64,000 bases of DNA, taken from the NCBI GenBank assembly GCA_030068145.1, contig JAPJBO010000481.1, positions 107,766-171,765 of the forward strand, written 5' to 3'. The notes below the pieces were generated by a model, which ran no database searches, was not told the origin of the DNA, and worked only from the letters and a program-made list of their open reading frames with translations. Made by a program: the position numbers and the translations under genes. Positions 1 through 64,000 of the stretch are shown here, one piece after another. This DNA is from Diplonema papillatum (Eukaryota > Euglenozoa > Diplonemea > Diplonemida > Diplonemidae). The stretch's first letter is position 1. The number at the start of each line of letters is the position of its first letter.

Positions 1-963
1 CGAATCCGGGCTGCTTAGTCGATCTCTGGCTCCAAGCAAACCACTTCTGGCATGTAGGATGTCGACGAACCGCAGAGCTGACTTTAGTGTGCCAAGTGTT
101 CGCACCGACCGCATGCCGCAAAGAGTGCCAATTTGTCTCGGCGGCGGGAGTGTGTGGTCACTTGAGAGTCGCATTGTACAAGTAGATAAGTAGCGACTCA
201 CGTGCCGACTACTCCGGTCTTCCAAAAATGGGTGATCAACAACGATCCGCTCATCACGTGTTGCGATAAGCAAGTCGCCGACTCGTGTCGCGTTGGCAGA
301 AACGGGGATAATCGTCACAGAGACTGTGGGGACCATGAACCTGGCTTACCAGGTTCATGGTTGAAAACTAACGCACAAGGTTTGCCTGACTCTCGCACCT
401 GCTTCCCCCGATACCAAATAAGGGTGTGATCCAACTACCGTGAGACAGACTGGGGAAAACTCTCGGGTGTATTTGCTGCGGCTTGTAGATCGCACGACCT
501 GACTCAGCCCGCAGCATGCCAACCCGCATCCGGGCACGCGCGAACATGAGTTTTTTGTCGTCGTGAGGAAACCCCATAAAACGAACATCCAGGCGAGAGT
601 AGGAGTGACGCAAAAGAAGGGGGGGAGTGGGGGCGGGGCGGAAGAAAGAAAATTGAATACAAAAAATAAGCTCTTTCGCGTTGAGGGGCGCTCCATCCCG
701 CTTCCTCACAAAGCAAAAAAAGAAAGAAACCTCCCCCGAAGAAACTGTTCGTTCTTCGGGATCAACGGTACCTCAGAAAACAAGGAACCGCCGAAAGAAA
801 AGCGCCGAGGATCGGTGGCGGGAGAAGAACCTTGCCGAAGGTCACCCCGGAGACTCTAAACCCGGAGATCCAAGCGCGCCTTCATTGTCGCTCTATCGAG
901 GGCCGCGCCACCCACCCGAGCACCTACGATCATCGGCTGCCGGCTTGCAGTGGGTGAGGCTAC
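1..963. other. non-coding upstream region with two hairpins
   Basis: No reading frame here looks like a protein. Two short perfect inverted repeats are visible. One has 13-bp arms at 332-344 and 349-361 with a 4-nt loop. The other has 9-bp arms at 735-743 and 752-760. The last few hundred bases presumably hold the promoter and leader of the gene starting at 964, but no core promoter motif can be named. Confidence 0.5.
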
Positions 964-3900
964 ATGGACGATGCGGCTTCGCCGTATGAGGATAGCGTGG
1001 AGACCCTGCACGCATTCGACGAAGCCAGGGCCGTCGAGAAAGCCGAGGAGCTCTTCACGCAGCTTTTCATGGCGATGTCCGGCGGATCCGTCGGGGACTG
1101 GTACGACAACTTCTGCCATCCGAACATGACCTACGAGATCCAGAACCACGGCTGGGCGCACCAGATATTCGGGAAGGTCGCCTTCCTCCGGTTTTACAAC
1201 GAGCACCTTGAAGCGAGCAGCCCGTGGGGCAGCAATGCTCAGCTGAGCTGGACGGACATGCAGATATCCGCTTCGGACGGGCTCGTCCTTTGCCGTGTGG
1301 ACGAGGCGGTGACGTCGGACTCGGTCGAAGTCAACATCCGCCGGTGCTACATCGTGAACTTCAACGAGCGGGGGCAAATGGTCAAGCTGGGACAGCGAGC
1401 GTTGCCAGGCATGGACCTGGGCCCGTTCATCGAGCTCATGCCGGGCAGCGTCACAGTTGAAAAACTGCCGTGCCTCGGTAACGAGGCGGAAGACGTCATC
1501 AGCGAAGCGGAGACCTGCTCGTCGGCGGACAGCCTCTTCAAGCACCTCAGCTGGCGCGCGAAGCTCGCTTACTCGCACGACCTCACCCTCCAGAACGCGG
1601 TGGTCGCACCGTACTCCGATTACGACGTGTTCTACAAGGGCCTCAACCGAGAAAAAGCGCTGTCGTGGGTGCACAGCGTGGTCTCGACCATGTTCGAGGC
1701 GATGAACACCGGCCAGTTTGCTGCTTGGACGGAGGCCAAGATGGTTGACCAGTACGTGCTCGAGCTGCAGGACTCGGGGGTGACGTACGCGTGCCGGGGC
1801 AGGCAAGCGGCGTGTGACTACTACCATGGGCTCTTGGACACCGTGTGGGGGAACGACGTCGTCTTGAGCTGGGAGGATGTGAGCGTCGAGGTGACCCCTG
1901 GGAGGGTGGTGTGCACGGTGATGGAGAAGCTGGTGCCGAACGACAGGACGAAGACGACGACGAGGAACAAGCGGATCTACGGCTTCTGCACGTCGGCCGA
2001 CGGCAAGTCGATCGCGCGGTGCTTCCAGCGCATCCCGGCGGGGCAGGACGTCGCGCCGTTCCTGACCATCTTCCCGAACGAAAACAGGCCCAGGGTTTCC
2101 AGCCACACAAGCCACAGCAGGTCCCTGTCGCCGACTCCGGCCGAAGCTGCTTCAGTTGCGGACCCGGCAGAGGACCACCCCGAGACATCGGGTGACCGGA
2201 TCGAGCTGCAATCCAGTCGATCGTTCACCGCGGCCCTCCCGGCCTACACCGCCAGCGTCCCTGACGACGACGCTTCCACCCACGCGGCGGGACACCAGAA
2301 CAGCACCGACACAGATACCAACGAGCCCACGCCCGAGTTTCCGGTTCACCAGCCGGCTGTGGATCCGGGGGTTGGGTCCGAGCCGTCGGAGGCGGGCACG
2401 GAGGAGAGAGACGCGAAGAAGAAGCTGGTGCAGGCGCACGGGATCCGCGCGCTGGCGGACGAGCAGATGGCGCACCTGCAGCACCTCGAGCGTGAGTGGC
2501 ACGTGTACCGCCAGGAGCAGGAGCAGAAGCAGCGGTGGCACCAGAAGCAGGTGCAACACGAGCAGCAGCAGCTCGAGGAGAAGCAGCGGCGCCAGCGCGA
2601 GCAGGACGAGCAGGACGAGCAGCTCCAGCTGCAGCAGGAAAAAGACGACGGGACCCTCGCCTTCTTCGCGTCGCTGCAGGCGAGCATCGACACCGACCAA
2701 AGCGCGTCTCCGGCCAGAGATCCCCTCCCGGCCGCCACGCTCACGCCGGAGGGCGCGCGGCACCTGACCTCGTTCGCGCACTTCCACAGCATGAGCGTGC
2801 AGGACATCCCGTCCGAAAACCCGTGGACCGACGGCACCAACAAGAGCAGCAGCGCCACCGAGTCCGCCGGCATCTGGGCGTCGTCGTGGCCGTGCGCCAC
2901 GGACCCCGCCAGCGGGGACGACGTGCCGACGGACGCCGCGCGGATGATCCAAGTCGTGCACATCGCCCTCGAGCAATTCTTCCCGGCGATGCATGGCAAC
3001 CGGTTCGACGAGTGGATCGACTCGTACGCGGCGAACGACATCGAGTACTGGAAGGACGGCAAGCTGACGGCCGTCGGCAAAGCAGAGCTCCAGCAGCGGT
3101 GCGAGTGGATGCGAGACCACCGCCACGACGCAAAGCTGCACTGGAACCTCCTGAGCGCCGCGGTCGAAGGCTGCGTCGTGATCTGCACGCTGCTGGAGAT
3201 CGTCGCGAAGCGCGAGGGTGGCGAGCCGGACCTGAAGCTCCGCCGGCGCTGCTACTACCTCAACAGCGACTACCTCATCTTCAAGATCGACTGCAACCCG
3301 GCGCCCAGCCCGGTCGAAGGGTTCTGCTCCCCCGCCGTGACCCTGCCGCAGGGGAAGTCCGACTCGGACGGCAGCCACGCGGGCAGCAGCGGCGGCGTGC
3401 GCGGCGGCGACGACAAAAAGGAAGCGTTCTCCCTCGAGCCGCCGGCGCAGTCCGCCCCGCCCCAGCCCCAGCCCCAGGCCCAGGCCCAGGTCCAGGTCCA
3501 GGTCCCTCCCCACCACCCGCCGCAGCTGCAGCACCAGGCGCCTGCCGAGGCCGCGCAGCACGCGTTGCCCGGCTTCCCGCAGCAAGCCCGGGGAGACGCG
3601 CGTTACGGCGGGCACCCCCAGCCGGCAGCGATGGACGGGCTCCTGCCCATGGCGCAGGCTGTCGACCCGCAGCAGCAGCAGCAGGCGCCGCCGCGGTGGG
3701 AGAGCCAGCCGGTTGACCACCCCCAGCAGTACACGCCGGCCGCTTACCCCCAACAGCAGCAGCAGCAGCAGCAGCAGCCGCCGCTTGATGTGCCGCACGC
3801 GCATCCCATCCGGTATCCGCAGCAGACGCTGCCGCAGCACCAGCACGTGCCCGGCCCTGTGCTCGCGCCCGTGGTGTCCCCCGGGGGGGTGTCGCCGTGG

Positions 3901-4866
3901 GTCCTCCCCGTCGGCGCGCTGCCGATGATGCCGAACGTCGTCCCGTCGCCGGTGGTCGGCACGCAGTACGTGGCCGCCGCCGTTCCGGCGAACCACGCCT
4001 ACGCAGCCGCGCCCGAGTCGATCATCCCTGCCCACGCTCACCAGCAGCATCACCAGCAGCAGCAGCAGCAGCAGCAACACCAACAGCAGCACCAGCAACA
4101 GCAGCAACCCCAACAGCAGCAGCAGCAGCAGCAGCAGTCCATCGCGCAGGCACCGGGGCCTCAGAGCACGATGGTCACGAACGGCCACGGGTGGCCGGTC
4201 GCCTTCCAACCCCAAGCCGCGCCCCTGCCCCCCCAGCAACTGCAGCACCAACATCAGCAGCACCAGCACCAGCAGCCCATGGCCGGCGCTTCGGTAAACG
4301 GCGGCCGGCCGCCGCTGTCGACGTGGGGCCCGGCGCCCGCGGTGGCGGCGGCGCCGTACATGGGCGCGCAGGCGTCCCACCCGGTGCCCGCCGCGATGCA
4401 GGCAATGCCGGCGTCCCACGCCCCGGCAAACGCAGCTGCCGGAGCCCATCGCGCCCAGCCCCCGCAAACGCAGCAGCGCGTGCCGCACGCCGCTCGGCGG
4501 GAAGAGAGGGCCCCGGCGCCGCAGCAGGCGGCGCGGTACACATCGTCGCAAGCAACCGAGGAAGACGACGACGGCAAGTCGTACCCGACGCCGTCTCTGC
4601 AGTGCCCGTGCCCGCACAACGCCTGGGACTCGGTGCGCATCAAGCGCAAGTGGTGCCTCCTGCGGTGCCGTGAGTGCACGGGGCAGTGGCGGATCCTTGC
4701 GAGCGACGTGTCTGCTCGCCGGTGCATCGACTTCATCACAGCCGGGTGCAGCAACCGGCGCTGCCAATGCATACACGTCTACCTGCGGAAACAGCGCCTT
4801 GAAGATGCTTACGTATGCCCAACCTCTACCCTTAACGTGTATACCTTTTTTGGATGCGGACACTGA
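964..4866 (+). CDS. triple NTF2/SnoaL-like, Gln-rich protein with C-terminal CCCH zinc finger
   Basis: This is an uninterrupted 1300-residue frame from the ATG at 964 to the TGA at 4864-4866. Three segments share an NTF2/SnoaL-like pattern (helices, then a Trp/Tyr-rich strand region): roughly residues 20-165, 220-375 and 658-785. Between the second and third is a charged Gln/Glu/Arg-rich stretch at about 485-565, probably coiled coil. Residues 820-1200 are Pro/Gln-rich with several poly-Gln runs. The end is Cys-rich and contains C1254-x7-C1262-x4-C1267-x3-H1271, a CCCH-type zinc finger spacing typically linked to RNA binding, preceded by further Cys pairs that could form a zinc ribbon. The fold assignments rest on pattern recognition and the first is the most convincing. 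A role in RNA metabolism is inference. The opposite strand also has a long frame (2152-4920), which is an artefact of GC-rich repeats. It is the only gene here that looks like a host gene rather than an element. Confidence 0.8.
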   Translation: MDDAASPYEDSVETLHAFDEARAVEKAEELFTQLFMAMSGGSVGDWYDNFCHPNMTYEIQNHGWAHQIFGKVAFLRFYNEHLEASSPWGSNAQLSWTDMQISASDGLVLCRVDEAVTSDSVEVNIRRCYIVNFNERGQMVKLGQRALPGMDLGPFIELMPGSVTVEKLPCLGNEAEDVISEAETCSSADSLFKHLSWRAKLAYSHDLTLQNAVVAPYSDYDVFYKGLNREKALSWVHSVVSTMFEAMNTGQFAAWTEAKMVDQYVLELQDSGVTYACRGRQAACDYYHGLLDTVWGNDVVLSWEDVSVEVTPGRVVCTVMEKLVPNDRTKTTTRNKRIYGFCTSADGKSIARCFQRIPAGQDVAPFLTIFPNENRPRVSSHTSHSRSLSPTPAEAASVADPAEDHPETSGDRIELQSSRSFTAALPAYTASVPDDDASTHAAGHQNSTDTDTNEPTPEFPVHQPAVDPGVGSEPSEAGTEERDAKKKLVQAHGIRALADEQMAHLQHLEREWHVYRQEQEQKQRWHQKQVQHEQQQLEEKQRRQREQDEQDEQLQLQQEKDDGTLAFFASLQASIDTDQSASPARDPLPAATLTPEGARHLTSFAHFHSMSVQDIPSENPWTDGTNKSSSATESAGIWASSWPCATDPASGDDVPTDAARMIQVVHIALEQFFPAMHGNRFDEWIDSYAANDIEYWKDGKLTAVGKAELQQRCEWMRDHRHDAKLHWNLLSAAVEGCVVICTLLEIVAKREGGEPDLKLRRRCYYLNSDYLIFKIDCNPAPSPVEGFCSPAVTLPQGKSDSDGSHAGSSGGVRGGDDKKEAFSLEPPAQSAPPQPQPQAQAQVQVQVPPHHPPQLQHQAPAEAAQHALPGFPQQARGDARYGGHPQPAAMDGLLPMAQAVDPQQQQQAPPRWESQPVDHPQQYTPAAYPQQQQQQQQQPPLDVPHAHPIRYPQQTLPQHQHVPGPVLAPVVSPGGVSPWVLPVGALPMMPNVVPSPVVGTQYVAAAVPANHAYAAAPESIIPAHAHQQHHQQQQQQQQHQQQHQQQQQPQQQQQQQQQSIAQAPGPQSTMVTNGHGWPVAFQPQAAPLPPQQLQHQHQQHQHQQPMAGASVNGGRPPLSTWGPAPAVAAAPYMGAQASHPVPAAMQAMPASHAPANAAAGAHRAQPPQTQQRVPHAARREERAPAPQQAARYTSSQATEEDDDGKSYPTPSLQCPCPHNAWDSVRIKRKWCLLRCRECTGQWRILASDVSARRCIDFITAGCSNRRCQCIHVYLRKQRLEDAYVCPTSTLNVYTFFGCGH

Positions 4867-6156
4867 GGCTCCGCCGAACCGTATGTGAGCCGGTCCACCC
4901 CCGGCCGATAGACTGCTCATAGACAGTGATAGTCTTCAGTTGTTGAGGTTAGGATGCAGAATATTTGCAGCGATGGCTTGCATTCGGTTCAGCTTGATGA
5001 TACTTTGACCAAACTCACACTAAGGTAGCCCTTACAAAGACCAGCCACAGTCAACGCCGCGTGCGGGCTTTTGATATTAATCATCATGTTTCAAACCCCC
5101 GATTGCGCGTAACCTGGAAGCACCCAGAGGGTGTCGGTGGTACAAAGGTGCAGGTGCCCGCATCCATCCGGCAATCAGCTCACATCAGGGAGACGCTACC
5201 CACCTGGACAAGGTGTCCTGCTGGCCTGCATTAGTCACCTAGGTAGCAACCTCTTCGATCGTACCGTGTCGTGCTTCTGGCGTTTGCACTCATTCGAGTC
5301 ATCGAACTACAATTGCCTGTGATAACGATGCACTTCCAGGAATTTGGGGTGGACTGGCTCAGTTTGTGTTCATGGCTTCAAACACGGTGCAGACAGGACC
5401 AGTGCAGAGGACTTTCTCGGTCACCGCCTCACTACATGACCCGAGGATCGTACCACAGAACGTCCCCATCTCCTCGCCGGGCCCCCCAAATGGTCCGAGT
5501 CCAGGCGTCTCCCTGCGCGGCGGGGAAGCGAAACTCCAACTTCTCCGCGTTCGCGAGCGGCGAATGCTGACCCGTTCGGCATCTCTAAACCAAAACATTT
5601 CCTCCCCGAAGACTCGGATGCCCAGCTCACGAAACCTCAAATTCCACAGAACCAACTTTGCGCCAACGATGCAAATGCACCGAGGAACTGTTACCAGTAG
5701 TCGCCGTGTGAGCGTTTGCGGACAACATGGTCCCTTTGTGGATGGAGTGTTCTTGATCGTCTCGCAGGCGGATACGTGACTGACAACGCCGAGGGCCCCG
5801 CTGGCTCAAACGATGCTGTTCGGCCCCGGTCTCTCAGCGGGCTCAGATTGAAAGTGCTGTGAGAGGCGCTCTCGGGTGCTGCTACCCGCGGCTCCCGATT
5901 TCTTCCGGGCAATGAAGTGTCAGCTTGGAACTGTTACGAAGAAGGGGAATCCAACTGGTTAATTGAACCACAGCATTTTGCTTCACCCAGATGCCGATTT
6001 TTCCGAGTCGGACCTCCTCTGCCGACAGGTACTCCCGCGCTCTTGCATGTGGCTCATGGTGCGCTTGTGGTACGGTCCTTTGATAGAGTGAGCCGAGGCC
6101 TCTCATCTCACCTTTAAAACACGGCTGTGTCACGCATGCTCTTGGCAGACGCTAAC
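4867..6156. other. intergenic region, no gene recognised
   Basis: Only short frames with no recognisable domain are present. The stretch 6100-6150 reappears inverted and diverged at about 44080-44135 (shared words around catgcgtg-cacagccgtg and aaaggtgagatgaga), so its end is probably part of a dispersed repeat. Confidence 0.4.
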
Positions 6157-6383
6157 AATGCGGGAGTGGACTCCCTCAATGCGGGAGTGGACTCCCTCAA
6201 TGCGGGAGTGGACTCCCTCAATGCGGGAGTGGACTCCCTCAATGCGGGAGTGGACTCCCTCAATGCGGGAGTGGACTCCCTCAATGCGGGAGTGGGCTCC
6301 CTCAATGCGGGAGTGGACTCCCTCAATGCGGGAGTGGGCTCCCTCAATGCGGGAGTGGGCTCCCTCAATGCGGGAGTGGACTC
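6157..6383 (+). repeat. 21-bp minisatellite, left part
   Basis: About 10.8 tandem copies of a 21-bp unit beginning aatgcgggagtgg. The only common variant is a G/A change in the gtgg[a/g]ctcc portion. Each unit contains the inverted repeat gggagt-gg-actccc, so single strands can fold. The array stops exactly at a hAT terminus and resumes at 8920, so it is one array split by a transposon. The unit length is a multiple of three, which creates spurious repetitive frames on both strands. Confidence 0.95.
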
Positions 6384-6603
6384 CAGCCTGGAACTTTGCT
6401 TGGCCCTTGACCCCCGCCTACGGTGAGGTCCTTTTTGGGGGTTTTTTTTGGTGGCCTTACCAGCCTCACGACAATGGGGGGGTCCGGGGGGCTTCGCCCC
6501 CCGGCGAACGGTACGGTACATGAGTTTGCTCGAAATGAGCGGTCCGGGGGCCACACCACTCGGCGACCCGTTCCAGCAGGTACTTTACGGTAGAATTGGG
6601 CAG

Positions 6604-6867
6604 GTAACGCTCGTGTAACGCTAGTTTACAGCCATACTTGGTATGTCACGCTCATGTAACGCTACGTTACAGTCGAATTTGACATGTCACGCTCGTGTCA
6701 CGCTACTTTGGAGTCGAATTCGACATGTAACGCTCGTGTCACGCTACTTTACGGTCGAATTGGGCAGGTAACGCTCGGGTAACGCTAATTTACAGTCATA
6801 TTTGGTATGTCACGCTCATGTAACGCTACGTTACAGTCAAATTTGACATGTCACGCTCGTGTCACGC
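6604..6867 (+). repeat. 41-bp subterminal tandem repeat of the hAT element
   Basis: Six and a half 41-bp units of the form gt[a/c]acgctcgtgt[a/c]acgct plus a variable half. Units 1 and 5, and units 2 and 6, are nearest neighbours, giving a four-unit higher-order period of 164 bp. The bases just before 6604 match the end of unit 4, so the array once extended further left. Arrays near hAT ends commonly serve as transposase binding sites. That role is inferred here. Confidence 0.85.
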
Positions 6868-7744
6868 AGTTTGCAATACTCAAATGCGACTGTGCCAAAT
6901 GGCCATCGACAACACCGTGCCGAAAAGGTTTCGGGCTATTCACCAGGACATAACCAAACTTATGGTCCCGGAAGTAGTTCTTTCGGAACACGTGGTGCTT
7001 GCGAACCTGGTCGTAAGCTGTGTTCTCTGCAAAGAGGCGGAACTACGGCAACCAGGCTTCAGGGATGACGCGTGGGAGAGGCTGTGCTCCTTTGCTGGCG
7101 TACCGCCAAAAAGTCTGTTGCAGGAGTGGCAGACTCTAAAAGCTGCAGCCATAGCCTTCAAGAAGAGTTCGGGCGCACCGAACCCGTTGCAGTTCTGGTC
7201 GGAGCGACTGGCCTCGTACGCGGTCATGACAGAAGATGTCCCGCGCGTGGTGCAAGTTGCCATCTGCTGCACGTGCGCTAGTAGCGCCGGCGTAGAGCGT
7301 GACTTCGGTCAGATGCGGGCGCGACTGCCCTCAGTACGCAACCGGACGAAAGTGCCAAGCGTCAGTGCAGAGCTGATGTTGGTAAAGAACGGTCCGAGAG
7401 ATGATGCTGCTGCAAGGGAGCTCATCGAGACCGGGAGTAGACTTTGGTGGGCGCAGAAACGTCGACGAGCCGCTGGTGACGGCCGGAAGAAAACAGAACC
7501 GGCGCCAGATTCCAAGTGGGAAAAACTGGAGGCAGTGAATGCCAGGTTTGCCGCTGACGGAAAACTTCTCTTCAATAAGGCAGTTTCAGTGTTGACGGCA
7601 GTTGAAGAAGAAGAAGTTGAAGAAGTTGAAGAAGTTGAAGAAGAGACAGAGGAAGATTCTACGTCTTCCAGTTCGTCCTCCTCTTCCTCTTCCCTTTCCT
7701 CGTCCTCGTCCTCGTCCTCGTCTTCGTCCCGGTCCGACGAATGA
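6848..7744 (+). pseudogene. hAT transposase, C-terminal part only
   Basis: The frame encodes up to 298 residues. The segment at about residues 130-180 has the hAT C-terminal dimerisation pattern: a short hydrophobic run, then the SSAGVERDFGQMRARLPSVR stretch. The N-terminal zinc finger and most of the catalytic RNase H-like core are missing (hAT transposases are usually 600-800 residues). The first codons lie inside the 41-bp repeat array, so the start is not reliable. The tail is Glu/Val-rich, then a long Ser run encoded by tcc/tcg repeats. The frame sits in the same orientation as the element and is best read as a truncated, inactive gene. Confidence 0.75.
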
Positions 7745-7762
7745 GCAGAGGTGACGCAGAGA

Positions 7763-7808
7763 TAGTTTCTGCAATAACAGAGCTCGGGCTCTGTGATTGC
7801 AGAAACTA
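7763..7808 (+). terminator. 21-bp hairpin just after the transposase stop
   Basis: The arms at 7763-7783 and 7788-7808 match at 20 of 21 positions with a tcgg loop, starting 19 bases after the stop codon at 7742-7744. The position suggests a role in 3'-end formation or RNA stability. That is inference from position only. Confidence 0.45.
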
Positions 7809-8409
7809 AACAAATGATTTTGCTAGCGTATTCTGGAGGAAACTAGCTTCACGATCACGTACTAACCGCGGCATACTTTTTGTGCAAGCCCGACGCTGGG
7901 AGACAGTCTCGTCTGATGACGCAGAAGCCTTCGTGCTCTCGCCGGTTTTTTCTTAGCTCTTCAGCAAGGTGCAATAAGACCATCCTGTACAGGCATGGAA
8001 CGACCAAACACATCCACCTCCCCGATGGTGCATGAGCCTAATCTGCAACCAAGCGAGCTACACCAGTGAGCCTTGGCCAGTGGCGAACGAGGGCGGCAGG
8101 CTCGTCTACAACGTGTGTCTGAATCCTTCATGAGGTAGAGCCGATGAACATGCATGAGCTTCGAGTATTGTCTGCGAGGTGTCGGTACAGAGCATACCTT
8201 TCTGCAAAAACCTAGAGAAAAGTCAATATCGAAAGCCCTGGTGAAGTTCAGACGTGCTAATGGCTCGTCTCGTCAAGCGAAGGACATTTCGTACCATCTA
8301 ACAGCTGGCCAAACGGCTAACAGGACAATTCTGCCGGAAATCTCAGCTAGCTTGCCAAGCCAGCATTCCTTCTACCGTGCGCCGGATGGAGCCCTCCCGA
8401 CTTCCCCTG

Positions 8410-8531
8410 TCACACAGCATCACGCGGCGGAAAAAGACCAATATCGACCGTCACACAGCATCGCACGACGTAAACAGGCCAAATTCGACCATCACGAACC
8501 GCCAAATTCGACCGTCACACAGTGTAAGGCC
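8410..8531 (-). repeat. right subterminal repeats of the hAT element
   Basis: Degenerate copies of aaattcgaccgtcacacag are spaced 25-45 bp apart. Read on the minus strand they resemble the left array (a tacggtcgaattgg core), as expected for binding-site arrays in inverted orientation at the two ends of one element. Confidence 0.6.
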
Positions 8532-8919
8532 ACCTGTTTGTTGTGTACCGTACCGTGCCCCGGGGGGGCTGCCCCCCGGACCCCCCGTGCAAGCAGTTTG
8601 ATTTACCGTACCGTTCGGCGGGGGGCGAAGCTCGGACCCGGAGTCGTGCGGGTAGGGCCATGTACTTGCATTTTTACTGAAACCTACCTACCGGTAAAAC
8701 CTGACGGCGAAGGTGGTCTGTAGGGAAAAAGTCAGCGAAAAAAAATTTTTTTTGAGTGCCGGAATGACCTAAAACCCGCGCTTCGTAAATTTTTTTTCGC
8801 CCCAATTTCCCAGGAGGTTTTGACCATTTCACCTTAGAGAATCTGGTGTCCACCCAAAAAAAACCTAAAACCCCTGCTTGCCCCTTGGCCCCGAGGCCCA
8901 GATCTTATGTTCCACCCTG

Positions 8920-9071
8920 GTGGACTCCCTCAATGCGGGAGTGGACTCCCTCAATGCGGGAGTGGGCTCCCTCAATGCGGGAGTGGACTCCCTCAATGCG
9001 GGAGTGGGCTCCCTCAATGCGGGAGTGGACTCCCTCAATGCGGTAGTGGGACTCCCGCAATGCGGGAGTGA
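8920..9071 (+). repeat. 21-bp minisatellite, right part
   Basis: Continuation of the array at 6157-6383 after the hAT insertion. It begins with the duplicated GTGGACTC and keeps the same phase. The last two units are degenerate. Confidence 0.95.
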
Positions 9072-9923
9072 CCCCGATCGCACAAACGACCGCACAAACA
9101 CTCCCCCATCCGGCGGGGGAGGCCGCCGTGTAGGTGCCCGTCTTGCGCTCATTCTGCGCAGTTCGCCTCTCCTGCCTAACTTCGTGCTCATGTGGTCTCA
9201 CCTTTGGTGTAACCACATACCCCACTAACCCTAAATGAAAATGCGCACCCATTAACTGCACCACAAAAAGCACCGTTTCGACGATGGACTTTGAACACCC
9301 GGATTCTCAAGCGAACCTTCGCTCTAATAATTTGACGCAGCCGCTGGCGTGCCGCTCGTCCAGTTCAACACACAACGGGCGCATCCGCGCGCGCATCTCG
9401 CTGGATTTGGAAATGAACGAACCCCCGGTTCTCCCGATGCTTGCTCTCTCAAGAGAGGAAGTGGCGACTCTCGCTCTCTCCCCTTTGTGCCCCACGGCAG
9501 TTACCTACTACATCCACATTCACGCCCCCCGAACCCAGGCTGGTTAATAAGAGCGGTGTCATCAGCCCGGAGCCCGGAGCCGTTGGCTGGGTTCGGGTTT
9601 GGCCGGGGCCATTTTCACTGTAACACTGTCGCTCCCTGTTGCGCCCACGGCTCCGAAGGTGGTCTCATGGGAAGTTAGAAGTTTTCTTTATGGTAACAAA
9701 CGCCGACGCGGAAGGAACAACCCCGAATCCGTTCGTCAAGACCCACGAGAGGTGGGCGGCCAGTATCCAACCCGAGCGATACTACGAGGCGACCTGGAAG
9801 GAAACAGCAGAGTGGAAGGGGGAGAGGACGAGAAAGCCCTCCCAGTCAACGATCTCACCCGCCAACGAGACAGAATGTCAATTCGACCTCAAGATGTACA
9901 AAGCATGACGCCCCGCGCAGCTC
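9072..9923. other. no gene recognised
   Basis: Short frames on both strands, none with a domain. The words cccggagcccggagcc near 9570 and cagcccggagcccgg near 10270 suggest degraded dispersed repeats. Confidence 0.4.
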
Positions 9924-10015
9924 CGTTTGTCATTATTACAAACAAACGGTTGGCAGCGTATCGTGCGAACCCTATCCATTAGGAACTAACTACTACACAC
10001 GTGCGCGCAAAACAA
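9924..10015 (+). repeat. dispersed ~80-bp repeat, copy 1
   Basis: Family defined by a ttggcagcgta core, about 40-50 variable bases, and a right end gcgcgcaaaacaaa. Copies 2 and 3 are at 11392-11475 and 12272-12356 on the plus strand and copy 4 is at 28984-29050 on the minus strand. It may be one end of a transposable element, but the other end was not found. Confidence 0.55.
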
Positions 10016-10860
10016 ATGGGGAAATGACTTAGTATCCGCACTTTGGACAAATTTTGTTCCGCAGTTATTTTCCTGGGGACTTTATCATTTCACCTTAGAT
10101 AGTCTGCCAATGGGTGCGCCTGGCTTGCTCCACCTTAGTCCGAGTGTACAGCGCGACGACCACTGCCCTGGTGGACGAGCTGCACTCGGAACGTCGCAAA
10201 CGGTCGTCAATTGGCACGCAGGCCAGGAACACGCCCCCTTCCTATGTGTCAACACGGGGCCGACACCAGCCCGGAGCCCGGAAGCTCCCCAAAACAGTGT
10301 TTTTATATAAACCAGCCTGGCCCGCCCCCCATGTGTTTTCGCGGGTTCGCGGCGTTCTTGCAATCCCCCCATTCCAGTAGGGTACTTCGCGTAACGCGAC
10401 TTGCTGCCCTTAGCACGCGGGATTACTTCCTCGCACTCTTTTTTCTTTTAGTACTTCAACCATTGGTGCTGCACACGGCAACCCCATGTCCACTGTGCTC
10501 TGCGGAGTTTACTTCGCAGATTGCCACCGTAAAAAGAAGACGAGTCAGTGCTGCCTAGCGAGTCGCAGTCACAATCAGGGCGAGTGCCCTGAGTTTTTAA
10601 ACTGATTGTTCAGGCACGGTTGTAGGGGCCTTCTCCCCGTGACGGATTTGCCTGTGCTTTAGTAGCACGGGTGGTCCTGGCTGTGACGAGCTACGAACAG
10701 CCGCCTGACAAACCAGACTCACACCGCCGTCCTGTCTGCAGACACGCGCTGATGATGGTCCGCCTTATGTGTCCGTGGCCTAATGGACCGAAACACGGCG
10801 CAGACGGGACCAGTGCGGTGTTGAGCACATACCCATTCCAAGCACGTTCTTGCAAGCCCC
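10016..10860. other. no gene recognised; degraded dispersed repeats
   Basis: Contains recurring words such as ccccccatgtgttttcgcgg (about 10326, again near 10858 and 11107) and acacggcgcagacgggacca (about 10791, with a close match near 5378). These mark old repeat copies. No coding frame is convincing. Confidence 0.4.
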
Positions 10861-10862
10861 CC

Positions 10863-11104
10863 ATGTGTTTTCATGTATGCACGCGGGGAGCCCAGGGCCA
10901 CATTCATTGCGAATGTGTTCGTGGTGTCGGCCGCAGGAGTCTTTTTTTGCTAGCCAAAGAGAGTAAAAGAGTGAAAGAGTACGTACAGTAGTGAGTAGAG
11001 AAGAGCAGAAGAACGGAGGTAGCACAGACTACCAGACCAGCGGAGGCCACCGCAAAAAGATTTCCTACCTTTTTCTTATCGCTCAAAATCAGCACCAATA
11101 ACAA
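10863..11104 (+). repeat. dispersed repeat, copy near 11 kb
   Basis: Aligns along nearly its full length with 22884-23135 at roughly 85-90% by eye. Shared landmarks include cattcattgcgaa, gtgtcggccgcaggagtc, gctagccaaagagag and ggaggccaccgcaaaaagat. The family end gctagccaaagagag is also at 18586-18600. It has no coding content. Confidence 0.75.
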
Positions 11105-11391
11105 CGGCCCCCCCTGTGTTTTCGCGGGTGCGGGGCTGCCAGCTCAAGCAAGGGGGACGGATGGGGCGTTTGCGTTTTTTTGCACAACAGCGTCTGCTTT
11201 GTAGGAGATACTTGAGGGGGCTGCCATTTGCGAGACATCAAAGGAGCTAACCGCGCTGTAGGTAAATCTGGGTTTAGTGGCGGGCGTAAGCGTTCAACCA
11301 AAAAGACCCACTTTGTAGTTGGATTGGTTCTCCTCTCTAGCCTCCTTCGAAGTAAGCACAAGGCAGCTCCTCGAGCTTTAATGGCAACGCG

Positions 11392-11475
11392 TTTGTCATT
11401 ATTCAAAAGAGACGGTTGGCAGCGTATCATGTTCTACCTTTCAAATAGGAGCTACAAACGTACGCACAAAACAAA
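11392..11475 (+). repeat. dispersed ~80-bp repeat, copy 2
   Basis: Best match to copy 1 at 9924, including tttgtcattatt before the ttggcagcgtatc core and acgcacaaaacaaa at the end. Confidence 0.55.
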
Positions 11476-12271
11476 CCGGCTCCGAGCAACAAGCCCATGT
11501 TTAGGTGCTTCAAAGGGCCACCCGAATCCTTTAAAGGAATCCGGGGCGGAACCCTTCGGCGAACGTACATTGCAGCGGGGACCGTGTTTGCACTCAGTCT
11601 TTTTGCCGCGTTGAACATAGCGAACAGCATGCCGGTGGCACTGTTTGCCACCATGCCAGCGACCTCCGAGGTGCATATCCCCTAAGGCAACAACCCAGTT
11701 CAAAGTCGAACTCATGCCAGCATTCTGAAGCAGTGCTGATGCCCAGCAAACTGAGCCACCTTGCAACCTGAGCTCTGGATCCAAGCTTTTTACCAGCAGC
11801 AGCATTACTATACGCTGTTGGTGCTGGAATTGCCGCGGGTGCTGGCACCAGACTTGTCCACCGATTGTACTTAGGTGTCATCCATTGGTTCTAACGTAAC
11901 AAAGTACGTGTCGAGGCTATTCATCGTCGCTGTTGCTATTGGGCAGTTTGCGTACCTGATGCCATCCTTAGATGTGGCACGTGTGTCAACTCAGAAAAAA
12001 TCTGCGGGGGAATCAGGGGCTGTTTCTGAGCCTTGACCTTCACTGACCTCTGCCAGCCCTACCGCCGCTCCCTGGCACAGCGGCCCGAGCCCACACCGGT
12101 CGCCAGACGCCCACGATTTCATCTACGGCCGTTTGAATGCACTTTTTTCCCCCCCGCTCACTGGTTTCCAGGGTACTTCAGCACTTTGTCTGACCGAGCC
12201 AAAAAAAGCCGGGGTTTGAACTAAAAAGCCCGGTTTGGGGCTTTCCTGTCTTTTTTGTGTTAACAATGCAT
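11476..12271. other. no gene recognised
   Basis: Short overlapping frames on both strands without domain signatures. Nothing further can be supported. Confidence 0.4.
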
Positions 12272-12356
12272 TGTTGGTACTAAAAGTTAGTAGTTGGCAG
12301 CGAATTACATGAAACTTCCCAAAGCAGGTGAGTTCCGCTAGTGCGCACAAACAAAA
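12272..12356 (+). repeat. dispersed ~80-bp repeat, copy 3
   Basis: Diverged member with the core ttggcagcgaatta and the end gcgcacaaacaaa. Confidence 0.45.
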
Positions 12357-12664
12357 AAGCTCGCAGTTCTACTCCAGTCACAAGTACACACTCTTCTCGT
12401 GATGGGACGTCGGCTTCACGCCGCATTGGCGTCTCCAAACGAACATTCGTGAGCCGTTCGTCCCTGGAAACGGATAAACCTACGGGGCCCGAAGAACTCT
12501 CCACAGTCGTCTCCGGTCCTTGAAACAGCAAAAAAAAAAAAAAAAAAAAACTTTTTCGGGAGCCCTGGGAAGCAGGGCTTATGCTCCGCTTTCGGTCTCA
12601 GAGAAAATACGTATGGTCCACATGTGGACGCTCAAGGTTAGAGGGGAAAAAAAAAAAAACTTAA

Positions 12665-13479
12665 GACCGTGTCACGTGGTACAGCGACAGCGAGGCCGCA
12701 ATCTTGCGTGTCCGCCGCGGAGAGCCCGGCGACCCCGTCGCCATCGCAGTAGGCGAGTACGCGCAGTGCCTCCGATGGAGTAAGGGGCACGCCGACAACG
12801 CCTTCATCAACCGGGCGGACGGGGCGGCGACCCAGGCACTCCGGGACAGAGGACCGGGTCTAAGCATGGAGTTGCTCCACCTTTTAAACGGGGTGAAGTC
12901 TGTGTGCTGTCTCGTGGCTGAGGAGTTCCCGATGCTGGAGAGCCCCATCCGTTTCGTGCGGCGCGTCTGGCGTCACCGCCGCACGAAGACGGCCATGAGG
13001 AGTATCCGAGAGCTGGCATCGGCAAAGACGACAAAGGGAAGCACCCTCGGCTCCCTCGAGACCATACCCGGGGCGGCAGACCTCCTGCAGTCCATCGTGC
13101 GGCGTGCGGTAATGCCTCGAGGCACAAAGGTCAACTGTATACGGTGCGCGGAGATGGCAACCGCCCAGCATGTACTGCTGGCTGACGACGCGACGCACAA
13201 TGATGTGTCTGATATCATGGAAGCATACCCACAAGACCGACCACATCTGAGGCGACTCCTCGAAGACTTTGCGACAAGACGAAGGCCCACAATCCGCCAC
13301 GTGGCCAGGCGCGTGAAAGCGCTATGTGACGACCCGCTCGCGGCTCGTTGGTCATCCCTCGTTTTGAGATATCTCGATTAGTGCATGCTTGATTTGACAG
13401 TGAAAAAGGCGACTAGCGGAAAGGAGAAAGACAGTAAGGAGAGTGGACATTGGGCGGCCGACAAAAAAAAAAAAAAAAA
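12665..13479 (+). mobile_element. 5'-truncated LINE copy A (RNase H end and C-terminal domain)
   Basis: The frame at 12704-13381 encodes 225 residues nearly identical to the C-terminal half of the longer copy at 32485-33825. It covers the end of the RNase H domain (GHADNAFINRAD) and a C-terminal region with a C-x2-C...H cluster. The 3' part after the stop matches the longer copy up to a 17-A run at 13463-13479. The 93-bp tail seen after this A-run in three other copies is absent, and the sequence passes instead into a foldback-like element. The 5' junction follows a 13-A run (12647-12659). This is a dead fragment. Confidence 0.9.
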
Positions 13480-13480
13480 C

Positions 13481-15253
13481 GGAGAAAACCATATCGGAAG
13501 CACTTAAGTCGGGAAAATATTTATCGGAAACTGTTTCCGATAAATATTTTTTTTGTTTCCGATAAATATTTTTTTTGTTTCCGATAAATATTTTTTTTGT
13601 TTCCGATAAATATTTTTTTGTTTCCGATAAATATTTTTTGTTTCCGATAAATATTTTTTGTTTCCGATAAATATTTTTTTGTTTCCGATAAATATTTTTC
13701 TGTTTCCGATAAGTATTGATCACTTTGACAGTAGGTTCACCTACTTCGTCCCGTGGACGACCGCGACGAAGCCAAATACGATCGTTTTTCTATCTAGTTT
13801 CGGGTCGAAAGCCTCCCCAGCAAAGGCTGTTCAATTTTCAACACCAGATACGCAAACCTTTTCGAATGCAGCACACGGGTATCCATCAAGTGACATCTAA
13901 CTATCTGGTTGCATTGAGCAGTATCCGGATCTGAAAGCTGAAGACTTTGTACCACTTCACCGCGACAAAGGTCACGAACCGGGTTCGGCTTACACTGCAG
14001 TTGCAGTAAAACTGCGTCTTGCGCACGAGCGCGGAAATCCGCCACCCACCATTCGGCTAGATATTGCAAGAACACAACTGCAAAGCTTACTACAAACGGA
14101 TAGTGTTACAAAGGCGAACGAATCATGCGAGAACCTACGTAGGGGCCCCTCAACAGCTTTCAGAACGGCAAGTCAAGAAAAGGATAAGTTTGCACATTCT
14201 ACTTCCGTCTGATCTGCATGTTCCCCAGTTCTACCCTTCGTTGATCTGTTGTGTGTATTCGCAACGACTTCATCCGGGTCCTACGCGGCCCCAATACGAC
14301 AAAACTGCATGCGGTCCTGACCAGGTAACATCCTCCTACCTGAAAATGTCTAACCACGACTACGGATTTGGTGCCATCGAGGCAGCCATGGAGTGTAAGT
14401 ATGCCAACGGGGCTTAGTAGTATCGGGGCTGCCGTGCATACTAGTTCCCGTAAAATATTTGTTTCCCTTGACTTGTGCCATGTCGGACGGTAGGATTTTC
14501 CGCGTCAGCCTCATTTCAATCCTGGAGACAAAAGCACTCACACAATAAAGACTAGCCCATTTCACGGGCCAAAACTGCCTTTGTTGCAGAAATCAGCAAC
14601 ACAGGCAAGCGATGACAGAACAGCGCACACGAAGACGACCGGCTCTGAAGAGACCCGCGCCGCAAGCTGCGCGAGCAGAGGGTGCCAAGCAAACCAGGAA
14701 GGAAGGCGAGGAGATTCAGATGGCACAGCAGGACGCCCGCGAGGGATCACCGAGGTCGAAAGACAGAAAAGGGAAAGCAGGCGTGGCCGGCTTGAAAAGC
14801 TGCAAGCGCGGAGAAGGCACAGGTACAGAGCAGTCCACATGCAGACGAGCAGTGAAGCGGCCCACATCACAGAGGTCTATCACACTGGCTCCGGATTACT
14901 TAGGGTCCTCGCAAAATCCAATGAAATTGCTTGCCCAATGGGACTCCCCTTGGGCACATTTCGCACTGGGGACTAGTCCCCAGGAACCCGTATCAAAAAT
15001 ATTTATCGGAAACAAAAAATATTTATCGGAAACAAAAAAATATTTATCGGAAACAAAAGAATATTTATCGGAAACAGAAAAATATTTATCGGAAACAAAA
15101 AATATTTATCGGAAACAAAAAAAAATATTTATCGGAAACAAAAAAAATATTTATCGGAAACAAAAAATATGTATCGGAAACAAAAAAATATTTATCGGAA
15201 ACGTTCCGATAAATATTTTCCCCACTTAAGTGCTTCCGATATGGTTTTGTCTC
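13481..15253. mobile_element. foldback-like element with tandem-repeat inverted termini
   Basis: The two ends are inverted copies about 235-255 bp long. The outermost bases (aaaaccatatcggaag then cacttaagt) are at 13485-13509 and, inverted, at 15225-15249. Next come tandem units of tttccgataaatatttttt, nine at 13531-13718 and ten in inverted orientation at 14997-15199. Each arm also carries a small hairpin at its outer edge. The 1.28-kb interior has no recognisable gene, so the element is non-autonomous. A-runs flank both sides, so a target duplication cannot be read. Long inverted termini built from short tandem repeats are the defining feature of foldback elements. The superfamily is not determined. 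Confidence 0.85.
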
Positions 15254-15269
15254 AAAAAAAAAAAAAAAA

Positions 15270-15765
15270 GGCGTGCGGTAATGCCTCGAGGCACAAAGGT
15301 CAACTGTATACGGTGCGCGGAGATGGCAACCGCCCAGCATGTACTGCTGGCAGACGACGCGACGCACAATGATGTGTCTGATATCATGGAAGCATACCCA
15401 CAAGACCAACCACATCTGAGGCGACTCCTCGAAGACTTTGCGACTAGACGAAGGCCCACAATCCGCCACGTGGCCAGGCGCGTGAAAGCGCTATGTGACG
15501 ACCCGCTCGCGGCTCGTTGGTCATCCCTCGTTTTGAGATATCTCGATTAGTGCATGCTTGATTTGACAGCGAAAAAGGCGACTAGCGGAAAGGAGAAAGA
15601 CAGTAAGGAGAGTGGACATTGGGCGGCCGACAAAAAAAAAAAAAACAAAAAAAACGCTAACCCAAACAACTTCCGCCGGCAGAGAAACCTTGCCTAAAGA
15701 AATCAACTGCCTTCGGGTAGGCTAGTCTGACACGAGTTGTCGTCGGGAAAAAAAAAAAAAAAAAA
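15270..15765 (+). mobile_element. 5'-truncated LINE copy B
   Basis: Starts directly after a 16-A run (15254-15269) at the point equivalent to 13104 of copy A and encodes only the last 90 or so residues of the LINE protein (stop at 15548-15550). After an A-run at 15632-15654 comes the 93-bp family tail at 15655-15747 and a final A18. It shares a variant with copy A (Ile instead of Lys in the NC[I/K]RC motif) that the longer copy lacks, so A and B are closest relatives. Confidence 0.9.
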
Positions 15766-15769
15766 CTTT

Positions 15770-16215
15770 GCCGCTATGTGCGGCGGGCAAGAAATAATAG
15801 TGTAACTTGGCGACACATGGCTGGCGGCCTTGGCGACTTGTGGGCCTAGACACACCCTGCAGTGTGGACCAACCTTTGGCAAGCACATGCGGGGGAAAAA
15901 ATAAAGGGCAAATTATCTTATAGCCACCCGGTATTTTCAATATTCCCTTATAGCCACGGAAAAAGAATTTTATTCCCTTATAGCCACGAACTGACTACAA
16001 CCGTTTTTTTTTTCCCTTATAACCACCACGAAAGAATTTTATTCCCTTATAGTGGTGTTCTATCCGAGCACTCGCGCGTGTCTCTTCTTCTTGTTTTGGT
16101 AGCCAAGGACTCGCTACAGCTGTCAAAGATGAGGAACAGGCGAGAAGTCGGGCACATTGCCTGCGGTCTTCCACAGATTTCCTAAGGACATGGGGGAACA
16201 ATATTCTATATATAT
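15770..16215. repeat. degenerate cttatagccac repeats
   Basis: Irregular copies of cccttatagccac at 15915-16055, spaced 20-50 bp and separated by agaattttatt segments, in otherwise unrecognisable sequence. Confidence 0.5.
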
Positions 16216-16219
16216 ATAT

Positions 16220-16300
16220 TCTTAGCCACAATAGCCACATTGTACTGGAATGCTTTGGCTATCTGACCACATTGTGTGAAAGTTATGGGTGCACGGTACT
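16220..16300 (-). mobile_element. degraded solo terminal repeat of the 5.9-kb hAT family
   Basis: Resembles the right terminal repeat at 60180-60265. It shares ttagccacaatagccaca, then ccacattgtg-gaaagttatgggtgcac, with several indels between. It is a relic of an older insertion of that family. Confidence 0.55.
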
Positions 16301-16439
16301 ACGCAGAATGGCCACTGTGTCACACTAGATTCGTAGAATTTCGTGGGTCATTGTTGCGGAATCTTTACGAAATTTTGTGGAAAACTGATTTTTCTGCAAA
16401 ACTTGCACCGGGATGTGGTACTATGCACAGAATCTGAAG

Positions 16440-16512
16440 AAATCTGATTTTTCTGATTTTTCTGATTTTCTGAAAAATCAGAAAAATCAGATCAGAAAAA
16501 TCAGCATCAGAT
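16440..16512. repeat. inverted ctgatttttctgatt / aatcagaaaaatcag array
   Basis: Short units of ctgattttt on the left are followed by their inverted copies on the right, making a hairpin of about 30-bp arms around 16480. It is likely a microsatellite hairpin. Confidence 0.7.
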
Positions 16513-16559
16513 CTGATCAGACTCCCCAACCCTGGCCAAAGTGTCGGGCGTGGGCACAC

Positions 16560-16675
16560 CTGCTAGATCCAGTGTGCCACACCCGCAAATCCAGCGTGAA
16601 ATCCACTGACACCCAAAAATCCAGTGCGGAATCCAGTGTGACACCCGCAAATCCAGTGTGAAACCCACTGTACAC
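16560..16675 (+). repeat. degenerate minisatellite (aaatccagtgtga units)
   Basis: Six or so imperfect units of cccgcaaatccagtgtgaaa, variously truncated. Non-coding. Confidence 0.6.
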
Positions 16676-16679
16676 CAGC

Positions 16680-17537
16680 TAAAACAGTTCCCCAAGTTGG
16701 ATCGAGTCACCTGTCGTCCAACGCAAATCAATCATCAAGGATGCGAGGCCCCTGGTTGTTAAAAAAGCTGACCCCAGGTTCTTCTGGCAGTATTGGCAAC
16801 TTTTATTGGCAGAAATCGGCTTGTCGGATCGAAAGAAGTGAGTTTGCTGCTGGTAACCTCACGAAGGCGATGGTTAATCGTGTTCCCTTCTGCAGGTGTC
16901 GCACACGTCCGGCCAGGTGTTCGAACCGGGCACCACGTAGCTGGCGGTACGTGGTGTACGACACCTTTGCCGTTAGTTGGCCTTCTTCGTCCACCAGCCT
17001 GCTAGAAGGATTTGTGCGACGAACGTCTTGTGCACGACAGCTTTTCCGTGACCCACGACGTCGGTGGTTGCCTCCACGAGATCGTCGAATGCCTGCTGCC
17101 TCATGGGTCACCTTTGTCGGTCGCCCTCTGTACAGAGACCCCGGGCGCAATCGGGTCAACTCCTGCAGCTTTCATCAGAAAGGCTCTCGTCGCTCTAAAG
17201 TGTCTCCGCATGGAGCCCTGTGACCTATCGTACTTCGTGTGCGTCTTGCCTTGCAAATTTTTGAGCCAATTCTTCGAACGAAACGCATTTACGAGTCACG
17301 CATTCTGAGAACAGAGTTAAGTTCCTGTTCTGGGTGGGTGCTGCCGCCGTAGCCATTGTACAGTCGTAACCCTACCTGGGGCCTCAAAGTCCACAACAAC
17401 TGAGTTTTGCGCTCAGAAAAAGGTTCTCCGAGGGCATTGGACCCCAAAATCGGCCCGAAAACATGGTTTCTGGGGGGGTATGGGTCCTATACCCCACATG
17501 CCCAGTATCTGACTATACCAGAAAACATCTGCCCAAA
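16680..17537. other. no gene recognised
   Basis: The longest frame (16741-17223, +) is Arg/Ser-rich without a domain and looks like chance. Nothing else is supported. Confidence 0.4.
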
Positions 17538-17603
17538 CCCCCCCCCCCCCCCCCCCCCTTTCGTCCCTGACGTTTTCAAAAAAAAAAAAAAAAAAAAAAA
17601 AAA
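17538..17603 (+). repeat. poly-C (21) and poly-A (26) runs
   Basis: C-run at 17538-17558 and A-run at 17578-17603, separated by 19 bases. The A-run may be an old retroelement tail. Homopolymer lengths in an assembly are uncertain. Confidence 0.8.
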
Positions 17604-17763
17604 GGCGCGATATTGGGCTATTGCGGACTAGATTTTGTTTCGGTTCTGCGTACGCGTGCGTGGAAATCTTTTAAGAAACCCCCGAGGAAAAGAATAAACG
17701 AGAGAAAAAAATAAGGAGCGACGTGGTCCAGCAGATGTCCCATCAGGGCCTGGGGCAAAATAT

Positions 17764-18174
17764 ATGCCCCCCCCCCCACACCACGACGTTTACCTCGCGG
17801 CTTTTGTCCGGATCTCCCGGAGTGCCCACAACATGACAGTCCGTGCCCCGTCACCCTCCATGGTGCTTCCTACTCAAGATCGACTGCCCGACTCGTCTGC
17901 ACCCCCAAATTCAGCTGGTAATTTGATGGGCCGACAGTCGGAAGGATCACCTGACTTACTCTACCCCCTTGGTAGTTCACCATCCTGCCCGCCCTTACCG
18001 AACTCCCAATGTCTGACACCGCATGGTCAGTTGCTTGAGCAGTTGGCGGAGTCCCCAGTGCTGCGATGTCAACACTGCTCCATCGAGTCTACGAGGGATG
18101 GCCAGAAGTTTCAAGGTCTGAGGGGACTCCGGGCGCATGAGAGACGTTGCCGACTCGCGGATGTGAGGTTCTGA
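17764..18174 (+). pseudogene. possible N-terminal zinc-finger fragment of a non-LTR retrotransposon
   Basis: A 136-residue frame, Pro/Ser-rich and then ending in a finger-like motif: C-x2-C (LRCQHC), about 16 residues, then GLRGLRAHERRC. The pattern C-x2-C...GL..H...C is common at the N-terminus of R2-like and related LINE proteins. No reverse transcriptase follows downstream, so this would be an isolated fragment. A small host zinc-finger protein is the alternative. Confidence 0.35.
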
Positions 18175-18318
18175 TCCACGTCGTTTCAGCCTCATCGGAT
18201 TCTTGATTGTTGGCTGGTCTGTTTTACACTCCGCACCCGTTTACCCTGACGAACGGGAGAACTCGAAGTGTCTGTACGGGTGAACGCACACTAACATGAG
18301 AGGATGGAGGCACGCACA

Positions 18319-18610
18319 TACCGCCTGGCCCTGTGCTAGGCGTAGTTTGAGGTTGTACTTATTTCCGAACAACCTACCACGAGCTTGTTTTCTTTTTCCC
18401 GCCCGATGTCGCTGATGACTAACGGACCGTCGGACCCGTCCCAACGGGGTTACTTATGGAAGTTACAATGAAGGCTTAGACCGGTACGGGCTACATGGCA
18501 ACCCCTGCTCAACATGTAGAACGTGGGGGGCCCTTGATCACATTCACAACGGGTGTGGTCGTGGTGTCGGTCGCAATAGTCGCTTTGCTAGCCAAAGAGA
18601 GAGATAGAGA
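18319..18610 (+). repeat. dispersed repeat, copy near 18.4 kb
   Basis: Shares ordered blocks with 22665-22995: gtgctaggcgtagttt, the ttgtact/gagcttgt block, actaacgg, gctacatggcaacccctgct and gctagccaaagagag. The right-hand part also matches the repeat at 10863. No coding content. Confidence 0.7.
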
Positions 18611-18948
18611 GAAAAAGAGCGCCAGAGAGAAAAGAAAAGATAACGTTATCTTCCGGAAAAGAAGGGTTACGCGAACCCCCGAAAAAATAATTAGGGCTAT
18701 TAGGACTATTTTTATTTTTTGATCCGCGTCCCCCGACCCTTCTAAATTTTCCGCGCGCGCGCGCAAAAAAAAATAGTTGATAAAAAAAAAAATAGTTTGG
18801 CAAGTCACCTGGCCTGTGGGTTCCTGTGTGGAGGGGGGGGGTCTTGGTGGCAAGCGGTCGGGGGGTGGGGGGCCGGAGGGGTACGCGCCCCTCACTTTGA
18901 TTCTTCGGCGACTTTTTGCACTGGGAAATAACTGTCGTCTGCATGTGC

Positions 18949-20559
18949 TCAGGCTTTTTGTTGTACGGAGGGACCAGGTGAGCCTTCAGCGTAGAGCTGC
19001 TGCCACCGACAGTAGTAGGCGTCTAGTCGTGGGCCTTGCGACTGCCTGGGAGCAACCGTGTTGTTCGGCGTACTCGGCCAGAATTGGTATCGTACCCACG
19101 TTTCGGACGGGACGTGGGCATCGGCCGGAAGCCGCTTCTGCACTTCTTCCATGAGAAGCCGGATGCTTGCGGGGGCCTCAACCGTGAGGCGTGAAACTTC
19201 TCCATGACGCCTCTCGTCCACGACAGTACCGCACTTCTCAAGAACGCGGCCCATGGCGTCCCAGTAGCCGTCGTGTTTGGACTCTTTTGACGAGCTTCGG
19301 AATGCAACCTCACTGGGGTGAAATCAGTTGTGAGGAGTTCAGCCAGGTGGCTTTCGGTTGGTGTGCGCAGGGGGTTCACATCTCCAGTCACGAACATGTA
19401 CATCGTCTTGAGGATGGTACGCGGAACCCCAGATGACTTCCAGACCTCGACGAATTTCATCCTCATGGCCCGGGTGTGGAACCTTTTCCCCGTCCCGATG
19501 CACGACTTGAACGCCTTTGCGACATCCTCCTGTAGGCGGCGGTCGCTCGGTGGCAGCTTGAATACCAAGCGCTTGCCCCCCAGCGTTGTATTTGTGGACA
19601 CCGAAGGGGAAGCTCGTCTTTACCCCGTGGATCTGCTTGAACCGAGCACGGCGATCGTCAGAGAGGCTGGGCACGGTGTCCAGTGAAAACGGCTCGAGTT
19701 GCCTCGGCGAATTGCCCTTCCAGCTCTCCCCAAGAAGAAGACCCCTCCGCTTTCACGATGGACTGCTCCCAGTCGCAAACAGGGTTTCTGGATGGAACTC
19801 CCGCACTGCGTTGCTCAGTGCGCTGTTGGTTTTGCGCTTGCTGCGTGACGATACGGGTATACACCACATCTCTCACTTCCTGCAGTTTCGTGCAGTGGAT
19901 GCTGAGAATACCTCAGCTCTGCAACCCACGGCAAGGCCAACACATTTCTCAGGCTACTTTCTTGTTCTTGCAGGTTCTGAAGGGTGCACCGGGGGATGTC
20001 GGCGGTACGGCGCTGGGCAATCACCTTGTTGGTGCCCTCATACTACTGCAACAGCTGCACAGAAAGTGGGAGCCCATCAAGTTTGAGAAGGGTCTTGGCC
20101 ACTTCCTGATAGAACGGATGCCCTTTTTCATCGGCCAGGAGGGCCCTGTCAAATTCTTCGTTTCACCCATTTGCAGCGGCTTCACGCGGGCTTGGCTCTT
20201 TTTCACAGGTCGAAGGCGTTGACAGGTGTTCGCTACGGGAACTTTTGCTTCACAACGTACCGAACCTCCCGGTACTGCATGGAGTCCATGGCCTGCATCA
20301 TCCCAAGAGAAACATCTCTCCACACACTCCTGCTATCAGCCCTAGCCGACACCACCACATCATCATCATACTCGGCAGGTGTCTGGAGGTGACGGTCTTT
20401 TATGATCTGCTGAAACATCTCCATGAAGGACAACGACAGGTCGTTGATCTCAAGGAGGTGTCGATCCTTCACTGCACCAATCTCAACATCGATGGCGCAA
20501 AAACACAGCAGTGTCCCTTCCCTTTGCTTGTGCTCTGTTTTTGCACTAGCATGCAACAC
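18949..20559 (-). pseudogene. decayed unrecognised gene
   Basis: Several minus-strand frames follow each other in changing phases and together read like one broken protein of roughly 500 residues: 20559-20233, pieces in other frames across 20200-19900, then 19601-19023. The last piece is hydrophilic with helices (DVAKAFKSCIGTGKRF then TMYMFVTGDVNP) and looks like genuine old coding sequence. I do not recognise the family. Because it lies between inverted repeats at 18705 and 21432, a degraded transposase or accessory transposon protein is possible. Confidence 0.4.
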
Positions 20560-20785
20560 TCACTTAGTCAAGGTGAAATTTGCCGGCATCACAGCTTTCG
20601 TGGTGCTGCAGCAACAGATAGGTCAGGGGGTCAAAACAAATTAGAGATTCGCAGCGAGCTTCTAATCCGGCGTCCGCTGACGTGTCGTTGTTGGCCCCAC
20701 GAGCGGGGTTTGGTGTTTCCGCAGCCGAAGCTCGGACTTCAGTGACCATCTGGAGTCCCATGGCACCCTGTTGTACCCTTCCCAC

Positions 20786-21320
20786 CAGGGGACTTTAAAA
20801 TACCGGTTTATCGGTTTGACAAACCGAATAAACCGGTTTGAGTTTTTGAGGGGAAAAAAAAAAATCTTATAGACCGATTTCAAAGTTTTACCACCTTCAC
20901 TGTGTAGTAGTACTATAGTAGTAATGAACGTACCTGCCTGTAATAGCGTACAAATAAGCCCTCAAAAAACAGCTTAACCTAAAAAGGGGGAAAAACGGGG
21001 AGTGGGGGGGAGTGGGGGGCTCATCATGAAGCTGGTGTTTCTTTACGTCTCCGCCTTTTTGTCATTTCTTATTGCAACCTTTTGTTCTGAAAGAAAAATG
21101 TGCTTTTCTGACCAACACAGTGCTTCTTTTTGCTTCCTTCATGTGGATCATGGAAACCGAGAGTGCCTAGAGTGCGGAAAACTCCACACAGAGTGCAGAA
21201 AGTAGCCCGCTCGTGATGCAGCACCGCATGCAAGTGTGATACACCGACCTACATAACCAAACCGGTTTTTTGGCTCAAACCGGGTTTTTGGCTCGGACCC
21301 CAAACTTTTAAAGTCCCCTG
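20786..21320. mobile_element. hAT MITE, 535 bp
   Basis: Perfect 15-bp inverted ends CAGGGGACTTTAAAA (20786-20800 and inverted at 21306-21320) and a perfect 8-bp duplication CTTCCCAC at 20778-20785 and 21321-21328. Accggttt-rich segments next to both ends extend the inverted symmetry. There is no transposase, so it is non-autonomous. It is the cleanest hAT footprint here. Confidence 0.93.
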
Positions 21321-21473
21321 CTTCCCACAGCAAAAAAGAAAAAATATTTTTTTTTTTCAACTATTTTTTTTTTCCACGGTTTCCCAAAATTTTCCGCGCG
21401 CTAGGACGCGGATCAAAAAAAAAAAAAATAGTCTGCCCTTACCCCAAAAAAAAAAAAAAAAAAAAAAAAACCC

Positions 21474-22370
21474 GGAGCCCGGTGACCCCGTGGCAGGCGT
21501 GGTCGGCGAGTATGAGCAGTGCCTCCGATGGGGCAAGGGACACGCCGACAACACCGACATCAACGGCGCAGATGAGGCGGCGACGCGGGCCCTCCAGGAG
21601 AGACTTCCGGTTCTGGACGTTGAGCTCCTGTATCGGAAGAACGGGGTAAGAGCTGTTTGCTGTTACGCCGCAGAGGACTTCCCGCAGCTGGAGAGCCCCA
21701 TTCGGTACGTGAAGCGCGTGTGGCAGTACAGCCGGACAAAGACGGCGACGAGGAGCATACGGGAACTTGCGTCGGCGGAGACAACGAAGGGGAGTACGCT
21801 CCGCTCCCTCGAAGCACTGCCCGGCGCCGTGGACCTCTTGCAAGCGATTATCCGGCGAGCGGTGATGCCGCGAGCCACCCGGATCGCCTGCAAGCGGTGC
21901 GCGGCGCTGGCCAACGCGCAACACGTCCTGCTCGCAGATGATGCGACGCACAACGAAGTGTCCGACATCCGTCACGCATACCCCACCGACCCGCCACAAC
22001 TGAAGGGACTGCTCGCGGACTTTGCAAAGAAACGAAGAGACACGATCCGGCACGTGGCGAAACGCGTGAAGGTCCTGTGCGACAACCCGTTAGCGGCACG
22101 GTGGTCCTCGCTAGTTTTGAGATATCTCGAGTAAATCAGCACTGCGTCTTGTGTGGGGGGCAACGGAAGAGGAAGAAGTGGAAAGAGAAGGGATCGGAGC
22201 GGTAGGGAAAAGGGAGAGTGAATGACTAACGATATCAACGGAAGGAGAAAAAAAAAAAAAAAAACGCTAACCCAAACAACTTCCGCCGGTAGAGAAACCT
22301 CGCCTAAAGAAATCAACTGCCTTCGGGTAGGCTAGTCTGACACTAGTTGTCGTCGGGAAAAAAAAAAAAA
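21474..22370 (+). mobile_element. 5'-truncated LINE copy C, divergent subfamily
   Basis: Begins right after a 25-A run (21446-21470). The frame at 21490-22134 encodes 214 residues clearly homologous to copies A and D but with many substitutions. It keeps the end of the RNase H domain (GHADNTDINGADEAA) and the C-x2-C...H cluster. The sequence after the stop is unlike the other subfamily until an A-run at about 22248-22264, where the 93-bp tail (22265-22357) and a final A13 follow. The tail is identical to that of copy D despite the diverged coding region. Confidence 0.9.
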
Positions 22371-22664
22371 CACAAACCGACGGTGACCCCCAAAACCTTT
22401 TTCAACCTTTCCAATTCCCTTCAAGCTAAACCATTATACAACGACCCCCCCCACACCAGCGTTTTTGCACGTACGTCAACTTCGGGGAGTGACGTTCGCC
22501 CCACGGAACAACCGGAATCTCGACCTAACAGGTCTGAAGTCTGGTTCAGTGTCTGTTGTAAATAAAAGGATGGAAGGCTGAAGTGCTGCACCGGCGAAGT
22601 TGGCTTTTCGTGCTGAGTCTGTTGACGGCCTGTCGGCTTGCGTTTAATGTACTGGAGTTCCGCT

Positions 22665-23135
22665 AAAGACCGGCTGGCCTCGTGCTAGGCGTAGTTTAAG
22701 GTTGTACTGATCTACAAACAACCACTTACGAGCTTGTCAACCCCACCGATTTTCTATCTTCTTCCCCCGTCCCCTTTTCGACGTTGCTGTTGACTAACGG
22801 TTAGGTCGGACCCTTCCCCGGTGAACATCCCATCAAAGTAACAGCGTTGACTCAGGCCGATGCGGGCTACATGGCAACCCCTGCTCAACATGTACGCACG
22901 CGGGAGGCTCAGGGCCACATTCATTGCGAAGGTGTTCGTGGTGTCGGCCGCAGGAGTCTTTTTTGGCTAGCCAAAGAGAGTAGAAGAGTGAAAGAGTACG
23001 TACAGTAGTGAGTAGAGAAGAGAACGCGTGTAAAAGAACGGAGGTAGCACAAACTACCAGGCCAACGGAGGCCACCGCAAAAAGATTTCTTACCTTTTCC
23101 TTATCCCTCAAAACCAGCACTGATAATAACAACGA
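22665..23135 (+). repeat. dispersed repeat, composite copy near 22.9 kb
   Basis: The left part matches 18319-18610 and the right part (22884-23135) matches 10863-11104, so this copy shows that both belong to one longer repeat of at least 470 bp. Non-coding. The element type is unknown. Confidence 0.7.
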
Positions 23136-23772
23136 CCCCCACACCTTGTCTTATGAAAGAGCGTGTTGGCGGTACCCACGGCCAGGACCGGAGAATGCGA
23201 GAATGAATAGGAGACTGACTATCGCGTGCCGTTTCCCCGGGTAATCGTTGCCAGGGGCACCAGGCTCGTGCAGAGGCATCTGTTGATGTTAGACTGGTGC
23301 ATATGGGGAAGCGGGCAAGCGACCTGAACCATCAACGTCGTCGACTGCTATCCTGTCAAAGTCCCTTGAAGGTTTGTGCAACTATACCTCCTGACACCAT
23401 GACATGATGCAGAGGAAAACTTGGTGTCGGTCGCAACACTTACAAACATGGCTAGCCGTAGTTAAAGTGTATAATCATACCTACTACCCTCATACTACCC
23501 GCCTCACAGCCTCAATGGTCAACCGGAGACCCTAAAACACCGAACCTCTAAACCACAATAAACGCTGAAAAGTTACTGTTTACGAATTCTCTTGGAGTCA
23601 GAATTTTGGGAATCGGGCCAGTATGCGATGAGAAGTGAGGGTCACCCCTACTTAGCTTTGCCCCATACGGACGGGGGGACATATATTTAAGTCGTTAAAG
23701 GTAGAACCCGAGCTGATTTTCGAACATTGTGCCTCCTAAGCAAAGACACGTCAAAAAGGATCAGTTGTTGCT
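23136..23772. other. no gene recognised
   Basis: Low-information sequence with a short match (gtgtcggtcgcaa, gctagcc) to the dispersed repeat near 23425. Confidence 0.4.
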
Positions 23773-23795
23773 GTTGGACCAAAATGTTGGACCAA
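23773..23795 (-). repeat. isolated 1.8-copy 13-bp satellite unit
   Basis: The 23 bases are an exact match to the inverted 13-bp satellite found in large arrays from 38.5 kb onward. The flanking sequence is unrelated. It could be a seed, a relic or chance. An exact 23-bp match by chance is unlikely. Confidence 0.7.
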
Positions 23796-23799
23796 GTGA

Positions 23800-26030
23800 T
23801 AGCTGTGTTACGATGCTTTTTGCAAGGAGCCCCAGGTTCTTCATTTTGGACACGATGCAAACCCAGCGCCAGTAAACTGAGACTTTTGCCGTGCGTCGTT
23901 GGAAAGAACGAGCGCAACCCGGTGATCATAGTCAAGAGTCGGGGCAATTCCAAACACCCTGAACGCGTCAAGGGACGGTACTATGGTTTCACGACAGAAA
24001 GACAAACCACCCGAAACGAACACCTGCATTTTTTTATAATCCTTCTGCAACCTCCCCAACCGGTGACTTTAAACAACGACTTTCTAAACCATGACGCTAA
24101 TAAAACGCTAAAACGAGCGAGACCTGCCCCCTCTGCGGCCAGTCGGCAACTACAACTACTTGCAACCTCAAGTGTTCCCAAAACTCACTTATCTCTTTCT
24201 GAGAGACGAGGGCAGAGCGCCCGCTGCAGCACCAACTTCGGTGCCGCCACTCACTGTAGCAGAGCCGCAACCTGCAGCGCGCCTCCGGAGCGACTTACGC
24301 CCGCCGTAGCAGCACGAAGAGAAGTGAGGAGACCGGAAACTCCCCGGAGAGATGGTCCCTGCACTCTAACTCTCTCTCTCTTTCTTTTTTTCGTATGTGA
24401 ATGTTGCGATCACACGAAAATCATCGACACATTGGTCTACGAACCCATTCTGCAGCGCGGAGACTGGAGGAATCGCACAAGCTTTTTGCAACTGCGCACG
24501 GGCGCTTACATGAACGAGCAACTCGACGTGGTCCTTCTTTGCACCATTTCTTCTGAACCGGCCTCTCGAGCCAGCCCTGGCGCGCGTGAAAGTTAAAACT
24601 CCAGGGGTTTACAGTCACCGCGACTGCTTGCCAGAAAAGATATCGCATCGCGTGGCCGCGATGAGTGGGTACATGACCAGAGCGTGTCGGTAAGCACTTT
24701 GTTGTCGATCATTGGTACCCTACGCACGATAGGCTCTTTTCAGCATAGCTTGCCACGCCATGCTTGCTGGTCTGTCTGTGCCTTTTGTAGTTGACACTGC
24801 AAACTGCTCTGTGCATGACTGCAAGAATGAAACGCAGAACGCATCTTGGGAAATACCTATCGAATTACATTGCGTAGGGGCCAGATGAACATACCCGGTG
24901 GCTTGGTGCCGTGTGACTGCGCTGCCCGCGCCGCAGGTGATACAAACGAATGAAGCCCGCACAGCAGGGTGTGCAAACAAGGTGATGCAAAAAGAGAAAA
25001 CACGAAGCAACCAGCGCGGGCGAACCAGCGAGATGCAAGGGCAAGAGAAGGAGGGGGACCGAGCCTCTGGACGCGGCCCAGAGGCCCGGGCCAAAGAAAG
25101 TCTGGACCCGGTGATGGGGCTTTCACCGGAGGGGCGCTCGCACTCAAAATCCGCCTTGTAGAGTTCGGGTTTACAACGATGATTTCTGTCAGGAAGTAAA
25201 CTCAGGGTTGATGACCAGATTCAAGGGCTTTCGAGAATCTACCACTGGAACCAGGCAACTAAGGTCCCAGCAAACTCAGCACAGAGCAGCTGGGACGCGA
25301 GTTGAGACCAATCAACGAGACCAATCAAAAAGCACGTTTTCTGCAGTGTGGCTCCAATTCAGTTTCTTTCTTTTCAGCTTTCGAGCCAGGTTCAAAGAAA
25401 GCCCTCTCTCTGCTCTCCTTTTCCTATCAGGTTCAAAAAGAAAGCGCCGGATAATCAGCATTGACGGTTCCCAGGCGTACAATCAGTTTGTGTGCACTAG
25501 CGATCCTGAGCCTCTCCCACTCCAGCCATACATCGCGAGAACATGAACAATACTTAAGCGCCACGGTGTTGCCCTGTATTCGACTAAGTGACGACAAAGA
25601 CAAAGGAACGAAATACAAAAGCTATTCCAACTGCAAGGCAAGGCGTACCTGCGAACCGTTGGGATCCTGAGAGTGCAGTGCCAGGCCTGCGGGCGCGGTG
25701 TCACCTGTCTCTCGCACTCCGAGCCGTCCGCCTGAATTTCTTCACCCAATGCTGGAACCAAGGCGGACCAAGCTGGTCCCCCCATTGCAGCCGGTTGCCT
25801 TATGTGCGCTTCTCGGTTTGAAGTCGTCTCCGTCGAGGAACGGAAGGATGCGAGCGGGATCTGTCGAAGGAGGGAGCACCTCCGGTCCTCCCGAGCTGGG
25901 GGACTGAGGCCGAGTTGTTTAGTGGGGTGGGGGGTGGGTTCAATGTAGCCTCTCTGTCTTTTCTTCGCAATGCCGCGGAGCAATACGCAGCTGTGTACGT
26001 TGAACTGCCTTGCGTTTCCATTCTGGTTAT
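23800..26030. other. no gene recognised
   Basis: The longest frame (23727-24596, +, 289 residues) is Arg/Ser/Pro-rich, has no domain and starts across the satellite relic, so it is not called. The remainder carries only short frames. Confidence 0.4.
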
Positions 26031-26035
26031 CAACA

Positions 26036-26955
26036 TCACGGATAAAAGAGGGAGGCAATTCGGGCCACTGCCCGTGACGGCAGGTAAACAGGTTTGTGTA
26101 CAGGGATGAGAATCTCGTCCCTCGAACTGCTCAGCAGCTCCCTCAACGGGCTATAGCAATTTTCGACTCGGCGGAAGCCGATGCTCTCAAGACGCGGAAT
26201 GGTGCCATGTTGTCTCGAGGGAAGATCTGACGGGTTGGTTTTGGAATCTACTCGTTCTAGCCAAACTGATGGACACCCATCCCGTATGGCCTCGGCCCAG
26301 AAAACCTCTGCCATGACTGAGAATGTCTCGCTTGAAGAGTGGCCATTGACTAGCGTACCTTGGGTACAGGTGTTGTCCATAAATTACCGTTGGGGTATGT
26401 CGCGTCTAGTGGCGTCTGGTGCTATTTTTGAAAGCAGACCGTGTGCTCTGTGTACAAGGGCTTGGGCCATCAGAACTGCTTCTGTGTCGAAGAACTGGAT
26501 CATGCCTGCATCTCCCAGAGACACCTCGCGGTGCGCCCCCTTTGGAATGGCGGAATTTGCACTGCCGTAGAAGAGCAGCTTGCGTTCTTTGTACATCACG
26601 CAGAACCCAAGCTGGAAAGGGCCTGTGAAAATGATGAGAGGATGCAAAGCGGATCCGACCCGCTCAATTTGGATGACACACTCAAAGTCGGAAAATTCGG
26701 GCGGCATCCAGCCACCATATCACTGCTGCTCGGAGTCTTTCGCCCAGGTCTTCCCTGCCGGACTTCGAATGCTGTGTTTTCCGTATTGGATGGACGTGGG
26801 CCCTTCCCACCGCTCCGGCCATCTGCTGTTGCGCGCATCCAAACGGCCAGCTTCCCCGCCTGCTTTCCCCGCCTGCTGGGTGTCATCTTTCCGTCATGGA
26901 GGAAGACACTGATTGCTGTCAACATTCGCTCCGCTCTTCCCGGAGTCAAGCTCAA
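26036..26955 (-). pseudogene. RT/RNase H remnant of a retroelement
   Basis: Reading on the minus strand in at least two phases, the order is as follows. First comes a thumb-like segment (about 26950-26870, RAERMLTAISVF then AGKL) resembling the RT-RNase H connection of the YR elements here. Next is FFDTEAVLMAQAL around 26470 (RNase H glutamate). Then comes MDNTCTQGTL at 26380 (second aspartate) and finally NPSDLPSR at about 26230 (last aspartate). The frame breaks near 26385 and 26700, so the copy is inactive. A DIRS-like or other order of retroelement cannot be settled. Confidence 0.6.
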
Positions 26956-26989
26956 TCTAATCTGGCCTTGTCGTCTTACGTCGATCTGG

Positions 26990-27050
26990 ACGTCAAGGTA
27001 TGGGATGACAAATCTCTTCGTCGGAGCTGAACGTGAGCATAGTACGTGCG
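26990..27050 (+). repeat. partial copy of the hAT-MITE internal repeat
   Basis: The stretch aatctcttcgtcggagctga followed by acgtgagca matches the internal repeats of the MITE at about 28022 and 28207, yet it lies outside that element. It is probably part of an older related insertion. Confidence 0.55.
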
Positions 27051-27093
27051 CTCGGCTAAAGACCGGCGCGGGGCGAGACTGGAGGCAGCAGTA

Positions 27094-27317
27094 AAATTTC
27101 GGGAAAGTAAAGTTCGGGCGATGCTAAGTTCTGGTGAAGCTCAGTTCGGACGACGATAAGTTCGAGTGATGCTAAGTTCGGGCGAAAGCTCAGCACAGCT
27201 CGGGCGCAGCTGAGTTCGGGCGAAGCAACGCTCGGGCGAAGCTAAGTTCTGGTGAAGCAAAGTTCGGGCGATGCTAAGTTCTGGTGAAGCAGTGTTTGGG
27301 CGAAGCAACGCTCGGAC
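27094..27317 (+). repeat. 16-bp minisatellite, left part
   Basis: About 14 degenerate units of gctaagttcgggcgaa. The array is interrupted by a hAT MITE and resumes at 28395. Confidence 0.85.
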
Positions 27318-28394
27318 CAGTGTGGGGGCTGGCACCGGTGCTGGCCGGTGCCCGGTGCTGAGCACCAGCACCGGGCACCGCGGTGCTGGCGGTGCTCTCC
27401 GGTGCTGGAAAAAATAATTTCGGTTTTAACACCTCAAAAAGCTCAAAAAAACGAAAAAAGCGTTGAAATCATCGTTTGGGCCTCGTTCTCGGGGTTTTGA
27501 GCAGAAATCTTTTGAGTTGCACCCCCCCCACGCTCCCCCATTGAGTCTGGGTCGCAGTGGGTGCTTCCCCATTACGACTGTGGGCCTGATCCTGGCTCCT
27601 GGAAGCCGGTCCACAGTACCAGACCTTTTTCGACGACTTTTTGCTCGAGATCAGCTCCGATGAAGAGATCGGTGGATAATAGACCCGGGGGCCAAAGAGT
27701 TGGTACGTGGTTCGTCGAGCCAGGGACCGGGACGTGGATCCGCGTGAAAACGGAAATCGTGGAAATCGAAGTTTCCATTTCAGATTTCCTGGTTCAAATG
27801 CCTGTGCACGTGAAATTATCAATTCCCGCAGGGCGCGTTTTTTGACATTTGACCCCGACGAAACAACACTATTGCACTAGTAGTTTTGACCGTTTTGGCG
27901 TGATTCTGTGATGCAAAGTTTTGCATTCCGCGGTGTAGTTTTCATGCCTGGTGCCCTGAACATCGGAAAGCCTCAACGAACCACGCACATACTATGGGTT
28001 CCCTGGGTCCATTTTGCACAAATCTCCTCATCGGAGCTGAACGTGAGCATAAAGTCGACGAGAAAGGTCTGCTCTACGGACCAGCACAAGAATGTCACAA
28101 AACAGGGGATTTATCATTGCAAAACTGGCGGGTTCCTTTATCCGCCGTAACCCGGTGCTCTTTACCTCGTACGAACCCAAGAAACGCGCACATACTATTT
28201 GGTCGCCGGATCCATTTCTCACGGCTCTCTTCATCGGAGCTGCTCGCGAGCAAAAACTCGTTGAAAAGGTCTGCTACGGGGTGGTTGAAGTAAAATACCA
28301 GACCCAGCACCGGAGAGCACCGGAGAGCACCGGAGAGCACCGGCCGGTGCTCTCCGGTGCCAGCACCGGTGCTGTGGTGCCAGCCCCCACACTG
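27318..28394. mobile_element. hAT MITE, 1077 bp, inserted in the 16-bp minisatellite
   Basis: The inverted ends CAGTGTGGGGGCTGGCACC (27318-27336 and inverted at 28376-28394) are perfect. The flanks share CTCGGAC (27311-27317 and 28395-28401), or GCTCGGAC if the last G of the element is counted as flank. Arrays of ccggtgctct follow the left end and occur inverted before the right end, giving foldback character. The interior has three copies of a 100-bp unit (about 27600-27740 inverted, 27990-28100 and 28185-28290 direct) with the core atcggagctg...gagca and aaaggtctg. No transposase is present. Confidence 0.88.
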
Positions 28395-28608
28395 CTCGGA
28401 CGAAGCTAAGTTCGGCGAAGCAAAGTTCGGGCGAAACAAAGTTCAGGGGGCGATGCTGGGTTCTGGTGAAGCAAGCTTGGGCGAAGCAATGTTTGGGTGA
28501 AGCAGAGTTCGGGCGAAGCAACGCTCGGACGAAGCTAAGTTCGGCGAAGCAAAGTCGGGCGAAGCTAAGTTCTGGCGAAGCTAAGTTCGGGCGAAGCTAA
28601 GTTCTGCA
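28395..28608 (+). repeat. 16-bp minisatellite, right part
   Basis: Continuation of the array at 27094 with the same gaagctaagttcggg units and several shortened units. Confidence 0.85.
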
Positions 28609-28743
28609 CCACGTACTTGTCATGCGTATGACAAGTACAATGACAAGTACAATCCATGACAAGTAGGTACTTGTCATATGACAAGTAAGTACTTGGCATA
28701 TGACAAGCACATACTTGTCATATGACAATGTCATATGACAAGT
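28609..28743. repeat. cluster of tacttgtcatatgacaagta palindromes
   Basis: Six or more perfect or near-perfect palindromes built from acttgtca/tgacaagt lie back to back, some with one base changed. The cluster directly follows the 16-bp minisatellite. It could be a palindromic microsatellite or protein-binding sites. No direct evidence separates these. Confidence 0.8.
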
Positions 28744-28983
28744 TTTGTGAAGGAATTACTCTAGTCTCGCATACAATTGGCTGAGAAAAGTATGTATCAC
28801 TCATTCAAAACGTGTCACAGATTATTTTGCTTCCTCATTTCCGCCATGTTTAGGTCAAATTTTGAGCAAAATTCGGAAAAGAAAATTGGGATGGAAAGAG
28901 CTATCCACGGCAAGTATCGGCACCTTTTTGGAACTCGATATAGCCAAAAAGTGACGGGGCTCTTATTATTTACGCACAGCCGG

Positions 28984-29050
28984 TTTGTTTGTGCGTATGT
29001 GCTATCACCTGTATGGTAATTTCCACAGTACGCTGCCAACCGTCACTTTT
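28984..29050 (-). repeat. dispersed ~80-bp repeat, copy 4
   Basis: Minus-strand copy with acggttggcagcgta and the acgcacaaacaaa end. Confidence 0.5.
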
Positions 29051-29133
29051 CGATAATGACAACCGCGGTTGTTACCATAAGAAATCTGACCCCCAGATGG
29101 CACTTTAGACGTTTTTGGGCCGATTTTCGGTCC

Positions 29134-29207
29134 TCAAAAAAACACTCCTCGGAGGAATCGACCCCAGAACCACAAGTGGGCGTGCTACCCGTTAGACCAC
29201 GGGCGAA
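29134..29207 (-). pseudogene. tRNA-like relic
   Basis: On the minus strand there is a perfect box A (TGGTCTAACGG, 29199-29189), a one-mismatch box B (GGGTCGATTCC, 29164-29154) and a T7 run beyond. The boxes are 35 bases apart rather than about 44 and no cloverleaf forms, so it is a truncated tRNA-derived sequence. Another orphan box B is at 29344-29354 (-). Confidence 0.5.
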
Positions 29208-29409
29208 AAAAACGCGGGCGATTTCATTTTCTGTATTTGAACCATCCTTCCGGTGGTTCGCGTGCCCCGTCAGGAAATCTGCGGTTTGACCACCACTGTA
29301 AGCAGAACACGCACTACGAGCTCCAAAACGCTCGACGCCGCGAGGAATCGAACCAGCGACCATTTTGGTGGTTTGCGAGGGAAGAAGAGAAAAATATTTT
29401 CGGATTGGG

Positions 29410-29664
29410 GGGCTCCTGGTCTAGTGGTTAGGACGTCGGATTATTATCCCATTTATCCCATTCGACCGCGGTTCGATTCCTCCTCAACCACTATTTCAGG
29501 TGTTCAGGGATTGGCTCCTGAATGCAACTCCTAGCCCAGTCTCTGTAAAAAACGGCTGCACAGGTTGACCGTGTGGGTGCCAAAGTGGCCCGAATACGAT
29601 CCAGGGAGAGGCGACTACCATAGAAAATGGGTACCCTGAAACGTTTACCCAAAAAAAAAAAAAA
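29410..29664 (+). mobile_element. tRNA-derived SINE, ~255 bp
   Basis: The head at 29410-29483 carries a perfect box A (29417-29427, TGGTCTAGTGG) and a perfect box B (29470-29480, GGTTCGATTCC). It has a possible anticodon stem GTCGG/TCGAC enclosing 22 bases, but no pairing acceptor stem, so it is not a working tRNA. An unrelated body of about 170 bp follows and ends in a 14-A tail (29651-29664). Head, body and A-tail is the standard SINE layout. A second copy was not found in this window. Confidence 0.6.
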
Positions 29665-29919
29665 GGATTTTTTTAGTTCGGGCCACCAGGGCACCTTACT
29701 CCACTCCTCTGAGGTCCCCTGATGGGGATGGTTGGGAGACCATACAATCAAGTATGGAAGCCATCCTTTACTGCGGAGCAATTTCCGCTAGCAGTACAAG
29801 TACTGTGTGAACTAGAGCTTTCATCTGGGAGTTCATCCCCAAACGCCTGGAGAAGTTGGCCAGCCAGGGAATCGAAGGAAGGTGCCTGATGGAAAAAAAA
29901 AAAAAAAAGAAGGATTTTT
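29663..29919 (+). mobile_element. LINE 3' fragment with A16 tail and 10-bp target duplication
   Basis: The unit ends aaggaaggtgcctgatg-g then A16 (29893-29908). The 10-bp word aaggattttt flanks it at 29663-29672 and 29910-29919. The same 17-bp terminal word ends the large minus-strand LINE at 53.68 kb. The insertion lies 12 nt upstream of a tRNA-like sequence. The 5' part is truncated and has no coding capacity. Confidence 0.7.
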
Positions 29920-29920
29920 G

Positions 29921-29998
29921 GCACAAGTAGCATAGCCGTCAGTGCACTCAACCATGACTCTTTTGGTCGCCGGTTCGAGTCCCACTTTGGGTGTTTTT
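29921..29998 (+). pseudogene. tRNA-like sequence with Pol III terminator
   Basis: Perfect box A (TAGCATAGCCG, 29928-29938) and perfect box B (GGTTCGAGTCC, 29972-29982) at the standard 44-base spacing, followed by a T-run from 29990. The D stem can form, but the acceptor and T stems do not pair and the anticodon loop is irregular. It is a tRNA pseudogene or SINE head that may still be transcribed. Confidence 0.6.
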
Positions 29999-30086
29999 TT
30001 TTCTCGAAAAATTATTCGTCGTTTCCGCCAGGAGGAGGCACAATTTTGAGATTTTCGCCAAATTTTTGAGGAATCGCGTAGTTCTG

Positions 30087-31559
30087 TCACGGGACCGTAT
30101 CGGCACCCCCGTAGAATTCTGTGGCGAGTAATCTGACTTGTTCCTGCTGCAGGGGGTTATGCACTGCAGCGGTTGGGTGAGGTAACTCACCCAAAACATA
30201 CTCGACGTCGCTGCTTCGACTCCGAATGGAAGGGGGGAAATATAGAGGTAAGGGGCAAATACAATACAAACACAATCTGATTTGTTCTTCGCTTACACCA
30301 CGGTACGCCTTCTGGAGGTCCGCCGCAACGGACCAGCCCGCCTTGAGGCCTGTTTTGAGTACCACTAGGCGGTGCAAGGTGCTCTCGGCGAGCTGCACCA
30401 TCCCCTCTGGGTCGGAGGAGTCGTCCATCAGATGCAGGATGCACGAGAGGTGGTGAAGGAGGTGCTGGCCGTCGTTCGCCAGGGTCTGCGACCCGTTGAG
30501 GACTTCCGCGAAAATATCGCGGATGTGGACGAGGAGCAGCGACTTCTCGACCTGCCCGTAGGACAGCCACACACGGGGGTCGAGGAGCCCGGGGCCCGGG
30601 GTGATCAGCGCTGGTTGGGATTGAACGGACCCGCGCTCCAGCGCGTCGAGCGGGTCCTGCTGAAAAACCTCCGTCTGGGAGGGTGCCGAGAAATGTTGCC
30701 CCGCGAATGGGTTCTCCTGGACCGGTTGGGCGGGAGCCGGCGGCTGGGGGGCAGAGAAGGGCGCCGGAACATGGCCTGCCCCCGCGTGATGCGACCCGAA
30801 CGGGACGCGAGAGGCATCGACGAGGGGAGGCGGGGGCGGCACTTCCATGCTGCGCTGGACAGATGGGCGCTGAGGGGCTGGGGGCGAGGAGCGTTCCACG
30901 AGCTCCAGCACCATCGCGGTGAGGCGCTCCACCTGGCCCTCCAGGCGCCGGATGTCGTCCGGGCGTTCCGCAAACGTCACCCGCCTCGCGGGCGTGTCCT
31001 GCACGTCGACCTGCAGGGCCCGGGCGACCTCTTCGTCTCCGTCCGGTGTTCCCGGGAGCGGAATCCCCGAGGGGGTGCGCGGAGCAGCAGCGGAAGACGA
31101 GGCGGCGGAGGGGTCGGCCGCGGCAGCAGCAGCAGAAGTGGCGGCAGTTGATGAGGCGCGGGCCGCCGCTGTGGCCGCGGCGGCGGAGATGGCGGCGTAA
31201 TCCGCCGAGTCTGAGTGCGAGGCGTCGGCGGAGCGGCCAGGCAGTCGAGGGGAGGGGTCTTCGCGGTCCGGCGACACCGACCGGACCAGTTCCTCGAAGT
31301 CAGCACGGGTGGCCGTGGGCGCGGACGCGCATGCCAACCAAGCCAACACCCACTGCGCCGTCCCGCTCGGCGGCTGCTCGCCCCCCAGGGCCCCTAGCAG
31401 GGACCTCAGGTACGCGTCCGCGGACGCGCCGGAATCCCCCGCCAACCGGATAATCGGCCGCAGTCGACCATTGTCCGGACGAAAATGGAAAGCGGACGGA
31501 ACTTGGAGCCCCGTAGCCTGCTTCACCCACTCCACCGCGGCCTCCCTGCTCCACTTCAT
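30087..31559 (-). CDS. unassigned gag-like protein
   Basis: A continuous minus-strand frame. The Met at 31559 is preferred over the upstream one at 31682 because the intervening codons are low-complexity leader sequence. The N-terminal 90 residues are globular-looking (MKWSREAAVEWVKQATGLQ). A long Ala/Ser/Pro-rich linker follows, then a short coiled coil (DIRRLEGQVERLTAMVLEL) and a helical C-terminal region of about 110 residues. This layout resembles retroelement Gag or ORF1 proteins, but no zinc knuckle or signature is present. The last 65 residues may be intron or 3' sequence: a donor-like GTAAGC follows the KAYRG codons near 30298. A perfect 21-bp direct repeat lies at 30281-30301 and 31565-31585, bracketing the main body, as a retroposition duplication might. 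Confidence 0.55.
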   Translation of the reverse strand: MKWSREAAVEWVKQATGLQVPSAFHFRPDNGRLRPIIRLAGDSGASADAYLRSLLGALGGEQPPSGTAQWVLAWLACASAPTATRADFEELVRSVSPDREDPSPRLPGRSADASHSDSADYAAISAAAATAAARASSTAATSAAAAAADPSAASSSAAAPRTPSGIPLPGTPDGDEEVARALQVDVQDTPARRVTFAERPDDIRRLEGQVERLTAMVLELVERSSPPAPQRPSVQRSMEVPPPPPLVDASRVPFGSHHAGAGHVPAPFSAPQPPAPAQPVQENPFAGQHFSAPSQTEVFQQDPLDALERGSVQSQPALITPGPGLLDPRVWLSYGQVEKSLLLVHIRDIFAEVLNGSQTLANDGQHLLHHLSCILHLMDDSSDPEGMVQLAESTLHRLVVLKTGLKAGWSVAADLQKAYRGVSEEQIRLCLYCICPLPLYFPPSIRSRSSDVEYVLGELPHPTAAVHNPLQQEQVRLLATEFYGGADTVP

Positions 31560-31739
31560 CCCTTTTTGTTCTTCGCTTACACCACCGTGTGTTGTTTTCT
31601 CACTCAGGATTTTTTGACCTGTTGTGTTTGTGTGATTTGTCGTGTAGGGGTAGACCCGCATGACCTCACGTCCGTTCAACACGTGGTTCGGTAGTTACAG
31701 CACTTGGGATCCCTTCTGTTCTTTGTCGGGCAGCATCGT

Positions 31740-33825
31740 CGAGCATTTCCTTTCAAGCTGGCGCTTATGTAAAAACGGGAAAGGCGCTGCGAATGTCGGA
31801 TCCGAGGGGGTATCGCCCGATCGCCATAATGCCCCTATTCGCAAAGCTTTTGCACTCGACGCTGTACCAGAAGATGAAGCCGCTCGTCCTCAGGTACAAA
31901 TTCCAGTTCGGGTGCGGCAGCCGGAGCGGGGCAGCACAGGTAGTTCTTTATGCCGAAGGAATGGCTGGAATCGGGTTCAGGCACGGAGCCCGACGATGAA
32001 CACCTGCTGCTGCTAGTCGACGTTCTCGCGGCATTTGACACGATACCGCATGAAAAGCTGGTTCGGACGGTCGAGAGGTTGCTTGGTCCCGAGTGGGCGA
32101 GGACGATAGCGAGGGTCATCGAGGATCAGGAAGTGTCGATTGTGCACTATGACGGTTTCACCCCACCGGTTGGCATGAAACGCGGCGTTCTCCAGGGATC
32201 ACCCCTCAGCGTGCTGCTGTACATCTTGTATACCTGCGAGCCTCCCCCCGAGGATGAAACACGGGCATACGTCGATGACCTGGTTGCACGCACGACGAGA
32301 TCACGACTCCAAGGAACGTACAGGGCCCTAAAGAAGTGGGCGACATCGAAAGACCTGGAGTTGGCTGAGGAAAAGACGGTTGTACTGGCGAGGTCTTCCT
32401 TCGCATGGAGCTCGGATCCCATTCGTGAAACCACCAACCGGGCAAGACTGCTGGGCGTGTGTATCCATGCGGGCGGACGACTGAGTGGGTGCGACAATGA
32501 CGCCAAGTGCATGGAAAGGCTGGCGCGCCTCGTCGACTTCACAAACTCGCTCCACAAGGCGAACATGCGCCTTTTTCAGCAGCCACGTGCTCCCCATCGT
32601 ATCGATGCACTGTCTTTCGTCTTGCTTCGACCCGCGGGCGCCGAAGCTCGTTGCAGCCCACGCGAGTCTCTTTCCCAAGCATCGCCACAGCAGGGGGATA
32701 AAGGATTTCGCGTGGTGCAAAGACGGCTTTGCCTGCCAAAATGTCGAGACATATGCGGCGCTACAACGAACGCGGGCGGTACTGGCTCATCGACCTGACG
32801 AGGCGAAAAGCGCACTGCCGGTCGAAGGATTCCGGCGAAGGCCGCCACACCCGACGGTCGAGGGAGAGGACGTTTTGGAACGGTTAGACGCGCTACTGGG
32901 GACGGATGAATTCTCGGAGCCGCGGGAAATGGTGGTGGCGACCGACGGGGGGTTCCTGGAAGACGAATCACGCGGGTCCGCCGGGGTGTCAATTGGCACG
33001 ACGTCGTTCGGCTGCATGGTGAGGGGCACGGTGACATCGAGTACGGAGACCGAGTTGGCCGCCATCTACCTGTTAGCGACGACATTACGGCGGCGTGAAG
33101 TCGCACCCGACCGTGTCACGTGGTACAGCGACAGCGAGGCCGCAATCTTGCGTGTCCGCCGCGGAGAGCCCGGCGACCCCGTCGCCAACGCAGTAGGCGA
33201 GTACGCGCAGTGCCTTCGATGGAGTAAGGGGCACGCCGACAACGCCTTCATCAACCGGGCGGACGAGGCGGCGACCCAGGCACTCCGGGACAGAGGACCG
33301 GGTCTAAGCATGGAGTTGCTCCACCTTTTAAACGGGGTGAAGTCTGTGTGCTGTCTCGTGGCTGAGGAGTTCCCGATGCTGGAGAGCCCCATCCGTTTCG
33401 TGCGGCGCGTCTGGCGTCACCGCCGCACGAAGACGGCCATGAGGAGTATCCGAGAGCTGGCATCGGCAAAGACGACAAAGGGAAGCACCCTCGGCTCCCT
33501 CGAGACCATACCCGGGGCGGCAGACCTCCTGCAGTCCATCGTGCGGCGTGCGGTAATGCCTCGAGGCACAAAGGTCAACTGTAAACGGTGCGCGGAGATG
33601 GCAACCGCCCAGCATGTACTGCTGGCAGACGACGCGACGCACAATGATGTGTCTGATATCATGGAAGCATACCCACAAGACCGACCACATCTGAGGCGAC
33701 TCCTCGAAGACTTTGCGACAAGACGAAGGCCCACAATCCGCCACGTGGCCAGGCGTGTGAAAGCGCTATGTGACGACCCGCTCGCGGCTCGTTGGTCATC
33801 CCTCGTTTTGAGATATCTCGATTAG
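31740..33825 (+). pseudogene. LINE reverse transcriptase-RNase H protein, frameshifted
   Basis: The coding sequence changes phase at least three times. RT finger motif YRPIAI is in one frame near 31808. Motif A (DVLAAFDTIPHEKL, about 32015), motif B (GVLQGSPLS, about 32187) and motif C (AYVDDLV, about 32267) are in the next. The RNase H domain lies in the frame 32485-33825: VVATDGGF near 32935, STETELAAI near 33040, WYSDSEAAI near 33120 and GHADNAF near 33230. The C-terminal region has a C-x2-C...H cluster (NCKRCAEMATAQH) and ends LRYLD. RT plus RNase H in one protein is typical of the I/R1 group of LINEs among others. The exact clade is not assigned. Confidence 0.88.
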
Positions 33826-33923
33826 TGCATGCTTGTATTGACAGTGAAAAAGGCGACTAGCGGAAAGGAGAAAGACAGTAAGGAGAGTGGACATTGGGCG
33901 GCCGACAAAAAAAAAAAAAAAAA

Positions 33924-34016
33924 CGCTAACCCAAACAACTTCCGCCGGTAGAGAAACCTCGCCTAAAGAAATCAACTGCCTTCGGGTAGGCTAGTCTGAC
34001 ACTAGTTGTCGTCGGG
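33924..34016 (+). ncRNA. 93-bp LINE 3' tail with conserved hairpins
   Basis: This element lies between two A-runs at the end of copies B (15655-15747), C (22265-22357) and D. C and D are identical over all 93 positions and B differs at three. Two small stems are visible: gcct-tcgggt-aggc and ctagt-ctgac-actag, both enclosed by caact/agttg. A conserved 3' hairpin is what reverse transcriptases of stringent LINEs recognise, so this is probably the RT recognition tail of the RNA. A separate tail-hitching SINE is the alternative, but no Pol III boxes are present. Confidence 0.65.
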
Positions 34017-34043
34017 AAAAAAAAAAAAAAAAAAAAAAAAAAA

Positions 34044-35095
34044 CGCTAAGGGTAGAAAGTTTTTTTTTTTTGTGCCCATGTTCGCGCGCGCGCAAAATTT
34101 TCCAAACCTCCGAGAAAAAAAACTTTTGGAAAAAAAAACTTTTCAACAGGAATGTGCAGGGGCGTATGTAACTCGGGACCCCCGGTCCTGGGTTTTTGAA
34201 ACCGCGACTTTTTTTCCAACTTTCATACAGGGTTTTTTTTTCTAACTTTCGGTGTGCATGCACTTTTTCTAGGTTTGGTTTGTTAGCGCACTGGTCGCAC
34301 ATTCCAGGATGTGCGTGCAGAAGCTGCTTGGGACAACGGATTGACTGTGTGCAGGTCAGCTTGGCAACGTTCTGGAGCCTATGATAGGTGAGACATCGGA
34401 GTCTCACTTTTCTGCGCCTTCTGCGCGGTCAAGTCACCCAAATGTCCTACCAACAGGCACACACACACACACGAACCTATGGAACTTACTGTACTGACCA
34501 GCAAGTTACGCCAACCGCAAAAGTCGCGTTTCAGCGTCCTTCGAGGTAGCCTACGGCTAAGTTCCAAACTCCTGGACGATGACCAACTGTGGACTTGGCG
34601 CTTGCAGACTTAGACGAGGATGCACGTAAACGTCATGCTGTTGGGGCCATGCTTTAGAAGTTGCCAATTAAGCCGTTCCACGTTCCAGAGACCTAGTTAT
34701 CTCTTCGCACGTGATGCTTGCTTTTGTCTTGATCGTCGCGCTCAGGCGCGCGTTTGGTGCCTCGCGTCTCCTTCGACTGCTCGTCCAGGTTCATCGGTTG
34801 CGCGTCGATTTTTGCTTCTTCACGGCGCTTGGGCGATGACCGCGCTTCGATGGGCGCTCCTCTACGCCGTTTGTTGTCGGGTTCGACGCAGAGTTCGTTC
34901 GCCGCTTCTTCGCTCGCTCGCGTCGGTTGTTGCTCGTCTTCTGCTGCCTCCGGTAGCAGGAACACTCGATACGAGAACTTTACACAGCCTTCAGGGTAGT
35001 TGGTTCAAAGAAAAGTCAAGTTTTCCCATTCAAGCATCAGACTGCTAGCATGGTGGCGGTATGGGGTCCGTTCAAAAGAAATGCGTAGTTTTGTT
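34044..35095. other. no gene recognised
   Basis: Begins with cgctaag after the LINE A-tail, then a cgcgcgcgc/aaaattttcc segment like those near 18.76 and 21.39 kb. A small Lys/Arg-rich minus frame (34965-34693) is not convincing. A (ca)n microsatellite lies at about 34458-34473. Confidence 0.4.
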
Positions 35096-35098
35096 TTA

Positions 35099-36155
35099 AG
35101 AAAAAGGTGAAGCAGAAGGTTTCGTGTCCAACTGACATGAAGCTGGAGAGCTCCGACCCGCTGCTGAGGGCGGTTGCGAAGGTCTGGGTTGAGCGCCGGT
35201 GGCCCGCAGGAAGAGGCGCATCAACCCCGCAGTGCGACGCCGCCGCAAGCGGGATCGCGCACTTGGCCCGAAGTCGGTGCCCGCTCCCCCTCAACCAACC
35301 AAGCCTGTGGTCCCGGCTACCCGAAGTCCCGGCAACGCCCCGGACGAGCGAAACGGCGGTTCGTTGCAGCCTGACCCGTCGACGACCCGGAATACGGGCG
35401 ATGCTCCCGGGGTATCCAACTTGCCTGTCGTGCCAGCTCGGCCCCCGCTTTTGCCCCAGGTGCCCCTGCAACGGGTGTCTATCTCCCTTGCTCAACCAAG
35501 CAACCCAACGGGAAGTTACGGCATTGCGTGTCGCGGCACGCAGTTGCCTGACTCCCACGGACTCCACTCCCTTCCCGCTCCCACGATCCCCCCCGTGCAG
35601 CGACTCAGTTCGGGCTCAGACCCGCGAGGCCACGCGGCACAGGCCCCCGCAGCTACGATTGCTGGCGGGAACGCAGCACACAACGTCGCAGATTCCGACA
35701 ACACTGAGCTTTGGGGCAGCGCTTGCTCCGGTGTGCAGCGACCTGGTCCGGTCGATGATTCCCACGAAGGGGACTACGCCGCATGCACTTACGATGCGCG
35801 GCGACCCGGGCCAGCGGTGGCTCTAGGGGAGGCTGGTTATTTTTCTCTGTTCGAAGGTCTTGACCCTTTTGGTTTTCACGGACCCGCGTTGTGGAATTCC
35901 GCAACTTGTGTGGTTGCTCCATTTGTGACGTCAGCTGGTGTCCGGGGGTTCCCCTCATCTGGCGACAGCCTACTCCCGGGAATGTTTGTGCCGCATGATA
36001 GCCCGTGTCTGTGGGTGCCCCCCCGGCCTGGGTGGGCTTGCCCTCCGCTGCCATCGGCACTCGGTGACTACGAAGTGGCGGGCAGCAAAAGGGATGGTGG
36101 GCGGGAAAAAAGAAACGAGGACGGGAGCACTTACATTTCTTGTTCACCTGGATGA
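35099..36155 (+). pseudogene. Gag C-terminus and ORF2 start of a rearranged YR retrotransposon
   Basis: Codons at about 35146-35213 (SDPLLRAVAKVWVERRWPAGR) resemble the Gag C-terminus of the intact elements (SDNPMQKAVAKVEGDMAKRG). The frame 35199-36155 overlaps it and starts with a basic stretch (MARRKRRINPAVRRRRKR), just as ORF2 overlaps Gag in the intact copies. The remainder is Pro/Gly-rich without a catalytic domain and stops. The reverse transcriptase expected next is instead on the opposite strand from 38457 downward. Confidence 0.6.
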
Positions 36156-36376
36156 GGTTTCTGGTTATACTAGCTGGGAGCACAGTGCACTTCGCTGGGA
36201 TAATTCCCCCGATAAATCGTCAGAATGATCCTCCAGCTGCGTTTCCTTTCCGTGCCCCAGTTCTCGCTTCTGCGGCGCTCGTTTTGCTGCCGCTTCTACG
36301 CGCAGCTCTCTTCCGCCTTGCTCAGGGATCAAAACGGGAATGAGAGAAACACGGGCTACTTACCAAACAAACGAAG

Positions 36377-36424
36377 GGGTGAAACCGGCCGATTGGCTAT
36401 GACGGCCGCAGGGACGAAGTCACG
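36377..36424 (-). repeat. B1-like end of the rearranged YR element, inverted to 38432-38491
   Basis: A 48-bp sequence running ggggtgaaaccggccgattg...gggacgaagtcac recurs in inverted orientation at 38432-38491, where it carries an 11-bp internal duplication. On the minus strand it follows the RNase H coding end exactly as the B1 repeat follows it in the intact elements (both begin gtgac[c/t]tc). Confidence 0.8.
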
Positions 36425-38457
36425 CCACCTGCCCCCCCGCGAGTGAAAAAGGCCCTCACCGCCAGTAGTAGTTGCCGCCTGTCCTCAGGAGAGGCATCGG
36501 CAGCAAGGGCCACCCGCGAAGGAACATCAGCCGGATTGTCCTTCGTGCTGATCCACATGATGGACCAGTCGCACTCTAGCTGCTGCAGTCGGGCAAGAGC
36601 GGCCACCACTGCGTCGTTTAATGCCTTGTTGGGCATGCAGCTCTTCTTACGTGCGACTCCGACAACCGTGGTGTTGTCGACATGGATGTCTACTGCGCCT
36701 CCCGACACCGAGGAGGGCAGGGACTCGACAGCCTTCCGAAGCGCACACGCTTCGAGGACATTGATGTGATCGCGAGCCTCGGACCCGGACCAGTTTCCCC
36801 CCAACACTCTAATCTCGGCTGTTTGTCTGTCAACAAGGACGGCTCCCCACCCCTGCAGCGACGCGTCGACGTATACGGCAAACGGGCGAACCCGGCTGGG
36901 GGGGGAAAACGTTCTCACACGATCGACGGCGTTGATCCATGCCTGAAGATCCGTACGGACCGAGGACGGGACCGGGACGACCTCAGACACTAAACGGGTG
37001 CCTTTGTTCAGGTTGTTCGTGATCCGCCGGACAAACTTCAGCGTAAACCAAAAAGACCCCGGAAACGTTCCTGAGATTGCACTCGCGTGCAACAAACGTC
37101 CGCAGAGCGACTCTAGGTCACCGGCTGTGGGGAAATTCAAACAAACGGCCCGAATCTTATCGATCAAGCGGGCCGTGGGCCTAACGGTTCTCTGTCCATG
37201 GTCGAACGTGACTCCAATGAAGTCATACACCGAGGCCGCGTCGTTGCTGTCTTCGGGTTTCCATGAAGCACAGACTCGCGCGGCCAGCCGATCCAGTTCA
37301 TCGGTCTGGCGCAGTACCGCATCACGCGGTCCGGAAAGGCGAATATTGTCGACCCAAGCGTGGACGACTATGTCCTTTGCTGCGAACTCCGGTGGTACGA
37401 AATCCGGGTGCCCCGCCAAGACGGCGGTCAGCGTGTGCATCAACTCTGGTGCACACGAGTGCCCCATGGGCAGCCTGTTCAGCACATAGGGATTCCCCTG
37501 GTCATCGAGGAACCCAAAATGTCGGCGGGCCGCTAGCGGAACCTCGACCTGGTAAAAACCACAGCGCAGATCGCGCGTGGTGGCACACTCGGAACTGGCG
37601 ACGTTAAGGTATTCAGAGACGTGGCCCAGCGGAACCTGAGCCACGTAGCCCTGACGGCTCAGCAAGTCGTTGGCCTCTTGTGTCCAAAGAATGAACCTCT
37701 GACGCAGATGGCCGGCCTTATCTTCTACCACCGTGAATGGCAGATTGCTGAAGTCGCCGGGCGTGTGGGAAGGTGACGCGATGCCTAGCCTCACCATTTC
37801 CTCAGCATGACTCTGCTGCAGGTGACTACGACGCTCCCCACAGGAACGGCTCGCTGGCCGATCACGCACAGGAAAAAACGTGGCCTTCCAGACCGAATCG
37901 AATCTGGCCCGCACGTCGGGCTTCATTCTCTCCAGAAGCGGTCCCGTGTCCATGACGGGCACTGCTGCCACATGGAGCGGAGCTTCTCTCTCGGTTAGAG
38001 ACACGGGAAGGCGGGTGCTGTGCGCGCGCCTGGTGATACTATGGCGTCCCCCCAGGTACGTGGGAGGTATGGCCTCCGGGGGAATCGATTGCTTGGTTGC
38101 TTGCGAAGTATTGGTAAAAGAAGCGCTCTGGTGACACGAGGGAGAATAAGGCTGTGACGCCACAAAACTTGATCCCCCAACAGGCTCCGCCGGAATTCCA
38201 TTTTCGGGCAGGCTGCAGGACTCGCCGGGGCCCGTGTTGCGGCAGGAAACCTTGTCAGGGTCTGCGCCTTGCCCTAGGAAGTCACCCCGGATGCTACAGG
38301 TAGGGCGTAGAGCTTGGTTCCTGAACAGCACGGCATTGTCTATTCTCCTGTGCCCATTGTGGGCGGTTCCGCGTCTCCTTTTCTTGTCAGGTAGGTTGCA
38401 TTGTTTTTCTTCTTCCCGCCCGCCTTCCCCCGGTGACTTCGTCCCTGCGGCCGTCAT
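36397..38457 (-). CDS. reverse transcriptase-RNase H of the divergent YR element
   Basis: A continuous 686-residue frame. From about residue 155 it aligns with the RT/RNase H part of the two intact elements. The order is PLHVAAVPVMDTGPL, then the RT core (TRDLRCGFYQVEVP, LPMGHSCAPELMH, HAWVDNIRLSG), then RNase H (FAVYVDASLQGWG, a glutamate in NVLEACALRKAV, HVDNTTVVG, NPADVPSR). The first 150 residues have no clear domain and overlap the inverted terminal sequence. Motif C is WVDN rather than YxDD. The stop lies in the B1-like repeat. The frame is intact, but Gag and recombinase are not present upstream on this strand. Confidence 0.85.
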   Translation of the reverse strand: MTAAGTKSPGEGGREEEKQCNLPDKKRRRGTAHNGHRRIDNAVLFRNQALRPTCSIRGDFLGQGADPDKVSCRNTGPGESCSLPENGIPAEPVGGSSFVASQPYSPSCHQSASFTNTSQATKQSIPPEAIPPTYLGGRHSITRRAHSTRLPVSLTEREAPLHVAAVPVMDTGPLLERMKPDVRARFDSVWKATFFPVRDRPASRSCGERRSHLQQSHAEEMVRLGIASPSHTPGDFSNLPFTVVEDKAGHLRQRFILWTQEANDLLSRQGYVAQVPLGHVSEYLNVASSECATTRDLRCGFYQVEVPLAARRHFGFLDDQGNPYVLNRLPMGHSCAPELMHTLTAVLAGHPDFVPPEFAAKDIVVHAWVDNIRLSGPRDAVLRQTDELDRLAARVCASWKPEDSNDAASVYDFIGVTFDHGQRTVRPTARLIDKIRAVCLNFPTAGDLESLCGRLLHASAISGTFPGSFWFTLKFVRRITNNLNKGTRLVSEVVPVPSSVRTDLQAWINAVDRVRTFSPPSRVRPFAVYVDASLQGWGAVLVDRQTAEIRVLGGNWSGSEARDHINVLEACALRKAVESLPSSVSGGAVDIHVDNTTVVGVARKKSCMPNKALNDAVVAALARLQQLECDWSIMWISTKDNPADVPSRVALAADASPEDRRQLLLAVRAFFTRGGAGGVTSSLRPS

Positions 38458-38498
38458 AGCGTCATGATAGCCAATCGGCCGGTTTCACCCCAATTTCC

Positions 38499-38771
38499 AA
38501 CATTTTGGTCCAACATTTTGGTCCAACATTTTGGTCCAACATTTTGGTCCAACATTTTGGTCCAACATTTTGGTCCAACATTTTGGTCCAACATTTTGGT
38601 CCAACATTTTGGTCCAACATTTTGGTCCAACATTTTGGTCCAACATTTTGGTCCAACATTTTGGTCCAACATTTTGGTCCAACATTTTGGTCCAACATTT
38701 TGGTCCAACATTTTGGTCCAACATTTTGGTCCAACATTTTGGTCCAACATTTTGGTCCAACATTTTGGTCC
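38499..38771 (+). repeat. 13-bp satellite, 21 units
   Basis: Exactly 21 copies of aacattttggtcc (273 bp) with no variants, filling the space between the end of the rearranged YR element and the B2 terminus of the next one. The same unit is at 44684-44826 and 49158-53567. Confidence 0.98.
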
Positions 38772-39281
38772 AGAATTCTCCGTCGTTCACGCACTCCTGA
38801 GACGCAAGCAATGAACGGAGAAAACACGAGAGGTCACATACGATGGGGTTACCCCCCGAGCTAGCCGCAGAAAGTGAGCGAACGGGCTAGCCCCGGAGGT
38901 CACGGGGGACGGAGGGTGGGAACCCATGCCCCACGGATCTCGCCGCCGAAGCAACGGAAGCTGGTATCCAGCAAGAAAGTGCACCCTCGCACGAGGGTAT
39001 CCATGGCCGCACGGCCGTCGAAGGCAGAAAATGATAAACAGAGTTGCAGGGAGGGCGGGTGGGAAAATTTTCCCCCGCGATCCAAGTGCGCACCGAGGTG
39101 TCCTAAGGGTCGTTTGTTTTACCTAGTAGAATTCCCCTGATAAATCAATAGAATTCTCCGTCGTTCACGCACTCCTGAGACGCAAGCAATGAACGGAGAA
39201 AACACGAGAGGTCACATACGATGGGGTTACCCCCCGAGCTAGCCGCAGAAAGTGAGCGAACGGGCTAGCCCCGGAGGTCAC
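38772..39281 (-). repeat. B1-A2-B2 terminal block, copy 1
   Basis: The 132-bp B sequence occurs twice in direct orientation (39150-39281 and 38772-38903) around a 246-bp A2 segment. B holds an imperfect inverted repeat (ttctccgt near 38776 and acggagaa near 38815). In PAT/Ngaro-type elements such split direct repeats allow a circular intermediate to be made and then integrated by the recombinase. The RT-RNase H stop codon (39278-39280) lies inside B1. Confidence 0.9.
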
Positions 39282-40870
39282 GCCACCAAACCCATCTCGC
39301 CAGTTAAAAAATCCCGGACCGCAAGTGAAATGTCCGCGATATTCTTATCGGTGAGAGACGTTACCGGGACCCGCGATGGCAGATCAGCAGGATTACCCGC
39401 GCTCTTCACCCAACGAACTGAAAATGCAATATTCAGTCGCTGCAAACACAACAATGCACGCACGACAGAGTCGTTGAGAACCTGCGAACGCAGGCATGAT
39501 CCTTTGCGGGCTACCCCCTGCACAGAAGTATTGTCCACCACAATGGACACCGAGGAGCCCGCGTGCGCTGGTGTGATGGCCGCTACGGACCTCTCCAAAG
39601 CCATGGCTTCCAACTCGTTGATGTGAAAACGCCTTTCGGCTCTCTTCCACCGCGCACCCACTACAACCATGTCGTTGGTGTCGACATCCACGAGTACACC
39701 GCCCCAACCATCCAGGCTGGCGTCAACAAAAACCGCCAACTCCGGCGTCTGCGCGGCAACAGGCACGGCACGTCGCCGCGCAACCCGTCGCAGCCATACG
39801 GGGAGCGACCGCCGTATGCCGTCGGAGAGGACGACCTTCTCATCTACGGCCTTCTCGCCCCGGTTCAACGCGTTCGTCACCCTGCGAAAGAACTTCAAGA
39901 CGAAGTAAAACTCGCCCACAAATACGCCGGTGATGGCCGAGGCGTGAAGGAGACGGCCAGCAAGGGACTCCACATCCGAGGCCGTCATTGAACCCCCTTC
40001 GATGGCGTCCTCTGCACGTTGCAACCGCGACCGCATTTTGCGCGATACGCCCACTGTTCCGTCGGCGTGATTCCACTCAACGCCGATGAACTCGTAGCTT
40101 TGCGCAGCCGTCTGCGTGTCGGCGGCCTTCCACGTCATGCCAGCTTCCGAAGCGAGCTCGTCCAACCGCGACGTCACCGCCAGCACCAGATCGTGCGGCC
40201 CTGCGTACCGGATGTTGTCCACCCACACGTGAACTACCACGTCCGAGGACACCGCGTACTGGCCGTCGACGTATTCCGGGTGCCCCGCCGCCGTCGACGC
40301 CACCGTGTGCATCAGCTCCGGCGCACAGGAATGTCCCATCGGCAGCCTCGTCAACTCCCACCACTCTCCTGCATCATCTTGGAATGCGAAGAGTCCGCGA
40401 GAGGCGATCGGAATCTCGATGCCGTAGAACCCACACCGGAAGTCTCGCGTCGAGCCACACTCCTCGCTGACCGCCTCGAGGTACTGAGAGACATGCTGAA
40501 GCGGGACATGTGCCTGGTAACCGTCCGTCTCGACCACAGCGTTGGCGTCGTACGTCCAGAGAATAAAGCGCTGACGAAGCGCCCCTTCTTTCTCCTCCAC
40601 AACGGTGAACGGGACATTGAGGAGGCCGTTAGGCCCACGACCGCGCTGAGCAATCCCGTGCGCCTGCAATTCCCTTGCATGTGCTGAAGCAAATCTAGAG
40701 GGACGTGGGGGAGAAGACTTCGTTCTGCCATGCGCATGAGGAAAAAACGTCCGCGACCAGGTTTCGTCAAATCGTTTCCGCGTTTGCGGGTTCATCCGCT
40801 TCCGCAGCACGTCGACATTGATCGGGGGCACCGAGTCGACATGCAATGGCGCCGACTTCTCCGCGTCATT
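39278..40870 (-). CDS. reverse transcriptase-RNase H, YR element copy 1
   Basis: The open frame runs from 42310 (1010 residues), but only the part below about 40870 (from residue ~480) has domain content. Landmarks counted from 42310: TRDFRCGFYGIEIP (~630), LPMGHSCAPELMH (~656), VWVDNIRYAG (~695), FVDASLDGWGG (~861), HINELEAMALE (~897), VDNTSVQGVA (~925) and NPADLPSR (~975). The RT motif C is WVDN instead of YxDD. The upstream half of the frame is Gly/Pro-rich and overlaps the recombinase frame, so it may be a shadow or an overlapping ORF2. Translation start is uncertain. Confidence 0.88.
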   Translation of the reverse strand, partial: NDAEKSAPLHVDSVPPINVDVLRKRMNPQTRKRFDETWSRTFFPHAHGRTKSSPPRPSRFASAHARELQAHGIAQRGRGPNGLLNVPFTVVEEKEGALRQRFILWTYDANAVVETDGYQAHVPLQHVSQYLEAVSEECGSTRDFRCGFYGIEIPIASRGLFAFQDDAGEWWELTRLPMGHSCAPELMHTVASTAAGHPEYVDGQYAVSSDVVVHVWVDNIRYAGPHDLVLAVTSRLDELASEAGMTWKAADTQTAAQSYEFIGVEWNHADGTVGVSRKMRSRLQRAEDAIEGGSMTASDVESLAGRLLHASAITGVFVGEFYFVLKFFRRVTNALNRGEKAVDEKVVLSDGIRRSLPVWLRRVARRRAVPVAAQTPELAVFVDASLDGWGGVLVDVDTNDMVVVGARWKRAERRFHINELEAMALERSVAAITPAHAGSSVSIVVDNTSVQGVARKGSCLRSQVLNDSVVRALLCLQRLNIAFSVRWVKSAGNPADLPSRVPVTSLTDKNIADISLAVRDFLTGEMGLVA

Positions 40871-40992
40871 CTTCGGCAACCGGGTCCTTTTCCCCCTCCG
40901 AAGTATCGAGTGCCGCTGGTGTTGCTGCACGAAGCGCTCAGGACTGGCTTGGTCGTCTGCGAGGCGAAGTCGCACCGCGCGAACCCCCTTCG

Positions 40993-42045
40993 TCAGAGGA
41001 ACATCGTCACCTCGCCGGTCTGCAGCACGCGCGCCAGAGCTACCGAATCCGTCGTGTACCGGATGGTCATGTCTGACACCGTCGGGTCCACTTCGTTGGC
41101 GTGCTTCGCCAGACGGGAGATCAAGTGCGCGGGGAACGGGGCCCCCCCGGCCTTTGCCGCCATCAGGTGGTCGACCGCGCCCCGCTTCACGCTGTGCGCC
41201 GAATACCGGCGCATCTTCTCGTCGGCTTTCAAAAGCTCGTCCAGCTGGTCCGTCGTCACCGTGCACAACTGGCGAAAATTGCCCATGCCCCGCAGCAAAA
41301 CCGAAATTTCCCGTGTCAATGGCCCCCGAATCTCTACCACCTTGCTCCGACAAAAGGGATTCCTTCGACGGCCCTTCGGCAGGGTATTCCAATCCACCAC
41401 TATGCCCGCGTCCGTCAACAGGGGAAACGACGCCCGGGACAGGGTATGGACCTCCCCCCATCGCGCCGCCGTTTTCCACGCAATCAATACAGCCGCACGC
41501 ACCCCTGGCGCCTGCCGGAACGCCCACTCCATCAGTACGTCCCTCGGGACCGGGATCGCCTGTTCCAACGGGATACTGCCCCCCGAACCCCGTAGAACCG
41601 TCATAAGCGAATGCAATGGGCGCGCATTCTCCCCAAAATGGCCGAAAACCGCCGACAAATTCCGGGCATACCCCAGCATACCCTGGGGCTCCACCTGCGT
41701 AGCCATAACAAAAAGCGTGGCTGTGTTCGGGTCCGTAGGCAGGCCATTGTCCGCCGCCCACCTGTGAAAGCGCCGCCACAAATTCTGGCGTTCCTGCAGA
41801 GTCGAATCCGCCCACGCCTTCACAACAAACTGGTGCAAGCGCTGGATTGCCTCTGTCGGTGTAACCACGCGCTCCCTGTGCCTCTTCCGTACACCGCGTG
41901 AGATCGGGGCCCCGGTCTTGCTCGCCACAACGGCGTAAATTTGCTGGCCGATCGTCGAAAGCGGGAATAGGGGTTGGATTCGGGGTGCTGGCTGCCCTGC
42001 GGCCGCGGGCGTGGATCCGTGACAGGGCGAAGAGCTGGCTTTCAT
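40993..42045 (-). CDS. tyrosine recombinase, YR element copy 1
   Basis: A 350-residue frame. N-terminal SAM-like helices (60-180) are followed by a catalytic domain with Arg195 in AARWGEV, Lys224 in LPKGRR, His284 in AHSVKRG, His315 in RLAKHAN and Tyr330 in MTIRYT. This is the R-K-H-H-Y set of phage-integrase-type recombinases. The usual HxxR has Lys at the third position with Arg one residue later. It would integrate the circular DNA intermediate by strand exchange, without a DDE integrase. The gene lies between Gag and RT and overlaps the 5' half of the long RT frame in another phase. Confidence 0.9.
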   Translation of the reverse strand: MKASSSPCHGSTPAAAGQPAPRIQPLFPLSTIGQQIYAVVASKTGAPISRGVRKRHRERVVTPTEAIQRLHQFVVKAWADSTLQERQNLWRRFHRWAADNGLPTDPNTATLFVMATQVEPQGMLGYARNLSAVFGHFGENARPLHSLMTVLRGSGGSIPLEQAIPVPRDVLMEWAFRQAPGVRAAVLIAWKTAARWGEVHTLSRASFPLLTDAGIVVDWNTLPKGRRRNPFCRSKVVEIRGPLTREISVLLRGMGNFRQLCTVTTDQLDELLKADEKMRRYSAHSVKRGAVDHLMAAKAGGAPFPAHLISRLAKHANEVDPTVSDMTIRYTTDSVALARVLQTGEVTMFL

Positions 42046-42234
42046 GTTTGCGGGTAAACTTGCCTGCGGAACGTCGCGAAGAGAATACGCGACCCGGGTC
42101 GGAGGAGGGATTCTTGGCCGAGACTCGGGTTCGCGCAGGGAATACGTTGCTCGGGTCGGAAGAGGGACCCTTGGTTGATGGTTGGATACTGGCAGAGGGT
42201 AGTCGGTCCCCCAGAGACCCCTGGGGAGGGCCAG

Positions 42235-42941
42235 TCACTTTCCCCAGGGTTTGGCGTTTCCCTGGCCCTTTTTTCCCCCTTTGCCTCCGCTGCGAGGACG
42301 GGCGTCCCACTTGCCCCTCTTTGCCATATCCCCCTCGACCTTGGCGACCGCCTTCTGCATCGGATTGTCCGATGTCATCGCCAACTCACGCATAAGCTGC
42401 GCCCGAGGAATATGCTTCACGTTCCAGTAGTACTGGAACTGTACTTCCTGGAACAAACTGTTCCCCAACCGGACGATCTCAGGGTTTTCCACCCAGCCCC
42501 CGCCTTGGGCCACTCCGTGCACCCAATCCCTCAAACGTTCGAATGCCCCCACGAGGGCTTCCGATTGCAAGCCTCCCATGTATTTGTGACGAAGGTCACT
42601 CACCAGCCTTGCGACGTCGCTCTCCATTGCCGCCTGCCACTCGCGAACGTCCGTCGCGTCTTCAGGGTATAGCGCCACCTTGGGGGACCTTGCGGGGACG
42701 TCCGCTGGCGGGAAGGGCAACGCATCACATGCCGCCGATGTCGCACCCGGCTGCGGTGTATAGGGCCGATCCTGCTTCCCCTCCAGGGCCTGCAGCTGTC
42801 GCTGCATCCGCATCAGCATGGCCATCATGTCGGCCTGCTGCTGCTGCTGCATTTGGATCTGATGCTGTTGCTGAAGGAGCAGCTGCTCGGTGGCGGTCGG
42901 TCGCTGCTGGTCGGAGGGCTGCAAGCACGGTGGGGGCAGTG
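42235..42941 (-). pseudogene. Gag-like protein, YR element copy 1, start lost
   Basis: Same sequence as the copy-2 Gag up to 42941, where the repeat array begins and the initiating region is replaced by acacaaaattac codons. It has a Gln/Met-rich helical stretch, a core of about 120 residues (DVREWQAAMESDVARLVSDL) and a basic Gly/Lys-rich C-terminus that overlaps the ORF2 start. Confidence 0.75.
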
Positions 42942-42944
42942 TGG

Positions 42945-43085
42945 CTTTTGTGTACACAAAATTACACATCGTGTACACAAAATTACACAAAGCATTACAC
43001 AAAGCATTACACAAAATTACACAAAATTACACAAAGCATTACACAAAATTACACAAGAATTACACAAGAATTACACAAAGGATTT
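42945..43085 (+). repeat. acacaaaattac minisatellite
   Basis: About ten irregular 12-14 bp units (attacacaaa with gc, aag or gaa fillers). It abuts the broken 5' end of YR element copy 1. Confidence 0.85.
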
Positions 43086-44683
43086 CACAGTGTATTTGGG
43101 CTCGAAATCGCTTTCGGAACCTTTTTCGCGACATTCCCGTCACATTTTGGCCTCAGCTTTGCCCCGTGAGTGAATTTGGATGTCTTTCGAGAAATTCACA
43201 GCTGGCAGACGAGTCTTCCCCACCACCACCACCACCACATCAGACTTTAGCCACCTCCTTGTCACGAACTTTCCTGCACGGTCAACCTTAATAAGGTCCT
43301 TATCGAGGCATCGTTTCAAGGAGAATGGCTTGCACTGAATTTGCCTCACTGGCCGCGCGGTAGCCTATGTGCGTACTGAGTAGGTTCGGGTGTCAAGAAG
43401 AGTGAGAGTGTGAATCGACATCAATGATGGACGACTCCAGCCTCAGGAGCCCAGGCCGCAGGCGAGACCCAACGTGACTTCGTTGTTATCTACAAGAACG
43501 AACACTTCCGTGTGACTCTGAGTCAGAAAGGGGCGCTGGAAAGATCTTGCGCAGAATTCTTCTACCCGGAACTTCTCTTTCCGAGCCTGTGGCGAAGGTC
43601 CTGCCACTACTGTAGTTACTGGAGAGGCGGGATCACGGCCGCTGAACACAAGGCCCCACGCACGAGAGCAGACAGCGAGGAAGGCCGGTGAAAAGGTGCG
43701 CGCCGTGCCGCAGGCGACTCCGCAAAGCTGCCACCTCGTACGGCAGGTTCCGCCCACAGGAACTACTCATCGGAATGGCAACGCAAGCAGGCCCGATGGA
43801 AACACGAAGTGAAGCGCGAGAGACGGACTACAGAGACGGGACGCGAGCCGTGCCAAGGGAAGACCGGGCGTTGGGAATCGTCAATGATCGTGCGAAACCG
43901 GAAGAAGTCAAAAACCGAAGCAACATCGACATGGAAGCACAGTCCAAGGACAGCCAAGCAGGCCTCCCAGGGCAGGGGAACCTACGGCGGTGATGTAGCG
44001 AAGCTCACTCGAGCTACCGATGAAGTCCCTTGTCAATACCAACGACGGTAACACGCATGCACAATGCCGGATGCTAGCTTCTGTCAAGAGCATGCGTGGC
44101 ACAGCCGTGTCTTAAAGGTGAGATGAGACACTCTGTCCAAGGACATACATACCACTACTGTATTTACTGGCTCACATGGTTGAAGGGAAACTCTTTTTGG
44201 TTCGACTCACGGTTCTGGGACCGTTGAGGTTGTTCATTGCGAAGGAATCCTGGGGGGACGTGGGCTCGGTCCGGGAGGGCAAGTTCTCAAGATCAGCCGC
44301 TGTTGTTGAAGATCCATTGACCGGGAAATCCTTCTTCAGAACCATGCGATTCAACTCGCGATACGTGATGCTCGTTCTCGGACCCGAGAACGAGCATCAC
44401 GTATCCAACACCCAGTTATGCTGAGACAGTGCGCGATGATCACTCGACCGATTCGGACACTTCAGTGTGAACACACAGCGCATCACTGCAAAAAGTTCGC
44501 TGCGTATACCAACCTACTCGGCTCTGCGCAGAGCACGAACATGAAGCCGCAGTGCCGCACGGAAACTGAGCACTGCCCCCCTTCGTCTTTTCGGATAGCG
44601 TGGCGAAAGCCGCAGTGCCACTCGAAGCTCGCAAGCAGCCGCCAGAACCTGAGCCCCGGCTGAAGGACACGGGCGAGCAACGG
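43086..44683. other. no gene recognised between the two YR elements
   Basis: Small frames only. 44080-44135 matches 6100-6150 inverted. A 22-bp perfect palindrome is at 44360-44405. Confidence 0.45.
44360..44405. repeat. 22-bp perfect inverted repeat with 2-bp spacer
   Basis: The arms gatacgtgatgctcgttctc-gg at 44360-44381 and the exact complement at 44384-44405 are separated by ac. No related sequence was seen elsewhere in the window. Confidence 0.95.
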
Positions 44684-44826
44684 AACATTTTGGTCCAACA
44701 TTTTGGTCCAACATTTTGGTCCAACATTTTGGTCCAACATTTTGGTCCAACATTTTGGTCCAACATTTTGGTCCAACATTTTGGTCCAACATTTTGGTCC
44801 AACATTTTGGTCCAACATTTTGGTCC
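44684..44826 (+). repeat. 13-bp satellite, 11 units
   Basis: Exactly 11 perfect aacattttggtcc units (143 bp) immediately before the B2 end of YR element copy 2, ending at the same phase as the array at 38771. Confidence 0.98.
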
Positions 44827-45332
44827 AGAATTCTCCGTCGTTCACGCACTCCTGAGACGCAAGCAATGAACGGAGAAAACACGAGAGGTCACATACGATG
44901 GGGTTACCCCCCGAGCTAGCCGCAGAAAGTGAGCGAACGGGCTAGCCCCGGAGGTCACGGGGGACGGAGGGTGGGAACCCATGCCCCACGGATCTCGCCG
45001 CCGAAGCAACGGAAGCTGGTATCCAGCAAGAAAGTGCACCCTCGCACGAGGGTATCCATGGCCGCACGGCCGTCGAAGGCAGAAAATGATAAACAGAGTT
45101 GCAGGGAGGGCGGGTGGGAAAATTTTCCCCCGCGATCCAAGTGCGCACCGAGGTGTCCTAAGGGTCGTTTGTTTTACCTAGTAGAATTCCCCTGATAAAT
45201 CAATAGAATTCTCCGTCGTTCACGCACTCCTGAGACGCAAGCAATGAACGGAGAAAACACGAGAGGTCACATACGATGGGGTTACCCCCCGAGCTAGCCG
45301 CAGAAAGTGAGCGAACGGGCTAGCCCCGGAGG

Positions 45333-46925
45333 TCACGCCACCAAACCCATCTCGCCAGTTAAAAAATCCCGGACCGCAAGTGAAATGTCCGCGATATTCT
45401 TATCGGTGAGAGACGTTACCGGGACCCGCGATGGCAGATCAGCAGGATTACCCGCGCTCTTCACCCAACGAACTGAAAATGCAATATTCAGTCGCTGCAA
45501 ACACAACAATGCACGCACGACAGAGTCGTTGAGAACCTGCGAACGCAGGCATGATCCTTTGCGGGCTACCCCCTGCACAGAAGTATTGTCCACAACAATG
45601 GACACCGTGGAGCCCGCGTGCGCTGGTGTGATGGCCGCTACGGACCTCTCCAAAGCCATGGCTTCCAACTCGTTGATGTGGAAACGCCTTTCGGCTCTCT
45701 TCCACCGCGCACCCACTACAACCATGTCGTTGGTGTCGACATCCACGAGTACACCGCCCCAACCATCCAGGCTGGCGTCAACAAAAACCGCCAACTCCGG
45801 CGTCTGCGCGGCAACAGGCACGGCACGTCGCCGCGCAACCCGTCGCAGCCATACGGGGAGCGACCGCCGTATGCCGTCGGAGAGGACGACCTTCTCATCT
45901 ACGGCCTTCTCGCCCCGGTTCAACGCGTTCGTCACCCTGCGAAAGAACTTCAAGACGAAGTAAAACTCGCCCACAAATACGCCGGTGATGGCCGAGGCGT
46001 GAAGGAGACGGCCAGCAAGGGACTCCACATCCGAGGCCGTCATTGAACCCCCTTCGATGGCGTCCTCTGCACGTTGCAACCGCGACCGCATTTTGCGCGA
46101 TACGCCCACTGTTCCGTCGGCGTGATTCCACTCAACGCCGATGAACTCGTAGCGTTGCGCAGCCGTCTGCGTGTCGGCGGCCTTCCACGTCATGCCAGCT
46201 TCCGAAGCGAGCTCGTCCAACCGCGACGTCACCGCCAGCACTAGATCGTGCGGCCCTGCGTACCGGATGTTGTCCACCCACACGTGAACTACCACGTCCG
46301 AGGACACCGCGTACTGGCCGTCGACGTATTCCGGGTGCCCCGCCGCCGTCGACGCCACCGTGTGCATCAGCTCCGGCGCACAGGAATGTCCCATCGGCAG
46401 CCTCGTCAACTCCCACCACTCTCCTGCATCATCTTGGAATGCGAAGAGTCCGCGAGAGGCGATCGGAATCTCGATGCCGTAGAACCCACACCGGAAGTCT
46501 CGCGTCGAGCCACACTCCTCGCTGACCGCCTCGAGGTACTGAGAGACATGCTGAAGCGGGACATGTGCCTGGTAACCGTCCGTCTCGACCACAGCGTTGG
46601 CGTCGTACGTCCAGAGAATAAAGCGCTGACGAAGCGCCCCTTCTTTCTCCTCCACAACGGTGAACGGGACATTGAGGAGGCCGTTAGGCCCACGACCGCG
46701 CTGAGCAATCCCGTGCGCCTGCAATTCCCTTGCATGTGCTGAAGCAAATCTAGAGGGACGTGGGGGAGAAGACTTCGTTCTGCCATGCGCATGAGGAAAA
46801 AACGTCCGCGACCAGGTTTCGTCAAATCGTTTCCGCGTTTGCGGGTTCATCCGCTTCCGCAGCACGTCGACATTGATCGGGGGCACCGAGTCGACATGCA
46901 ATGGCGCCGACTTCTCCGCGTCATT
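45333..46925 (-). CDS. reverse transcriptase-RNase H, YR element copy 2
   Basis: The full frame starts at 48365 (1010 residues) and differs from copy 1 at only a handful of residues. The domains and the WVDN motif are the same. Intact coding sequence, flanking structure and both termini make this the best candidate for an active element in the window. Confidence 0.88.
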   Translation of the reverse strand, partial: NDAEKSAPLHVDSVPPINVDVLRKRMNPQTRKRFDETWSRTFFPHAHGRTKSSPPRPSRFASAHARELQAHGIAQRGRGPNGLLNVPFTVVEEKEGALRQRFILWTYDANAVVETDGYQAHVPLQHVSQYLEAVSEECGSTRDFRCGFYGIEIPIASRGLFAFQDDAGEWWELTRLPMGHSCAPELMHTVASTAAGHPEYVDGQYAVSSDVVVHVWVDNIRYAGPHDLVLAVTSRLDELASEAGMTWKAADTQTAAQRYEFIGVEWNHADGTVGVSRKMRSRLQRAEDAIEGGSMTASDVESLAGRLLHASAITGVFVGEFYFVLKFFRRVTNALNRGEKAVDEKVVLSDGIRRSLPVWLRRVARRRAVPVAAQTPELAVFVDASLDGWGGVLVDVDTNDMVVVGARWKRAERRFHINELEAMALERSVAAITPAHAGSTVSIVVDNTSVQGVARKGSCLRSQVLNDSVVRALLCLQRLNIAFSVRWVKSAGNPADLPSRVPVTSLTDKNIADISLAVRDFLTGEMGLVA

Positions 46926-47047
46926 CTTCGGCAACCGGGTCCTTTTCCCCCTCCGAAGTATCGAGTACCGCTGGTGTTGCTGCACGAAGCGCTCAGGACT
47001 GGCTTGGTCGTCTGCGAGGCGAAGTCGCACCGCGCGAACCCCCTTCG

Positions 47048-48100
47048 TCAGAGGAACATCGTCACCTCGCCGGTCTGCAGCACGCGCGCCAGAGCTACCG
47101 AATCCGTCGTGTACCGGATGGTCATGTCTGACACCGTCGGGTCCACTTCGTTGGCGTGCTTCGCCAGACGGGAGATCAAGTGCGCGGGGAACGGGGCCCC
47201 CCCGGCCTTTGCCGCCATCAGGTGGTCGACCGCGCCCCGCTTCACGCTGTGCGCCGAATACCGGCGCATCTTCTCGTCGGCTTTCAAAAGCTCGTCCAGC
47301 TGGTCCGTCGTCACCGTGCACAACTGGCGAAAATTGCCCATGCCCCGCAGCAAAACCGAAATTTCCCGTGTCAATGGCCCCCGAATCTCTACCACCTTGC
47401 TCCGACAAAAGGGATTCCTTCGACGGCCCTTCGGCAGGGTATTCCAATCCACCACTATGCCCGCGTCCGTCAACAGGGGAAACGACGCCCGGGACAGGGT
47501 ATGGACCTCCCCCCATCGCGCCGCCGTTTTCCACGCAATCAATACAGCCGCACGCACCCCTGGCGCCTGCCGGAACGCCCACTCCATCAGTACGTCCCTC
47601 GGGACCGGGATCGCCTGTTCCAACGGGATACTGCCCCCCGAACCCCGTAGAACCGTCATAAGCGAATGCAATGGGCGCGCATTCTCCCCAAAATGGCCGA
47701 AAACCGCCGACAAATTCCGGGCATACCCCAGCATACCCTGGGGCTCCACCTGCGTAGCCATAACAAAAAGCGTGGCTGTGTTCGGGTCCGTAGGCAGGCC
47801 ATTGTCCGCCGCCCACCTGTGAAAGCGCCGCCACAAATTCTGACGTTCCTGCAGAGTCGAATCCGCCCACGCCTTCACAACAAACTGGTGCAAGCGCTGG
47901 ATTGCCTCTGTCGGTGTAACCACGCGCTCCCTGTGCCTCTTCCGTACACCGCGTGAGATCGGGGCCCCGGTCTTGCTCGCCACAACGGCGTAAATCTGCT
48001 GGCCGATCGTCGAAAGCGGGAATAGGGGTTGGATTCGGGGTGCTGGCTGCCCTGCGGCCGCGGGCGTGGATCCGTGACAGGGCGAAGAGCTGGCTTTCAT
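47048..48100 (-). CDS. tyrosine recombinase, YR element copy 2
   Basis: 350 residues, identical in translation to the copy-1 recombinase as far as can be seen, with the same Arg195, His284, His315 and Tyr330. Expected to act on the A/B termini and the target. Confidence 0.9.
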   Translation of the reverse strand: MKASSSPCHGSTPAAAGQPAPRIQPLFPLSTIGQQIYAVVASKTGAPISRGVRKRHRERVVTPTEAIQRLHQFVVKAWADSTLQERQNLWRRFHRWAADNGLPTDPNTATLFVMATQVEPQGMLGYARNLSAVFGHFGENARPLHSLMTVLRGSGGSIPLEQAIPVPRDVLMEWAFRQAPGVRAAVLIAWKTAARWGEVHTLSRASFPLLTDAGIVVDWNTLPKGRRRNPFCRSKVVEIRGPLTREISVLLRGMGNFRQLCTVTTDQLDELLKADEKMRRYSAHSVKRGAVDHLMAAKAGGAPFPAHLISRLAKHANEVDPTVSDMTIRYTTDSVALARVLQTGEVTMFL

Positions 48101-48289
48101 GTTTGCGGGTAAACTTGCCTGCGGATCGTCGCGAAGAGAATACGCGACCCGGGTCGGAGGAGGGATTCTTGGCCGAGACCCGGGTTCGCGTAGGGAATAC
48201 GTTGCTCGGGTCGGAAGAGGGACCCTTGGTTGATGGTTGGATACTGGCAGAGGGTAGTCGGTCCCCCAGAGACCCCTGGGGAGGGCCAG

Positions 48290-48997
48290 TCACTTTCCCC
48301 AGGGTTTGGCGTTTCCCTGGCCCTTTTTTCCCCCTTTGCCTCCGCTGCGAGGACGGGCGTCCCACTTGCCCCTCTTTGCCATATCCCCCTCGACCTTGGC
48401 GACCGCCTTCTGCATCGGATTGTCCGATGTCATCGCCAACTCACGCATAAGCTGCGCCCGAGGAATATGCTTCACGTTCCAGTAGTACTGGAACTGTACT
48501 TCCTGGAACAAACTGTTCCCCAACCGGACGATCTCAGGGTTCTCCACCCAGCCCCCGCCTTGGGCCACTCCGTGCACCCAATCCCTCAAACGTTCGAATG
48601 CCCCCACGAGGGCTTCCGATTGCAAGCCTCCCATGTATTTGTGACGAAGGTCACTCACCAGCCTTGCGACGTCGCTCTCCATTGCCGCCTGCCACTCGCG
48701 AACGTCCGTCGCGTCTTCAGGGTATAGCGCCACCTTGGGGGACCTTGCGGGGGGGTCCGCTGGCGGGAAGGGCAACGCATCACATGCCGCCGATGTCGCA
48801 CCCGGCTGCGGTGTATAGGGCCGATCCTGCTTCCCCTCCAGGGCCTGCAGCTGTCGCTGCATCCGCATCAGCATGGCCATCATGTCGGCCTGCTGCTGCT
48901 GCTGCATTTGGATCTGATGCTGTTGCTGAAGGAGCAGCTGCTCGGTGGCGGTCGGTCGCTGCTGGTCGGAGGGCTGCAAGCACGGTGGGGGCACCAT
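48290..48997 (-). CDS. Gag-like protein, YR element copy 2
   Basis: The first ATG is at 48997, giving 235 residues. The frame is open further upstream to A1 but without another ATG, and a stop lies just beyond. The N-terminal part is Gln/Met-rich and helical. The middle holds a helical domain (DATDVREWQAAMESDVARLV, later WVENPEIVRLGNSLFQEVQF). The C-terminus is Gly/Lys/Arg-rich (RSGGKGGKKGQGNAKPWGK) and could bind nucleic acid. It overlaps the start of the long RT frame by 76 bases. No zinc knuckle. Confidence 0.75.
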   Translation of the reverse strand: MVPPPCLQPSDQQRPTATEQLLLQQQHQIQMQQQQQADMMAMLMRMQRQLQALEGKQDRPYTPQPGATSAACDALPFPPADPPARSPKVALYPEDATDVREWQAAMESDVARLVSDLRHKYMGGLQSEALVGAFERLRDWVHGVAQGGGWVENPEIVRLGNSLFQEVQFQYYWNVKHIPRAQLMRELAMTSDNPMQKAVAKVEGDMAKRGKWDARPRSGGKGGKKGQGNAKPWGK

Positions 48998-49069
48998 CTC
49001 CCTCCATTTTCCCGTCGCCAAGATGTCGTCGAACTTTGCCCCGTCCAGGCCGTGAATCTCGACCAACGT

Positions 49070-49157
49070 GGAAAATTTTCCCCCGCGATCCAAGTGCGCA
49101 CCGAGGTGTCCTAAGGGTCGTTTGTTTTACCTAGTAGAATTCCCCTGATAAATCAAT
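49070..49157 (-). repeat. A1 split direct repeat, YR element copy 2
   Basis: 88 bp (ggaaaattttcccccgcgat ... gataaatcaat) identical to the distal part of A2 at about 45117-45204. It forms the 5' end of the element and joins the satellite as aatcaat|aacattttgg. Confidence 0.9.
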
Positions 49158-52100
49158 AACATTTTGGTCCAACATTTTGGTCCAACATTTTGGTTGGTCC
49201 AACATTTTGGTCCAACATTTTGGTCCAACATTTTGGTCCAACATTTTGGTCCAACATTTTGGTCCAACATTTTGGTCCAACATTTTGGTCCAACATTTTG
49301 GTCCAACATTTTGGTCCAACATTTTGGTCCAACATTTTGGTCCAACATTTTGGTCCAACATTTTGGTCCAACATTTTGGTCCAACATTTTGGTCCAACAT
49401 TTTGGTCCAACATTTTGGTCCAACATTTTGGTCCAACATTTTGGTCCAACATTTTGGTCCAACATTTTGGTCCAACATTTTGGTCCAACATTTTGGTCCA
49501 ACATTTTGGTCCAACATTTTGGTCCAACATTTTGGTCCAACATTTTGGTCCAACATTTTGGTCCAACATTTTGGTCCAACATTTTGGTCCAACATTTTGG
49601 TCCAACATTTTGGTCCAACATTTTGGTCCAACATTTTGGTCCAACATTTTGGTCCAACATTTTGGTCCAACATTTTGGTCCAACATTTTGGTCCAACATT
49701 TTGGTCCAACATTTTGGTCCAACATTTTGGTCCAACATTTTGGTCCAACATTTTGGTCCAACATTTTGGTCCAACATTTTGGTCCAACATTTTGGTCCAA
49801 CATTTTGGTCCAACATTTTGGTCCAACATTTTGGTCCAACATTTTGGTCCAACATTTTGGTCCAACATTTTGGTCCAACATTTTGGTCCAACATTTTGGT
49901 CCAACATTTTGGTCCAACATTTTGGTCCAACATTTTGGTCCAACATTTTGGTCCAACATTTTGGTCCAACATTTTGGTCCAACATTTTGGTCCAACATTT
50001 TGGTCCAACATTTTGGTCCAACATTTTGGTCCAACATTTTGGTCCAACATTTTGGTCCAACATTTTGGTCCAACATTTTGGTCCAACATTTTGGTCCAAC
50101 ATTTTGGTCCAACATTTTGGTCCAACATTTTGGTCCAACATTTTGGTCCAACATTTTGGTCCAACATTTTGGTCCAACATTTTGGTCCAACATTTTGGTC
50201 CAACATTTTGGTCCAACATTTTGGTCAACATTTTGGTCCAACATTTTGGTCCAACATTTTGGTCCAACATTTTGGTCCAACATTTTGGTCCAACATTTTG
50301 GTCCAACATTTTGGTCCAACATTTTGGTCCAACATTTTGGTCCAACATTTTGGTCCAACATTTTGGTCCAACATTTTGGTCCAACATTTTGGTCCAACAT
50401 TTTGGTCCAACATTTTGGTCCAACATTTTGGTCCAACATTTTGGTCCAACATTTTGGTCCAACATTTTGGTCCAACATTTTGGTCCAACATTTTGGTCCA
50501 ACATTTTGGTCCAACATTTTGGTCCAACATTTTGGTCCAACATTTTGGTCCAACATTTTGGTCCAACATTTTGGTCCAACATTTTGGTCCAACATTTTGG
50601 TCCAACATTTTGGTCCAACATTTTGGTCCAACATTTTGGTCCAACATTTTGGTCCAACATTTTGGTCCAACATTTTGGTCCAACATTTTGGTCCAACATT
50701 TTGGTCCAACATTTTGGTCCAACATTTTGGTCCAACATTTTGGTCCAACATTTTGGTCCAACATTTTGGTCCAACATTTTGGTCCAACATTTTGGTCCAA
50801 CATTTTGGTCCAACATTTTGGTCCAACATTTTGGTCCAACATTTTGGTCCAACATTTTGGTCCAACATTTTGGTCCAACATTTTGGTCCAACATTTTGGT
50901 CCAACATTTTGGTCCAACATTTTGGTCCAACATTTTGGTCCAACATTTTGGTCCAACATTTTGGTCCAACATTTTGGTCCAACATTTTGGTCCAACATTT
51001 TGGTCCAACATTTTGGTCCAACATTTTGGTCCAACATTTTGGTCCAACATTTTGGTCCAACATTTTGGTCCAACATTTTGGTCCAACATTTTGGTCCAAC
51101 ATTTTGGTCCAACATTTTGGTCCAACATTTTGGTCCAACATTTTGGTCCAACATTTTGGTCCAACATTTTGGTCCAACATTTTGGTCCAACATTTTGGTC
51201 CAACATTTTGGTCCAACATTTTGGTCCAACATTTTGGTCCAACATTTTGGTCCAACATTTTGGTCCAACATTTTGGTCCAACATTTTGGTCCAACATTTT
51301 GGTCCAACATTTTGGTCCAACATTTTGGTCCAACATTTTGGTCCAACATTTTGGTCCAACATTTTGGTCCAACATTTTGGTCCAACATTTTGGTCCAACA
51401 TTTTGGTCCAACATTTTGGTCCAACATTTTGGTCCAACATTTTGGTCCAACATTTTGGTCCAACATTTTGGTCCAACATTTTGGTCCAACATTTTGGTCC
51501 AACATTTTGGTCCAACATTTTGGTCCAACATTTTGGTCCAACATTTTGGTCCAACATTTTGGTCCAACATTTTGGTCCAACATTTTGGTCCAACATTTTG
51601 GTCCAACATTTTGGTCCAACATTTTGGTCCAACATTTTGGTCCAACATTTTGGTCCAACATTTTGGTCCAACATTTTGGTCCAACATTTTGGTCCAACAT
51701 TTTGGTCCAACATTTTGGTCCAACATTTTGGTCCAACATTTTGGTCCAACATTTTGGTCCAACATTTTGGTCCAACATTTTGGTCCAACATTTTGGTCCA
51801 ACATTTTGGTCCAACATTTTGGTCCAACATTTTGGTCCAACATTTTGGTCCAACATTTTGGTCCAACATTTTGGTCCAACATTTTGGTCCAACATTTTGG
51901 TCCAACATTTTGGTCCAACATTTTGGTCCAACATTTTGGTCCAACATTTTGGTCCAACATTTTGGTCCAACATTTTGGTCCAACATTTTGGTCCAACATT
52001 TTGGTCCAACATTTTGGTCCAACATTTTGGTCCAACATTTTGGTCCAACATTTTGGTCCAACATTTTGGTCCAACATTTTGGTCCAACATTTTGGTCCAA

Positions 52101-53567
52101 CATTTTGGTCCAACATTTTGGTCCAACATTTTGGTCCAACATTTTGGTCCAACATTTTGGTCCAACATTTTGGTCCAACATTTTGGTCCAACATTTTGGT
52201 CCAACATTTTGGTCCAACATTTTGGTCCAACATTTTGGTCCAACATTTTGGTCCAACATTTTGGTCCAACATTTTGGTCCAACATTTTGGTCCAACATTT
52301 TGGTCCAACATTTTGGTCCAACATTTTGGTCCAACATTTTGGTCCAACATTTTGGTCCAACATTTTGGTCCAACATTTTGGTCCAACATTTTGGTCCAAC
52401 ATTTTGGTCCAACATTTTGGTCCAACATTTTGGTCCAACATTTTGGTCCAACATTTTGGTCCAACATTTTGGTCCAACATTTTGGTCCAACATTTTGGTC
52501 CAACATTTTGGTCCAACATTTTGGTCCAACATTTTGGTCCAACATTTTGGTCCAACATTTTGGTCCAACATTTTGGTCCAACATTTTGGTCCAACATTTT
52601 GGTCCAACATTTTGGTCCAACATTTTGGTCCAACATTTTGGTCCAACATTTTGGTCCAACATTTTGGTCCAACATTTTGGTCCAACATTTTGGTCCAACA
52701 TTTTGGTCCAACATTTTGGTCCAACATTTTGGTCCAACATTTTGGTCCAACATTTTGGTCCAACATTTTGGTCCAACATTTTGGTCCAACATTTTGGTCC
52801 AACATTTTGGTCCAACATTTTGGTCCAACATTTTGGTCCAACATTTTGGTCCAACATTTTGGTCCAACATTTTGGTCCAACATTTTGGTCCAACATTTTG
52901 GTCCAACATTTTGGTCCAACATTTTGGTCCAACATTTTGGTCCAACATTTTGGTCCAACATTTTGGTCCAACATTTTGGTCCAACATTTTGGTCCAACAT
53001 TTTGGTCCAACATTTTGGTCCAACATTTTGGTCCAACATTTTGGTCCAACATTTTGGTCCAACATTTTGGTCCAACATTTTGGTCCAACATTTTGGTCCA
53101 ACATTTTGGTCCAACATTTTGGTCCAACATTTTGGTCCAACATTTTGGTCCAACATTTTGGTCCAACATTTTGGTCCAACATTTTGGTCCAACATTTTGG
53201 TCCAACATTTTGGTCCAACATTTTGGTCCAACATTTTGGTCCAACATTTTGGTCCAACATTTTGGTCCAACATTTTGGTCCAACATTTTGGTCCAACATT
53301 TTGGTCCAACATTTTGGTCCAACATTTTGGTCCAACATTTTGGTCCAACATTTTGGTCCAACATTTTGGTCCAACATTTTGGTCCAACATTTTGGTCCAA
53401 CATTTTGGTCCAACATTTTGGTCCAACATTTTGGTCCAACATTTTGGTCCAACATTTTGGTCCAACATTTTGGTCCAACATTTTGGTCCAACATTTTGGT
53501 CCAACATTTTGGTCCAACATTTTGGTCCAACATTTTGGTCCAACATTTTGGTCCAACATTTTGGTCC
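49158..53567 (+). repeat. 13-bp satellite, ~339 units (4.4 kb)
   Basis: 339 copies of aacattttggtcc, almost without variation. The only irregularities seen are a 4-bp insertion near 49191 and a 1-bp deletion near 50225. The unit contains the 9-bp palindrome ttggtccaa. Because 13 is not a multiple of three and no reading of the unit contains a stop, all six frames stay open for more than 1100 codons. These are not genes. Such homogeneity means recent expansion. The true length may differ from the assembly. Confidence 0.98.
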
Positions 53568-53585
53568 AACAAAACGTCGGAAAAC

Positions 53586-53657
53586 GGGCTCAGCAGGGAA
53601 TCGAACCCTGGACCTCTCGCACCCAAAGCGAGAATCATGCCACTAGACCACTAAGCC
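53586..53657 (-). tRNA. tRNA-Pro(UGG)
   Basis: 72 nt on the minus strand. The acceptor stem GGCTTAG/CTGAGCC pairs fully (one G-U) with discriminator C. The D arm contains TGGTCTAGTGG (box A). The anticodon stem CTCGC/GCGAG holds the loop TTTGGGT with anticodon TGG. The T arm has GGTTCGATTCC (box B). A TTTT run follows 2 bases after the 3' end. The gene has no intron and no encoded CCA. It lies between the 13-bp satellite (18 bases from its 3' end) and the A-tail of a LINE (15 bases from its 5' end). Confidence 0.95.
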
Positions 53658-53681
53658 TCCAAAAAAAAAAAATTTTTTTTT

Positions 53682-54352
53682 GCATCAGGCACCTTCCTTT
53701 CCACCGGCCCAACGGACCGCGATTCTAAGAAAAGAACAGCCGCTCTGTGAGCCGGTTTCGAGGTTAGGCCGGCTGTACTGGGCCGCTTGTTTGCCGGTTT
53801 GGGTGAAAGCAGAAAGAAAAGAGTGATTGCTTGATTGTACGTTTTTCGCTCGGTGGCTTCCCTGCGCCCACTAGATTCAGTTGAGCGGAGGTTCCATCAT
53901 TGCATGTCTTCAAGTTCTTGAACTTCGGCGTACTTATGTAGGTGGTTGCGTGTCTGTGGGTGCTTGTGGGTGGCTCCTTCCGCGGGTGGGCTTTTCTAGG
54001 TTGCCGCCAGCACCTGCGCGGCTTCTCCCCATCGGGGCCTGTACGGCCGGGTGACGAATCCGTGGTGCCGCCGCGGCAAAAGAATACTGTTTGGTTGTTT
54101 GGTGACAGTGGTTCTCACCAGCCTCCCCGGCCTTGTTTCCGACACAGTTGTTAGTCGTTTGGTGAGGAGTGGGCATTCCTTCAGCTCGAAGTAACAACCG
54201 GTTCACTGTTGTCGCCCTGGCTGGCGGCTGTGTTTGTGGTTGCCGGTCACCGGTCTGGCGTTCCGGGTTCTCGTCCGTCGGTGTGGGGTTGTTACTTCGA
54301 TAAGCGGCTCACTCCGTGACTCTATCACGGGGCTGTGCGGGGCCTTGGTAGA
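53682..54352 (-). other. 3' untranslated region of the large LINE
   Basis: No domain is present in either strand. Continuity with the LINE is inferred from the hAT target duplication (ggtgggag), which places this sequence directly downstream of the LINE stop before insertion, and from the A-tail at its far end. Confidence 0.65.
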
Positions 54353-54360
54353 GGTGGGAG

Positions 54361-54909
54361 CAGCACTGTGCACCCACAACTTTCCCACAATGTGGGCAGA
54401 ATAGCCACAACATTTACCCACAAAGTATTGTGGCTATTGTGGCTAGAATCTTTTTCATTGTGGTTCAGTGAAGATGGTCCAGAAAACAGCATTTCCAGGA
54501 CAAAGACATGTTTATCCCACGTTTTTCGATGACGTATCGTGTGTTTGAGCCACGTCCTGCTTGAGCCAGGTCCTGAACGAGGTGTGGGCCACTGACTATA
54601 ATCGATTATGATGTATGATATGCCTTACCCCACTCATACACCAGGTTGTAACACCAAGCAAAATGGCAAGCGCACAATGCTGCTGCATTAACTGCAAGAC
54701 AAGAATGGAGATGCTGGATGTTAGCTACAAGAGGGCGGCGAAAGATGTCGGAGGCTTCGAATGCGACGTTTGTGGGTACAAAAACGGCACCCGCAATCGG
54801 CGCCAACGTATCGGATGCAAGGCCTGTGACTTCGACCTGTGCTCGAAGTGTGGCAACAGCTGGGTGTTGAAGAAGCTCCTTCAGCCCTCGAGCAGTGGTG
54901 CACAGCAGG
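54361..54909 (+). repeat. 549-bp direct duplication of the hAT left end
   Basis: The terminal repeat, leader and the first ~80 transposase codons are present twice in tandem (54361-54909 and from 54910), with about one base difference (tgatg/tatg near 54610 and 55159). The first copy stops abruptly at cacagcagg. Because the target duplication fits the outermost ends, the duplication arose within or with the element. Confidence 0.9.
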
Positions 54910-55211
54910 CAGCACTGTGCACCCACAACTTTCCCACAATGTGGGCAGAATAGCCACAACATTTACCCACAAAGTATTGTGGCTATTGTGGCTAGAATCT
55001 TTTTCATTGTGGTTCAGTGAAGATGGTCCAGAAAACAGCATTTCCAGGACAAAGACATGTTTATCCCACGTTTTTCGATGACGTATCGTGTGTTTGAGCC
55101 ACGTCCTGCTTGAGCCAGGTCCTGAACGAGGTGTGGGCCACTGACTATAATCGATTATTATGTATGATATGCCTTACCCCACTCATACACCAGGTTGTAA
55201 CACCAAGCAAA

Positions 55212-58200
55212 ATGGCAAGCGCACAATGCTGCTGCATTAACTGCAAGACAAGAATGGAGATGCTGGATGTTAGCTACAAGAGGGCGGCGAAAGATGTCGG
55301 AGGCTTCGAATGCGACGTTTGTGGGTACAAAAACGGCACCCGCAATCGGCGCCAACGTATCGGATGCAAGGGGCCAAAACCCATTACAGTATGTTATCCA
55401 AACTTTGAACGAATTACAGTATGGTCCGAACTTTGAACCCATTACGGTATGTCAATCCAAACTTTGAACCCATTACGGTATGGATTTTCAAACTTTGAAC
55501 GAATTACGGTAGGTTCCAAACTTTGAAACCCATTACGGTATGGTCCCAAACTTTGAACCCATTACGGTATGGTTTTCAAACTTTGAACCCATTACGGTAT
55601 GGTTTTCAAACTTTGAACCCATTACGGTGAGGTTCCAAATTTGAACCAATTCCGGCATGATTTCTAAACTTTGACTCTCAAGTTTGAGCATTTCGGTGTC
55701 ACTGTCAGGTTATAAGCCCAACACCAACGAGATACGTAGAAGCGGACGTGGAGAGAGATCATAGATGTGAAGTTGGCGTCGATGGATCCAGTTTGTGTCT
55801 TTTGGCACATGCTCGAGGTTGGCTGCTTGCTTTGGACCTCTCGATTTCTGAAGGACCTCGCACAGATGCATCCCCAGGGGAAGTGCTCGGGTTTGAAGAA
55901 GAGTCGGTGCATGGCAACCACCATTGCGGCGCACTCGCCCCCGATCCGCCCACCCCGGGGTCCGGTCCAATGCCTTCCTTCCCTGTCCAGCAGGTCGGAC
56001 GGCGGTCCGGGCCCTCCGTCACTCGTCATCAGACTTCATGGGAGGAGGTCCCGACGAGTCCACTTCCGATTCGGCTTGTCCGATTCACGCTCGAGTCGAC
56101 CCTGTGGCTGAAACGCCGCTGCTACTTCCGGATCCAGTGACGGCCTGCCGCTCGCGGAGTCAGAGTCGCGGACTCAGACCGACTGCGAAGTATCAAATGC
56201 TGCTCGAAAACTGCTCCCTCTGTACGGGGGCAGAATCCCACGGTTGATTAGCATGGAAAAACAGTTGTGTTCGAAGACCACGTTCTGCCGCGAACCTGCA
56301 TTTTGAGCTTGACGCTTTGAATACAACGGGCGCTCGTTGTATTTAGCCCCCCCCCTGTAATGGGCCGTCGGTGGTTATTCCTCTCCTACGCTGTCGGTAG
56401 GGATCCTGCTTTCGCAACAGGGAGAAGAGTACTCCACTGAGCTTCCGAGGTCGCCGTACTACAGTAGGGGCAGTGCCTGCCAACTTTCACTGCTGATCAT
56501 GAAGTTTACCCTTCCTCCTCCTCATCTCTCTCTTTTTGCCTTCCTGTTGACGCAAGTGATGGACAGAATCATCTGCGAATGGCGCGAACGTTCCAAAGCT
56601 TCCCAAAATGCGTCCACAATGATCAGGTTTACCTTTCGTTTCTGATTGTGAACTTTGTTCTTAAATTTGTCGCAACGGTGCGGCTAAGTGGCAAGCAGCT
56701 CGATGAGCATGACTCTTCTTCCGGTCCAATCACAATCCGGACGTGGCCGTAGGTTTCAGTGCCTGCTGATCACGAGGTTTACTACAGCTGTAGCAACAGC
56801 ACACAGCCGCTCGGCCAGCATGAGCCGTAGTGACGGTAGTCTAACGCCGCATCTTTGCGTTGAACGTGGATTTCGGAGGTCGCCGAATTGGAGATGAAAG
56901 TGAATCTGTTGCTACTGCGGTGCAGAAGGATGATGACTTAGGATCGGCCTACTGAAGACATGGTAGCTGCAACCATCACCCGTCCGCCTTAGAGTCTGAC
57001 TGATCGACCACTGACGTGGCACTGTAGAGTCACCACAGAAGATGAATTTGTCGCCCAATTACACTGCGTTGTTAACAACTTGCAGACCTCGACTGACAAC
57101 GGTACCGAAATTGGGCTCAAATTTTACACTTACCGGAATTCGTTCAAAGTTTGAAAACCATACCGTAATGGGTTCAAAGTTTGAAAACCATACCGTAATG
57201 GGTTTCAAAGTTTGGAACCTACCGTAATTCGTTCAAAGTTTGGAAAACCATACCGTAATGGGTTCAAAGTTTGGCACCATACCGTAATGGGTTCAAAGTT
57301 TGGATCATGTACCGTAATGGGTTCAAAGTTTGGATAACATACTGTAATGGGTTTTGGCCCCGGATGCAAGGCCTGTGACTTCGACCTGTGCTCGAAGTGT
57401 GGCAACAGCTGGGTGTTGAAGAAGCTCCTTCAGCCCTCGAGCAGTGGTGCACAGCAGGCTGATGCGCCCCAGGCCACAAACAGCGGCACAACACAGGCCA
57501 GCGGTGGTGCAACTTCAGAACCTTTGGCACAGCAAGTTGCTGAGCAACCCATCACTGCTGAAAACATCCCTGCCGACCAGCCTTCACCTGCCGCAGATCC
57601 AGCACCAAACTTTGGTCCAAAGGGGTTTCCTGCAGGCACAGTGCTCGGGAACCTCACACAAGACGGACTTGCACGACCAGACGATCCGCGTTACACTAGT
57701 GCATCAAGCAAGACATGGGACTTCCATGTCTACTTTCAGGTTCTCGAAGACGGGCTAGCCATGTGTCGTTTGGAAGGGTGCACACACATGCCAAAGATGC
57801 GCAACGAGAAGGGAACACCAAAACGCCACTACGATACGTACCACAACCACGAGGCGATTGAGGCAGCAAAGCGAGGCATCCGGGAGAGGGCTGAAGAGAG
57901 AAAGAGAAAAGCGGAAGCAGCAGCAAACGAGAAGGCGAGCACCGCGAAGCAGCGTCGCATTGCTGTTTCGCCAACAGTGCGGGGGTTGCCACTGGATGAG
58001 CATGTTGTCTTCACGTTTGCCAAGCACCACCTCCCGTTCCACATCATTGAGTCGCCGGACTTTCGTTCTCTGCTCAAGGCAGATGTCATCATGACGAGAC
58101 GCGAACTCAGCCAGAAGACAGCGCTGCTTGCAGAGAAGCTCATGACAGAGCTCTTCGCCTCACTTGCCGGGGAAGATGTCTGCCTCCTCGTGGATGCGGC

Positions 58201-59683
58201 AACGAAATGCCGCAGAACATTTCTTGGTGTGTCCCTCGCCTGTGGAAACACAGTGTATCACTACGGTGATATAGAGGTGAAGTGTTCAATGACTGCTGCA
58301 GCTATCGCTGGATGCCTGGACAAGATTCTGGATACACTCACCGAAGGGGGGATCACCGTTGTTGGTGCTGTGGCGGACAACGCAGCGGCGATGCAGAGCG
58401 CACTGGACCAGCTGGGGGACGAAAGTGAATCGGACGAGTCGGAAGCAGAGCAAGACGCAGACGGGATGCCTGCCGAGGATGCGCTGAATGCGACAAGAGA
58501 GCACCTTGCTTATCGTGGGCTCCTCGTCTTTCGGTGTGGGGCCCACAGCCTCCAGCTTGTCCTCAAGGACATCTTCGACATCGACCGCTTCTCAGCGTTC
58601 AAGAAAAGATTCCTTGTCGAAAACGAAAAGTACGTGCACAAGGAGGGGGCAGAACAACTGAAGGCAGCCCAGGCAGAAGCTCAGGTTCCTAACACTCAGA
58701 TCAAAGGACTTCGTTGCTTCACCACTGTGAGATGGAACAGTATGTACGATGCCATGCTTCGCCAGAAAGAGCTCAGTGCCCACATCGAAACTGTGTCGGG
58801 AGACGGCACCAACTGGGAACGATACTGGTCCGACCTTAACCAGTTGATCGACATCTGTGCCCCATTTGCCATTGCCACAGATGTTGTCCAATCGGACCGA
58901 ATGACTTTGGAGGGACTTCTTGGGGTGCTCGCCTTCCTGGACCAGCATGCTGCAAAGATGCGAAAAGGAAACCTTCGAGCGAAGGAAGCTTCGGAAATCT
59001 GGGAGACCAGGAAGGAGCGTCACTTCACATCTGCTGCCACCTCTCTTTTCAGCACCCTGAACCCAAAGGAAAACCACGGGGATTGGTCCCGGCGACACCA
59101 CAGAAATTCTTTGGATGAAGTGCTCAAGCACGTTGTTCCCTATGCCGACCGGAAGAAGAAGTCCCTTGGGACCTTCAAAGATCGCGAGAGCCAGGTAACC
59201 ACCGAACTTACAACGTTCTGGAACCACGGGGTTGTTCCTGCTTGCGCAGGCTCGTTCCTCAAATACTGGAGCACCCACACACGCCGCCTTGACTTCCCCG
59301 TGTTGAGTTCCTTTGCCATTGCACTTGCCAACTGCACAACAACCGAGGCTGCGGTAGAACGGAACTTCAAGGTCCTCTCGCGGCAGTTAACGAAGCACCG
59401 CGCATCCTTAAAGTCGCAAAAAGCATCTTCTTTGGCGATCATCGCGATTAACTATCCGAAGCTTGCTGCCGACCACTTTGCACCCGAATCTGAGAAGAAG
59501 GCAGCCACAGAAAAAAGAATGTTCACACGCCTTGCCATGCGGCTGTCCGAAGAGCAAAAGAGTTGCATTGCCCCGTGGTTCTCACTCAGCCCGCAGGGTA
59601 CAAATGCCAGTCCACCCCAGAGTCAGACATCTTCTTCCAATGATGTATCACCGCCTAACAATGTTGCCCGGGCTCTTTACTGA
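55212..59683 (+). pseudogene. hAT transposase, split by a foldback-like insertion
   Basis: The coding sequence runs from the ATG at 55212 to 55361 and continues in phase at 57362-59683 (stop TGA). Removing the insert and one 8-bp duplication leaves about 823 codons. The N-terminus has Cys pairs with a ZZ-like pattern (FECDVCGYK, later CKACDFDLCSKCG), cut by the insertion. A BED-type finger follows (C-x4-C and H-x4-H around 57765-57845). The RNase H-like core shows DAATKCRRTF (~58196), VADNAAAMQSAL (~58373), RCGAHSLQLVLKD (~58535) and RWNSMYDAM (~58731). The C-terminal dimerisation segment is TEAAVERNFKVLSRQLTKHR (~59344). Apart from the insertion no disruption is seen. Confidence 0.9.
55370..57361. 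mobile_element. foldback-like element with 8-bp target duplication
   Basis: Ends ggggccaaaacccattac (55370) and its inverse (to 57361) are perfect, flanked by GGATGCAA at 55362-55369 and 57362-57369. The empty site is preserved in the duplicated hAT end near 54820, which proves the insertion. Both ends are arrays of about 27-bp units (ttcaaactttgaacccattacggtatgg type) covering 55374-55680 and inverted 57110-57357. The 1.4-kb interior has no recognisable gene. An 8-bp duplication fits hAT and some other DDE groups, while the GGGGCC end is unlike the hAT elements here. Superfamily undetermined. Confidence 0.92.
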
Positions 59684-60167
59684 GTCATAATTACTGGCAA
59701 TCACACCCATCCAAAATCCCCCTGTTCTCATTATGAATATCTCTTGCATAAACTCAGTGAAGTACCTCTCCTCCGCCAGACTGCTGCTTGCCAGTGCCCT
59801 GGCAGGGGTGAGGGGTGGTGCTTACCACCTCGAATGTATCAGCTCTGTTCCCCTTACTTCTGGTGAAGCTCCGAACTTCACTCTAATTCCTCTCTGTTCT
59901 CGATCTGAATTCGCCAAGAAAGCCCAAAAAAATGTTCTTCAGTTCCCTCACCAACTTTTCTACAGTAAGCACAGCACCCCAGGAGGATGCCGCCAGTACC
60001 CCAGTCAGGGTGGCCCCAGGCTGACAAGCACACAGAGACATACCAGATAGTCCAAACACAGGTGGGGACACGAGAACAACACGATACATCATCGAAAAAC
60101 GTATGTATAATTGTGTTGTGTTGGTGTCCAGAAAACGCTGTTTTCTGGACCAGTTCCACGGGGCCAC

Positions 60168-60265
60168 AATAAAAAAGATTCTAGCCACAATAGCCACAAT
60201 ACTTTGTGGGTAAATGTTGTGGCTATTCTGCCCACATTGTGGGAAAGTTGTGGGTGCACAGTGCT
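60168..60265 (-). repeat. right terminal inverted repeat of the 5.9-kb hAT
   Basis: Inverse of 54361-54457 with very few differences. Internally it repeats gtggctatt and contains several short palindromes (ccacaatgtgg). Confidence 0.92.
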
Positions 60266-60323
60266 GGTGGGAGGGGTGTTGGGAAGGAGGGAAAGGAGTA
60301 AAAGTCAGCCAGAGTAGAAGCTT

Positions 60324-63300
60324 CTAGAGCCGCCAGTCGTCCGCTTCGGCCACCATAACCAGATCGCCTTCCGGTTGCTGCGATTCAACTGTCTGCTCGT
60401 CCGACATGTCTTCCGCCTGTGACGAGATGTCTGAGGCGGCGTCCAGCACGCTTTGAGTCGACTGGAGCTCGGGCTCGGACGCTGAGGATGCGAGGATGGT
60501 GTAGTGCGGGAGTACTCCCGCACGCTGCAGGTATGCAAGCGCGAGTTCGGGGTACTCGAACAAGGTGCACCACAGTTCGTCGGCCGCGTTCGGGAACCCG
60601 CCCTTGTTGCGGTGTTCCACCTGGTTGCGCATCGCGAGCCTGAAGGGCGCGGTCGCGTCGTCTGCGCACGCCTTGAACAGGTGGAGCACAGGGCTGGTCG
60701 TGAGCGACCCGCAGATCGGGCACGGGCGGAAGGTTCGGGCGCGCTCGGCTGTGCTGAGCGCGCGCATGTCCGGGGTGTACATCGTCCGGATGAGTGGGTG
60801 ATGCCCGGTGCGCAGCTGGCGAATCTCCCGTTCGGCCCGAGGCGTCAAGTGCCGGCGCCGCTTTATCGTCCGGCCGTTGACCAGCCTAACGAACGGAGTC
60901 GTGTTGCCGTCCTTATCCGCCCGGTAGTAGGCTTCCCTGGCCTGTCGTTCCCTGTCTAGGTTCAGGTATGCCTTGTGTCGATACTTGACGTCCGCGGCGC
61001 TAATTTGAATGGCAGGTGGAGGTGTGGCATGTGTCGCGGCTGCGCGAGCAGTAGATTCTTGGAGCTCAGCTGCCGCCGCCTTGGCCAAGGAGTCCGCCAT
61101 GTCGTTGCCCGCGAGCCCACAGTGTGCGTACACGAATTGCAGCGTTATCGCGTACCCCCTCGCTCTGAGCTCGCATAGCAGCAGCCAGATCCTAATGTTG
61201 GTTGGATCCTTCTGCTTATACGACCCCAGACTGAGGACTTTGAGGAGCGACTGAGAGTCGCTTAGAACGACGATGTGGCGCGGTTGAGAGGTTGCAGGTA
61301 GGTGTTGCTGGAGGAGGTGGAGGGAAGTACAGATCGCAACCTGCTCGGTCCGGAAGCTGCAGACGTATCGGCCCGCTTTTACCGACTTCTGGATTGTCTT
61401 CCGGCCGGTTTGCAAGCATCGGGCCACGAGCGGTTGGTCGTCCACCTCCTCGAATGTCACGGTCGGGCCGATTTCGCAGAAGATGCCTGCACCACCCCAG
61501 GTGGGCCTGTCGACGAACCGCCTGATCCACGGCCGCAAGTCCTCGGAGCGATACGGGTCGCATACCGTGGCCGGCGGGGGGTCGCTGCTCACCACAGAGC
61601 CGTCAGTCCAGACGCAGCAGTCCGCCGGTGGCAGTTTACTCAGCTGCCTGAGGACCCGGCTCAACTTTTCTGCCTTGCTGGCGTCCCGCTTACCCGGGAG
61701 CGAGGCGTTTATGACCACGTCAGGGCAAGGCTGCCAAGGGGCAAAGGGGTTGAAGAGAAAGGTCTCCCGTCCACATAGGTGCGTTCCCGATAGGTTGTCG
61801 ATGCTATCGTACGCGTCGCTGAGCGTCGTCTTGAGGCCCAGCTCGTGGTTCCAGAGCTGCGGTCGGTGTCGCATCCTCTCCCTGAGGGCGGCTATGCGCG
61901 CTTGGATGATCGCGCGGATCGGAAGTACCCCGGCTTCTTGCTGGGCAGTGAAGTCGTTGAGGTTCTTCCTGCACCCCAGCACGCAGATGAGAGCCCGACG
62001 GTGAAGTCGTTCGAGCATCGTCACTTGTGGTTCCGCAAGCGAGTCGTACGTTAGAAGGAAGGGGCCGTATACCCCGAGGGCGTACGTGAACGTCGGTAGC
62101 ACATACGTAAGGTAAAGGGTGCGCAGCGTGCGGGTACTGAAGCCGTAGGACTTCCCCGAGAGGTGGCGGAGGAAGTTCAACTTGAGTGAGAAATTGTCTA
62201 CCACCCTCTGGACGTGTGGCACAAAGGAGAAATCCTGATCGATCCAGAGTCCCAGCAGTTTCGTCTTCTCGACCCAGCGCAGGCGGACAGCCACCCGGAG
62301 AGTTACCACCGGGGCTTTCGGGTCGGCGTTCAGCGCATCGGAGATCTCAGCTCTTGTCACCTGGGTTTTCGTACTCTTGCCGTTGATGGAAAGAATGTGC
62401 TTCCCGTGATGCTCGAGCCACGAGGAGCCCTCTCCCCAAACTGCGTGCGGTGTACTTCTGGTGATTCGCCGCAGTACTTGCGCAGCCGGGATCTCCAGTT
62501 CCACCATAGTGGATTCGAATACCACTATTGGGTGTTGGCGACTCAGTTCTCCTGGCGCTTGGATAAGGACGCCTTCTGTCTTGAGTTTCGACAGCTGCAT
62601 GCCCGCACGGGCTGTCCACAACTCTACAACGTTGACCACTTCTTGTGCATGGGTTTCAAGTTCCTGGGGCGTCTTGGCGACCACTGCTACTCCATCGTCG
62701 TCCGCGAAGAGGGAGAACGTGAGCTCGGCACCAGCTTCCAGTGTTCGCGCGCGGAGGGCGTTGAGGTCGTCCCCCAGGTCATCGATGTGGTATAGAAACA
62801 AGAGTGGGCCCAGCACGGTTCCTTGGGGGACCCCATCTCTCAGGTGGAATTCGTTGCCAAGCTCACCGTCAAGTAAGAACGCTGCCTTCCTCTCCCTTAG
62901 AAACGCCTCGATCCATCTCAGGAACTTGGCCGGTATGCCTCGCTTCTCCATCACGGTGAGGAGTCGGCGGTGGTCCACGGTGTCGAAGGCGTTCGCTAGA
63001 TCGAACGAGAGAAGGCAGATGTGGTGGAGCATGGCCCGGTGCATGTCGATCGTCGAAACCACCGAATACAACTGCTCCTCTGTTCCCCGACCTTTGCGAA
63101 AGCCGCCCTGCCGGCTGCAGAAGGGGCGTATCGTTTGGTGGTGTGCCGGATTTTCAGTCAGGAAAACTAGGCGGTTCTTCACGACCGACTCCATCAACTT
63201 CGAGGTCACACTCGTCAGCGAAATTGGCCGATAGCCCTCCGGGAGTGAGTGGTCTCTGCCGGGTTTTGCTATCGGGACTACGTGGGCCTTCTTCCAGGAG

Positions 63301-63998
63301 TCTGGAACGTACCCTTCGTCCCAGGAGACGTTGAGTAGCTCGAGAATAAGTTTCTTCGCGCCCTCTCCCAGCCTAGTGAGCAGCTTTGAACAGAGTCCCT
63401 CAGGGTCAAGTGTCGTCTTAGGATCAAGGTCTTCTATAGCGCGGTCCAGTTCTTCCATGGTGATAGGGCCGCAGCCGACTTCCTCGCTCGAGGGCTCTTT
63501 CCGCGGAGCCCAGATAGGGGCTGGAAAGGGATTCTCATCTCTGTTGCCTCCGCAGACCTTCTGCAGATGGCGTCCAAACAGCTCCGTTTTGCCTCCGGCG
63601 TCGACCGTGTAACCTTCGCTGCTTTTCAGTGGCGGCGTTGAAAAGCGCTGCGTCCTGCCGTCGATCTTTCGAACTTGCTGAAACAACAGACTGATGTCGG
63701 TGCACCTGTTTATTCGGCCTGCTACACGGTCCCAGTACAGCGTCTTCGCGCGAGTCGCGGCGGCTTGAAATTCTATTTGTTTGTCCAGGTAAGCTTCTAT
63801 TTTGTCTGGCGAGGCCGGATCGACGCGTAGCTCCGCCTGCACCGTCGCTTTTTCACGTTCAAGTACGGAGAGCTCTGGTGTCCACCAAACCTTGTAGACG
63901 CGACCTTGGCGGTACCTCGGTACGAAGTCGTGAATTGCGCGGCGGAATAGGCAGGAGACGCTTTTTGCGAAGCGAGCATTCGAGGCGGGCCTGTTCAT
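60324..63998 (-). CDS. LINE reverse transcriptase-RNase H protein (partial at 5' side)
   Basis: An intact frame of 1224 codons reaching the window edge, so the true start is probably beyond it. RT domain: EGYRPISLTSVTSKLMES (~250), LLSFDLANAFDTVDH (~328), GVPQGTVLGPLLF (~395) and LFADDDGV (431-436). RNase H: VWTDGSV (~795), FRTEQVA (~865), VLSDSQSLLK (~900) and GLAGNDMADSLAK (~955). A C-terminal C-x2-C...H...C cluster (CPICGSLTTSPVLHLFKAC, ~1092) follows, then an acidic tail. RT plus RNase H plus the terminal Cys/His motif is the arrangement of the Jockey/I/R1 assemblage. It copies its RNA by target-primed reverse transcription. It belongs to a different family from copies A-D. The hAT insertion lies 50 bases after its stop. 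Confidence 0.93.
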   Translation of the reverse strand: MNRPASNARFAKSVSCLFRRAIHDFVPRYRQGRVYKVWWTPELSVLEREKATVQAELRVDPASPDKIEAYLDKQIEFQAAATRAKTLYWDRVAGRINRCTDISLLFQQVRKIDGRTQRFSTPPLKSSEGYTVDAGGKTELFGRHLQKVCGGNRDENPFPAPIWAPRKEPSSEEVGCGPITMEELDRAIEDLDPKTTLDPEGLCSKLLTRLGEGAKKLILELLNVSWDEGYVPDSWKKAHVVPIAKPGRDHSLPEGYRPISLTSVTSKLMESVVKNRLVFLTENPAHHQTIRPFCSRQGGFRKGRGTEEQLYSVVSTIDMHRAMLHHICLLSFDLANAFDTVDHRRLLTVMEKRGIPAKFLRWIEAFLRERKAAFLLDGELGNEFHLRDGVPQGTVLGPLLFLYHIDDLGDDLNALRARTLEAGAELTFSLFADDDGVAVVAKTPQELETHAQEVVNVVELWTARAGMQLSKLKTEGVLIQAPGELSRQHPIVVFESTMVELEIPAAQVLRRITRSTPHAVWGEGSSWLEHHGKHILSINGKSTKTQVTRAEISDALNADPKAPVVTLRVAVRLRWVEKTKLLGLWIDQDFSFVPHVQRVVDNFSLKLNFLRHLSGKSYGFSTRTLRTLYLTYVLPTFTYALGVYGPFLLTYDSLAEPQVTMLERLHRRALICVLGCRKNLNDFTAQQEAGVLPIRAIIQARIAALRERMRHRPQLWNHELGLKTTLSDAYDSIDNLSGTHLCGRETFLFNPFAPWQPCPDVVINASLPGKRDASKAEKLSRVLRQLSKLPPADCCVWTDGSVVSSDPPPATVCDPYRSEDLRPWIRRFVDRPTWGGAGIFCEIGPTVTFEEVDDQPLVARCLQTGRKTIQKSVKAGRYVCSFRTEQVAICTSLHLLQQHLPATSQPRHIVVLSDSQSLLKVLSLGSYKQKDPTNIRIWLLLCELRARGYAITLQFVYAHCGLAGNDMADSLAKAAAAELQESTARAAATHATPPPAIQISAADVKYRHKAYLNLDRERQAREAYYRADKDGNTTPFVRLVNGRTIKRRRHLTPRAEREIRQLRTGHHPLIRTMYTPDMRALSTAERARTFRPCPICGSLTTSPVLHLFKACADDATAPFRLAMRNQVEHRNKGGFPNAADELWCTLFEYPELALAYLQRAGVLPHYTILASSASEPELQSTQSVLDAASDISSQAEDMSDEQTVESQQPEGDLVMVAEADDWRL

Positions 63999-64000
63999 AA

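Follow-up and report, generated by a model that had tools for sequence, protein, structure and literature searches.

Long copies of a probable Ngaro/VIPER-type retrotransposon of Diplonema papillatum lie mostly inside tandem repeats of many unrelated sequences

Two retrotransposon copies of Diplonema papillatum border on arrays of one and the same 13-bp satellite, which raises the question of whether this satellite is the integration site of the element, a product of its insertion or one landing place among others. Our window is the whole stretch of 64,000 nucleotides that carries both copies, and the genome searched comprised 271 Mb in 2910 contigs. The 13-bp unit has 374 matches in the window with at most two mismatches, where shuffled sequence is expected to give 2.5. 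Its exact dimers number 364 in the genome and all fall within the window, with 20, 10 and 334 of them in arrays 1, 2 and 3, respectively (Table 1); array 3 contains exactly two irregular units, after positions 49171 and 50202. Reading of the junctions confirmed that the satellite meets the intact element ends, namely B2 of both copies and A1 of copy 2. The 21 and 11 whole units counted in a preliminary description of this DNA were also recovered, but not their placement between elements. Arrays 1 and 2 each adjoin just one copy, array 1 being bounded on its other side by a fragment of another RT/RNase H element (ORF 36397-38484) and array 2 by ~1.75 kb of other sequence. In this sister RT element, the probed sequence was internal in all eight stretches read.

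Table 1. Features of the window (positions of the 64,000-nucleotide stretch)
Feature	Position	Strand	Remarks
13-bp array 1	38499..38772	+	21 units (38499-38771) + 1 base; left flank of copy 1
13-bp array 2	44684..44827	+	11 units (44684-44826) + 1 base; left flank of copy 2
13-bp array 3	49159..53571	+	~339 units by TRF, 337 perfect; right flank of copy 2
Isolated 13-bp unit, ~1.5 units, without insertion	23776..23788	-
YR retrotransposon copy 1	38773..42938	-	coding on minus strand; gag/A1 side cut off at 42938
YR retrotransposon copy 2, 4331 bp, GAATTC...CAATA	44828..49158	-	site GGTCCA^ACATT
B2 repeat of copy 2, 132 bp	44828..44959	-
A2 repeat of copy 2, 89 bp	45117..45205	-
B1 repeat of copy 2, 132 bp	45206..45337	-
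A1 repeat of copy 2, 89 bp	49070..49158	-
RT/RNase H part of open frame 45333-48440	45333..46907	-	Pfam RT_RNaseH PF17917
Probable tyrosine recombinase (YR) frame	47048..48289	-	open frame; motif boxes
Gag-like frame	48290..49126	-	named from position only

Self-comparison revealed split direct repeats, with B2 followed by A2 joined to B1, the coding region and A1, and the frames on the minus strand are ordered gag-like, probable YR and RT/RNase H. The A2^B1 joint reads CAATA^GAATTC in the copies retaining it and equals the joint expected of a circularised element. Copies 1 and 2 are 99.7% identical over 4310 bp, some array included, and copy 2 is ~285 bp shorter beside A1 than the 4616-bp copies. 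The RNase H match to Pfam RT_RNaseH exceeds the cut-off of that family (E=9.9e-7), and the same frame carries motifs that we take to be those of RT. The next frame presumably encodes a YR, given its RWGE, HSVKRG and RYTT boxes and its position. Searches with this frame gave no match in Pfam and NCBIfam, no meaningful match in PDB and a PHROG integrase below significance (E=0.21), and a Pfam search with the gag-like frame gave no significant match.

Ngaro/PAT-like elements display the same A1-[ORFs]-B1-A2-B2 split direct repeats and carry gag-like, RT/RNase H and YR frames. The YR frame of Ngaro comes after RT/RH, whereas the probable YR frame lies ahead of RT/RH in the present element. A YR frame upstream of RT/RNase H marks VIPER, and this order is found here, given the YR assignment. 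The split direct repeats are also those of the kinetoplastid VIPER, as far as the accessible part of its description goes (PMC6681497). DIRS1-like elements, according to the portion available, have inverted terminal repeats and a 3-bp shared junction, in contrast with the direct split repeats and purine^non-C junctions observed here (PMC3266345); inverted terminal repeats with internal complementary regions are not found in our element, its repeats being direct. The element is probably a Ngaro/VIPER-type YR retrotransposon with a putative recombinase.

The B-end pattern occurs at 115 places in the genome and the A-end pattern, which also caught A2, at 123. From the 100 places of each that were listed, most with their flanks read, 178 ends were tabulated, 144 of them external (C2364 and two on C1802 left out). 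The B flank on contig C436 has just 2 bases, and C278 carries two copies within a tandem duplication. Since an A follows the A end in 73/73 external ends with a flank of at least 20 bp, whereas the base preceding the B end varies, the element extends from GAATTC to CAATA; the phase test presented below also fits best with the terminal A assigned to the element and not to the target. In the window, both B2 ends read ggtcca|gaattc and the A1 end reads aatcaata|acatt. The two B2 ends do share one phase, as first described, but the breakpoint lies one base further right, at GGTCCA^ACATT, the terminal A being part of the element. Because the base preceding the element is also an A there, the window site taken alone would also be compatible with a duplicated A (1 bp), a reading that G-preceded sites elsewhere exclude.

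When the flanks of an insertion are joined, the repeat is extended without gain or loss, most clearly in 34- and 41-bp arrays. Zero gain or loss was the best fit for the copies on C721 (score 0.97, next 0.42), C1216 (0.93, next 0.37), C376 (0.93, next 0.40) and C1034 (1.00, next 0.35), and for copy 2 (0.65, next 0.50), where the score is lowered by the irregular unit after 49171. C721 and C1216 may derive from a single insertion that was duplicated, since repeat and phase are common to both and their flanks are entirely masked. Seven copies in (GT)n or (CA)n also fit zero gain or loss, parity alone being testable there; phases were weak or ambiguous for copies on C11, C260, C290 and C320, and C758 gave no fit. 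On C23, a 366-bp copy splits an EF-hand frame, and the two flanks, once joined, give an EF-hand_6 match that spans the joint (E=2.4e-6). Insertion without target-site duplication is thus seen both in the phase test and at this EF-hand site. The initial proposal of a clean insertion, as recombinase-mediated integration of a circle predicts, is upheld.

The sequence requirement at these junctions is slight. Ends in unique DNA have a purine at -1 in 35/36 cases and a base other than C at +1 in 45/46, and nothing beyond purine^non-C was found at the tabulated ends as a shared target motif that would explain the bias. This rule predicts TG^TG in (GT)n, which was obeyed by 14/14 GT-oriented copies (the 19 labelled GT minus five non-dinucleotide copies, on C11, C260 and three of C320). 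Three copies lie in (CA)n orientation, where no phase satisfies both halves of the rule, and one half is broken.

Long copies lie mostly inside tandem repeats of many unrelated sequences. A copy was considered long when it keeps the A2-B1 joint or exceeds 1 kb, and in a repeat when TRF gave a score of at least 30 within 15 bp of an end. The 27 long copies comprise 21 tabulated ones and those on C623, C670, C991, C1278, C1865 and C2516, long by the spacing of their listed ends; for C721, C835, C1216 and C1290, too, the sequence read was that of the ends. A tandem repeat was found at the end of 24/27 long copies versus 7/32 short two-ended copies (Fisher p=2.5e-7), and at 10/38 one-ended fragments, a group that includes three copies later recognised as long (C153 and two on C223). 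Controls gave 277/3000 for random window positions and 129/1347 for positions with no element end within 700 bp. With a score of at least 100, the counts were 22/27 long, 6/32 short and 7/38 one-ended, against 139/3000 random and 68/1347 far positions. Leaving out the two copies of the window yields 22/25 long copies in repeats. C316 and C2516 look like one locus; merging them gives 23/26, and adding the three later-recognised copies 26/29. The long copies outside repeats are those on C37, C453 and C1865, and 12 of the 14 long copies with both flanks readable are in repeats on both sides.

The repeat-masked share of 19 long-copy flanks of at least 1 kb is 83% over the 20 bp next to the element and declines to 24% at 700-1000 bp, compared with 7% and 15%, respectively, in 35 short-copy flanks. 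This fall with distance rules out a repeat-rich neighbourhood as the cause. Long copies are accompanied by (GT)n, (CA)n, a repeat with a 3-bp unit and units of 10, 13, 14, 15, 31 and 41 bp, and short copies additionally by units of 34 and 39 bp. No long similarity between contigs beyond the repeats was detected in flanks with unmasked sequence, where matches reached at most ~50 bp; many flanks are wholly masked. Tandem repeats in general are thus what the element is associated with, 24 of its 27 long copies lying in them. The claim that the 13-bp satellite is the integration site is contradicted by the flank tabulation, which puts other copies in other sequence. As all exact dimers lie in the window, copies elsewhere cannot be in this satellite, and these two results rule out satellite-specific integration. 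Instead of the satellite-element partnership first suggested, the 13-bp repeat is one landing place among many. A search for isolated 13-bp sites produced one without insertion (Table 1) and no exact dimer outside the window.

We consider it likely that a Ngaro/VIPER-type YR element inserts precisely from a circle and that its long copies are preferentially delivered into tandem arrays of any sequence. This reading builds on the anatomy, the clean junctions, the enrichment of long copies in repeats and the lack of a common target sequence, all observed here. A circular cDNA would be inserted precisely by the recombinase of the element, circle and recombinase being the presumed agents, without a base gained or lost and with a near-zero sequence requirement (a purine at -1 and no C at +1). 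Tandem-repeat arrays, whatever their sequence, would then be the preferred destination of long copies, the 13-bp satellite being one such array that took two insertions. The bias would act at integration rather than at later survival, through array structure or chromatin, or because a protein of the element, for instance Gag, serves as a tether. More tentatively, and with slightly less than even confidence, we propose that a YR retrotransposon recognises tandem repetition itself, as array structure or chromatin, with a crossover rule of one base per side and a determinant present in the long element only; this last point follows from the short derivatives, which land elsewhere.

Microsatellite LINEs such as Togen integrate by a chemistry unrelated to that of YR elements. 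Togen families are (TG)n-specific and insert in microsatellites, a single motif being given in the accessible part of their description (PMC4640811). The kinetoplastid TATE occupies one position within telomeric hexamer repeats, as stated in the available text (PMC6681497); TATE has one repeat, unlike the present element with its many unrelated repeats and no fixed hexamer. For DIRS1-like elements, circle integration without target duplication is the published model, again from the part available (PMC3266345). In Cafeteria, Ngaro copies without ORF1 differ in target from full copies, and long and short copies also differ in target here; Ngaro targets virophage DNA in Cafeteria, whereas the present element enters tandem arrays (PMC8547959, accessible portion). 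Precedents are known in TATE, the (TG)n LINEs and the DIRS1 circle model, and we found no description of a YR family with sequence-independent targeting of tandem repeats in the literature searched, mostly non-subscription and partly accessible; many-repeat targeting by a YR element appears new on that basis. Within the same literature, repeat-targeting retroelements have one motif each. For a family that makes no distinction between (GT)n, 13-mers and 41-mers, DNA structure or chromatin would be the likely basis of target choice, and tandem arrays would offer a YR element a low-harm niche. Such targeting can be tested, since every insertion in a long-unit array reveals the exact crossover, and a repeat found beside such an element may have no relation to it.

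Differential survival could also produce the observed distribution, although we judge it unlikely. Insertion would be widespread, full copies in unique DNA being selected out or cut to 377-bp B2-A2 remnants, by A1 x A2 recombination or recombinase excision, and copies in arrays persisting. In ten copies the end positions are indeed 377 bp apart, the length from B2 through A2 and that of the remnant such events would leave, and 7/10 are in unique DNA, as this alternative expects, with 3/10 in repeats (Fisher p=0.001 versus long copies). The repeat bias is thus absent for these derivatives, which either insert by themselves without bias or result from the quick collapse of full copies in unique DNA; alignment of 6/10 with copy 2 gave identities of 98.9-100%. 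However, even if all ten are counted as former full copies, 27/37 are still in repeats versus 9.6%. In their coding part, most sequenced long copies moreover match copy 2 at 98-100% identity, which leaves little time for sorting; lower values were obtained for C360 (95.8-98.8%) and the A1 end of C11 (93%).

That the arrays are products, an insertion seeding the expansion of flanking sequence into a satellite, is very improbable. Its best argument is the element-only occurrence of both 13-bp satellites, the dimer of the first being confined to the window and that of the second, AAAGTTGGTCCAA, to C316 and C2516, both beside the element. Nevertheless, dinucleotide arrays arise without any element, repeats are in phase on both sides of insertions, and arrays seem to exist without the element among the matches listed. 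Of 7058 exact places of the 41-mer, the 100 listed are all on C1 or C18, and no element end is listed for these two contigs, nor for C720 with its long TTGGTCCAAATTC array; the 13-bp TTGGNCCAA type forms short runs on many contigs. Arrays occurring where no element copy is listed are probably targets. Together with the flanks in phase, they make growth of an array from the element unlikely, and insertion into the array is favoured over the satellite having grown from an element junction, the other origin envisaged at first.

That the 13-bp satellite or its palindrome TTGGTCCAA is a specific recombinase site is hardly credible: two insertions at one phase and orientation, in copies not resembling local duplicates, and a second satellite with a TTGGTCCAA core that also bears the element speak for it, but TTGGTCCAA, put forward earlier as the recombinase site, is missing at most tabulated sites, the second satellite was entered two bases off the first phase, and TTGGNCCAA arrays are present at places without a listed element end.

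As regards the two insertions themselves, copies 1 and 2 show 14 differences over 3632 compared sites, whereas copy 2 differs from the copy on C42 at 4/3632 and copy 1 from that on C401 at 1/1361. Barring gene conversion, these counts make a local duplication unlikely, and with copy 2 closer to C42, two separate insertion events at a common phase seem to have given rise to copies 1 and 2.

Several ends of the element, a probable YR retrotransposon with split direct repeats A1, B1, A2 and B2, are closely spaced on contigs C670 (39532-40305) and C753 (9938-10345), with A and B ends adjoining, as if copies had been inserted into each other's joint. The copies on C153, C436 and C37 start at B1 and are devoid of the stretch from B2 through A2, which makes them the complement of the 377-bp remnants, short copies spanning that stretch. 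On C23 (31280-32300), an EF-hand reading frame is split exactly by a 366-bp derivative of the element, the length of which is a multiple of three, yet which contains stops in all three frames.

The window contains part of a second RT/RNase H element, and a sequence that ends in GGTTTCACCCC lies in inverted copies on both sides of this fragment; in the 8 stretches read elsewhere in the genome, the sequence is internal. Satellite array 3, the 13-bp satellite on the right flank of copy 2, has its right end 14 bp away from the 3' end of a tRNA-Pro gene. Short 13-bp runs of the TTGGTCCAA type, scattered over many contigs (e.g. C1:590703), perhaps belong to another repeat family.

A foldback-like insertion, with minisatellites as its inverted arms, lies within a duplicated stretch. 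Read by eye, CGGATGCAAG stands on both of its flanks as a direct repeat roughly 9-10 bp long.

Additional features of the window
Feature	Position	Strand	Detail
Second RT/RNase H element, fragment	36397-38484		
tRNA-Pro gene	53586-53657	minus	TGG
Foldback-like insertion	55371-57360		
Inverted minisatellite arms of the insertion	55378-55674 and 57103-57353		30-bp units
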